Shown in pieces: positions 1 through 64,000 of a stretch of 64,000 nt of DNA. Within the stretch, counting starts at the first letter, position 1; the number at the start of each line of letters is the position of its first letter. A model generated the notes under the pieces. The model saw only the letters and a program-made list of their open reading frames with translations. It ran no database searches and had not been told where the DNA came from. This stretch comes from Tubiluchus corallicola (taxonomy: Eukaryota; Priapulida; Priapulimorpha; Priapulimorphida; Tubiluchidae). The stretch spans positions 322,636-386,635 of the forward strand of contig JAQGDQ010000098.1 in the NCBI GenBank assembly GCA_030141605.1. Direction: 5' to 3'. A program made the translations under genes and the position numbers.

Positions 1-632
1 AATCAGACGTTGCGAAAAGCTCACTTATTCCAATCCCTATGCTCGCGCTGCTATAATTCGCATTGTTTTTGAACAAAATCTACGCGGTAGGCCTACTAAA
101 AGTAAAATTAAATAAAGGAAAAAACTGATTAAAGAAAAACAGTAATTAAATTAATTAACACGGTAGGAAGCAATGATTATTATCAGTAATTTAAAGATAT
201 GCGTGACAACTAAAAATTTCAATTATTGACATATTTTAGGTATTCAAAAATGCATGAACTAACTTGAAAGGCTACGAACCAAACAAAGGTCAACGTTAGA
301 TGACTGTAAGAAATACGCTGCAGGGTATACATGTAATACATTCGACATGCATTGTCTCAACAGCTTTTGGCATTGTATGTATTAAAAAAAATGCTTAAAC
401 TGATGAAAAGATTTTCCTTTTGTATTCAGAGACGATCAATATTGACTCAAAATCAGTGACCATTTTGCAAAGAATTTTAACGAAGCAGTTTGATGTTGAC
501 CAGTTTTAGTATTTATCTTTGATAGGAAGCTTTATCGTTTTCACTAACCTAAGAGTGCATTGTTTTATTATTAACACATAAAGTTGCGCTGGCAACATAC
601 AATAGACGTAAATTGCGGTAACCTTGAAGAAA
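1..632. other. Gene-free flank downstream of the repeat-protein gene
   Basis: AT-rich sequence with no open frame of note on either strand and no recognised repeat. The minus-strand gene to the right should end its transcript near 600-630, so most of this stretch is intergenic. Confidence 0.4.
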
Positions 633-638
633 TTTATT
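633..638 (-). terminator. Poly(A) signal of the repeat-protein gene
   Basis: TTTATT on the plus strand reads AATAAA on the minus strand, about 20 bases past the stop codon at 659-661. This gives a very short 3' UTR. Another copy lies near 563. Confidence 0.5.
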
Positions 639-658
639 TATCAGAATTCGTTTAGTCT

Positions 659-3600
659 TTATTTTTGTTCATATTTATTTACTAATTCTCCAAGCATATC
701 CATAGCACTTTTCAGTTCTGATACAGACATTATTTGTGTACCACACTTAGCACCACACCTTCCGTCGCACATCTGTAGGTGAATGTGTTCTGCGTTATTA
801 AAATCTAGAGCAGACTTGACGTTCCTAGCTGCACAAGACTTTGCTGTAAGTGGTGGCGTTGAACAGCTTTTATATCTTCTAATAGGCAAGCATGACCGCC
901 AACCAGTCTTCTGCTCTACAGAAATGGTTGAAACTGAAGCATCAGAACTTTCATCACTAATGTCAGGAAGACATAAAGCTGCATCTGAATCCATTTTATC
1001 TTCAGAGTGATCAGCAGTATAAGTTTGATTTATAAAAGGTACATCTGCCACACTTCCATGGAGTCTAATATTGTGCATTTTGTTTTTTGAAATGTGAGGG
1101 AAACATAGAGCTGTGTCTGAATCCATTTTATCTGCTGAGCAGCCTATAACATTTGCTGTATTTACAAGAGTTATATCTTCTGCACTTCCATAGAGTATAA
1201 TATTCTGATTGTCGCTTTTTGAAATGTCAGGGAGACCCAGAACTTCGTCTGAATCCATTTTGTCTACTGGTGACATTGAAAAACTTTTACGACTTCTAAT
1301 AGGCAAGCATGACCTCCACACACTCCTTTGGTTTTTGGAAGCATCTGTTACCGAAACGTCAGAACTTTCTTTACTAATGTAAGGAAGACACAGAGCTGCA
1401 TCTGAATCCATTTTACCTGCTGAGTAACCGCCATCATCAGCTATTTGTACAAAAGGGGTATCTACTACACTTCCATGAAACCTAATGTTCTGTATTTTGT
1501 TTTTTGAAATGCTAGGGAGACATAGAGTTGTATCTGAATCCATTGTATCTGCTGAGTACCTTCCAACGTCTGCTGTTTTTACGAGGGTTACATCATCTAC
1601 ACTTCCATAGACTATGACATTCTGATTGTTGCTTTCTGAAATGTCAGGGAGACCCAGAACTTCGTCTGAATCCATTTTGTCTACTGGTGACATTGAAAAA
1701 CTTTTACGACTTCTAATAGGCAAGCATGACCTCCACACACTCCTTTGGTTTTTGGAAGCATCTGTTACCGAAACGTCAGAACTTTCTTTACTAATGTAAG
1801 GAAGACACAGAGCTGCATCTGAATCCATTTTACCTGCTGAGTAACCGCCATCATCAGCTATTTGTACAAAAGGGGTATCTACTACACTTCCATGAAACCT
1901 AATGTTCTGTATTTTGTTTTTTGAAATGCTAGGGAGACATAGAGTTGTATCTGAATCCATTGTATCTGCTGAGTACCTTCCAACGTCTGCTGTTTTTACG
2001 AGGGTTACATCATCTACACTTCCATAGACTATGACATTCTGATTGTTGCTTTCTGAAACGGCAGGAAGACATAGCGCTGCGTCTTGTCTAGTTTTGTCTA
2101 CTTCCTCTTCTGTTGATGGCACTAAACAACTTTTAGGTCTTTTCATAGGCAGGCATGACCTCCACACACTCCTTTGCTTTTCAGAAGGATCTAATACCGA
2201 CGTGTCAGAACTTTTGTCACTAATTTCAGGAAAACATGCAACCATTGTGTCTGTAGAGTAACTGCCAACATCTGCTACTTTTACAGGTGGTGCGTCTACT
2301 ATACTTCCGTGAAGTATAATGTTCGACGTTTTACTTTTTGACGTATCGTACATCATTGTTTTACAAGTTTGCCCTTGAATGCTCGTGTTTGGAAAACAAA
2401 GTGTAAGATCCGTATCTACTTGATCATATTGTGAATATCCTCTTTTTCTGTGCTGAGCTGGCATATCTTCGTTACTTTCATGAAACATAATGCTCGGAAC
2501 TTGCTTTTCATTGCTCCTACTCAGAAAACACAGTGCCACATCTCTATCTATTTGATCAGCTGAATATTGTGAATTTGCCCTACTTCTTTGTGGAATTGGC
2601 ATCTCTGGTATGCTTTCATAAACCATGATGTTTGAAACTTCTTTTTCTGGAGTACTTTCTATCACTGTTTCACTGGTTTGCCTTGTTGTGCTCTCTTTCA
2701 GACAACAAGGTGCAAGGTCTGCATCTATTTGATCAGCTGAATATTGTGAATACCTTTTTTCTCGGTGCTGAGCTGGCAGATCTTCTGTACTTTCATGAAA
2801 CATAATGCTCGGAACTTCTTCAAAAACTTGCTTTTCATTGCTCCTACTCAGAAAGCACAGTGCCACATCTCTATCTATTTGATCAGCTGAATATTGTGAA
2901 TTTGCCCTACTTCTTTGTGGAATTGGCATCTCTGGTATGCTTTCATAAACCATGATGTTTGAAACTTCTTTTTCTGGAGTGCTGTCTATCACTGCTTCAC
3001 TGGTTTGCCTTGTTGTGCTCTCTTTCAGACAACAAGGTGCAAGGTCTGCATCTATTTGATCAGCTGAATATTGTGAATACCTTTTTTCTCTGTGCTGAGC
3101 TGGCAGATCTTCTGTACTTTCATGAAACATAATGCTCAGATGTTCTTCAAAAACTTGCTTTTCATTGCTCCTACTCAGAAAGCACAGTGCCACATCTCTA
3201 TCTATTTGATCAGCTGAATATTGTGAATTTGCTCTACTTCTTTGTGGAATTGGCATCTCTGGTATGCTTTCATAAACCATGATGTTTGAAACTTCTTTTT
3301 CTGGAGTGCTGTCTATCAATGCTTCACTGGTTTGCCTTGGTGTGCTCTCTTTCAGACAACAAGGTGCAAGGTCTGCATCTATTTGATCAGCTAAATATTG
3401 TGAATACCTTTTTTCTCTGTGCTGAGCTGGCGGTTCTTCTGTACTTTCATAAAGCATAATATTTGGGACTTCACTTTTTGGAATTTCGTCTATTATCTTT
3501 ACACCTAAAATTTCATCATAAACTTTTTCGTTTTCTTCCCTAACTTTATGTTCATTGCTGTTACTTTTTGAAATTTTAGCATCAGTTATTACATCTACTT

Positions 3601-5201
3601 CATACTTCAGCACTAATTTTTGAAGGGCATCCTTTGCACTTTTTAAACCTGATAAAGACATTATTGGTATGTCATAATCTGATGTACAATTTCCATCATG
3701 ACAACTCAAGAGATGAATGTGGCCAGAATTACTCAAACCAGGATAAATCTTAATATTTCTAATTGGATGTGTCATCTCCAGTTTCGACTGTGAGTCTTTG
3801 GCATCAATAATTTTACCTGATTTTGTCTCAACTACTATGCATTCCATTTTTGAATCGTTTTTAAAGTCTTTATTAGGTAATCGTGCACACAGAAGAAAAC
3901 CAGACCTGTCTGCATCACCATCACAAAGACAAAGAGATACGTCCAACTCCATTGTGTCGGCCGTGAAATTTTCCATAGGCTTTTTAAGTTGTATGTCCTC
4001 TCTACTTTCATAAAATTTATTTTTTGCAGCATTTTTTGAAAACAGCTGTCCCTTACTTGGACTAGCTGAATCAGACATCGTGAGCATTGATTCTTTAAAA
4101 TCAGAAGATGCAGGTGAACTCAAGTCTTCTTTGCTAGCATGAGTAATTGGGAAAACTCGAAGGACATCTTCCATAACTGGTCCTTTGGTACATTTGGGCG
4201 AGTGCATTGCATTTACAACTTCATCAAATATTACTTCATTGGGCTCTTTGCAGGCTCTCATGCTTTCAGTCTCACTGTAACTGCCATCATTAATCACGGC
4301 TATCTTGTCATTACTGTCTGATAATGGTACATCATCTTCTTTATTAGTAGAAATTATAAACGTTCCAGTAGATATCGTTGCTTTACCTTTCACAGCTTGG
4401 CTATTCAGGTCATCTCCTAATGCAGCAGGTTTAGTTGCAAGATCATCAGCTGGTGTAGCTGACGTATGCGTTATGATATGGTCTTTACTGCCTCTTTGCA
4501 GTTCCGATTGTCTTGGAATAGACGGACTTTCAAAAATAACTTTTATCTTCTGACTTCTGTTGTCATCAGGCCAATTACATGCGCACTGTTCTGTGTTTTG
4601 ACATTGACATTCATCATCTTGTGTGTCTTTCCTTCTAATTGTTGCACTTTCCCTTCTTTCTGCAAATATTATTCCAAATGTTACCTTTACACTAACAGTA
4701 TTTTCAAGTTTTTTAAAACTTTATGTAAACCATATTTTGCACTAACCTGCAATATCATATGCAGTGCATCAAAATCTGCTCTGGAAATATAATCCGTGCC
4801 GTACAGTTTAATACAATGTTGATAACTTATTATAGAGTTGAGCATAACTTTTTAAAATCACAACATGTTATAACTTTTATGAAATACCAGTAATGTCTAA
4901 TGCTTACTCTCTTTCTCAGTCACTAAAGTCTTTTCTTCTGTGCCACGTTTTAGTTCATTAGATGCAATTTCAGGAACTGTCTGATCCAATGTGTCCACTG
5001 AAACATACACAGCATTTAGTCAATTGCATTCTAAAGGCGCATGAACAACACTTGTTAGAACTAATGTAACTTAAAAGAAATATTTATTAAGTTTCTGTTA
5101 CCATTGGTAGGGTCAGCCAGCACTTTAAAGGTTTCCGTTTTGAATCTTACATTAAATGCATACGCTATACATCCCTTGGAGGGTAATTTAGTTTTGTACA
5201 T
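659..5201 (-). CDS. Unrecognised repeat-rich protein, three exons, about 1,396 residues
   Basis: I do not recognise this family. The proposed exons are 5102-5201, 4908-4997 and 659-4659. They join in phase 1 with GT/AG borders (donors GTAACA and GTAAGC; acceptors TTTCAG and TTTGCAG), giving 1,396 codons plus stop. The start is the ATG at 5199-5201, preceded by an in-frame TGA. The large last exon is open past 4393 up to its acceptor, so a start inside it is not needed. The N-terminal 150 residues are charged, with a Cys cluster (ECQCQNTEQCAC). The rest is built from degenerate units of about 50 residues with the core YSADxMDSDxxLCLPxIS, in higher-order tandem blocks of 109 and 139 residues. 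A second motif, HIHL-x2-C-x-DG-x-C followed by IMSxSxLKSA and LVxKYE, occurs once in the middle and once at the extreme C-terminus. No signal peptide or membrane segment is seen. Function unknown; probably intracellular and largely disordered. Confidence 0.75.
1231..2064 (-). repeat. Two near-identical 417-bp tandem units inside the repeat-protein gene
   Basis: 1231-1647 and 1648-2064 match base for base except at the end of the unit (AATGTCAG against AACGGCAG). The unit is 139 codons and keeps frame, and carries two YSADxMDSD cores and a WRSCLPIRSRKSF block. A more diverged unit follows from about 2065. Such identity suggests recent duplication, gene conversion or an assembly artefact. Confidence 0.9.
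2440..3440 (-). repeat. About three 327-bp tandem units inside the repeat-protein gene
   Basis: The anchor GACAACAAGG recurs at 2701, 3028 and 3355, a spacing of 327 bp or 109 codons. Each unit encodes an AQHREKRYSQYSADQIDADL half and a PQRSRANSQYSADQIDRD half. Copies differ by scattered substitutions and a short indel, so this array is older than the 417-bp one. Confidence 0.85.
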
Positions 5202-5563
5202 TTGTCAAATACGTGGCGACTTTTCGAGAAAAAATTCGACGCTGCAAAAACTGTGCTTTGCTATTACGTGTGCGTGTTTGGGCAACTTCTGGCATTCTCT
5301 GGCTGATCTATAGATAACTGAGATCAATCAATAGGCTTGCTACTTTTCTTAAAACAGACCAAAACCGTCGTTCCAAAATGTTTCACATTTGTCCGAGCTT
5401 CAGCCTATTGCACGTACATTTATGTACTACCAATCGTCTTCGAGGCACATTCTCAGAATCATAACTAGTTAAAAGTTTGAAAAACAGACAATAGCTCTAC
5501 CTTATTTCAACAGAGATAGAGGAACACAAAACCATCAGTAATTCGCTTTGCCCCATCACATTA
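5202..5563. other. Short spacer between two minus-strand genes
   Basis: This is the gap between the doublecortin gene's stop and the repeat-protein gene's ATG. No AATAAA is seen on the minus strand here, although AATAAG occurs near 5502. A good 3' splice acceptor (GTTTTTGCAG on the minus strand, AG at 5242-5243) lies 40 bases upstream of the ATG. It could end a 5' UTR intron or accept a trans-spliced leader. Confidence 0.4.
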
Positions 5564-6685
5564 TTAGATGTAATATTCACCTTGGTGACTTCGCATGAGA
5601 AAGACTCCTCTGTTTTTTGCTTCTTCTTCGGTCTCGTCTGGATATAGCTGATCACTTAAAAGGTCTGCTACTACGTCTTCGGGAGGGGATGAATGGATTT
5701 CGCCTAGGTTTCTTTGGCCTTCGCTAATGCCCGAGTCTTTTGCCATAGCTTCTGAAGTTGCTCGATATCCAAGGAAATCGACCATAGTAGCTGAGGTGTC
5801 ATTAACTTCATTGGCACGTGAGACATTTGGACGGCGTTTCGCTTTGAATCTGTCAATTTCAGTTCTGCCATAATAGGGTTCTGCGTGCACTTGGCGTTTT
5901 TTGGAATACACGTTTGTATCTGGTTGCAACTTGCGTTGTTGTCGGCTTCCTTTAGCAGCGTTAAGTAATCGACGCTTAACTTTTTCTGATAAGCCTTTAT
6001 AAGCGACAAGCTTGAAGAATTCCAGGCCAGCGGCTACATAAGATTCTCCAGATACAATCTCTTGAACATCACGTATTCTCTTACCAGTTTCCATGTGATA
6101 TAATCTCCTAACTGCTCCACTATTTAGAGTTAATTTTCTCGTAATTTGCTGAAGAACATAAGGCAAATTTCTCATATCACTTTCTAGCATGACCATCTTT
6201 ATAGGGTCAAACGCCTCGTCCCCGTTTTTGTACACTTTTATGAATACAGGTATTTTGTTAAATACATTAGACCATCGAGCAGGAACCAGGCTGCCACGTG
6301 GACTGTGGACAACTGGCTGAACAAATTCAAATCGATTCTTCCTTGGCCGTTCAGCAGCTTTCCTGTATTCCTCAATTCGATCGTAACTCAATTGTTTAAA
6401 AGGTTCTCGGCCTCCTGCTACGTACTCCTTGCCAGACCGAATATCTTCCCACTTTCGTAAGCTTCTGCCTGACTTTGGGCTATATACGTTTCTCACTGCT
6501 CCAAAAACTGGCCGCAATTTCTGGGTAACTTCCTCCAGAAAGGCATCAAACGTGCGAATGTATCGATGATTAAGAATAAATCTCTTCCCCTCGTGAAATC
6601 TGTCGCCGTTTATATATATTTTAACAGCTCTGACATCATCAGGCTTGTAGTTCATGGCCTCTTGATAGACTAGCCAAAGCTTCAT
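5564..6685 (-). CDS. Double doublecortin-domain protein (DCDC2-like)
   Basis: This is an intronless frame of 373 residues. Doublecortin domain 1 spans about residues 20-105 (VKIYINGDR start, SGKEYVAGGREPFK end). Domain 2 spans about 147-232 (VFIKVYKNGDE start, SGESYVAAGLEFFK end). Two N-terminal domains followed by a polar tail is the DCDC2 arrangement, and such domains bind microtubules or tubulin. In vertebrates DCDC2 acts on ciliary axonemes and neuronal migration. The tail of about 140 residues is basic, then acidic, and ends in GEYYI. The first ATG (6683-6685) has a poor Kozak context; the ATG at codon 11 (GAGGCCATGA on the minus strand) is better placed. Vertebrate DCDC2 genes have many introns, so an intronless copy suggests retroposition or intron loss. 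The frame is intact and both domains look conserved, so it is probably functional. Confidence 0.88.
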   Translation of the reverse strand: MKLWLVYQEAMNYKPDDVRAVKIYINGDRFHEGKRFILNHRYIRTFDAFLEEVTQKLRPVFGAVRNVYSPKSGRSLRKWEDIRSGKEYVAGGREPFKQLSYDRIEEYRKAAERPRKNRFEFVQPVVHSPRGSLVPARWSNVFNKIPVFIKVYKNGDEAFDPIKMVMLESDMRNLPYVLQQITRKLTLNSGAVRRLYHMETGKRIRDVQEIVSGESYVAAGLEFFKLVAYKGLSEKVKRRLLNAAKGSRQQRKLQPDTNVYSKKRQVHAEPYYGRTEIDRFKAKRRPNVSRANEVNDTSATMVDFLGYRATSEAMAKDSGISEGQRNLGEIHSSPPEDVVADLLSDQLYPDETEEEAKNRGVFLMRSHQGEYYI

Positions 6686-9600
6686 TCAGCTTAGCATGCT
6701 GGTAAGACGGATATTTATTCTTTTCCCACCAATTCACGCTGTGGATTAACCACAACATGCTTGACTTTGTTGGCACCCTCAGTCAGCCAAAAAACCATAA
6801 TGTTGCCTGAGAAACGGATTTTGTAGCTAGTAACTATCACTACCTTGACATGACGTCACGAAGACACGAATTTTAAAGCAGGGGCGTTTATATTCAAATA
6901 GCAATCACGATTGTGAGCAACACATATTTTCCCCTATTGAAATTCTTAGGAAAAAATGTTAATTCAAAAGCATTGTATGGAGAAATAAATTATTGTCTGC
7001 ATAAATTCGTCATTTGCTTTAAAATTTCGTTTAAAAGCATTCGGTTCAACACTCTATTAACACGTTTCATTTGTTGTTAAAGGAAGACGGGATTTTTCAT
7101 ATATTGCTCCATTTTCAAGTCCGATAAAAAGTATACATTTTATACATTTTAACACAATTAATACTGGAAACGCGTTTTTGATAATTAAATAATAGATTGA
7201 AACTTAATTAACAGCAGGCGAGCCCAACTATTGATGACATCACAAACTAACAGCATTTTCAACAGCAAAAATATTCCACGAGCGTGTTGCACGTGCTCCC
7301 AAACTGTAAGATCTTCTGTGTGTTGCACTAAGACTAGGCAAGTTTTAAGATAAAAATTCAATTTTAAATTTACCACTGTGCTCACACATCTGTACTGAGA
7401 GGTACAGCACCTGTTTTTTGTGCAATGCGTTTCCGAAATGCAATCCGAAATTCCGTTAGTGCCCGTCTAACTAACGAATGGCGAAGTGCATGTAACAGCG
7501 AAGAACAAGGGGCGCGAAAGCGAAATTTTAATGTGTGTTAATAATTTTTTCACCTAAGTCATTTTTGAAAAAATAGTGTGTTTCCTTTCAAAATTTTAGC
7601 CTAAATAGATTGCTTTGACCTACAAAATAGATTGGGTCCGGTTTTGCTTTAAGTTGTAGCATGATGATCTAGCTGGGATTAATAAAAATATAGCTGGTTG
7701 TTTCTTGGCACAGGTCATTGACAGGTGTCCATCTATTTGTGTTATTTTCCTGGCATATGTCTGCTAGGGTTGCACAGACTACATTTTCTGAAACTGTTTA
7801 CAGTTTTCACAAATCTGTGTGTTGCTACCATTTGCATTTTATTGCGTTCGTCTGCCTGCCAGATTTGCCTAGATGACCATGACGTCACGAGTAAACTGGC
7901 TTCACTCCCTCGCACAGGCCGCTGAAAGATGATTTCAATATTCTTCAAAGGCATTTCACCATCGCAATTGCAAGTGAGTCAGTGTGGGAGATCAGTAGAA
8001 TTAGACCTACTTCCACTTTCATGATTCTAAGAAACAATAATTGGTGAGTGTCTTTTGGTAATTCATTTTCCTTCCACGGTACCTGGGTTTTACGAATTTA
8101 AATTTTTTCAAAGAATGGTTTATCTGTGATTGGCAGCTAATCAAGTAGTTTCCCTAACTAATTCTTTAACCAACCTGAAAAAACAAAATAACGAATGAAG
8201 ACAGACGTATGTTCTGCCTTGTCAGCCACACCTTTTCCTGTATTGTAGGCAAGTTAAGTTGTCAATTAAGTAGACCACAAAAAATAACGCCTTTACTTAA
8301 TGAAAAAATAAAGAGGCAGTATTGGATACTTCATTTTCCGAAAAGTTCTAAAACTGTAAGCGCTCTGTTCAATAACTGCCCTTGTGATGCAACTGTTACA
8401 GGTTGTTACAGTAATAATGATATTTACCACATCCAGGGTCTTTTGGGCTCGCTGTTCTCATTAGGATACGCTTCAATAATGATAATGCGCACAGGTGTGG
8501 TTGTAGGTACGAGAAGCATTTATTGCTTGCGCTTGTCGCACTGAAAACCTTCTGTTCGTGTCACATAGCCCATTCAGCGTCGCTAATGAGCAAACAGTCT
8601 ACCGTCTTATATAGTCACAATGCAGATTGAATGCTGCATTTCCAGAGGTGTGCTCTTACTTTCAACAAAGTAACTGCAAGGAAATAAATTAATGCAATGT
8701 TACCGGGAAATTTGACGGCCTATAATAGATCTAATTAGCACAGCTTTGTAATGCGTGTCACAACTGTGTGATGCGAAGAAAGCGTTCAAGTACTACGTGC
8801 AACATTTTACTGTATGTAACAATCACTACAAGTACAATTACACGCCTGAAAATAGTGACACTACCGCTGCAGCTACAATTGCTGCATGAAAGTAGTGCGC
8901 TGCAACGACTTCTGACTCTAAGCATCGGTATGTACACTCTGCAAAATGTAGATAGCGCGTTAAAAGAACTAAGTGGTTAAGAGCTTAGATAATTAAATTG
9001 CTAAGTGGCAGCTAACAGAAACCCAAATACATGCACAAATTGCACCAAATTGTATCAAGGCTCCAGCAGTTCATTTGTGATTATAAACCAGACACTTGTT
9101 CGTCATTCACAAATAAACATAATAGTAAATTATTCATTACGATATTGTTTAATAAGACACTTACTATTTTATGTCATGCTATAATCTGCTGTTCAAACTT
9201 CAAACATGTTTATTTGCTTTAAAAAATAATAATTTTTTAAGCTGTTGTCAGGCAGCAACAATTGTTCACTTTTGGGTGGAATACATTTTCCAAGAAAGTC
9301 TTGTTTCCCTGTGCCCGAGATTCAACTATAAATGCACAACTTGCTAATCTTGTGGAAGTCTGCAGCTGCTATGCCCTCAAGAATTAAATGTAGCCGTTAT
9401 AGCGCTACTTTAAAAAGTGAAATTACAATTTACCGCTACTCATTTTAAAACTAGTGGCAGTACTCCAGCGCTACAGTAGTGACGCCACTACCCACATTGG
9501 CAATCACTAATTACTATAATATATCGAAAACATCTCAAATATTTTTTCGGAATTTTATTCATGTTTTAAAAAATGTTGAAGCATTCCCGAACTACGTATA

Positions 9601-12339
9601 ATAATTATAATGGCACTGGCTACCCACCTGAATTATACGTTTTAACTTTCACCTGCTCGGAATAAGAAGGCCCTCGAAGAAATGCATACCCATGATAAAC
9701 TTATGTTTTTTTGCCTATCTTGTTTTTTATTAGTACTGTACTATAGCTTAAGTTACGCAGACAATAGATATTTCCTAGCGCAAAAGTATTATACAGAATA
9801 TTTGAAGGACCTTTGCAATACGTCTCATGGTACACTGTGAGAAGCATTATACTTGTAACAGTCAATGGCTAATTAACTGGAGAATGAGGCGCTGAGAACC
9901 TAGCCAGGATTTTGAACCTACAACCTTATTACACCCTCATCCGTTCTTATTTGAACTATTGAACCAACATATTAGACCTGAATTCTTACCTTAGTAAACT
10001 GAATCAATCAGAGCCACCTATTTTATATTAGCGACACTTAATTTTGAATACACTCAAATGACTCAACAGTGAAAAAATGCCCTCCGACCAATTACTCTAT
10101 TATAATTGTAATTACTCAGCGGTATTGTATTAGCGTTGAACAAAGGATTTTAACGGTAAAGCACATGAAATGCCAGGCAGCTTAAAGTTCACCAACTGAA
10201 ATTTGCCACTGAACCTTGAAAATTTGTAACGCGCACTTTAATCCCAGTCTAATGCACCTACTTTTCAATTGGAGTTTATTTTTCTTTACAAATTGCTCTT
10301 AAATTAGGTGCTTAGGATGTTATTAGATTTAGAAACTGATTTGTGTTCAAGTCAATTGGAGTGACTGTCGGAAAATGTCACATTTAAGTTGACTCCATTT
10401 CTTTCGACAGAGCAGCATACGTAGTCCAAAACATCTTCAATTTTTGAAGTGAGATAATTGGTTGCAAACGGTACAGTGCCCACATACACCTATTTTTTTA
10501 TTAAAGTACTATGAATGTCGGTAAGGAGTTTTGCGAATAAACTGAGTGCTTGCTCATATGTATGAAATGTATGAAAGCTCACATTTACAAATACTTGAAA
10601 CTGTGACTACGACTACAGCACTTTAATTTTGTAGGCATGGTTACAATTATTCGGGTAAACTATGTTTGTTTCAAGGATTGTTCTTCAAAGATATTAAACA
10701 TTTTCTTGTCCTATATTAGGAAAATTCTACACTTCTGATTAGCTAAAGCACAAGGCATAATTTTGCAACATAACACTAATGCAGTGCTTCTTTTGTACAT
10801 TCTAGATATTCTAAATAATATAACAGTTCAAAGCATTTTGATTTGTTAGTTGTATAACATGTGCGGTTAAGTGTGCGTGGTGCTGCTGGTGGGGTACCCA
10901 GACCGCGCTATTGGTCAAAACTGGTATCTACTACTGCATTGGAGCTTAGTTGCGGTACAAGTGCGATGAAATTGCTTAAAATATTGTTTTTATTTTTTGT
11001 GCATTTATAAAGCGATGTTCGTTTGTTAAAATGTAAATCTAATGTTGGACAAAACCCTCACATATCTCTTGGTGGTAAGTTCTTGAAAGGACCTCAAACG
11101 TTTCATAAAACGTGTGTACCATTCGTAAACGCCTATAAGTGATATTATGCGCAAATAAAAACACGTCGAACAAAGGGACTGGTGTAAACTTTGGCTAAAG
11201 CTTCTCTTTAATGAAACATTGCATTGCGATGTTGTTGTAGTTTTAACTATTAAAAACTCGTAAACTCACTACGTGTAAAGAAGACATCAATGTTAAAACA
11301 TTCTAGATTTACTCGACCCCCTTGCAGTCGCGGGTGCAAAATTACACGTACGTTTTCCCTTTAATTTCCAAAGCCCAGATCGAAAATCGGTGCCCTGCAT
11401 TCTGTTCTCGTTAAACGGGTACATACAGACTTGCTTACACAGTAGGTCTCAGTGTTGTGTTACCCGTGCCATAAATAGACGAGGGACCGCCCGTGCTCAC
11501 TTTATCCGCGTTGCTGAACGTTTGAAGCCATTTCGTCCGAGCTTAACAATAGGGAACAGTTCCCTTGTTTTCAAATCTAAACATATCAGCTTCCGATCAG
11601 GCTGTTGGAGGTATTACCGTAGGTAATATTGAAGGCTCAAAATCAAGGTAAATCCATCCTTTTTGACGAACTACGCTACTACTTAATAACTACAGATAAA
11701 AGAAAAACCTACCCTCGAACAACATTTTTAAGATTCTGCTTACAGCAGAACTTCTTGATTTACCCTCGGTTTTATTTATTTATTTATTACTATTTAGGCC
11801 GTTTTGTTTTGCTAATAACTATTTTAAAAACGAAAGCTCTTACATAAAGCCTCTCCAGTCACAGAAGCAAAGTCTCTTAGCACAGTTTTTGACACAGGCA
11901 AAAACGTCCACTAGTTGTATCTTAATATACCCTTAAAAATATGGAAATTACCACATAACATGTACGTATAAAATTCCTTACTTGAAAATGTAAAAGCAAA
12001 TTTAAATCATTCGTATCTCCCGTCAAACAGGCATATTTGAAAAAATAACGTAAGCTAGTGTTACGCACGAAGGAACGCAGAACAACGCTGCTGCAGTTAA
12101 CTCACAAATTCTGCTATTCTAGCTAATCAAATCTTCGCGTTTAACTGAATTTATGTAAAAATTGACCGTCTGATGAAATTGTAATAACTCTCGAAATGCG
12201 TAAGTATTACTCAATATAATTACGCATAAGCATGGAATTCTGCGAGGCTGCGAGCATACAGAAAGTTCCCGGCGGTTTACTTAGCTTGTAGAGTTCAGTT
12301 TTAACTTATTAAAATAATTATTCTGTTATTTTGCCGGCG
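6686..12339. other. Gene-free stretch right of the doublecortin gene
   Basis: I found no frame with recognisable protein similarity on either strand. Frames up to about 110 codons (for example 8209-8544 plus) look like chance openings with no codon or motif signal. The first few hundred bases should hold the doublecortin promoter. A somewhat GC-richer patch lies at 11290-11600 without an identifiable feature. Confidence 0.35.
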
Positions 12340-13345
12340 TTAACTAGCCGAGTTATTGCCGTCTTATTACATTATCGTCGGTAACTAGTTTTCATTATAT
12401 AGTGGGCAACGGGATTTATCAAACAACAAAAAGCATTTAATAATCTCTCGTTTAAAGGACAAGAAAACGGGTACCTGAAGTAGGTTCCAGAAAAACTGCC
12501 TTAAAAATTATATTACTTTACAACATTTTTATGCGTATATCGTACTCGCGTTGAAAGGAATTTTTGTTTGTTTTCATTTTAAATCTCCCGCAATACTGCT
12601 CCGACCACGCCACATGAAATCACCTACGCACAACGTAAATCAGGGGAGGAAACGGAAATGTTAAATTATGTCCCGAAATCTATATTATTTAGCATTTCCC
12701 TTGCCTGCTGGAAAGACTTATGTAACTAGAAATAATAATTTAAAACGTTCGTGCCAATTGGTAAAATGCCGCTCACTCACCCTCCAGGGTGCGCCACTCA
12801 CTAACCAAAAACGTATTTTTAATCTGATTGACCAGATACAGTAATTTACTTAGTTAGTTACTGTGTGTTACGCATGCTCTGACTATTTTTTCATACTGTA
12901 CGCAGTGTTATCTAAACTTGTTTCAAACAGCTTACAATTAAAATAGCTGCGCCTAACGGTCATCGCGAGAGTTGTATACAGCGTTACTGCCAACGCAAGC
13001 CCTGCATGCAAAAAAGCAGTATATTAGTGGTATAAAATTTCAATACGATTTTAAGGCTTATATAAGTGGAGGGTTTTCTTGTGCTTTAATATTTTAGGTT
13101 GCTTGTAGTTGATAATAGTAACTGCAGCTGCAAAAGAAGTTCACTCAAGCAACTGGCGGGATAAGTGTTTTTGCACTGTAACCGGATGACGCCATTTTTC
13201 GCTCAAATTGACCGCGCCTAAGCTTGAAGTGAACTTGATTTCAAATTCATTTTACTCATATACACGAGGCACTTATTATAATTTTACTGCTAAAACTTTC
13301 TAACATTTTTCTCAAGTATTTAAAATAAGCTCAACTTCTCGAGAA
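12340..13345 (+). repeat. Dispersed repeat, copy 1, split by a 630-bp insertion
   Basis: 12340-12455 and 13086-13345 match, in order, the reverse complement of 34195-34567. Shared anchors are AGTGGGCAACG, TAATAATCTCTC, TAACTGCAG and AAACTTTCTAAC. In the other copy the two parts are contiguous; here a TTAA-flanked element lies between them. No coding capacity is visible and the parent element class is unknown. Confidence 0.75.
12456..13085. mobile_element. 630-bp TTAA-flanked non-autonomous DNA transposon
   Basis: The element is bounded by TTAA at 12452-12455 and 13086-13089. Its ends form an imperfect terminal inverted repeat: left AGGACAAGAAAACGGG, right (reverse complement) AGCACAAGAAAACCCT. 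It interrupts a repeat whose other copy at 34.4 kb has one TTAA at the matching place (34458-34461). TTAA target duplication is the hallmark of the piggyBac and Kolobok superfamilies. No transposase frame is present, so it must have been moved in trans. Confidence 0.8.
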
Positions 13346-16020
13346 AGTTTAGAGGTTAGATCCTTGCAAATGTGTTAAAAAAACCCATTTAGATAAGTTT
13401 GAATGTGCGGGAACTTTTAGTTGTTGTTAAGCTAGAGAGTGAATTAGCATGTTAGAGTGTGATAAACGTTTTATACAAAAATATCAGCTGCAATGTGATA
13501 AAATTGACGAGCAAAAATAATGGCATACACTCCATACACTTAAAGGTTCAGAGGTGCCCATGCGTTTATACTAGTTGTAAGATTCCCATGGCTATTCGCG
13601 TGAAAAATTCCTGTGGATTATAAGCGAATTGGACTCCCGAGAATGAGATGCCATATCAAAGTCCTTATTGCCATCGTTACTTTTAGTACTTAAAACAACT
13701 GAGCATAAGTTTTCAAAGTTTTGAGATTTCTATGACTAAAATAAGTGCTAGCAGCTAGCTGAACGTAAACAACCTGTTAAAACTCGCAGCTTAGCAAGTT
13801 TTACCAGCATAACTTAGCAGGATAATGTGATTGCGGACTATTTTATAACCATCATAAATTTAATTAGGCAGCTCGGAAACGTTATTAGACATGATTAATT
13901 GCCCGGTTAAGTAAAGAAAGCATTTTCTTCATTGTCCTGATGTATGAAATTTACGAGGACAATTCCAAACACCAAAACACGCCAGAAAAATAATTTGCGC
14001 GGTTGCAAGGTTTGCATTGATGAAGAGCAGCCTGGTTCATATATTGGTGAGTCAGCAAGTGACCAGTAGTGAACCTAACGAATTTACTGAACGGTATCAC
14101 CTTCTGTTATTTGTTTAGTCATGCTACAGTTGTGGCAACTGTTATATATAAGCTATTATTATTTACTTATTTTGTCTTTCGGGTGGTAGCCCGTGACGCA
14201 GTGCGTCAGATTCAGTTGCCGGACATTTTTAAAGACCAGCGAGTTTATACCTACGTTTAAAAATCGCCAATTAGCACTCCTGTGTGGTAAAATTCTTTTT
14301 AATACATGTAGTTAACTCGTCCAACGATGCACAAGCTACCATGGCGTCGCGATTGCGACATGCATCAGTAGCACAAAAAATAGTATACAGGCCTGTTCGT
14401 ACTAAACCAGTGACTTTGTGTGTCATTTATCTTTTACAATTTCAAACTGTGAATGTACTAACAGAAACTTACTTCAATTGAAGACGAATTTTTTCAGCAG
14501 CATGTGAACCTTATTTTTCGAATATTATTAATGAGAACATGAAACAGATGTGCAATTATATACCATTTCACATGCGACAATTATAGCTCTGTTGTAGCAG
14601 ATTCTGTTCGACTTACAAGTGTAATTGCGTGTAGGTAGTTACACCAAAGCATGCGAGACATAGACACCATCGGACAAAAACTTTGCAGTGTTCCTAAAAT
14701 ATTGGCTTTGATGTAAAAATAACAGCACTACAGGTAAATGTTTAGCTTTCTATGTAGTTCGGCAAGTGCCACTTCTTCACATTTCACCATTAAATGCAAT
14801 TTGTCATGAAAACTAACAGAGACTCAGTAAAAGTGCGGATCCAAACCATAACACGAAGTCACTATGGACAAAAATCTATTTTGACACTTTTTCACCTTGA
14901 CTTTTGAGTTTTTGAACCAGAGCAATGGCTTTCCGAGTCTTGTCCAATCCTATCCTGGTGGCAAGTTTGGTGGTTGTATCCTCGTCCGTTTTGATTTCAC
15001 TGTGCCACACACAGGGACACTGGCTAACACACAGATGCGATTAAATGGCTAGCGTCGGCGTAGGTAAAATTCTAAGCAAAATCTCGTGTGTCATCTAAAT
15101 GTGACAACGGACATCAAAACGCAAGTCCCTGCGGGTCAAAACATTCCCGAATACAACCTGTTTTTAATGTCATATTAATGTGAGACTGGTCACGTATTTC
15201 TAGAATGGACATACAGATAACGATCTGCATTGCATGCGTAATATCATACAGGCCAATGTAAGTGTCACAGGACATTGGCAGTAATATGACACGAGCCAAT
15301 CAAATAGGGAACTGATTAAACAGCTGCAATAGCGCTTCTGCTGTTAATGCGGGTTTCTCCAAATCGAACATTTTGGAGATTTTAAAGTCATTACGTCCTG
15401 TGTCACATTTGATGATCATTTGGATGTCATTGCAAGCACTATTTTATTGTCTTAGAGTAGAAAATAATCTGTACAAAAATATTCCGCGTTCGCTCGAATA
15501 GATGGCAAATTAAAGATGGTCGATATACCAGATTTAAAACTCCTGTTGAATTAATTTTGCTAAGCATTAATGTGTTCAATCAGCACTGTGATATATATAT
15601 ATGTAGATATGTTTGCTATAAATTATGGCATTTTTTGAATCAACTATGCTTAAAAAGAGCCTTGTTTTTGTAGGAACGTGTTCCTGTATACGTTGTTTTT
15701 AAGTGTGTGATTTGTTAATTGTACTTGCGTTTACGTTTATGAAATAAAGCGTTCATTACTATTTATTATTATTACTTATATTAAACGCAAATGGCCATAT
15801 CATCGCCTACCTGAATACTGGCCTATCTTCTCTCATCGGCGGATCTTTGTAGTTCACATTTGATTTTATTCGAGTGTGTTTTCATGATGGACAATTCTGT
15901 CCCAGCTATAGCCAACTTTTTATAACTCAGTATTCCATTGTAGTGCAAACTTAATGTAGATGGTTTTGATAGTACCGGAAGTCAAACTAAGAACAATGCT
16001 CTGTCGTCAGACACTGAATC
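13346..16020. other. Gene-free stretch with a possible retroelement tail
   Basis: No coding region is recognised. Near 15740-15780 a GAAATAAAG signal followed by ATT-rich triplets resembles the 3' end of a LINE. A short TA run lies at 15592-15603. Confidence 0.3.
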
Positions 16021-16197
16021 AGCAGAGGTATACAGTCTCCGCAAGTATGTGAAATGGCCGGTGGAGGGGTAGTATGTCAGCCGAAACCGCTCAGAAGAAG
16101 TCTTTCCAAGTGGTCCCCATCCATTTACTGGACCACGTTGCTTAATTTCACCTAGAACAATACCGTGACCACTCAGCTACTCACTTCCCCAAAAGAC
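16021..16197 (-). mobile_element. SINE copy with 5S-rRNA-like internal promoter segment
   Basis: Read on the minus strand this starts with a polymerase III A-box-like TAGCTGAGTGG. A stretch follows that resembles the 5S rRNA internal control region: AAATTAAGCAACGTGGTCC, then AGTAAATGGATGGGGACCAC (compare the 5S box C, GGATGGGTGACC). A diverged copy lies at 32255-32450 on the plus strand, with similarity continuing downstream through GGCATTTTACC and TATAC-CTCTGC. This suggests a 5S-derived (SINE3-like) or tRNA/5S composite family. Confidence 0.6.
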
Positions 16198-18589
16198 GTT
16201 ACTCTACGATTAATATAATACAGCTTCAGTCAACTCTATGTTCTTCAGCAAGCAGCATGTGGCTTCCACGTCGGTCTTTCTCTTCCAAATAAACACAGAC
16301 GGACCAACGCGAAGCCAAGTGTTTTATCTGTGTGCGCCCTACAATTCTGCATCTTAGTACATTAACGAGGTTAGTAATAGTTCGCGCGATAGTCGTATGC
16401 GGGCAGCCATGTTTCTGCGCAGCATGAACGTCAGCTGTGGTAAATACAGTTTGTTAACTAATCAGACATGTCAGCAAATGCCCTAAAAGGTCTCGCTAAC
16501 ACACCACACGAAAGCCATTTAAGAGCCGCAACATTTCACGCTGCTGTCTGTTATTAGACTCACAGACGTGACAGACGTAGAGGACGCTCAATTCTTGCTA
16601 ATCAGTCAAAGCTTTAGGCATAACTGCGTAGTAATGATCACGAACAAAGGTCGACGAGGAAGGAAAGAAACGATAAGAACTGTGGTATTTAAACTTACGA
16701 ACTACGGTGAAAACAATTATTTTAATACGCTGGCCGTTTGCAAAGCCGCATTATGGTAATTTTTTAATTGCAGCGGCTTTCTAGAGTATAATGCTGAGGC
16801 TTCGTTTTTATGCTTGATGAAAAAATGAAGCCCAGCCCCCTTCGAAAAACAGTAAAAACTATGAAAATGTTCTAGAATTGGTTAGAATGTGATGACTATT
16901 GAAAGGAACGCCATGGATTTCTGTAGGATTCGTGACTTGAACAACTCTAACCAGGCTCTGCCGTAGCAAGGTGGAAGACGGTCGTAAAAGGGGTTTGTTA
17001 CACGCCACAAGCTACCTGCGATAACTTTATTGTGCAGCTTGAACATTATACAATGTGTTAACTCGAATATATCAAATGAATGTGGAAACGGCTATGATTT
17101 AGACGACAGGAATAAATTTAAATTTCCCCAACCCTAGCCATTGAATTTTTTTCAGACAATTGACGTATCACCGTCAGTCCTCAGTTGTTTAGCTTCAAAT
17201 TTCGAGATATATCTCGTGTTTTCTCTTAGGTGAAAAGACTTTCGCTTCAGGCGTTATGTAGCCTGTTTTATCGTAATACCTCAACAATCACTAAGTAGTC
17301 TTATTCTGTGTATAAAATCAGTGCTCATGTTTTCTAAATTTTTATAACTCCTTCTCTTTTACCAGATTCTACACAGTATAAACACATGGACTTTTCCTTT
17401 TTGCTGCTCAGCTTCTTGGTGTTGATTTGTGTTCTATTGACGCATTGAAGTTGCTGAAATAAAAAAGCGGGTTGTTTTATGTATCATGCGCGATAATATG
17501 GAGATTCCTCTTAAAAGTAACAGAAAGTTCTTGTATGTAAACCTGTTGCAGCTGTTTATGTAAATCTGTAAACGGTACCAGCATATTACTATTACTACTA
17601 TGAGAGTCAAGTTTATAGGAGTAAACATTTTATTTTAATCATTAAGACTGATCGTTATAATATATTATTTACTTGTAGTTAATTATGTAGATTAATTTGA
17701 TCGTATCAGCATATTTTAATTAAAGTGAAGCCGTGTCCTGCTTCTTTGCAGTTTTGCAAACAGAATTGTAACCATCATTAGTAATTTATTGTGGTTTTTT
17801 ATTTGTCTAATATTGCGTGTTCGCGCATTTAGTTGTTTCTGTTTGTCTTTGGTAAAAGAAAGTGGATTTTCGTTGAAAACTGGCGTTGGGTTGTATTGGA
17901 CCGAAGGCTCGAGAGTCAGTCGAATTCCAGGATGCTCTGACGGCTTTTAAATCCTGCTGTATGATGATCCAGCTTGTCATTTGAAATTGATAACGTAATT
18001 AATTATTTAACTAATGAAAGCTAGTGGAATTCTTTAACTCCAAATGTTGTCTTAATTAATAATGAATCATTTATAAAATAATTACGTCTCGTAGCATGTC
18101 ATCAAACTCACACAAAATTACACTATAACAAGCTTTATTAATCTTACCTTTAAGGATATTTAACGATATTTATAAAAATACATTTTTATTAGCAAAAATA
18201 CCTTGCATAAAACGATTGAAATGACAGATAGCTTAACTAAAAGGTTACAGTTTGCTAGTCTGGTGTAGAAACTGGCAGAAAAAGTAAAAAGGCACGAAAA
18301 GAATAAAAAACCACATGTAGAATGATAGGCCTTCACTAGCGTGCCAGGGCCAGCAGCAGGGTCCTTAATCCCCATACAGCAAGCTGCCTGCAATATTAGT
18401 TATATTTTGATATAAAAATTGCTCTGTACTTACTCGTTCCTTTTGCACACCTCTAGCAAAAGTAGTTTATGTTCACAGATTTAGATGCGTCCGCAAGCGC
18501 TTCATCTAAATTTGTGGTTATCTAATTTACGTTAGCTAATAAACTTATATTCCAAGTACACTAAGACAAAGTACATGTTAATATCAAGA
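16198..18589. other. Gene-free stretch
   Basis: AT-rich sequence in which I see no gene, RNA gene or clear repeat. Small open frames are present on both strands but carry no recognisable motif. Confidence 0.3.
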
Positions 18590-19120
18590 AACTCACCGGA
18601 TTTAAATAATGACCATTTTACTATTGATATGGGTGACAACATTTAATAAGGACTATCTTCACAAAATATTTAGGGCTACATATCGACAACAAACTGACTT
18701 GGAATATGCACTCAAAATTTATACTGCACAAACTCAACAAGATTATTTCTTAAAATACGACATTTTCTTGACAGAAATACCATCCGAACCCTTTACTATT
18801 TACTTGCGTATCCATATTTTCAGTATTGTATACTCTGCTGGAGATCAGCCAATAAAACTATTTTAACGCCATTACGCGTTGCACAAAATTAAATTGTCAA
18901 ATTAATTACATTTAGTAAATATAGAGATCATGCTACGCCTTTATTTGATGGCGTAGTTTACCTGAAATATTTTCTAGTTATTTTACTCTAATTAGTGATA
19001 TTCATAACTATAGCACAAGAACAGCTACCAGGAAGCATTACTCTCTCTCAAGATATTCAACAACATAATGGGTTAAACTCCATTAGGTATCAAGGAGTAA
19101 AACGTGAAATAAGTTAGATT
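18590..19120 (+). mobile_element. Decayed LINE: C-terminal part of a reverse transcriptase
   Basis: From about 18655 a frame reads KYLGLHIDNKLTWN, the usual conserved block after the LINE palm domain. A one-base shift near 18752 then gives KIRHFLDRNTIRTLYYLL, AYPYFQYCILCWRSANKT and LITFSKYRDHATPLFDGV. These follow the order of thumb and C-terminal blocks in CR1/Jockey-like LINEs. Stops and frameshifts make it a dead fragment. The catalytic YxDD region is absent. Confidence 0.75.
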
Positions 19121-19384
19121 TACATATTAAAGACTCCCCGTCAGTTTCTTGCATGGCTTCTAAACTTAAAAAGACTCTACTAGTAAATTATACTAGCATT
19201 GACTAACATTATATTTATTTAAACTAAGTGTTTTTTCCTTGTACTAATAATATTAACTAATTTATCGAATATTAACCTGGCCTACAATTATAAAAAAAAT
19301 ACATATAATAGCAGTGCAAAATATTAGCATTTTCAGATGTAAATTTATAAAAAAAAGTTCACTAATGGGGACAGGTTTAACGAA

Positions 19385-19560
19385 TATGGGTATGATATGA
19401 TATGATATGATATGGGTATTCATAACTATCCCCTATATATTATGTATATGTATATGTATGCGTATGTGTGTATATGTATGTGAGTAGATGTATGTATATA
19501 TTTGTGTACTTGTAAATGCATGTACTTATATATTTGTATATGTATATAAATGTAAAAAAA
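19385..19560. repeat. Microsatellite tract (TATGA)n and (TATG/TATA)n
   Basis: About five TATGA units at 19391-19415 are followed by an impure TATG/TATA tract at about 19436-19555. Confidence 0.85.
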
Positions 19561-20277
19561 GTACTTGGAAAAATATCTTCTTAATAGTGAAAAGCAGTTC
19601 CTCTTAAATTCTGTTTTTTTAAATAATTACTACACAACACGAAATTCATGAATATTGTCACTTATTTTATTTTGTTTTGGTAATTTGTAGAATATTCCAA
19701 AGGATCTCATATCATTGCTTAAGATATACTTAGTGCTTTTTTCTGTCACCATATAAACTATAATATTGTTAGATCAAACATTCGTTTATCAACTAAACTG
19801 CAAATATAAATAAAATTATGAGTTAATTACCTCAGTTTTTGCTTAGAAACTACTAATTTGGGAAATCAAGCTGGTTAAATTAATTTATTGTCTGTTCCAC
19901 ATTTCTCACTAGTGCCGCCTGTGATCATATAATTTTAACATATTAAAAGGATGGCTGACTTGATGACCTTTTGATCGGCTCGCTATCCTCTCTCCTTTGC
20001 ACTTATTACTAGCAATTAGGGTTTATTTACCTGTATACTATTCATCTATTGCTCCCTTATAGACTGGAAGTGGTTACTGTACATTTGTAAATTGGAGAAA
20101 AAAATAAATTTCAATTCAATGTGTGAATAAAATCAAAACGAGGCGTAGCTGCTAAAGAAAATTCTTTAACTTGACTGCGATTGTTTACAAACATAAAGTT
20201 TGGTCAGTTTGCTGTATAGTTGATCTCTTCATTTGGTGGAAAGTTTAAATTGAATAGTCGCTAAAAAATTCAAAATT
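19561..20277. other. Upstream region of TBC1D31
   Basis: No gene is seen. Near 20095-20125 an AAATAAATTTCAATTCAAT run looks like a retroelement tail. The TBC1D31 promoter should lie in the last few hundred bases, but I see no clear core promoter motif. Confidence 0.3.
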
Positions 20278-22545
20278 ATGCAAAGAGATCAACTAGATTT
20301 AGGATGCAAAAAGACTTTTGGGAGTCTGTGGATCCGCAAACCTGTGCCAAACAATGAAGGAGTTATACTGAAAATAACTCATTCGGTACCAGGAAGTCAC
20401 CCGCTGGACGGTAGAAACGTGCGATTTTTGCAGTTCGCGTTCGACTTTAGTGGCACCAAACTTCTTAGTGCAGATCAACACGGAAATATTACTATTTTGG
20501 ATTTTGATAAAAATAGATTTAAACATGTCTGTCGTCTTACTGTTACTTGTACAGCTCTCAGTTTCGCAAATTCTCCTGTTACGCGCCTCGTAACAATCTG
20601 TGTAGGAACTTCTGACTGTACGTTTCGAATTTACCGTGCAAGCAAAGGTGAACAAAGTGCGTGCCTTAAAGGTCATGCAACAGCCATCTGCAGCATTTCT
20701 TCTCACTCAAGTCGAGAGTTTGTAGTCACAACGTCTTGTGACACTGGTATAATATGGAACATTGAAACATATAGCAAACTAAGAAAACTCACTCTAAAGC
20801 AAGAACTTGATATATTAAAAATTTCTTTCTTGCCTGAAAGCAATACCATACTTACCTGTTTTAAAGAGGGTTCCATATTCGGCTGTAGTTTTAATGAAAC
20901 CAACGTGCAGTTTAAATTTCAACTTCCACAACCGCCATGCAATGCGCGGTCATATACATGTGTCGCTTTGTCACCAGATGGCAAAAACGTTGCTGCTAGT
21001 GCTCGCAGATCATGTGTGCATGTTTGGGACTTGGAGAGCAATTTATTTAAATATCACTTAGAACTTCCAAAAGGTGCAGCAACCTGCAAACACATGCAGC
21101 TGTTTGTTGCACCTACTAGTCATGCAGGACCTAAGGAAGAACTTGTGTTATCTGTAGTCGGTGCTGATGGTGTACTTTTAATTCTTGATATGAACAATAA
21201 CATGGTGCATAGCACAAAACAAGTTGACTTGAGACTTTGTCAGTTTGTGATGAATTTTAAGCAAATTTATGCTGCCTCCTTGCTGACTGATGGCACCCTA
21301 CAAATTTATGATGTGGCTAGTTTATTCACAAGACTTGGCATGAAAGCTGTTGCCAAAGAGTTGAACTCAGAAACTCCTGCTATGCAGTCCTTAGCTGGAA
21401 ATGTATTGCAGGGAAAAATTTCAAAGCAGATCAAGAAGGAACAACCTATTAGACAGACCGTAGTTGAAAAAGCATCAGGAGAACCACACCATGTAGATCA
21501 AAACCTGAAAAGCCATGTGCCTGATGTAGTAACCCATTTTGATAGAGAACGACTGAACAGAATCTTGAAAAGCTGTGGAGAATATCCTGAGAAATACAGG
21601 CTTCTTATTTGGAGAATACTTCTTCAGCTGCCAGAAAATGTTGAGAATTATAAATTTCTTGTTGGCAAAGGTGTCCACCCGGCTTTCAGTAATCTTCAAA
21701 CTAAGTACCCTTTCAAGAGCGGTCAGCTGCTACAAATCATGCAGAAGATGTTATCTGCACTTGCTCATTGGGCACCAACTACACTTTCTGAAGATGGTTA
21801 TCTGCCACTGTTTGTGTTTCCCTTTGTTAAGCTTTTCCGCCATAATCATTTTGTGTGCTTTGAAGTACTTATGTCATTGGTGAACAATTGGTGTAAACAC
21901 TGGTTTGAGTTTTATCCTGCACCTCCCCTTAATGTCCTTTCCATCATTGAAAACATGTTGGCTAGAGAAGACAAAAAGTTGCTTCTGCATTTTATACACT
22001 GTGGTTTTACAACTCAGGCATATGCTTGGCCAGTACTGCAGACAGCATTGTCAGAAATCTTGAGTAAAAAAGACTGGTTGATTGTATGGGATCATTTGTT
22101 GAGCAACCATCCAGCTTTTCTTGCTGCAGTCACGGTATCACTACTTACTGCTTGTAAGAACTCACTGATTAAAATTGTTATCTTGGATGACCTGCGTTTT
22201 TTCTTGCATCATCGGCAAACTTTTGATATCCGTGCTGTTATTCGTGATGCTTATAGAATATATGATACCACTATTACTAGCTTAAATATTGGTGATTTTA
22301 TTGAAGAATATCAACCTCTTCCTATCTGTGGAGTTTATCCGGAGTTTAAACATCATTCACGCTATGTTGAAGATTTTCATATTCAAGAACGAGAACGACT
22401 TCGACAGGAAGAGCTTGAGTATCTCAAAAAAAGAAAGGAAGAAATAGCTGCCCAAAATAGCCTATTAATGTCTGAAAACCTAAACAGGGAATTGAGATCT
22501 CGTCGTGCCAAAAATCGCGTCAAAAGTCCTAATTTAAAATTGTGA
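20278..22545 (+). CDS. TBC1D31: TBC1D31 (WDR67), intronless and C-terminally short
   Basis: This is a single open frame of 755 residues. An N-terminal WD40 propeller covers about residues 30-360 (FDFSGTKLLSADQHGNITIL, VALSPDGKNVAASARRSCVH). A TBC-type domain covers about 425-640, opening with EKYRLLIWRILLQLPEN and including HWFEFYPAPPLNVLSIIENM. A short coiled-coil start (ERERLRQEELEYLKKRKEE) lies at about 702-720. In vertebrates TBC1D31 sits at centriolar satellites and supports centrosome and cilium function. The IxxDxxR and YxQ catalytic motifs of active Rab GAPs are not visible here (KYPFKS and DGYLPLF stand in their places), as in vertebrate orthologs, so GAP activity is unlikely. The vertebrate protein is about 1,066 residues; here nearly all of the 300-residue C-terminal coiled coil is missing. 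Vertebrate genes have many introns and this one has none. Retrocopy or lineage-specific intron loss are both possible. Confidence 0.93.
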   Translation: MQRDQLDLGCKKTFGSLWIRKPVPNNEGVILKITHSVPGSHPLDGRNVRFLQFAFDFSGTKLLSADQHGNITILDFDKNRFKHVCRLTVTCTALSFANSPVTRLVTICVGTSDCTFRIYRASKGEQSACLKGHATAICSISSHSSREFVVTTSCDTGIIWNIETYSKLRKLTLKQELDILKISFLPESNTILTCFKEGSIFGCSFNETNVQFKFQLPQPPCNARSYTCVALSPDGKNVAASARRSCVHVWDLESNLFKYHLELPKGAATCKHMQLFVAPTSHAGPKEELVLSVVGADGVLLILDMNNNMVHSTKQVDLRLCQFVMNFKQIYAASLLTDGTLQIYDVASLFTRLGMKAVAKELNSETPAMQSLAGNVLQGKISKQIKKEQPIRQTVVEKASGEPHHVDQNLKSHVPDVVTHFDRERLNRILKSCGEYPEKYRLLIWRILLQLPENVENYKFLVGKGVHPAFSNLQTKYPFKSGQLLQIMQKMLSALAHWAPTTLSEDGYLPLFVFPFVKLFRHNHFVCFEVLMSLVNNWCKHWFEFYPAPPLNVLSIIENMLAREDKKLLLHFIHCGFTTQAYAWPVLQTALSEILSKKDWLIVWDHLLSNHPAFLAAVTVSLLTACKNSLIKIVILDDLRFFLHHRQTFDIRAVIRDAYRIYDTTITSLNIGDFIEEYQPLPICGVYPEFKHHSRYVEDFHIQERERLRQEELEYLKKRKEEIAAQNSLLMSENLNRELRSRRAKNRVKSPNLKL

Positions 22546-22677
22546 TATTTTTACTGAAAACATCTTACATCTCTGATTTTTAGACACTGACTCTAAATCC
22601 ATCAGCTTAAATTTGTGTCATAAATATTGATCTCAGCTTTACTGTCTATGTGTACTAATGTGACTGGCAGCATGCAC

Positions 22678-22683
22678 AATAAA
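22678..22683 (+). terminator. Poly(A) signal of TBC1D31
   Basis: AATAAA lies about 130 bases after the TGA at 22543-22545, the usual distance for a short 3' UTR. Confidence 0.65.
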
Positions 22684-23372
22684 TAATCCTACTTTTACTT
22701 TAAAAGTAATTTCACTTTCACTTTAAAAAATATTTATGGAGTTTTCCTGCATTGTTTATTCTGTTTCATGTCAAAACTAAAATACATGGCTTTAATAAAA
22801 AATGTTCGTTACATTAGCCTAAGTGTTTATTATGTGTTATTTTAAACCATTTTATTTTTCTATTTTTAATTAAACCTTTCTATATTATAAAGTTGATGAG
22901 CAATATGATTTGCAGGTATTGACAACTCATACTTGCTTTTTCCGGATAAAGAGATGATCTACTATGAATGTTCCATATTTATCTAACTAAATTAATCAAA
23001 GTCATTAATAACACAAAGTGGCAGTACCCAGTGTTTAGTTACAATGTGGCTTTTATTACATAACGGTGCTGGCAATTACCAGGTGTGTTATAAGTGTTGT
23101 GTAACCTGGCTTCATTTTGCTGTTACCAGCAGTAGCTTATGTAATATTGATCCTGGCAAAACTTGCTGCTGTCAGCTTGCAAACAAATGAGATTCTATTG
23201 CGGTGAAGAAAAGCATCTAGATGTAAGTTGCATAATTAGTGAGTTATATATTTGCATGTTTTATTTGTGTACTATTTATGAATTTATTGCATTATCTGTG
23301 TGTCTGTAGTGATGTGTTTTGCTTGTGTTACATTTAGACGCAGTGAAAAAATTCTTTTTGTATTTTTTTCAG
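22684..23372. other. Gap between TBC1D31 and the first visible junctophilin exon
   Basis: No MORN-encoding sequence is found here. The right end is the polypyrimidine tract and AG acceptor (TTTTTTTCAG, 23363-23372) of the junctophilin exon. A short ATG frame ends at a GTAAGT-like donor at 23221, but its phase does not fit that exon. Confidence 0.4.
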
Positions 23373-26300
23373 GTACATACCAGGGTCAGTGGTTGCGTGG
23401 CATGCGACATGGATATGGAGTTCGTAAGAGCGTGCCATATGGCTTGGCTTCCCGGAACCAAAAAGTGACACTCCGAGATTCTCTGACCTCTTTACGCAGT
23501 GAGGGAAGTGACACTATTGCAGAGAGGGACAAAAAATTAGACGAAAGTAGAGGAGGTTTCGTACTGAAAGCCAGAAGTGATGAACTTATTGATGTTCCTC
23601 GTCGAATGTCTGTCTTTCAAGACAAGAAGACCGTTCTAAAAGAAAGAATTATGGCAGGCTTTAGGATTAAACGACAAAGGAGTGCAGGTGATCTATATAA
23701 GCGCACTTCTCGCGAAACAGGGTCGATTAGAAGTACTCATAGTGTGAGAAGTGTAGACTCACTGGATTCAACACAATCTGGTTTGACAAGTGCTTCGTTG
23801 GGAAGTGTGGAAAGTGCACATAGTTTTGTAGCTCAGGATGACATTAACGATCCCAGTGTGACAGAAACTTATGCCGGAGAATTTAAAAACGATAAGCGGT
23901 CTGGTTTTGGTGTTTGTGAAAGGTCAGATGGACTTAAATACGAGGGTGAATGGTATGGCGATAAAAAATATGGTTATGGTATAACAACTTTTAAGGATGG
24001 TACCAAAGAGGCTGGAAAATACAAAAATAATGTCATGATAACAAATATGAGTGTTTCGAATAACAAAGCGAAAATATTTCTAATCAGGCAGTCAAAATTG
24101 AGGGAGCGCCTCGAGGCTGCTGTTAGCACAGCCATTAGGACATCACAGATTGCGATACAAAAAGCTGAAATAGCTGTGTCAAGGTAATGTTTCCCTTAGT
24201 TACCGTGCTTCACAAGATTTTGAGATTGAAGCAATAATCACATGTATTTTTATAGTTTGTGTGCGTTGTTGCTTCTATCATTGTTGGGCACCCAGGGAAG
24301 CATGGTCAGTGCTTGTAGCCCTTGTGTGGCAACCTTATACTAGACACACATGGCAGAAAAATCTGTCTGTAGAAAACTGTCTGGCGCAAACCAGCTTGCA
24401 CAATATTTGGCCGCACACAGTATCTGTTGTTGAAGCAACACCCCGTGTCATGGATAATCAGTGTAAACATTTTCTAGATCATGTGTGATTACGATATTGC
24501 TCTCTGTTTGGTCTGACCTGATTTTGTTTGATTCTTATTTTTCATCTTTAAGTTGCACAAGTGTTTTCCATTTTGTGATTATAAATCTATACAACTTTAT
24601 TGTATATTGAACAACGTAACTCGGTAAAACAAAATTAGTATGATAAGAAACGATGGCTGTTGATCTACATGTTTTTCTGTGTATGTGGTGTTTTTTCATT
24701 GCAAATTTTATTTTGCCTGCTCAAGGTGTACAACAGCTAAACAGAAGGCAGATGATTCTGAAGTAACAGCTAAACAAGCAAGAGAAGACTCGGATCGAGC
24801 TAGGATCACAGCGAAGCAATTTGCACCTGATTTTCATCAGCCAGGTATTTTATGCAACAAGTAGTACTAATCTTTGTGTTCTGCATGTGATATTAAAGTC
24901 ACTTTATAAAATAAATAAAATTTACCTTGAAGTTTAATTCCATGAAATAAAGAAAGATATAAGTAAAGTATATATGCTAATGACATACGTGTGATTAGTT
25001 ATACATTGTTTTCGTTGTCTGTTGTAGTTATAAGGATCGTATTGTTCGTCTTTTCTCTGTCTCGGGAGATGTGAGCTAATTACTACTTGCTCGCCTGGCT
25101 GCATCCTGTTGGGATGTAGGACAGCAGATGGATTATTGAATTTCTCCCTGATAACTCCCATTTATATGTCGTTTTTACTGGCTATATTATTTTATGTTGG
25201 TTAAATGCATTTGTTTTTATGCAAATTTCAATTTATGTATGACTCATTTGCACAGTGCCCTGAAAGCAAAATTAATTCCAACAAAGATGAAAACTGAAAC
25301 ATTATGTATTTTATCTAGTGTTATAATTGTGTGTCATGACTTTTGCGTGGCATTTGTGTGTGACCTTTGGTTGACTTGTAGGTATATTTAAGATTTATCA
25401 GCAACTCGCAAGGTTGTTTGATGTCTCCTAGTTTCACATAACACAACTTATATGCAGGGCCGGATTATCCTATAGGCTAGTATAGGCTGCAGCCTAGGGC
25501 CCCTCAAGGTTGGGGGCTTTCAGGCTTTGGAAAAGTTTGGTAAAACATTTGTTTTTTACACTACGGTTGTGTTAAAATATGTGCTAACTTGATACTCAAT
25601 AAATTGTAAAATAATGGTATTTCTTAAAGAATATTTTTACTGACAAACAAAAGATAACTATTCTAGTTATTTAAAGAATTTGTAATAAGTTTACTTCAAG
25701 TTATAAAAATGTCGCTGAAACATATATCGCGAGTAAAAAATATTCAAGATGAGGCAGGCGATTCGAAGGTGGTTCCATCTGAGAGGGCCCCATAATTTTA
25801 TTAGCCTAGGGGCCCCAAAGGGTTAATTATATATAAGGAAGCAGTTCTCATCCTATTTGCCTTGGCGGCTTGGCCCACTTTAATTTTTCAAAAAAACTGT
25901 GCTACTTCACCAGTTATGTATTTAGGACCTGGTTTATTTGAATCATGCACTGTGTAAGTGTATATCAGTGGTGTAGGAATGCATTGAAACACATTCTGTA
26001 TTTTTCAAATCAACTTTTTAGTTATTTTCTAAAATATTTCTTTATCCCAGTAAAATAATCTTAAAACTTGAGAATCGGTGATGTAGATGTACGTAGCATA
26101 AATAAGCATTAAGCTTAATTAACTAGTACATTTCATCGCAGTTTGTCTTCGAATGCTTTTTGGAAAATTCTTTCATTTAACCATGTGTATTAAATAGTAA
26201 TATAAATCCAATGCGTATTGTTTCTAGGTTTTTTGATGTCGACTTTTCTTAAGGATTTAGCAACTTAATAAATAATTTACAGTAATTAGTATTTTGCATC

Positions 26301-29300
26301 ACCCCCTGTTAAATTTCTCATCAATTTTTTTGTGAATTTGAACTGGCCTGCTAGTAAGTATAGCCATATGCAGCCATGGTTGTATTTCTTGCACAAATTC
26401 GAAACACTCTTATTAGGTGGGAGTTGAAATTTATAAGAAGTAATGACAACAATCAATTTTATGGCTGTGTTTTGTTGATATTATCATTATTTATTAATAA
26501 TGAAATGTTTGTTTAATGTGCAAATTATATCTTTACTAAACTACATTTCAATTTTAAATCTATTTAAAGTAGGTCATCATAGTGAATCACTAAGGTGCTT
26601 ACAAACTAAACCAGATTGCTAATTTGTAGGCGTCTTGATTTTTAGGATGTGAACTAATGAAGAAAAAGTTAGCCGAACAAGGTGGAAATACAGATACGAG
26701 TAAACTTCAACCAGTAGAACCCGATCAGTCTCACATTAAAAGAACCGTGTCATTGTTTACACGCAAGAAATCAACGGCATCCATATCACAAGATCCTACC
26801 GGTTCCAGCCCAGGCCGAGGTAAAATGTCTATCAGTCGAGCCATAGAGATTGATGAACTTAACAAACCTGGACAACAGGAGGACATGCAGTATGGGAGTT
26901 CAGAGCAAAGAGATGCCAGTCTTCTCTTAAAAGTACCCAATTCTGCTGCTATGCCTCCAGTTGTCAATACTCCATCATTAAAGCCTAGAAGCCGACTGAG
27001 TTTTGCTGATGAGCAAAGTTCTGACAGAGACAGATCTCATAGGTATGATCCAGAAGGTGCTCCCCACTTTCGAGGAACTGACGAGCGACCTCATTTTCAG
27101 TTAGGGCAAGAGTCAAATAGTCCATCATTGGCAGGTGATATTTATGAAGAAAGAGGACCATATAGACGTAGTGAAAGAGAACAAGACTACAGTAGGCCAT
27201 ATGTACAGTATCGTCATCCTCGTCATCCAACACCACCTGGTGAACCACAGTATATGAACAGGAAAGAACGGAAATACAATCCAGAGAAATATGATGACTT
27301 TTATCCTCAAGAGCATGCAAGCAATTCCTATAATGATCCCAGGTATGAAAAGTATGACCAGCATAGAAGCGAATGGTCACAAGCTGAGTATGACAGTATA
27401 CGTAGGTATGGAAAACCTGACCGTCATGGAAACCAATGGCCAAGAGTAGATGATGCTGACAGAGGACAACATAACCCATATGGTAATCGTTATGATCATA
27501 GAGGTGGTTATCGACTTCATGCTAATCCAAATGAACCTTCTTTAATGTCAAAAAATCTTCATCATTTGGCACATAATCCAAATTATAATTCTGATAGTAG
27601 CTCTCCCCGGTCAAATAATCCACGCAATTTGCCCATAGGTCTATCAGGTTATAATCGTAATTTGACTGAGTCTCCATCTGTTATCGATTATGATAAGCCA
27701 GAGGATTTGTACTTTCTGGAGAAACTCAAAGCGAAACAAGAATCTCGACGCATGACGATGCCATCTATAATGAATGCTGACAAGTTTCCTGCACTCCGAA
27801 GCCCTCCCAGGTCACCTCCACGAAGCCGTCCACTTTTTTTCAGCTCAAAGAAATCAAATCCGACAATACCACACATGCCAGAAGCATACGTTGTTGAAGA
27901 AGGTGTTCGCAAACGCATCAAAGCCGAGAAAGTAACACAAAATCACGTTGGTAAGTTGCATAACTTCGATCAGGAAAATGAATCTGATATGTTTTTTTAC
28001 TGCATAATAGCAAATTTGTCATGGAAAGTGCCAATATTTAGTAATGATTTACTCTTGATAATATTGCAATTCACAAAAAATTTTGGAATGATTGTAATGT
28101 GCAAATTGAATGGAAAATACTGTTGAATTAGTACTGTAACAGTCTGTGGCACTTGAAATTTCAGTAGATAAGCTCTTCTGCACAAATGTAATCATTTTTG
28201 AAAGAATTTTGAAGTTGGCAGTCCGTATATTTGTTGATTACATATATTCAAGTGTGGTGTACACTATACAACTTTCAGAATTTGATATTCTTTAATTTTA
28301 TCTTTATTGTCTTAATTTTCTTAGACTTTTGAAAAACTCTTTTACGCCCAAAGTGGCTAAAATATGCGTATATTGCTTTAAAAATAATTTATTGATGGTG
28401 TAACATCTAGGTTTGAAACAGACAGTTTTACAACTGATATATGTTCTCCCCTAGTGGGATGTGTATATTGCTTCCACTTTTTGCTGTGATTCTCTAAATT
28501 AATTTTAGAACTATCGGCATAGAATATCCGTTTCTCTTAGTTTCATTCTTTACTTCACTGGCTCTCTGTATTTTCAAATTAGTGCCCATTAACATAGAGA
28601 TAGATGGTAATGTAGAGATCAAACTGCTTATTAATGAGTTATCCTTTAGGATAGTTCTTGTTGATGCAGGTCATCCAATTTTTAGTACGAATTTTCTAGA
28701 ACTCCATCCTCTCAGTTCATTTTTTCTAGTTTGCTGTCTGCATCTTTATTTCATCATTTCATAATTCTACATTCTCTTTCTTTCCTCACCTTATTTCTCT
28801 TTAGACAAAAAATCGACTGAAGATGATTCTTTACCTGCAGTGTCATCAAATCCAGCAGTCAACCCTTCAGCAAACAACCCGTCACTACCGTCCAAGTATA
28901 CGCTATTGCCAGCTCTGTCTGATGGTAGGCGCAACTCGCTGCCTGATGCACATGAACTTGCCGTGGAGCAAAGAGCAAAGACTCCAATGTCTCGCGAAGA
29001 GATATCTGTACTCAGTGCACTAAGGAGAGAAGAAGTGCGAAATATCAGGTCATTCATGGAAAAAGAGGCACAGACGTTCTTTCTCTTTCGTTCCAGTGTC
29101 AGGGTGAGACACTTTTTATTATTTGATAACAAGTAGACGTTTGACTACCTGATATTAGAAATAAAAATTGTTATGAGAACGCTGTGCAGTTTTTAGACGT
29201 GTGCGAGTTTAATATTTACCGAATTCAACAATGCTAAAAGTAATTGATGCCTGTCTCAAGTTTCTTGCAAGTCTTCAAATTTCCATTCGAATGCAACTCT

Positions 29301-30135
29301 ACCTGATTTGCTTTTCTGGGAATTAAATTTAAACAAAAGACCTCAGTCTCACATCAACAAGACCTACTGAATGCAGATAGCTGAATACGGCAAAAGTGGA
29401 ACTTTCTAATGATTTAAGAATAATCCTGAAGAACAATCACTGTCAGAAATAACTTTGCCTCTTTTGGATGTATGCGAAGACAAGCAGAAAAACAGGGATA
29501 GTGGGCAGATAAACCTTGCTGAAGCGGTTTTCCATTTGGTCACCCATCCATTTATTTAACAAGGCTTGGCACTACTCAACTTTTGTAACCAAACACACAC
29601 CAGTTATTTCTCCTCAGCTGTTTCACACACCACAAAAAGTGAATGAGGTATTTTGGAGAAAACAGTGCAAACATTCCCAAGAGCTGAAAAATCACGTAAC
29701 TGCACTGGATTATTTAACTAAAGTTGTGGTGCGATAATACTTCATCAACTAATGAGAGTCGCTAAGTAGCACCATTTAATAGATGACACCATTTATTTTT
29801 GCAAACCAATATTGCTACAAAGTAGTGTTACCACCTAAAACAATCATCAAACTGTGATAGTGCATTTTTAGGAATAACTAAAATTAATTAACAATATACT
29901 ACAAATTTTAGAATTTTTGTCATTATTGCTTCATAAAATTATGGACATTTGTCTATTCTTCTTCAGATTCTTTTAGCGTAGGAAGTAAACTGAGGGCTTT
30001 CCACAACTAGCCAGCGTTTTCTAATTGAATATTTGTTTTCTTTTTCAGAATTGGCTATGGCAACGCAAGCTGTCTGTATTTCTTGTGATCATTAATGTAG
30101 CTCTGTGTTACCTATTTTACGAGCTCATAAGCTGA
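23373..30135 (+). CDS. JPH: Junctophilin, five 3' coding exons (5' exon or exons not found)
   Basis: The exons are 23373-24183, 24726-24844, 26646-27950, 28805-29103 and 30049-30135. All have GT/AG borders and keep phase, giving about 873 codons to the TGA. Exon 1 here opens in a MORN repeat (GTYQGQWLRGMRHGYGVR), continues with the joining region (TSLRSEGSD, RGGFVL) and a Ser-rich linker, then two more MORN repeats (TETYAGEFKNDKRSGFGV, YEGEWYGDKKYGYG) and the start of the alpha-helical region. Exon 2 completes it (SPDFYQPG in vertebrates, APDFHQPG here). Exon 3 is a low-complexity Tyr/Arg/His/Pro-rich divergent region. The last exon encodes a hydrophobic tail anchor (SVFLVIINVALCYLFYELI). Junctophilins tether the ER/SR by this anchor and bind the plasma membrane through MORN repeats, forming junctional complexes for calcium signalling. 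The missing N-terminus should hold about six MORN repeats. No long plus-strand frame upstream in the window encodes them. Confidence 0.92.
25456..25822. mobile_element. GGGCCGGATTA...CCTAGGGCCCC-type repeat in a junctophilin intron
   Basis: The left end reads GGGCCGGATTATCC, then GGCTGCAGCCTAGGGCCCC. The right end reads GAGGGCCCCATAATTTTATT, then AGCCTAGGGGCCCC. Paired GGGCCC/CCTAGG ends on an AT-rich core fit a short non-autonomous DNA transposon. I cannot assign the superfamily. Confidence 0.55.
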
Positions 30136-30421
30136 AAGGGTTAATTACGATTTTACGAATGTATGTCAACAACACAGGATGACAAGTGGAGAACTGACTT
30201 GTCAACTGAGGACACGATCTTTGCTCGCGTTTATCCTTTGGTTAGCTGAACAGCTTTGTGCTACCTCACGCTATGCTTGCAAAGTGAATGAATTTTAGTG
30301 ATGAGATTGTTCCATTCTCAGCAGATGCTATTTGTGCATTTATGAAGGTTAAGTAAGACTGTGACTCACAGTTGAGTGTTTTGTTGTACACGTTTGTACA
30401 CAGAAGTGCATATTTAATAAA
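30136..30421 (+). terminator. Junctophilin 3' UTR and poly(A) signal
   Basis: AATAAA at 30416-30421 follows the stop by about 280 bases and is the first canonical signal. Similar AT-rich sequence continues to the right. Confidence 0.6.
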
Positions 30422-32254
30422 GCACTTGTATGCACATAATGTGCTATAGTATGTATTCTGAGAAAGATTTAGTATATACTCGAGTACTACTACTGTACAC
30501 TCATGTGCACTGTATGAGCATGCTTTATTTATATAATATAGTTCTGAATTTATAAATGGATTGCAAAGCTATGATACAGTTTTGACTTAGCAATTCGCTG
30601 CTTTTGTTATAATTTATCTTGTTTAATTATTAGCACTGAGCAGTTTTCAGTCCTGAACTTGGAAAGTTGTGATTGATATAGTTGCAGACACCATTTTGAA
30701 TTACGTTTAGCTTGAAAGCCACAGGTTTTATTGCAAAAGCTCTAAGCTTGAAACTTACAGCAAATGACTTTAGCTTTTAGTATCATTTTTAAAATTTTTG
30801 AAAATGACAATTGGTGATTTTCCTATTTTTCACTTTTTGCTCTAGATATCTGTTGGTTTGATTGGTATGCTACTATTTGGCATGTTTCTAATTTTAACTG
30901 TGATGTTGTTAAAGTTAGGTGTTTCGAGAATTTTAATTCATAATTAAACTACATGTATTTGGTATATGCGGACAAATTAATATAGCCAAGTAGACAGATA
31001 GCTAGGTATGATTAACTTTATAGGCATCAGGTACGGTACTGATGTTAAACCTCATTCTCCCAGTTTATTTTTTCTATACAGTTCAGCATTGTGTAGGCGG
31101 AAGCCAACACTCGGTGACAAGACCTACTTATTATGATGATGGTTGTAAAAGAAACAGAACCTAGCTAAATATCAAAGGTAATATTCTAAGACGAGATACT
31201 AAACCAACACGCAAGTGAGTTAGCCATATTCGGAAGTATATACGTGCCTCATTCATATTCCCTCAAATCAAGAGCAGTGCTTGAAGTTAGGGATGTTAAA
31301 CAATATAAATTTGGAGATACTTTTTCCCAACTATACAGTATCAATAATTGTTTCTCAGGCAATACAATACGATAAGTTATTTTGAACGAAACTGAATGTG
31401 TGGTTAGTTGTTGTACAAGGAGTATTAGATTACATTAAATTTACAGATACAATTAATCTATGACAAAGTTCTCTTCTTTGTTTAGTCATAAAATATTAAC
31501 ATGCAAGCTGTGACAAGCAAATATATTATGTATAGATTTATTATTACATAATGTATTTGTTTATGCGAGCTGCACTGCCGTATTTAATTTGGAAAATACC
31601 TCTAAAAATATTACTTGGTATTAGTGTGCCACTAAATCGATGGAAGACAGCCTGCTAATGGAAGAACGTATAAGAAAATTATTCAAACATCCTTATTTTT
31701 TGCTTAATTTCAGTGCATATATAAAAAACTAGAGTGATTTTATTTAGGTGATAAGCAGCGATAGGCACCAAATTCAATATGATAATGATATTCTAAGTAC
31801 TATTGATACGATAATGTTACCTGAAGTTGCCAAAGTTTTTCTTGCAATTACAAATCCATTTATTGACAGGACCTAATGCTGCTTAACTTCTATTACTAAA
31901 CACACACTATACTCACTCTGCTATTCTCCGGTCACTTGCACTGAATATACTTTGCTTGAAGCTGGTGGAAAACACCAAATAGCATATTGGACATTGAAAA
32001 ATTAAATCATCTCCATAGACAAGCAATAAGACAGGCCTCTAAAACTTTCAATCAAATTAAATGCTGATCCTGTAGTAAGATTATTACAAATTTATTAACA
32101 ACAAAGGACATTACCATGTTAATTCTATGTATGTTAATATGGCAGAATTTTAGGAAGACTTCATGTTGTTGGCACAACCTCTTCAGTCGAGTGGATTGCT
32201 AAGACTTCATGCAATGCATAGACATCTAATGATGAATGACTTTCTGGAGTTACT
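30422..32254. other. Gene-free stretch with probable old transposon remnants
   Basis: No gene is seen. Around 31990-32060 a broken frame reads IEKLNHLHRQAIRQASK, reminiscent of the tail of a LINE reverse transcriptase. The part before it (31850-31920) is weakly similar to 29540-29610 (shared ATCCATTTATT and AAACACACAC). ATTGATACGATA-type sequence near 31300-31835 also looks repeat-derived. Confidence 0.35.
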
Positions 32255-32450
32255 CTGTTGTTTAGTTTTGCTGATTGGTACGGTGTTGTGCTTAGCAACC
32301 GAAGTTAAGAATGTGTAAAGGCTGGTCAGTGAGTGGGTGACGAAGCACTTCAATTCTCACTCGGGACGGTTTCAACCGCCATGCTTATTCTGGCATTTTA
32401 CCGCGTAGAGGGAGAATATACACACATCTGCGAGTTTACTGGCTCATCCT
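32255..32450 (+). mobile_element. SINE copy, same family as at 16.1 kb
   Basis: GCTGATTGGTACGGTGTTGT is followed by GAAGTTAAG and then CTGGTCAGTGAGTGGGTGAC, again in the order of the 5S rRNA A-box, spacer and box C. GGCATTTTACCGCG and ATACACACATCTGC downstream match the tail of the 16-kb copy. The copies are in opposite orientation and well diverged. Confidence 0.6.
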
Positions 32451-34194
32451 AAGAGGCATAGCTTTTTCATCGTGTCACCTCGACAATCTAATTTGAGTAG
32501 GACCTGCCATCAAGTGCTGGATTCCGGCTTGCACGGTTCCAAATTGTTAAAAAAGAGGTGCTCTAATAGTGAACTCTCTAATTAGTGAAAGTAAGGTGGG
32601 CAGGCACCCTGTTTTTTTACTCCGTGTACATCTAGGCAGTACCTGACCTTTATCTCAAATCTCCAAAAATAATGATATCAAATAATTTTTATTCATTATG
32701 GCTATCATTAAATGTTATTATAGAATGTATTAATTTCTTAATTGTAATTTGTTAGTTATCATTACAACATTTCGTTACCAATTCAATGCACAAAAGTGTG
32801 TTTAGGTCTTTAAACTTTCGTGCAGTTAAAAACAGTTTTGTTATGTAGTTCAGTCAGTGTTAAGAAATCCTCATTATTTTGCGAAAAGTAATTAATATTA
32901 TACTATATGATTCTAATAATAATGTAGCTGACTGTAAATGTTTACAAAATTATCCATAAAAGCGTGCCTTTTGAATTACGGATATTTTCACAGCTCTTTA
33001 GGTTACTATTGTAAAATATTGTAACAGTGTTATCAATTCAAATATATGTCGTTTTTTATTAAAACTTGGTTTTCTATTATGACTGCTCTTCTTTGGAAAC
33101 ACAACATAGCTGCATTACCAAAGCCTTAACCACTGACTCCCACCAGTCATTTGTCACAAAATGCTAGCAGTGTTTTTGTACTTACTGTAACACACTTATT
33201 TCTGTAAGCAACTGCATTTCTGTCGTTTGGGTATGCCTATAACTAATCCAGGGCTGCGTATGCTCAGAAATTAGTGAAATGTAGCATTAACAACGTATAC
33301 AACTATATCTAATTTTTCTAAGGAATTTTCTAATACATGCAAAATCCTTGGGTACACTGCTGCAATACTTTGCGATTGTGGACCCTGATACGAAACGCAA
33401 AACATCAATGCTGTGAACAAACAAGCTAGATAAGAACAATACCAGCCGCAAGCTATGGGATGCTGTAGCAAAGTCCTAGAATGGGTTTTCAGCAGTTAAG
33501 GGGAGACAGTACTGACAAGCCGGTGTCCTATAGATGAAGATGAGCGACTGGCAAAGAGAAAAGCTTGCGAAATATCTGTCAATCTGTGCAGCTAAAATTA
33601 GAACACAAGCAGCTATGAAACGGCCAATGTCAAGACTTGTTATTAAACCACCCTTCGTATGCTATTCGTTTTTCAATTACTGTTTACAACACAAATGTAA
33701 TAAAAGAAACCCTTTTCAATTTAATAATGGAGGTCACGGTCTATAAACGATCGACTATTAAACACATTTCTTCTAATACATGTGTTACTGAAACCAGCAT
33801 TACTCTGAACAAAACAAAAAGCAAAAAAACACAAGTTACTATTAAATAAAAATGTAATAAGTTTTTTCTGAGGTGAAAATGTGTTATATTATAGCTTTCT
33901 TTGGTTTAAAATGAACATCTGTTAATTAGGGTTCATATAATTATCATCTGTTAATTAAAATGATCATTGTTAATTAGGTTTCATATAATATTTATAGGTT
34001 TCACAAACTTCTAAATTTCAATAAATAGTTACAGTTCTGTACACTTTAAATTTAAAAATACTTGTAATAATCATTTGCTTTTGTGGCAGTGGAAGAGTAG
34101 ATACAGAATATATTATAAAATACAAACAAATTTTGTATATTTCAGTCTAGCTAGGTGTTAAAAGATATAGCTAATTAAAGGAAAAGCCAAGGTT
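32451..34194. other. Gene-free stretch
   Basis: Nothing coding is recognised. The first 100 bases may still belong to the SINE. Short imperfect direct repeats containing TCTGTTAATTA and TTCATATAAT occur at 33905-33990. Confidence 0.3.
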
Positions 34195-34567
34195 CTCATG
34201 AATGTGACCTTAATTTAATGAGTAAGAAAACTGTTAGAAAGTTTCAACAATAAAAGTGTGATAGGCATCTTGCGTAATTAGTAAAAACAAATTTAAAGTC
34301 GCAGTTGTTTCAAGCTTGGGCATGCTGATTTTGAGAGAAAAATGACCTCATGTGGTTACAGTGCAATATAAATACTTAACCCGCCAGGTGTTTCAGCAAC
34401 CTTTCTTTTGCAACTGCAGTTACTACACGTGTTATCAATTGTAAGCAATCCAAAATGTTAAATGAGAGATTATTAAAACTATTTTTTTGCTTTTTGATGA
34501 ATCTCGTTGCCCACTATGTAATGGAAATCTGTTACCGCTGACAAAATTAATAACCTCCTGCTCGGTT
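34195..34567 (-). repeat. Dispersed repeat, copy 2 (uninterrupted)
   Basis: The reverse complement matches 12340-12455 joined directly to 13086-13345. The single TTAA at 34458-34461 is the empty site for the 630-bp insertion in copy 1. Divergence between copies is substantial, so the repeat is older than the insertion. Confidence 0.75.
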
Positions 34568-35165
34568 AGTAGGGGTATACTGGATCCGGATCTTTAAATT
34601 CGGTAATTTCAATGGATCCGGATCTGGCAGAAACGTTCGTCGGATTTTGAAATGTTTGTATTTCTATTTTTCTATGTGTAAAATTACCAACTGTGCACTG
34701 ATCGTTAAAAAATTAGTGTGGGTAGGATACATAGTGTGGGTAGGAGAAAAATACATAAACGTTACATTACCCAAACAGTCTTAATTTCTTTAAAAAATGC
34801 GAAGAAAATCTATTAAAATCTTCGAAAATTTAGTTTTTATGCCACCATACTTGCAACACGCGTGATGTCAGCAATCTTCACGCTGTGGTTTCTTGCTGAA
34901 AATAGCGTGCAAAAATAGCAATATTGCTACAAAGCCATTTGCTAAAAATTTAGAGCACACTTTTATTGTCTATTTCCAGTAAAAGCGTAGTATGACTATA
35001 TGCAGGATATGTAATAAAGAACTGAAACACTCATCAAGTGTTCATAATTACAGTACATCGAAATTAATCAGTGACCATGAAAATGCTCATTGTTTACATT
35101 AATTTGCAGATCCACATCCGGATCTGATCCGTAGCCGGCAAAACTGAATCCGGTGCTTAAAATAG
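34568..35165 (+). mobile_element. hAT-like DNA transposon remnant with a BED zinc-finger fragment
   Basis: Both ends carry ATCCGGATC-rich sequence (34580-34630 and 35110-35160). Between them, from 34992, a plus-strand frame reads MTICRICNKELKHSSSVHNY and ends LISDHENAH, giving the C-x2-C ... H-x3-H spacing of a BED finger found in hAT transposases. No catalytic transposase segment follows, so this is an internally deleted or decayed copy. Exact termini and target duplication are not resolved. Confidence 0.55.
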
Positions 35166-35473
35166 AAATCACAGTGTTTTAATCAGCTAGGATAGCAGAA
35201 TTTCTGAGTGAACTGCAAAAGTTTTGTTACGCGTGCTTTTGTGCTGTCAGCTCATGTCATTTTTTTCAAAAAATGCCCTCAGCGAAGTTTGTTTAGCGGG
35301 AGATAAGAAGGACTTATTTTTTTGCACTTTTAACCGAGACATTTTATGCATGTATATTATGTGGTAATTGCAGCATTTCTACTTGTATATTAAAATACAA
35401 TGAATGAGAGTTGGTGTTTCCTTTAACAGCTAGAAGAATACTATTTTCTTGAGCATACAATATCCGCAGTCTA

Positions 35474-38400
35474 TCATGAGCTCGGCTTCAAAACAAAAAC
35501 TGCATCACTTAGCCAAAAAAAGCTTTGATACAGGTCGCCTTCACACAAATATGGGACCCGAGTAAACTTTTCTACGGAATAGCCCGCAGGATGGAAAATG
35601 TTTTGGATAAGACAGTTCACCTGCTCTTCAAATGTTTCACCAATAATATGGAACTGCTCACTAGGTTTGTTGTCAATGGCACCTGTAATGGAGGAAACGA
35701 ATTAACTAATTTAGGCGCAAACAAATTAATTACCAAACAGTTAATTAATTCAGTAAATATGCATTTCTGTCAAACACTAATAGTGTTTGCAAATAAAAAA
35801 TTAATCCCATATATTTGTCTTTGTATATAGGCACCTTTTTTAGTTAAACAATGTTAAGTCATATTTTCAGTACAGCTTAAGTTAGTACAACTGATGGCTC
35901 AAACAGTAAATTGCACTTCGATCAGCATTAAAGCTTAAAACCAAGCTTGATAACTTATGGCTTAAAAAAGAGTCTCGGTAACAAGCCATTACCATAATTA
36001 CTTAACATAAAATATCAAAACTAAGAAATTTGATTAAACCTTTATTTGTCTAGATAAAATGACCTGTTACTAAGATTAGATTCTTTAATCCACTTAAGGT
36101 CTAGGTAACTCTGCTAGTCACTGAACATATCCAAGGAAAAATTTGCTGCATTTGGGTAAAGCTTCGTAATCACTATTTAAACCCAAATACTAAGTCGCAC
36201 GTTGGAAGGCAAATTCCTCCAAGGTAGTGTCAGCTTTGCTGTACAGCTTGGGAACTACTAAAAGCCGTCCAGAAATCATAATAATACTCATAGCTTAGAA
36301 CTTAACTTAAATGGAGCAAAAATATGAAGTTCTTATTTATATGACAAACTGTTTGTTAATTTAATATGTATGACAAACTGTTTGTTAATTTAATATGTAG
36401 AAAAGATTGCAAAGCTTAGTTCTTTTGCTTTAAAGTTGCATGTGAATCGAAAACTAATATTGTTCAACACTAAATTCGCATATCAAACTTTGAAAGTTTA
36501 CCTGATTCAACATATGGACGAAATGGTATAACGACGGCCACTAGCAACCGGCCAGTGTCCGGCCTAAGCACAGCTTTCATCTGCTGAAGCAAAGTCGCCG
36601 GATACTGACACCTATCCAATAAATTGAGGCAGCTTATGACATCAAACTGACGACGACGATCATGCCATTCATCTATGCCAAGCAAACTGAAATGAAGAAC
36701 TGTCTATGAATGTAACCGTTTTATTAAATTCACGTGCAAAGTATTTCATACAAATGTAACTTATGAATATAATGAAATTTACAAAATTACTAAAGATGTC
36801 ACTAACAATGAATATAATGAAACTGACAGAAGAATTATTAAAGATGTCACTAACATTTTTAATAGTCTTGCAACAAATTCTAAACATCCATTACATGCTG
36901 TAATCAAAAGATATTATGCAGAACTTTATGTAATAATAGAAAGATCGGGAAATGTAGCACTGAAAAATTTAGAACATTGTTTGTACCACCCACTTGTAAA
37001 TACGTGCTAGATGGAACTATTCCCCACTAAACTTGAATTGCCTTATTTAAGTTAGAATTATGAATCGTTTTACATGCGTTTTTCCCTTGTCTTTAAATTT
37101 TGTCGTGATATTTACATTTGCTGTGTTGTTGAAAAATTGTCAGTGTTAGGTACTTTTTTATTGTAACTCCAACTTTTCTTAACAATTTTGAAAAAAGAAA
37201 CCCAATTTTCTATTTGGAAACATGCCTTTCTTATGCTTTTTAATGAGAAATAAAGCTGGCTGGCTGTCTGTCTATCTATCTGCCTACTTGCCAGTCTATC
37301 TGTCTATCTATCTATTTATCTATTTACCCATCAGTTGACACACAGTCCACATTAACATAACTTCACATTCAAATGTTTTCGAAACCAGAAAAATGGGTAT
37401 CAAAAGTCATTAAAATAAAAATAATGGAATACCAAACTAACACAAAAGCATCACACAGTTGAGATTTCAAAAAGCGAGTTAACATATTAACTGCAATTTC
37501 ACACATTCATGGAACCCAAATGCAAAAACAGAAGCTAGTTCTTGTTTATTTAAGTGCTATTATTAACTAAAAATTATGTGCATATTGTACACAGTCTTCA
37601 TCATACGCATAATTGGTAAGGCCTCTGAGCAGGACTGGTGATTTAGGAATAGAATAGAGGTTTGGGCTCAAGCTGCAAAATTGAAAGGTTTGGACTTGAA
37701 ACTCAACACTATGGACTTGACTTGACACTCGATGAAGTGATTTGACTCAAGCCCCTGCCAATTTTTACTGTAAATAACCGGCAATTTTGTTGCACTCCGG
37801 AAATTGCAAAAAAGTAAACCCTAAAACACTGATAGGATTTTCCCTCTATTTAAAATCATTTGCATAATCTGCATAATTTGAACATTAGTATTAAATTTAG
37901 TTTGTACTCTTCCATGTTTTTTAATTTCGTGTGCATAGCTATGAACTCAGTGCTCCTATGGTGCTGTATCACTATATCTGTTTTTAATTGCTAGAATAAG
38001 ATTATGTAATATTATCTTTATTTTGTAATGAATACCTAAAACCATGATGCTTTAGCCTCTTCTGCATCATCCCAGAAACTTCTGTAGCATAAACTTCTGT
38101 GAAATATGGTGCCATGCGCTTGGTAACCTCTCCATCACCCGCTCCTAAATCTAACAGCGAGTTTGCTCTCCAGGTGGCATTTTGATCAAGCAGCTGTAAG
38201 AACTGGTTGCTGGATACGACAAACATGGAACCCCGCCCGATCAGCCTACAAAAGTATTAACAAAAAGGAAATGCAATGTGACAGGGTCAAAGCAGAATTA
38301 ATTGAGAGTTAAAAGCCTAAAATGCATTCGTTTTATTAATGTCCGTAAAATAACCTGCACTGTTTCAAGCAATAATTAATTTATTATAATTTAAATTGCT

Positions 38401-41400
38401 GCAGTCATGCTCAATTAAAATTCTAAAAAAATGTATTTGCATATAAGATGCATAATTTGTATTACAAAAAATAAAATTTTGTCTAAATAGGCATAGTTAG
38501 TAGACTAGATACTGAACAATTTCAGGTAAATCTGTAGAATTTGTAAGATTAACATTATACCGCCAAAAATATAACCTTGAAATTAGAACACAAAAATGGG
38601 CAGCCAGCAGTAGTTACAACTCTCTCTATCTAATAATTTATTCATACTATACAATTCGCATTTAGATAAGTTGTAGAGCGATTCTGTTAGCGATTTTAAT
38701 CTGTCGATGGTTTTCGGCTAAGCTCTAACACTATGGCCCATTTTTCTTTAAAGCTGCTTAAGTGAAGTAGATCAGTCTGAGCCAAGGATGTATTTACCAA
38801 TAGACCAAAGAGAATATAGTCTAGGGCACCAGATTTTAGGGACACAGTAAAAAAATTCTCATTCCTCTCAGAAAATGCGCATCCTTTCATATTCATAATT
38901 ATAAAGCACGTATTGAATAGCACACCGATGCAATTACTGAGTCCGTTTTCATATAAAATGCACTACACCACAAGTGTCCAGCCATATAAGCATTATGCAA
39001 ATTTAATTTCTCTACAGCATCCTGGCTCAATGATTACCTGTTTAGTGACGCTTCGCTTTAACAATTCTGAACTTTTAACTACTTTTTTTCACTTAATGTT
39101 TCGTTTCATGCATGTTTCGTTTTAACGACAACTTTTTTACTTTGTTCAAAGCAATTTTTTAACCTAATTTGAATCAATAAAACAATACTTCTTGCGTTAT
39201 TTTGTTCTAAAAATGCACTAAACAGTACAATTATTTATATTTTTGTTTCCCGACCGACTGCCAAAATTTTGTGCTAGCCATTTGTATCAATCAAACCTTT
39301 TTGCAAAATTATACCCCTCCAGGCACAACGGTGCAAACTTTATGGAAATGAATTTTGTCTATAACCTGTTGCTATAGGAACCAGTATCTAGTCAAAATTG
39401 TTCCAATGCAGTGTTTAACCATTCAGTGCGTAGAGCTTTGAACAACGTTAATGAAAGAGAAACTGCTAGCTAAGTAGTGCTAAGAAAGACAGGTAGTTGC
39501 AAGCAAACAGAACGAAATTAATCAGTAAAAATATGAGCAAACTCATAAAACATTTAATTCAGATGAATTAAGTATTGGCTTTTGCCTGTGGACTTATTTC
39601 AATTATTTTACAGTATTTTCTATGAAAGTCTTGACTTCATTTAACATTTAATGAAGTTTCGCTTAGCGTTGTGTATTGTTGTAACAATAAGCATACAGGT
39701 ACTAAGTGCTATAGTACTTCACCACAAGTAATTGTAGATAGTGCTACATATATAAACAACTAAAAATCCAAAACAGGGGTTGGAGAGACTAAGTAACTGC
39801 CATGGGTGTTGTAACGTCTTGATGCACATTTGTAATACCCCTTTCAAACAAGTAAGATTTATTTCAACCCATTCTCTGAATCTATTATAAAAACATGTTT
39901 TAAGGAACATATTAGTATAAGTGTTATTGCATTTGAGTTTATTATAGTTCCTGAGATTACATTTTTGTCGAAATTCTGCACCAAATTATTACTTCTCATT
40001 AGACATATCTAACTAAAAGGTATAAAAGCTGAATGAGCAGGCGTGAGAGTCAGTGATGCACGCATTTTTAAATGAGACCTTGCCTCATCTTAGAAGGTTA
40101 CTATCATATTGTCTAGTTTATGGGGTGGCTGAGTAATAAAATTATTATGACTACTTCATTGCTAAGTATTAAAATCTATGACAGGCAGTTGTAAAATTTT
40201 TATAAAGTCTTGAGCCAGAGAGATCAGAGACCATAAATCCAGGTATTAGAACTGAATAGAAGTCGCACAGCCAGTGATTAAACTCAATGTACGTCTTCAC
40301 TTAGATTATGCCCTACTATTGCAAAATGGAAAAAGCAATACAACAAAAAACATCTCTCAAAAGTGGGATACGTTTTTGCAATGAACGGAGATTTTCCTTA
40401 CCCATTAACTGAAGTACTTGTCATGAACCAGCATAAAATAGATTTGAAAACAGAGTGCATTAGCTGGGTGAAAAACCAATCAGATTTCTCGTAACAATTT
40501 TCTATAAAGGCATCTGTTTCGTCATCATAACTGCATCGTGTAAACTTGTCGGATATTTCGGGTGCCACTGCTTCCACGTTTACTTTATACCACTAAAAAA
40601 TAAAAAAATTAAACGAACAATTGGGCTCTTTTACTTATTACTGAATGAGATAGAAAAACTGGATGATAACCACAATATATTAGTACAGAAAACAGAGTGG
40701 ACGTAAACAGTTATCTTCCTCCAGAGGCTTCACAGCCAGGATTAAGGAGGCCTACTTATTGATTCGATAATTATTGAAAAATCATCAACACAGAATTTTT
40801 TAGATCCACAACAAGGCATAGAATGTGTTGACTCATCTGTAAGAGTTTAATACAGCATGCACCTATGCATTTGCCTAAGAAAATTGCTGGGTTAAAACTA
40901 TCATTGTTTTTGACACTGCAACTGCAATAAAGTGCATCTGAGAGCCTTGCATTCCACCGATTGCACATTGTAACCACCACATGTCACTAAAGTCTGAGGC
41001 CAGAACTTAACCCAGAAAGCTGTTAATCGAAACTTAACCTTCAAAGAACTGTAAGTATCACTCGTAAAGATTTTGAGGGTTACTTTATTGTATTGCTAGG
41101 AATAGGAATACAGGAAACAGGATTGCTAGGAAACTAGGAATACATTTTATGTCATCATAATTTCTGAGAAATCAATTACTTGAGTGCAATTGAAATTAAC
41201 TGCTGCTTCTTAACATCTTTGGACCTCAGGTGCATTTTTTCACAATTTGAGGTGAGTTAAAGTAAATTGTTCACCCTTTCAAAATCCACTCCCACAAAAC
41301 GTATAGGAGTGGTGGATCATATTTCGGCCACTTAAGGATGTTCGAGTAATTTTTTTGGACTAACTTCAAACTTCCACATAAAAGAAGGCAGCATACAACT

Positions 41401-41835
41401 TTTTGCCAGATCTGACAACTGGACACACTGCAACATTTTTAAAAACCCTTTGTGTAATTCGGACTAGCCTCAAAATAATGATCAAAAGTTGGTAGAAGTA
41501 ATTTTTAACTAAATTTGCAAAGTAGAGGAGTTTTGATGAGACCAAAGTAACAACTAAGCATTTATTTGTAAGAAAAATTGGTATACAAATTCTGTTTTAA
41601 AATTTGCCATTTTATGGTTATTGAGAAAAGTGCCAGTATACCAGGCAGTCTCAGAATGGCAAACCTTTAGAAAGGCATGGAAAAAGGAGAAAACAGTCCA
41701 AAACCAAAATAACGTTACCTCAGATTTATCTGCCTTTCTAAGTAATTCATCGTGAATTAGTTTTTCATACAGTGCTCTAGCCAAGGGACTACGCAGATAC
41801 GGCTGAGTGCTTCCCATTTTCAGTTTCTTGCTAAG
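35474..41835 (-). CDS. METTL9: METTL9 (DREV) protein-histidine methyltransferase
   Basis: Five exons, in transcript order: 41719-41835, 40402-40592, 38036-38245, 36502-36686 and 35474-35682. Borders are GT/AG and phases 0, 2, 2 and 1 join cleanly. From the ATG at 41815-41817 the product is 297 residues (human 318). It follows METTL9 throughout: LRSPLARALY near the start, LIGRGSMFVVS, the SAM-binding motif LLDLGAGDGEVTK at about 127-139, DVISCLNLLDRC, LLVAVVIPFRPYVE, and VPYLCEGDLYQ before the C-terminal SDAVFVLKPSS. METTL9 enzymes add a methyl group at N1 of histidine in His-x-His motifs of target proteins. The human protein has an N-terminal hydrophobic leader; here the frame opens upstream of the ATG through LSKKLK to an acceptor at 41836, so a further 5' exon is likely. 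A candidate ends in ATG at 41990-41992 just before a GTGAGT donor, but it would supply only Met. Introns contain LINE debris and microsatellites. Confidence 0.93.
36341..36400. repeat. Tandem duplication of about 29 bp in a METTL9 intron
   Basis: TATGACAAACTGTTTGTTAA followed by TTTAATATG occurs twice back to back. Confidence 0.85.
36700..37335 (+). mobile_element. LINE 3' end with tetranucleotide tail, inside a METTL9 intron
   Basis: A plus-strand frame from about 36810 to the TAG at 37008-37010 reads IIKDVTNIFNSLATN, HPLHAVIKRYYAELY and IIERSGNVALKNLEH, similar in layout to LINE C-termini. About 240 bases of 3' UTR-like sequence follow, with AATAAA near 37249 and then a (GTCT/ATCT)n tail at 37258-37325. 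The element lies antisense to METTL9. An imperfect duplication of about 45 bp (36763-36807 and 36808-36855) sits in its coding part. Confidence 0.55.
37600..37770. repeat. Degenerate GACTTGACT-rich repeat in a METTL9 intron
   Basis: Irregular copies of GGACTTGA/GACTTGACTTGACACTCGA and GACTCAAGCCC occur here. It looks like a diverged dispersed repeat, but I cannot name the family. Confidence 0.35.
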
Positions 41836-43884
41836 CTAAAAAACATTACATATTTAAAATTGTATAGAAATGTAAAAATACCAATGTAACGCAAACATAC
41901 AGAGCAAAACATCTTATAATAGATACGACCATAATTGTAATAGGTATAATAAGCATGAATTATAGAAGGTATTATAGGAGTTTACTCACCATTCTTATAC
42001 TATATTTTTTCTTTCACTGTCCTCTTTGTTAATGAACTGCAGAGAGGAAAGTTAAATAGACAAGATTGAAAAGTGAGAGTGTTTTTTGGCATTTTAGATG
42101 CAATAAGTAAGCACCAAAACAGAACGAAATTTCGCCATCAATAAAAATACCTTATTTATAATATTAAAAAGTTATAAAATTAATGTACCAAATTGAAGTA
42201 GCAAAGTTATTATAAAACTGTTTTAACATTTAAGTACATCAGTGTAACTTCGAAAAGCAATTTCATTAACATAGTGATCATAACCTGGTTTTATATTTGC
42301 AATGTAAAATCTCCAGATTTTCTAACTTTTTTTTGAAAAATTTCCATTTGATTTCCCCTGTAACTGAAAGGTATGTATTAGAATGATTGTTTTGTGAAAC
42401 TCACTGATAAGCTATTCACTTACCCTAGTACTATTAAATAATAGCTTAAGTAAACGGGCACTATTACTCAGTACATTATAGGCCTAGGCAGAAGTGTTTG
42501 TATAAGCAAAACACTGTACTGTTAAAATTATGCCAAAATTTAAATCTACTGAAACCCACATAACTTCAAAATCGCTATAACATAGGCCAAAGTCATTTAT
42601 TTCACATAATACATTTACAACAATTATTGCACATACAACAACAGTGAGAGTACATTGAAAGTACAATTTTAACTTGCTGCTTGTTTTGTCGTTAAAATAG
42701 AAAGGTGCCTCACTCACATCTGCCTACTGTACAGAAGCACTGAGGGACAACCAGAAAGCACAACTTGCTAGGATGTGCCAATAATGCAAACGTGAAAAAA
42801 ATGTGATACGAAAAGGAAATTATCAGAAATTTCTTAGAAAAATTACGATATGTCAGTGAAAAGGATTCAATTTGTGAGTGATATTGAAATGATACAATGA
42901 ATGACGCTTATATATGGGATAGCATAAAATTTTGAAAAAGACTATTAATAGCAAAAACATCTGATGTAATAATTAGGCATCACAGTTCACAACTGGGGGA
43001 CCCGTAACCTTGACTGTTTATTGACTAAGCGAGGATGGATAGAGCAAGGAACTTTTAACGCTTAATGGTATTTACAAAAAATTTGATTTTTAAACATTTT
43101 TTTTAAAATTTATATAATCGATTTGTTGTTTTTTACAGCCTGGCAAGTCTTGTTTCAGACTTTTGCACTTGAAATATTACAAAAAAAAATGTTTAGCTAT
43201 AATGGTTCTACAGTGAGGCACAATGTATTGATTATATCTTGTGCTAAGTACTTTCTAAAGATATTAATTTGACAGGATCTACAAAAAGGTAGTCTGGGCC
43301 TATTATTGTATTTATGCGGGAAAAATTATTAAATTAGATCAACCGATTGCGATATCTTGCATTTAAGGTAAATAACTAAAAGCACTTCTGAGCACTTTCT
43401 GTAGGCCATACAATAATCTTAAGTTTGTTCGTTGCACAGTTTTTAAATAACATATTTTAGTCAGATATGTGGGACCCAATATTATACTGCAAAAATTTAA
43501 ATGAGGTAATCTTGCTCAGAATAGTAATCTATGTCAAATTTGGTAGGAAGACAATGATATCCAAACTAAGTATTCCAGGTGGCAAGAAAGAATCTGTTCT
43601 ATCATGAACACATGTTTTATAGAGAAAAGGATAGTAAACAAACAGTAACTTAAAGGTAGTAAGATTACAGTCATACAGCAACTAAATTGAAAGACATAAG
43701 ACTTCTCAGCAGAGCTCTTCAGTGTCTACTTCTGCAATTATATCAAAATATTACGTAATACTAAGTAAAAGCACAAAACTAAAACTGCTGCTGAAGACCA
43801 CCCAATATCTGTACACTGTGCAACAAATGCTCAAACTTTACCATGGTCTTAGTATTATTTAAAGCATTATTAAATTAACTGAAA
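41836..43884. other. Upstream region of METTL9
   Basis: This should hold the METTL9 5' UTR and promoter. A GTGAGT donor at 41984-41989 (minus strand) marks a probable 5' exon reaching to at least about 42045. An open minus-strand frame at 42484-42717 has a hydrophobic stretch but no ATG start and no family match, so I do not call it a gene. Confidence 0.35.
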
Positions 43885-45115
43885 ATGTCAGGCAAAGGCA
43901 CACCCATTGGACTGGTACTTTGCGGTATTTCAACGAATAACATCATAGATATAAACAATCGCCCCGTTACTATATTAGGTCCAGATTTACAGATAGGTAC
44001 GCTGTTATATGTAGATGATGTATTATCTATTGGCAGTGGAAAATGGTAACTAAAGCTGATGAGAATTTTAGAGAAATAGAAACTGAAAACATGTTGTTGT
44101 TTAATTTAAAACAAACAAATTATATGGTGAGTAATATGACAAAAAAGCAAAATACAAAAGAATTAGTACTGGTGGTAAAGAATGAACAAATAAAAAAACA
44201 AATGAATATAAATATCTGGGAGACGGGTTTAACACGAAAAATAATTATCATCTGATGTTTGAAAAAAGGAGAGAAAATGAAATTTATAATAACTGAGGTG
44301 TCGGCCATTGGTAGTAAAACAAAAGTTGGCTCTTCTGTAACAGTAGTACATTTAATGTTCTACGATAATATGGTTGTTCCATCCATAGCAAATAATAGCG
44401 AAACTTGAACTAACCTCACTCAAGCAGAAGTTGATATGTTAGAGAATACTCAAAGAGACGCATTATCAAAAATCTTGTGTCAAAAAGCAGTACACCATAT
44501 TGGGGTATGCAAGCTGAAACTCAGAAATGTCATATGATATGCAGCATAAAATATAAAAAATTAATGTACTATCACTTATTAATGAATTCAAATGATGAAA
44601 GGTTGGCTAAGCAGGTTTTAAAAGTACAATTAAATAACAATTTTAATAACTGCTAGTATTCTGAAATTAAAGATATTATGATAAAATACAAAATTGACCT
44701 AAATGTAGTTGATATAAATTCAGTCAAAAATCTCAATGGAAATCTAATTAATTTGCTTACCAAAAATAAACTTAAAATTAAAACAGAGAACGTGAAAAAA
44801 TTACGATTTCTAAAAAACAACAGTTTCCTAAGGCAAGAGTATGTGTTAAAATGTCGTTCAGATGAGATGAAAGAAATTAAGGCCATAAGGTTGAACATGG
44901 TTGATCTAAAAGCAAATTTTAAAAATTTGTATACAGAACACTTGAAATGTTCATTATGTCATTTTGCAAATGATACTACAGAACATGTTTGATTGTACGT
45001 CAATATAAATTAATAAATGGGGATTATCTGTGCAAGACATCAGTGATACGCACATAGATAAATTGAGAAAAGTTCGATTGTATGTCACAGAGCTGTTGCA
45101 GCTTAATGTGTAACG
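43885..45115 (+). mobile_element. Decayed LINE with YVDD reverse-transcriptase motif
   Basis: The plus strand reads KGTPIGLVLCGISTNN, then LLYVDDVLSIGSG with the catalytic Y-x-D-D at 44008-44019. After a stop and frameshift come KYLGDGFNTKNNYH near 44209, QAEVDMLENTQRDALSKIL, and a C-terminal CSLCHFANDTTEHV segment near 44945. With a one-base shift the last would be completed by DC, giving a CCHC-type finger. This order (palm, YLGD, thumb, C-terminal CCHC) fits a non-LTR retrotransposon. Several stops and frameshifts show it is dead, and the 5' part is missing. Confidence 0.85.
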
Positions 45116-48100
45116 AAAGACAGTTAAACAATAGTAGTAACTGTTGATTGGTGGAAAAGAAAAAAAATTGTGTATAAAGTGAACAAAATACGTGTATTTG
45201 ATCTTGCAAACTTGCACTTTTTATTGGTGTCAGTTTGTTCGCCGATTTGGTGAAGAAGCTCGTGTGTATCCATTGACGTGTGGAAGGAAGATATCACATG
45301 GTTAAACATTCGATTATTTAAATAAATTTTCCTCAAACATTCGAAAATAAAATATTCGAAATTTCCACCCTTAACATTCGGCCTATGCCAAATTTACAAA
45401 CAGAGTTGATACTTACACTTACAGCAAGTAAACTTTTTACTGACGAAGCTATTCACCGAGAAATGATTACACAAGTATTCAGCAAATAGTAACGAACTAT
45501 AAAACAGTGTTCGGAAAGTCAGCCAAGTCATTACTGCACATCACTGACCACCAAATCATGTTACATCATTACAGATCAAAGATCAAGGTGGCAACTTAAA
45601 AATCGCTCTTCAGAAATCTGTGACCCTACTATAAAGATTATCTTTCTAGCAGATACTTCACAATGCAATTTACCTTGAAACCCGCCAAGTTCCAGTTATA
45701 ATAAAATTAACTTCACATGACGTCGGTCATGAGAAATTCATGACATTGAAGTTAAATTCTTTGCCGTCAATGTGGGAAACCTGCTTAGAGATTGCGTGAA
45801 TTACCCAATGGATGAAAGGATCGTCTACTCGTCGCTACGCCAAGTCCCGCAATCTGATTGCAATGTTCTTGCACATTTATTTCTTTGCTTAATGCTCATT
45901 TTGGGTGCCCAAACGCCATATAAAAGCAGGGAGGGCGTGTCAATTTAAGTAGCCAACATGGCAACAAAAATAAATTTTATCATATGTGCAGCTGAATTCC
46001 TAGTTTTTGGCCTCTAGGGGCTTTAAGCTTATCATTCCTCACACCAAATCATCAGTATTCGACAACTTAAAATCAGGGTCAAAAGAAAACACTGTGTTAG
46101 CAGGAAAAATAACACAGCGCAATATAGATGCTGTATGTAGTAAGCAGAGGCTCAAAAAGGTGTACAATAGTGAAAGATAGCCCAATGGCTAACTCAATTT
46201 TTGAAACAGTTAATGCTCTGAGCCAAATCCTCTTGTACTGGTAAAGCATTCCAGGGATTTACCATGCAATTTAAAAAACTTAACCCTCTGTGCTTTAGCA
46301 GGTCTGCCTTTGCATAACTTAGTACCATGTGGTAGGTTGCTGAACATACTGCTGAAACAGAACAATCGAAAACTGTATTACACATTCACTATTCATCATC
46401 GTTGACTCCAATGACAATGAACGGTGAATGTGTAACACTATAGTTTTCAATTGTACTGTTTCAGCGAGCAGAATGAGTGACCACGAGAAATGTAACAAAT
46501 GTTTAAAATCATTAATAAAAAATTGCAAAAACAGCCTTATAACAGTTCTTGCGTGGATCATCAATGCATAATTTACCTGCACGTGGACCGAAAGTTGCTG
46601 ATTTTTCTTTCTGTTGAACATTCTTTATCTACAAGTATTAATACAATCTCAATTGTTCAGATGAAAAAGCTAAGATGTTACCTAGTGGCTTCAATGCAAA
46701 TTAGGATATTCATAGGTTCAAGAAACAAATAACCATTTATAATTATGAAAATGTGTATTATTTCTATATAAAGACTCATACAAATAAAGCTTTGCTAAAT
46801 ACAAGCAGTTTGCAACAACAAATACAGCCTCTAATGCATTACTAAGCCAACAGTAATCTTGTTGAAATAACTTATGGTCGACTATTCTTTACATACTTTT
46901 GTCTGGATAATTTACTATTCAACCTGTAAAACAGAAAATGCAATTTTTCTGAAGGTAAAAACAAACTGGTAAGAACTTATAATATAATAAGCCAGTAAAG
47001 AAAGATAAAAGGAAATATAAACCAGTACCAAATGATAACTTAATCAAATACAACATTAATTTGTACATGTAATAAAAATGTAATCATTAAAACTAGTTTA
47101 AAGCTAAAATAATATAAGATTTTTGCTGCTCATGCAATAAAACATTATAAATTAAAAATGGTGTATATATCAAGTATACTTTTATTGCATTTGTATCCTG
47201 CATTTACAACCATAATCTCTTTTACAACCACAGAAAATATAAAATTTCTGCCTATAGACTATTCTTATTCTGTAAGCTCAAAAAATAATAAATTCAGCCT
47301 GTAAAAATGCTCATGATATTTTTGAATATGACAAGCTAAAAAAATCGGCACAACATTTTCTTGTGCAATGGCAGTTTGTTTTCATATTATAAATACGATC
47401 AAACATTTGACTATTTACATAACTGACACAAAACGTAAATCGCACAACACAGCTAAATGTAAGATACACATTGACAACAACATACTATAACAACAAAACA
47501 ACAAAAAGTAATGTCTGCTAGCTAATATTTCAAGTTACAACACTGTACAACTGGCATAAAAATAATTTACAATCTTTCACTGCATTAAAGGTATTTGGCA
47601 ACACAAATACGGTTTTCTAAATTAAGGTCTGGTTTGCACACACAAAAGAGGAGGATTTGCACGAAACACAAGACAGCAAACTTGACTGCAACCCAACATG
47701 TTAACTACAATAAATAAATGTAGTTTGAATGCTACATTGTAAGCACAAGTGTAAAGAACTAAATCATGAAAATGACATAGTCTACTGGTAACTAAAGCCT
47801 CTTATAATTCTTTTTTACTTTACTGGTAGTAAAATAAATGAATATGCAAATGTTTCATTCATGACACAAAAATGTCGACCACGACTACATTTTCACAGAA
47901 AACATTCAACTTTCAACTGGTAAAATTCATCACCATAAACTATGGTTTGTGGTGGCCAATAAACTGTGACTCCAAGTGAGTCCACAACATGAAAAAACCT
48001 TGGGTTACAATGAAACATAAACTAATAAGCCTACAGATGAATGTTCTGACATCCTAAAGATAAGCGAGCTGATGCATCATCAGTTAATTTCTTCATGTAT

Positions 48101-48715
48101 TAGAATGGTACGTTAATGAAAAAATCATCATGTAAAAAAATCACGAAAGTGAAGTAATATTATGCATAAATGCTGTGATCATAGTATGAAGTAGTAATTG
48201 CATTGCTGATAACTATGCTATAGAACTCACATAAATTTACAAATTCTACAATACCTTTGTACAAGAAGTGACTAATAATATATTACACACATAATTAATA
48301 TATTACAAATACTTTATAAGATTGTTGTTTCACTCACAACCACCTTAGCAGTCCCACTGGCACGACGCTGATTGACGAGATTTGTTGATATCAAGCACAA
48401 CCTTTAATATTTTTAATCTTTACGCTCGTGCCCTTTTGATGGAAACTGCTGAGAATCGAGAGTTCTAGTAAGAAATACTGAATACATGACTGGCATTGGA
48501 GGCCTTTCAGCAACACAACATGTAGGAGCTATAGTTCTTGGCACAACACCAACAAATCTGTACAGACTTAGACCAACTATTTTTAGATCATTGGCACGAT
48601 GCCAAAGAATTTGCACAGTAGCAGTCCATTTACTTGACGAATTCTTGACGCGAAATTTGTACAGCACAACTTCAATGGTACAACATACGTAATGCCTCTG
48701 TACAATATCCAAATT
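45116..48715. other. Intergenic sequence and probable long 3' UTR of the netrin receptor
   Basis: No gene is recognised on either strand. The right part, up to the neogenin stop at 48716, is probably its 3' UTR; a minus-strand AATAAA (TTTATT near 47178) would give about 1.5 kb. Small frames near 46200-46620 and 48413-48712 carry no family signal. Confidence 0.35.
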
Positions 48716-51700
48716 TCAACATTCAAATTCTGATGCGGTAATTGCATTAAGGTCTTTCACCAAACTTTCCAGATTTGTTATCTCTGTTGAAATGTCTTCT
48801 AGACTTCCAGAATTCTGAAAAGGTTAATCAAGCTTGTCAAATAGTTTTACATAAACTTTGAAAGGCACCATCAATGCTGAAAATTGAATGTCGATATTTC
48901 GCAGCTGAGCTTATGTTCCAAAAACACAGATGAAAAAACATAAAGGAATATCTTTAGCATTCTTAAAAAAACGTTAAACAATATAAAATTAATTTTTTTA
49001 TCTTTCTGAAAGGGCAAAGAATGTACATAGATGCTTACATCAAGTTTTGAAGTTGAATCTACACTAATGTTTAGTCGATCCTTCCGAGAATTCTGAGATA
49101 GGTTATCCTCCTTCCCACTATCATGTGTATCGGATGATGCCTTCCCGTCTGTACTGCGAGCTACTACTACAGGCATTGGACTTATTCTTGGTGGTTTACT
49201 ATAAATACCAGCACTTGACTGACTGTTAGGTGTGCTACTAATTATGACTGTCGGCTTCTTATATGGACTTGCATTTTGCTGTGGTTTTACTGGAACAAAA
49301 AAATAAATCTGAATAAAAATGGTCATTTGTCACAAGAAAATCAAATTTTTGGAAATACAGATTGGCTGAGGCTCAAACAAGGTCCGAAACTACCTAACAA
49401 AATGGGCTATAAACTAATGTTGACGAATGCAGCAGGATGGGACATCTTCTAAGGTGAGATGGTGAGCCAACAGTTTCAAACGAATTGCTGCAAAAATCAC
49501 AACCATTTGTTTATGGTGAACATTTTTCTACAAAAGGCTATCTTCAGTATTCAAATGTAAACAAACAGTGAAAACAATTGATGAAAATTTTTCGGAACAA
49601 ACTAATTACTAATGAAATAAATGATGCCTGGTGCATGCAGAAAAGGATATCAGTCCGTTCCATGGTTTATCTATATATTTTTGCTGATTTTGGTAAGTTC
49701 TTATGACCCTAAGGTTACTAGTAAACACTCACCTATGTGTTTTGGTGTTGGTGTTCTTGGCACAGTGCCTTCAGGAGGTCCTGGCACACTAAAACTTTTT
49801 AAAGGATGCAACGGCCGATGAGGAATCGACCTGAAAAGTATGTTGAGAATGACAAATACAGCGCAAAATAACCAAGTTAAAACATATATGTAGTTTGCTT
49901 AGGCATCTATGTCATAGAGCAATATCTATGCAGCAATAACAGCTCTACAACTATAAAAAAGAAAAATTGGATAAGTTGCAAAATTCTGAATTACCACATT
50001 TTTTGTGTTTACAAATGTGCAGATTCTGTTATGGGTTACACAACTTATGTTATGGTTCCGTAACAACCTAAATCAACAGCAGCACTTCGGGCACAAATAC
50101 ACCAATAGCTGTACAAATTCGCAGAGTCCCAAGCAAAATTATTTCACGTTTTAAAATGCAAGACAGTTTCTTAGATAAGTCAGTTTGAGAAAGTTAAGCG
50201 GAGCAGTAAACAGTGCATGTACACCATATTAATTATATGGTAACCTTAACGTGATTAGGCTGCTCAAATCACACATGTAACACACAGCATAAACATAATA
50301 AGCTAAACCTCAGTAATATAGTGCCTATTGATATATGAGCTAGATGAGAAAAAATTACTGCAGACGAATAAATAAGCTAGATCTCCATTAATCATATAGT
50401 ACCTGTTGGTGTCTGAGCTGTAACCAGACGAGGAAGAATGATTGTGAGGAGGAATAGGTAAATTCACAGCCTGATCGTATGGCATCGGTGGCTGACTGTA
50501 AACTCCAGTCGATGGAGTTGTCGCTGGCAATTCTGCAGCATTTGCTGGATTGCAAAAACGAGAAACTCACATTAAAATCAAGACGAAAATATGGATATGC
50601 ATTAGTTTCTATACTGTTCTAGTTTCGTCATGAAGGTTTTTAACTGTAAAGCAACGGCGGCCAAATAAGACAGATAGTTACAGCTGACAACAACAACAGC
50701 AATAGAAAATATATTTTAGGAATGATAACTTTATGTTGGAAATGTTGTTCCATTTGTTCCATTTAAGAACTAATTAAAGACCAATTTTATCATACTTGGC
50801 AAGCACACTTAAAGCTAGTGAAACTTGTGGGGAAACCTTGTTCTAATCACAAAAATTAAGAATGAGAACGCGTGATCCACACCGTGATTTTAATATCAAT
50901 AAAATCAGTTAAAGTCAAATCTAAAAAAGCTGTTATACTGCAAATTTGATTCAAGTATGCCATATTTTTTATTTTTGTGAAGCTAGTATATTTTTATGAT
51001 GGTATATATATATATATATATATTATATACATAATACAATGGATATATATATATAATACAAAACGTAAAAGGAGACTTTCTTACCGACAGAACTATGAGA
51101 TCCCTCTATAAGGTGAGGAGCATATTTTGGATACATATTCCGAGCAGGAACAGTGTGGGTGTTGCCCTCATGCAGATGACCATTAGGAATGGCTGTGGCA
51201 ACAGCTGAAACAAATCTTAATTAGTTAGCAATCTACCAGAAAAAATTCCAATTTCTAGAAACTGTGGAAATCTCATCACACCTTCAAGGGAGAACTAAAA
51301 CTGGTACGATATGTAATACTTTTGAGTCATAATAACAATAAAACCATTAGTAATTTACTGCGCACAAAAATCAACAGTGTCAAAGCAAACTGCAAGTGTA
51401 CACACTGTGAATTTTCATCTCCAAAATCACAGAACTTGACAAATTCCGGCAATGCTGACATCACCGCAAAAATTTAAATTTAAATTTAAAAAAACATAAT
51501 ACTAGCAGTAGTAAAAAATCAATTGCACCCAAGCTACACAATTTAGGAGAACCGTGGGGTAAATGTGTGACTCCAATGCATGTTTGCTTTATAATGAAAA
51601 CAACTTTAAATAAAAACATAAGATATAATGTTAAGAATTTTTGCTGTTTCTAAACAATACAGTAAACAAAGAATAAACATTAAAATGCCAGCAGCTATAC

Positions 51701-54700
51701 AAAAGCGACAACATCTACGCAAAATAGAAATTAAAAGCAACGCACAGCAATCCTTTATTAATGCGCAATGAGGATTGCTTACAAAAGCGAAAGCTTTGAC
51801 CTATGTAAAGCAAAAATGCATTATTCAAGAAGTAATGTGCAACAATAATTTGTTAAACATGACTACAAGAATAAAAAATATACATAAAAATTTGGAAAAT
51901 ATGTTATCCATATATCCATATTAATGCTAAAGTTGATTCATATATATATATATATATATATACCCATATAATCATGCACTAAGTTATATTACAAATGTTG
52001 TCAATGTCCAAAAATGAAAAAAAAATCAAGTACAATGTAGCACTGTATGCTGATCAACACGCTTTATCAATTACCAGGTTAAAAATTATCAATTTATTTA
52101 CTATTAATACTGCAAATTAGAATAAGATTCTTGTACATCAACTAATCGCCACAGACTCAAGCTTTTGAAATCAAAATGCTGACAAGTAATTCGGCTTTTA
52201 ATATCTTCTACTTGCTTTATCGATTTAATTCAAAATTTGAAAGTTAAATTTTTTTGAAAACAGATACAGCTGTTCAATAAAAATGTTACGTTATAATGGT
52301 TAGAAAATAATTTTCAAAAAAATATTAGCAGACAGTAATGCTTGTGTCGAAAATGCGGAAGATCGATAAAATTAATGATGAAGCATAAAAATATTTGTAC
52401 AAGTCAAAACCCACTTTCGTCAGGAGAATAAAGAATAGTCCAATAAATCCATGACAATTTTGCCAAAATTAGTACACTTATGTGCACACTGAAACATCAA
52501 AAGCACACTAATGAAAAAATGCAAATAAAAATCCAAACTCAAAAAATTTTGAAACAGAAATTTCTTAGTTGCCTTGTATAAGACTGTGACACTCTAACAA
52601 AATTTTGTCATCTAACATGATTTTCAATTATTTCAATTCATATTTCCTTAACTAGCAACCATAGATTAGTTTTTTATGTTTAACTGTATTAGTCACACGA
52701 GTGTAACCTTTTGTTAAAAAAATTATAACCTGATACTGCTCAATATCGACCTTAACTGGCAGAAGGAAAGCATCCCAAGCTCGTACAATAGTCAAACCTT
52801 GAGATATGTCCAAGTAAGATCCAACTTTCCTTTGTCCAAGTAAGATCTCTGGCAAATTTCAGTGAATGATTCAAAAAATTACTTTGGGGTTGTTAAATTC
52901 TTGCTTTCTTCCCCAACCAAAAATGAAGCAAATATCTTACAATTACAAAAAGAACGATTTTTTAATTGAATTTGCAGAAAATTATACAGAAATCATAGGA
53001 ATTACTTTGACAATAACTAAGCCTATTGATAAACTATAAACATTTTGATCTAGAAGCAACTTAAGTATGATTAAGTTTATATCTTATGAGACAGATAAAT
53101 AAACACAAATATTTTTTTATAGTAAAACAGTGCTAACAAAAATGACAACAATTGTTTCTATGGAATAAAAAATAGCAGTTAAAAGACTAACAGTACTTAA
53201 TAGCAAATCAGAGCTGTTTCGACTTCTTTTTCATTATGCATACTCTAAGAGACTTTAGACAGTAAAAAGAAAAAAAAGCTAAAGTTTTGCTAAAAGAATT
53301 TTAGCGTTTACATAAATTGAAAAAACAGATGCACAAAAACCCCCTTGTTGACATACAAATTAAAAAACAAATGTTTTTTGAATACTTGATGCACACTGGG
53401 GAAGATACCCCTGTATATTAACTGATAATGACATTAAATGTTCTTCTCTCTTTAAAGTTTGAGAATTTTTCCCACTGATTTATTTAGTGTTAGTTATCAA
53501 GTTATTAATTGCAATGGGGTTATTTAGCTACTATTATTATGGTTATATTTACTGACAAAATTTAAACACGTTAACTAAAACGAAATAAAATGACAAGCAG
53601 TGCCGCAAAGCATCAGTGAGCAACTCGGCCATCATCAGACGTTGCCATGACAACATGACACAACAATGCCTGTTTGCACGGATCACTTATACGTTAAACA
53701 AAACGTGTATTAAAGTAATTGTTGACTGAAAAATGTATACTATTGTCTTCATGCTTACTGAATTTTATATTAATAAATGTTTAACTTGCAAAATCGATGT
53801 ATGTAATAAATAGAATGCTATTCAGACTGTACACTGAAAGTGTGTAAAAATGACCTGATACTGTTTAGAGATTTAGCACGGTGGCTCGATTTTAACGATG
53901 TCCATGCTCAAAAACACAGAAATGATCCATAACTTACAGAAATTCAACAGGATGTGTTGTGCATGGGCCGTGAGCAAAGCTGATGATGCACGTTACTTAC
54001 GCTCACCGGAATGTGGCCGTTGTTTTTCTATGGGAACTATTACGGGTTTAGGTTTGACCACTTTAGTATGCCCCTGGTTTAAATTATCTCTCTCCACTGT
54101 ATTCTGCGGAGTGTTATGCCCAGAAGATGTGCCTGCATATTAAACATCACAGTTACGTTTCACTTAACTAGATTAAAAATATAACACTGCTAATATATCA
54201 GAACACACTTCTTTTTGCTATCTCTTTTTGCATGATTGCATATGTACGAGGAGAATGTCAACAAAAAGCCACAGCAATGGAGAAAAAAGCATAATAGATT
54301 GTAAGACCAGCACCATAAGCAGATATTTGAAAGGAAATCTGTAGATAAAGCAGAAGATCAGAAATCAGAGGACGTTTGTGTTTACCTATATAAGGGTTGG
54401 AATTTCTGTGTTTTTCCAAAACATCTATTTGCTGTGGTTCGTCCATGCCTTTAGCATCAACAGAGTTTCTAGTTAGTGGAGTGACCAAGTCGCTCTGTCC
54501 CTTCTCCATGTGTTTTAGTTCCATCTGATCCGTGTGAATCCATAAATCAGGCGGTTTCAGCTCACGCATTCCGGGTTTTTTGTTTTTGTACTGCGTCGAT
54601 GTTGGCCGTCTAAAAAATTTAAATGATGTAAATTTCAGTTGTCACGATAAGCAAGTCAGTATATAACAGATCTTGTGATGTGTGATGTCAAGGACTAGCT

Positions 54701-57700
54701 GGCAACATCTTTTTCTATGTTAACTGGTAAACACACACAAAAATGTAAACTGATTTTAACACCTAACACACTAACCAGATTACTAGATTACAGCAACTAT
54801 TATGCTAAATATGAATAAGAAAAAGTTTTGTAGATTGGCACAATCCTCTTGCATGATTACCATTGATTCGATGCTAAACAAATAAGCATGAATGAAATTA
54901 TTCGTTGTATAAAATAAATCATTGTCTAAAGCCTATATTTTGTCCGACTGAGTACATTTTGACCATATTATCTCAGTAAATTTTTACCTAATAATCTCAG
55001 TTATCAACAAACTGTGACTTAATCGAGTTTTTCACTATTTCTATTATTACAAAGTCGAAGTGCAGTCGGCACTTTTATGTTAAAATGTGCAAAATTTTTG
55101 AAACCATGTAATGTCAAAGTATCTCAGGCCAGACCTATAGTTTAAAGAGGCATCCAAAATTGATTTACTTAATGCAACATTAGCCCCAACAAATTTGTCA
55201 AATCATACCCTTTCGTGTACTGCTGTCGGGCACATCTTCGCTTGCACACTACAATAACAAGCACCAACACGCCAACGAACGTTACGACAGCTACACATGC
55301 GATGATTATCCACAACGTTCCACTCGTTAAGCCGCCTGGTTGTTCTAGCAAAATAACACAAACTTATAAAGAGCAATTACCAAGAAAACCTAATGAACCT
55401 TTTAATTCCAGAGTTTTAATTAAGCTGTGTTTTAATGCAATTTAACAAGCACATAAAATATTGTTGCAGAAATTAATTAAGAAACATTTATAGCGATCCA
55501 AACAAACCAATCAATTTCCGCATATTAACATGTAAGACAAAACTCATTAAAATGTTCTAAAATGTTAAACAGAATGTGTAAAAAGTGAAAAATCGATGAT
55601 CAAAAACTGAATTTACAATTAGGAAGTTAATGTATACAGTTGCAGTGCACTTTGTGCATAAGACGTTAGACAAACCTAAGTGAATTCTCAATAGTCTAAA
55701 TGTAATTTTTAATTACAAACTCCATGCAGAGAAGAGCTATTAGGAATCATGCATAGGGCAAATACATTACATTTATTATGAGAAATTCGTACCTCTTCAG
55801 CTAATTTTCATGTATTGCACAAAAGTTAGCAAAGCCACCAGAATCACGATAGAATCGCACAAACATTAACATGTGCAAAACAGTTTGTTTTATAAAAAAA
55901 TTATGCCATTGGTGAAAAAGATTTAACTATACAAATGTTACCAGCAGGGTAAGGTGAACGGCTGCCGTAAAGGTTCCCTTTATAAATACCAGGAGCTGAA
56001 AAAAAAATTACAAAATTACGATTACGACATGTTGCAATAGCTGAATTGTTTCTTTTTTGTAAAACGTTTTATTAGGATGGTCCAATCAACTGTTCAAATT
56101 CACAACTGTAATAACTTTTTTCATTTGAATAGAAAGTTTTACACAAAAGAATATCTTAAGAAGTCTTTACAACTGCTAACTTACAGGAAAACAATATGTT
56201 ACAGTTACATTCAAATTCAACAACCTTCATATTTGTTGCACACAAAGTGAAAAAACTCACAAAGGAAAAACACGTGGAAATCTTTAAAAAACAAAGGGCA
56301 TACAGCAAGTATTATAACTTAGTATCGTTGCAGATAATCTTGCACAGACACTAAATTAATTTGACAAAAGCTACTGCTTCAGTAACAAAAGCTCTATTAC
56401 AGAAGAAAAATACAATTTATGTTAAAATGATTGCACCTCAAGCAGAAAATACATGATGTAAAATACTTAAATGATTGTCCCATTTTTTAAGCAGTATGAC
56501 TCTCTGCAAGCCAGAATTACATCACAAATACCAACTATGTCAAGTTATATCATTTTTAGTGAACAGAATATTATGATAGAAAACAGGTGAGCACACAGAA
56601 TTAATACTTACACGGTTATTTAATCCGGGTAAGCCATGAGAACAGAACAAAAATGCAAATTACATAGTAAGTTGTATATGATAAGAATATGATTAAATAC
56701 ATTGACGAAGCAGATGAGATGCATTCAAATGAGAATCAACACGGAATTAACTAATATAAACAGTAAAAGCATTTGGTTTTTGCACTCTGCTGATAAAACA
56801 CAATGTTTCCTCTGTATGAAAATGTAAATCTTGCAAAAAATGAGTGACAGCTGAAATCATTACATGTCGTATAACAGCAAAATTCCGCAAGCATAAATTT
56901 AACAATCTCGGGGAAATCCACAGGTAGAAACATAACACTTCTGCAAAAAGTATAGTGTTGATACGAGCTCACTAAATTTTAACTGATGTAAAACGTTTCG
57001 GTTTGGAAGGGTGAACATTCTTAATCTACTTCAAACATTGGACAAGCAGAATTTCAATATAAAAAAAATTGCCTTCAAGACAGACAGGCAGACAAAGCAG
57101 TTCTAGTCCAGCAAATAGTACACACTACTATGCGAGTGACTTGTCCCACTATTTCCTTTGGCACGCTGTGATATTGATAACTTTGAGCACATTCTACATG
57201 ATTTATCATGTTCAATAACCATATTTATGAAAATAGTTTCTGGCGCACATCAAAATTAGTGAACTAGATATCGATACCAAAAAATAAGGAAATAGTATTT
57301 TAACCAAAATGGTAGTATTAACAAGAATAAAGTAAATTTTGGATTCATGCTCTATTTAATCGAGAGATGTTGACAAGAAGTTTAAAGAAAAAATAAAATA
57401 AACATAGATAGAATCAGCAGTTCATCAAACTTATAAAGGATACTACCTGAGATTACGAATACACAGACAGATCTAAAAAACAGCCATATCCAACATCAAA
57501 CATCGACCTAAGTCTTTAAGTAATTCAGAAAACGTTACGAAGTTATGTTAGATAAATGACCCACAACTGCGACGTGCATTTAGTTTTTTTCAGAGCACCA
57601 CATGTGACAATACATAGCATTCATACAAAAAGCCAAATAATTAGAAATCAAATTCAAGAAAGCATGAAACAGTCTGTAAAACACCCAGTACACCACACTC

Positions 57701-60700
57701 AAAAACCAATGCAATAGCACATATGCGCACCAGCACACCAAGCCAAACCAGTAAATTTTAGACTCAAAATTAAAAAAAAAACGTTAGTTGCAACAAGGCT
57801 TCGAAAACCATACCTTTTGGAGTCCTATACATGACTGTAGGCGAGTTAGGCCCATAACCCTTTTGATTTCTGGCTTGCATACGAAAATAGTATGTTGTAT
57901 CGGGTGTTAATCTATCTATAACTTTGGTCAACGTATTGTGGATGATGCCTTCAGCCACCCATTCTCGATCGCGCTGTGTGTTATCAGTAGAATAAAATAT
58001 CAAGTAACCTGAAAGATGAATCAGAAGAAAGTTAAGTGAAAAACGCCATAATATCATCAAAATAAGAAATTTTTTGATAAACGTATTCAATAAATGCTCG
58101 GAAATTTCGGAGCTCACAAAATCTTGTGCCACTGCAAAACTCAGCATTAGCATGAATGAACGACTAAAACGCTATACAAACCCGTAATTTTTCCATTGGG
58201 AATTTTTGGCGGTTGCCAGTTAAGTATGACTTCTGTTGGCTTGCCTTCCACAGGGACAATGGTAAGATCACGCGGAGCACTACCAGGAGCTAAATAAATC
58301 AACGAATAAAATTGAAAATATTACCAGGCATTTCTTAATCTTCAAAGTGGCTTTTTGTAGCAGTTCCTGTGCCTGACAATGAGTGATAATGTTTTTGCTT
58401 AATGAAAAGCACTGACTCTATGTTATTTAAGAAACAATTATGCAGATCTAGTAGAATAATGAGAAGTTTATATACCATCTTCATCTGTTTTGTTGTTGAT
58501 GACCATGCTGTACTGAGATTCACTTCGACCTTTGTGGGCCTTCACAGAAAATTCGTACCAGGTATTTGGTGTCAGGCCATCTATCATGGCACTCAAGTCG
58601 GTAGAGTTTTGATACCTGAACCTTGACCCCCCTAAAAACAAGTTTTCACACATAAGATCTAATTTTAATATCAACCACACCAAAACATTAGCAAGTCAAG
58701 ATGTAAACGAAAAAATATAGAGTAGAAAGTGTAACACAAATATAAACGAATTATTCTAATTTTCCTAATCAAAAGATAAAATACGCAGCAATACACTGAT
58801 TGTAAATGGGTATGAGAAAAAAGCAATAATCAGCTAGTCAGAGATGGTTCCTAAGAATTAATCAACTGCCCAGATTAGTAAATAAACCTACTTACCAGTT
58901 CTGTATCGCACAGTGTAGTAGCGATTGTCAGTTACAAGCTGAGATTTCGGAAGAGTGAGATCATTCCATGTCAACACAATCGTAGTGGACGATAGGACCA
59001 TAGTATGGAGGCCGTGTGGCGGATCTAGCTCTACCACTGGCTCAATATCAATTGGCTTTAAGGTCTTTACTGTCTCGTATTTAGGAGGTCCGGAACCTCT
59101 TTTGTTGTTGGCCCGAACACTAACGACATACTCTTTCATTGGTTCAACATTTTCGATGATGAAATAACGTTCTTTACTGCTCTCTGTGACGACTGTGTAG
59201 TAATCTGGCAAGAGGATGCCATAGCCTATGGTATAACTGCGCACCATAATTGCCTTAGACAAAGGTGGTGTCCAACTTACATGAATTGTGGTGTCCGTGG
59301 CTTGCAAATGAACTGACTGCGGAGCACCAGGTACAGTCGATTCTAAAATACAATAAGAATAGATATAACTTTATTTTAAAAGACACAAAACATTTTTTAG
59401 CTGACATCTATTAAAATTTGTTTGATAAAATTTCTATTAACATTTATTGCAACTTTTACAAATTTATGAAAATATAAAATTATAAAATAGAATTATGAAA
59501 AAATAACCACCAGCAACTACATTAAAATGAAGCAGCAGAAAGGGGCATATGAAAGAAAATAATTTACCATCTAAGTCAGTTAAATAAGTTTCTTGTATAG
59601 ACCAGTCTGTCGCTGGCCCACTTCCATTCACTGTCATTGCAGAAATCCGTACCTGATATTCAGCGTTGCGTAGTAACCCTGAAATATTACCGAAAAACAA
59701 AATTATAGACTACAAATGTCAGATATAAAAAATCAATTTAAAATACTATATGAGCTACAAAATATGTGGCGAAAAATGAGTGGCTTAATTAGTAGTAGTA
59801 GTGATATGTTTACAAAATGTGTGTCTTAGTTTTCTCTGTTAGACCATAAAATTTTTTCCAAGAAGCAGTTCATTCACAATTTCTAACTTTACAATTAGCT
59901 CTGCTTGCAGGGAATGCAAAAATTAACAATTTAACTTGTTTTTATAATCAATGGCTTTTTGTCATAAAAAATTAAATTAGCTGTCATCACCTTCTAACAC
60001 ATAAATTCTCCTGTTGCCATCAGTTGTAACTGTTGTGCCCTTATGTCCCGTTCTCTTGTAGCGTATTTTATAACCAGTTATGACTCCATTTCGTGTACCT
60101 GCTGGGGGTGGTTCCCATGCTACAACTATACTAGATGAAGAGGCAGATTCCAATGTTACATTTTGAGGTGTATCGCTTGGCTCTGAAATAAGCGTCAAAA
60201 TTTTCTTTTAACCTTTTCATACCCGTTGTATCCCGTGGGATATGAGAATATTTTCTGCCTTTAAAATTAATAAAATTTTAAAACTGACAGTTATTTGATC
60301 TGTTAATAGTTATTTTGATTTAAGCCAATAATAATAATAGACTAAAAATAGTGATAAAATGGCAAACTAAAAAATCTACATAGCACAAAAAACTGCGCAA
60401 GGTACAGTACTTTAGAGATGACTTTGTACAGATTAGCATAGCGTGCATGCTAAATGTCTTAAATACTTTAAAAAATTATCAGCAGTTGCCAAATGAAGCA
60501 CATTTTTTGCTTTTGTTGTGTTTTTAAAAAAGTCGGACTTTGTTTTTTTGCACATAACAAAGAATGTTGTGGATGTAGGTAGGTAGAATGAAGGTAGAAA
60601 AAAATAATTATTATGTGTCAACAAGATGGACATACTGAACAAAAGTACCAAGCCAAATTTTTTTTTTCTTATTAAAAAAATCATTTGGGACTGAAAGGGT

Positions 60701-63700
60701 TAATCACAGAAAGAAGCTTAGCTGAATAACATTATGGTTAAATGTATTAATAAATGTTTGCACTTAAGTGTTGTCATGACAACAGTATTACTTGATAAAA
60801 AAAATTATTTTTCAACCAAGTTGCTACATACATGCTGTTAGCATCGAATTACAACAATCCCAAACGAGCTAAAAAGCTGCTTAAGTATACACAGTTTATC
60901 TTCAATAGTGCTACAAATCTAAACACATTCTCTGACGTGATATAATAGATAATGACTTACTGTCAGAGTATGTTCGAGCTATGACATCATCGGAACTTAG
61001 TCCGATACCATTTTCATTGGAAGACATTACGCGGAAGCTGTACTCTGTGTAAGCTTTCATGTCTAGAAACATGTGTTGATTTTCTACTACGTCGACAACT
61101 TTTTCAGTGGATGGACCAAGTCCCACTTCAAAGTATGAGATACGATAGCCTGTCACAGGTGTGTTGGTATGACTGGGTGGCTCCCAAGTCAATTCCATAG
61201 AATAAGGTGAAGTTGGTTGAGTTTTCACATCGTGAGGTGGTCCAGGAACATGCACTAGAAAATTTAAAATTAAAATAGGTAATTTACACTCTTCAAAAAA
61301 AAACACTGAAGTATGCATCTATCAAGAAATTTACAAAGTTCCTAAGTTTGGCAATTTTTTCAAAGCAAAAGTAACTTACACTCACATACTTTCATTTTTT
61401 AGGGATTTCTTTTTCTGCGATAACTTATTTGACAAAACTTCAAGCAACAATTAGAAGACTACAGGAAATAATCTCACATTTCATAATAGTGAAATCATTC
61501 CAAACCACTCATGTGCAATAGAAAACAACATATCACTGTTGAGTAGCAAATCTACAACTACTTGAAATGAATTTTTGAAAGAAATATCATCTGAAAGATC
61601 CCAATTCCATCAAGTCAACAAATGACAAAGAATCAACTTCTTACAGTTCACACATTACAGAATTAGATATGACCAAACTAAGGTATTATACCTTCTTGTT
61701 GCGTCTGTACATTGATGCTAGGTGAAGCATTTCCTCGGCCATGTGCATTAACTGCAACGACTCTAAATATGTAATCAGTGCCAGGCAAAAGGTGGCTAAT
61801 TTGCGCCTCAGTTTCGTCTCCCGTAGTGTTCTGCACTCTCTCTCTGACAAAATAACATATGGTAAAGCAAGTGAACTAGGCAATGCCCTCTCTCTCTCTG
61901 ACAAAATAACATATGGTAAAGCAAGTGAACTAGGCAAGTTAATTGCGATTATAAGCGTTCAACAACTGTAAAGACACTAACTCATAGACGTTCACGTAAG
62001 AAAACAAAGTAAAGTGTAAAAACAAAGTGTAAAGAATGAAGATTTTGATGGTGCAAAGCTGCAGAGAGAAATCGCCGTAATGATTTGTTTAGACCATAAC
62101 AAGAAATGAACACCATTCACCATTTGTAACATTTCAGGTCGTGGGGAATATACGTGTAAATTTCAAATAGTAAAAATCTTTTCTCAGGATTTACCTGTCC
62201 GATCCTTCTTGTCTGTAGAAAACTTGGTATGACTGTATTGGACCAAACGTGCTCGTTGGCGATTTCCACGACAACAAGACAAACCTGGTGGACAATGTCA
62301 CCGCAGTAACATCTCGTGGAGCAGACGGAACCGGACGAGAACTGGTGCGACTCCCTGAATAAGTATCGAATGTCGAATCGTGCATGGTATAATTCCATGG
62401 GTGGGAAATTACATCATGGAGGACTGTGCAAGGAAAAAAGCCAAACAAATAAAAATGCAAGCAAAATAAAATAATAATTTCATGCATGCGTTTGGGGATT
62501 GAAAGTGGTCTTCCAATAATATATAAAAGGGTGAAAATTACAAGTAGTTCCAGTAGCTACTGTGCATTATTCTTGGATCAAAATCAACTATTAATAATAA
62601 GCATAGTAAGTAAAAAATTGTGCAAGATTCAGGGTCTAAATTCTAAAACAACATTAAATTCGGGTTTCTTTGACTCCAACGTTGACTCTAAGATGTTAAA
62701 CGGAAACAGCAAAACAAAAAGTAAAGGAAACCGGCAAACTCAAAATTGAGCATAGTAAACTAATAAAAAATGAACTTCTGCATTAGAATATTCATAAAAA
62801 TGCTTAGGAAAATTTCATCAACTAATACATACAACAGAATTGTAAACTTGTCGAAATAGAAAATAGCATTTGCAATCATTCAAACTTAGTGATGATTAAA
62901 CACAATTAATTAAGACAACAGCTTTTAATTAATAAAATATTGAGACAAGTTTAGAATTTTCAATTTAAAAAAACGACGAAATGTGTTTGGTTAAAATTAC
63001 TAAATAGCAATAACGTTTTTTTTACTTTCTGTAATGCAAATAAAACAATAAAATCATTAATAAGTGACAGAAACTTAATTTAGTTAGGTGGCAAATGTGA
63101 AATATTAGTTAAACATTATCTATAAACAAGAAGTAGGCCCATTAGTGTATGCAGAAATAATTAAACGAATAAAAACCCACAAGTGTAAAAAATAAGTTGT
63201 GTGACTGTCAAAAATAATGAGACGAATGTATCATTACTGACAGTAGATATAGTAAAAAGAAATAATAAAGTAATAAGCAATAATAAAGTATAATCATGCA
63301 GTACTGTACACAACTTACCGGTACTATCTACTCTACTGTTTGCTACAGCTAACCATCCAAATAAGAAATAAAAAAAATAAAGAAACTTTTGGGATAGAAC
63401 TCAGCACGAGAAGCAGACACCAAACCTATGTTAAATTCCGTTGAAATGCATTAGGTGTTGTATACCACAAAATTTGGAATTAGTGGTTAATTTTAAGCAA
63501 ATCGGGATAATGAAGACAAAAACAAAGAAAGGACACACTCATGATCACACTAAAACGATGGCAATGTAACAGTAAATACATTCGATTATAACTTCGTAAG
63601 GCAATACAAGCTATCTGCAGAACAGCAACAAACCAAAGTAAGCATGTTCTACATCTCCATCACACAAAGTTTTCAATTACAATAAATAACGTTTCAAGCT

Positions 63701-64000
63701 TGTAATTTACACCAAGCACATCTTTTATACAACTGAAACAGAATCAAAACTCTCTACCTCTCAAACAAGGTATTTTATCAGTCATGTTACTTCCACATTT
63801 AGTTTCAAAATGCTTACATTCTAAAACACAGATATACTTTTCGGCTAACAGACAGACAAAATTTACAATACTCACTAGGTGGAGTAACTATAAGTTGGGC
63901 ACTTGCTTGGATGTTACCAGCCGAGCTTTGTCCAAAGCACTGGTACACTCCCTCATCGTTTGCCACAACACCGTTAATTCGAAGACCTTTATCAGTAATC
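48716..64000 (-). CDS. NEO1: Neogenin/DCC-type netrin receptor, 3' 19 exons (5' end beyond window)
   Basis: Exons in transcript order: >64000-63876, 62423-62195, 61843-61692, 61254-60961, 60182-59991, 59678-59568, 59342-58896, 58631-58476, 58289-58182, 58008-57814, 55995-55942, 55344-55209, 54609-54386, 54132-54001, 51204-51085, 50532-50403, 49830-49733, 49289-49039 and 48814-48716. All phases agree, giving about 1,083 residues. The product starts in the last part of an Ig domain ([16 protein letters not shown]). Six FN3 domains follow, then a short linker and a membrane helix ([20 protein letters not shown]). The cytoplasmic tail has P1 ([16 protein letters not shown]), P2 ([12 protein letters not shown]) and the C-terminal P3 helix ([13 protein letters not shown]). 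DCC/neogenin receptors bind netrin, and neogenin also RGM proteins, to steer axons and cell migration; P3 mediates receptor association and effector binding. P2 and P3 wording is closest to neogenin, but outside vertebrates one gene represents both. Most exons are phase 1 at both ends, so small ones could be skipped in frame. Confidence 0.95.
51003..51058. repeat. TA-rich microsatellite in a neogenin intron
   Basis: An interrupted (TA)n run lies 26 bases to the right-hand side of... the donor side of exon 51085-51204, inside the following intron in transcript order. Confidence 0.8.
51205..54000. other. Large intron of the netrin receptor (2.8 kb)
   Basis: This lies between exons 54001-54132 and 51085-51204. 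It holds a (TA)n microsatellite at 51940-51962. I see no exon, RNA gene or clear transposon in it. Confidence 0.5.
55996..57813. other. Intron before the small juxtamembrane exon of the netrin receptor
   Basis: It follows the exon that ends the sixth FN3 domain. No further exon with consistent phase and splice sites was found, although a weak GTGTAAG donor-like site lies near 56610 on the minus strand. Confidence 0.4.
61842..61939. repeat. 54-bp tandem duplication spanning a splice acceptor
   Basis: CTCTGACAAAATAACATATG followed by GTAAAGCAAGTGAACTAGGCAA occurs twice with an offset of 54 bases (the G of CTCTG is at 61846 and 61900). On the minus strand each copy ends in TTTTGTCAG, the acceptor of exon 61692-61843. 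Confidence 0.9.
62424..63875. other. Intron between the Ig4 and FN3-1 exons of the netrin receptor
   Basis: The flanking exons join directly in phase 1, so no exon needs to lie here. AT-rich, with no recognised repeat or gene. Confidence 0.5.

Follow-up and report, generated by a model that had tools for sequence, protein, structure and literature searches.

RP1 and RP1L1 are proteins of the photoreceptor axoneme. RP1L1 contains two DCX domains together with 28 repeats of 16 residues, the repeats being lacking in mouse, and its tandem-repeat region varies between species (PMC12206149); RP1 is encoded by 4 exons and contains 2,156 residues (PMC8197273). Human DCDC2 possesses a functional X-box and its protein is found at the cilium (PMC4519111), X-boxes being the binding sites of RFX factors (PMC5838959). 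A literature search on DCX family expansion gave nothing relevant.

The window analysed here is a stretch of 64,000 nucleotides of Tubiluchus corallicola. It was found to contain a 4-kb repeat frame, which is predicted, with a probability of about 0.88, to be the terminal exon of a gene of the doublecortin superfamily, spliced from 6655-5581, 4997-4908 and 4659-659 on the minus strand. The nearest architectural precedent is RP1L1, as RP1 and RP1L1 likewise carry two N-terminal DCX domains and a very long C-terminal part; however, the unit of ~44 residues is, by inspection, unrelated to the 16-residue Glu-rich repeats of RP1L1. DCDC2 shares the tandem DCX pair and the X-box promoter (PMC4519111), and DCX domain 2 of the window lies nearest to that of DCDC2 (2dnf) among solved single domains, but the window gene has a giant tail of repeats, encoded by a last exon of its own, and its DCX pair occupies one exon where vertebrate DCDC2A uses 4-5 (PMC1550402). 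The DCX/DCLK proteins also contain tandem DCX domains (doublecortin structures in the PDB match the window pair at E=3.5e-20), whereas the window gene is without a kinase domain and a separate DCX-kinase gene of 715 aa was found at C59.

Gene structure and family placement

The minus-strand frame 659-4720 was found to be uninterrupted over 1,353 codons, and the adjacent 5′ frame on the same strand (5564-6685) was found to encode two DCX domains. The features of the predicted gene are as follows.

5581..6655 (-): exon 1 (coding), containing the ATG (MNYKPDD...), DCX domain 1, DCX domain 2 and an acidic linker, followed by the phase-1 donor CACCAAG/GTGAAT
6398..6577 (-): DCX domain 1, PF03607, E=1e-14 in the whole-genome search
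6014..6178 (-): DCX domain 2, with human DCDC2 (2dnf) as top single-domain match in solved structures
4998..5580 (-): proposed intron 1, GTGAAT...TTTCAG, donor kept in three paralogues, acceptor phase fitting
5102..5201 (-): exon 1 of the preliminary description, rejected and probably intronic (inside proposed intron 1), donor ATGGTAACA
4908..4997 (-): exon 2, (V)DTLDQTVPEIASNELKR..., phase 1 at either end
659..4659 (-): exon 3, giant last exon of 4,001 bp with the repeat tail, phase-1 acceptor CAG/AA, stop 659-661, AATAAA 658-663

The translation of the joined model contained 1,721 residues with one stop, which was terminal, and the product would carry two DCX domains and a linker, then 15 units of ~44 residues with three partial units, and a duplicated C-terminal module. 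The start codon at 6655-6653 was found at the position of the ATG of three paralogues. The donor of the DCX exon (AAG/GTGAAT, last exon base 5581) is located five codons ahead of the stop of its frame, and a splice at this place leaves the single codon base that exon 2 requires. The junction of exon 2 with exon 3 is supported by splice sites and phase, its donor AGAGTAAGC being moderate. With a generic matrix, the donor at 5581 scored 3.68 bits, and those of the paralogues C1776 and C1694a scored -0.1 and -0.8, respectively.

The preliminary description had placed the repeat frame in a gene of its own with no family link. The frame itself, open throughout, was confirmed. Searches of Pfam and the PDB gave no family for the repeat frame (sub-threshold chance matches being all that it yielded), whereas the upstream exon, omitted from that model, matched Pfam DCX with E=3.2e-32 (frame 5564-6685). 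A profile match to a known family was what the preliminary description had named as its refutation, and the absence of a family link no longer holds. The 5′ junction that it gave as 5102 to 4997 should read 5581 to 4997, as indicated by donor phase and paralogue conservation.

Both DCX stretches exceeded the Pfam cut-off, and one or two such domains place a protein in the DCX superfamily, to which the predicted joined gene belongs. Domain 2 gave 44.3 bits with 2dnf, and in the same listing of solved single DCX domains the top doublecortin domain reached 31.2 bits, a comparison that covers domain 2 alone since domain 1 is without a solved DCDC2 counterpart. The Pfam scan of the DCX frame and the repeat frame gave zero matches to RP1. 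In having a DCX pair and then a long tail within a very large terminal exon, the gene corresponds to the RP1/RP1L1-type layout, a likeness of architecture that is no proof of membership. Judged from sequence, the protein most likely resembles DCDC2 and RP1L1 in binding axonemal microtubules and carries a disordered, multivalent tail, with DCDC2 and RP1/RP1L1 as candidate subfamilies.

The remainder of the window was found to contain a single-exon frame of 763 residues at 20254-22545 (+) that combines WD40 repeats with a Rab-GAP TBC domain and which we take to be TBC1D31/WDR67-like; in vertebrates, TBC1D31/WDR67 contains many exons and a single exon is unusual. It is followed by a MORN-repeat frame at 23282-24187 (+), junctophilin-like by inspection, and by a low-complexity charged frame at 26639-28126 with no Pfam family match.

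Paralogous genes in the same genome

The whole-genome search gave 45 DCX domain matches, and the three closest relatives of the window gene were C1776, C1694a and C1694b, whose DCX exons were 47-51% identical to it. The alignments of C1776 and C1694a to the window DCX exon ended at the donor codon, and AAG/GT was found at the same place in all four genes, followed by unrelated residues in each of them except for a short donor-like GEY common to the window and C1694b. An exon-2 counterpart was found in C1694a between the DCX exon and the tail (EGTLDQAIPEDVVDDLKDISKEG vs VDTLDQTVPEIASNELKR in the window), its acceptor and donor both being in phase 1 and the donor, AAG/GTGAGT, perfect. The exon 2 of C1776 was not cleanly delimited, as DILDQIVPKYS runs into a stop and the donor is ambiguous. 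In C1776 and C1694a, as in the window, the tail exon opens in phase 1 with the acceptor CAG/AA.

The same repeat tail was found 3′ of the DCX exon in C1776, the two tails matching in blastp with 105 bits (E=5e-27), where none of 100 shuffles exceeded 32 bits. A unit HMM built from the window alone found 7 units in C1776 (sequence E=7e-51) and 0 in shuffles. The C1776 tail was first recognised when the DNA beyond the 3′ ends of the paralogous DCX exons was read, and the reverse search then confirmed it: used as a query against the genome (343 Mb), it matched itself and the window tail only. The whole repeat exon as genome query had matched itself only and missed the C1776 tail. The DCX exon and the repeat are assigned to one gene mainly because two loci show these independent parts arranged alike. 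Genome-internal comparison supports the joined gene, its paralogues and the conserved promoter elements.

The unit HMM found zero units in C1694a, C1694b, C918 and C1759. The tail of C1694a was found to contain about 11 copies of a 36-residue unit in a separate exon, and that of C1694b about nine linker-derived copies of ~65 residues each. By their sequences, the paralogous DCX genes have expanded different tail repeats. At C1694:19000-33500, a tandem DCX gene pair, 63% identical, was observed with wholly different repeat expansions (linker copies vs 36-residue units). The DCX genes of the genome were mostly found in single very long exons (C59, C1759, C918, C147, C2196/C2262/C2263). DCX frames of 1,321 and 1,736 aa contained several DCX domains each, and the 1,736-aa frame gave identical scores in three contigs (C2196/C2262/C2263), perhaps uncollapsed haplotypes.

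Repeat tail

The tail contained, in order, a Cys-rich head, a degenerate unit, a first module copy, array A, array B and a second module copy.

4571..4618 (-): Cys-rich stretch DDECQCQNTEQCACNW at the head of the tail
3905..4015 (-): isolated degenerate unit FYESREDIQLKKPMENFTADTMELDVSLCL, 41-47 bits with the unit HMM
3599..3763 (-): module copy 1 (HIHLLSCHDGNC...LKSAKDALQKLVLKYE), ahead of the array, 50% identical to copy 2, E=5e-14
2381..3466 (-): array A, with 7 units, most of them in pairs that form blocks of 109 residues (327 bp), DNA 95-98% identical
944..2326 (-): array B, 7 units and 3 partial units in 139-residue (417-bp) blocks, two blocks with 99.5% identical DNA
662..868 (-): copy 2 of the module at the C-terminus, with ...MSVSELKSAMDMLGELVNKYEQK as its last residues, predicted beta-beta-beta-alpha with moderate confidence

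The Cys-rich charged head, the degenerate units and the tandem blocks of the preliminary description were all recovered, the blocks recurring in the DNA every 327 and 417 bp and the units being found by the HMM as 15 strong and 3 weak partial copies, with zero in shuffled controls. The unit comprised ~44 residues with the consensus xNIxxHGSxxDxPx...YSADKMDSDxxLC, and the core YSADxxDxDxxLC was found to be kept between the window and C1776. The repeat unit is new by the Pfam and PDB searches, and the gene family itself is known. The earlier view of a fast-evolving repeat protein, probably a scaffold, stands in that the repeat is real and new to Pfam and PDB, and falls in that the gene is most probably not free-standing; its proposal that the repeated cores could serve as short binding motifs is sound as a possibility.

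The repeat blocks are recent, as judged by DNA identities of 95-99.5%. The pN/pS between repeat copies was 0.25-0.9 on small counts, indicating weak constraint, and a pair of units modelled with AlphaFold2 showed no fold (pLDDT 39, from a shallow alignment of 9 rows, window only). Because of the weak constraint on the copies and the lack of a predicted fold, part of the tail may be just loosely functional. The C-terminal module gave a tentative beta-beta-beta-alpha fold (pLDDT 62), and the model found no match in the PDB. Only two copies of this type of module were found genome-wide, with none in C1776. The module was also considered as a degenerate half DCX domain from its strand-strand-helix order, and this was rejected at 0.4% probability in a profile comparison.

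Proposed promoter elements

The region 5′ of the DCX exon, the proposed promoter, was found to contain three conserved blocks.

6850..6859 (-): CRE-like element GTGACGTCAT, with TGACGTCAT at the matching place in C1776, C1694a and C1694b
6802..6815 (-): X-box-like RFX site GTTTCTCAGGCAAC, which begins 160 bp upstream of the ATG
6734..6750 (-): third promoter block GTTAATCCACAGCGTGA (GTTTAACCATARSGTGA in the paralogues), from the promoter alignment

All three were kept 5′ of the ATG in four of four genes, most of the surrounding sequence having diverged, and the X-box (GTYTCTNRGGYAAC) occurred at about the same distance in each of these paralogous genes, the window included. The X-box was the sole match within the 64 kb (0.01 expected), and the CRE gave 2 matches in the window vs 0.04 expected; the second 10-base copy was observed at 7879-7888 (-), about 1 kb further upstream. 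Since an X-box and a CRE would control the expression, ciliated cells or sperm are likely its site.

Alternative readings of the locus

That the repeat belongs to a three-exon gene of its own, with its start at 5201 and unrelated to the adjoining DCX exon, as the preliminary description had it, is very improbable, even though the join that it proposed was reproduced (1,396 residues, stop-free, phases in agreement, with an ATG at 5201). In the paralogue loci examined, nothing matched its exon 1 (5102-5201), whereas a match to exon 2 lies there with a DCX exon on one side and a tail on the other; the donor of this exon 1, at 0.29 bits, is weaker than that at 5581; the same repeat follows the DCX exon in C1776; and the conserved promoter elements lie 5′ of the DCX exon, with no X-box nearer to 5201. 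The making of two products is less likely than not; in this reading, read-through to the stop at 5564-5566 would give a DCX protein of ~362 residues beside the spliced tailed form, and 5102-5201 could add a tail-only isoform. The stop five codons past the donor in the window, the stops within a few codons past it in C1694a and C1694b, and an AATAAA within intron 1 at about 5090 are consistent with such a product, but the read-through residues vary among the paralogues and resemble intron.

The joined gene might also carry a tail that is mostly unconstrained filler, growing and shrinking by unequal crossing-over, with the DCX part alone functional. The recent near-identical blocks, pN/pS values reaching 0.9, the completely different tails of C1694a and C1694b and the human RP1L1 repeats, which are polymorphic and missing in mouse (PMC12206149), point in this direction; however, the core YSADxxDxD..LC has survived in two paralogues that share just 51% identity in their DCX exons, and the frame has stayed open across 4 kb. 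We regard a tail of mostly filler as unlikely.

Proposed mechanism and significance

For the joined doublecortin-type gene, the most likely working mode, by analogy, is that of RP1L1 or DCDC2, with the DCX pair on the microtubule and a tail of repeated binding sites. A ciliary mechanism of this kind is somewhat favoured. The two DCX domains would bind the microtubule wall, as the DCX fold suggests, followed by the linker and a tail of ~1,300 residues, probably mostly disordered, whose 15 motif copies would present a row of partner-binding sites and which would terminate in a small folded module. The partners would be docked along the ciliary or flagellar axoneme, a location suggested by the X-box and by the DCDC2/RP1 relatives, and the expression would be driven by RFX through the X-box and by a CREB/CREM-type factor.

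It may further be speculated, with the odds against it, that the paralogous ciliary or sperm doublecortins of this animal diversify by independently amplifying different tail motifs, with selection acting on the length or valency of the tail and the DCX heads thereby acquiring exchangeable multivalent spacers. The differing repeat expansions of the sister DCX genes are parallel to the fast-evolving repeats of RP1L1 and offer a natural comparison for the role of the tail on axonemal microtubules. A missed splice junction can yield a false orphan, the family-naming domain having been located here one exon upstream, and what appeared to be an orphan repeat protein becomes a testable cytoskeletal protein.
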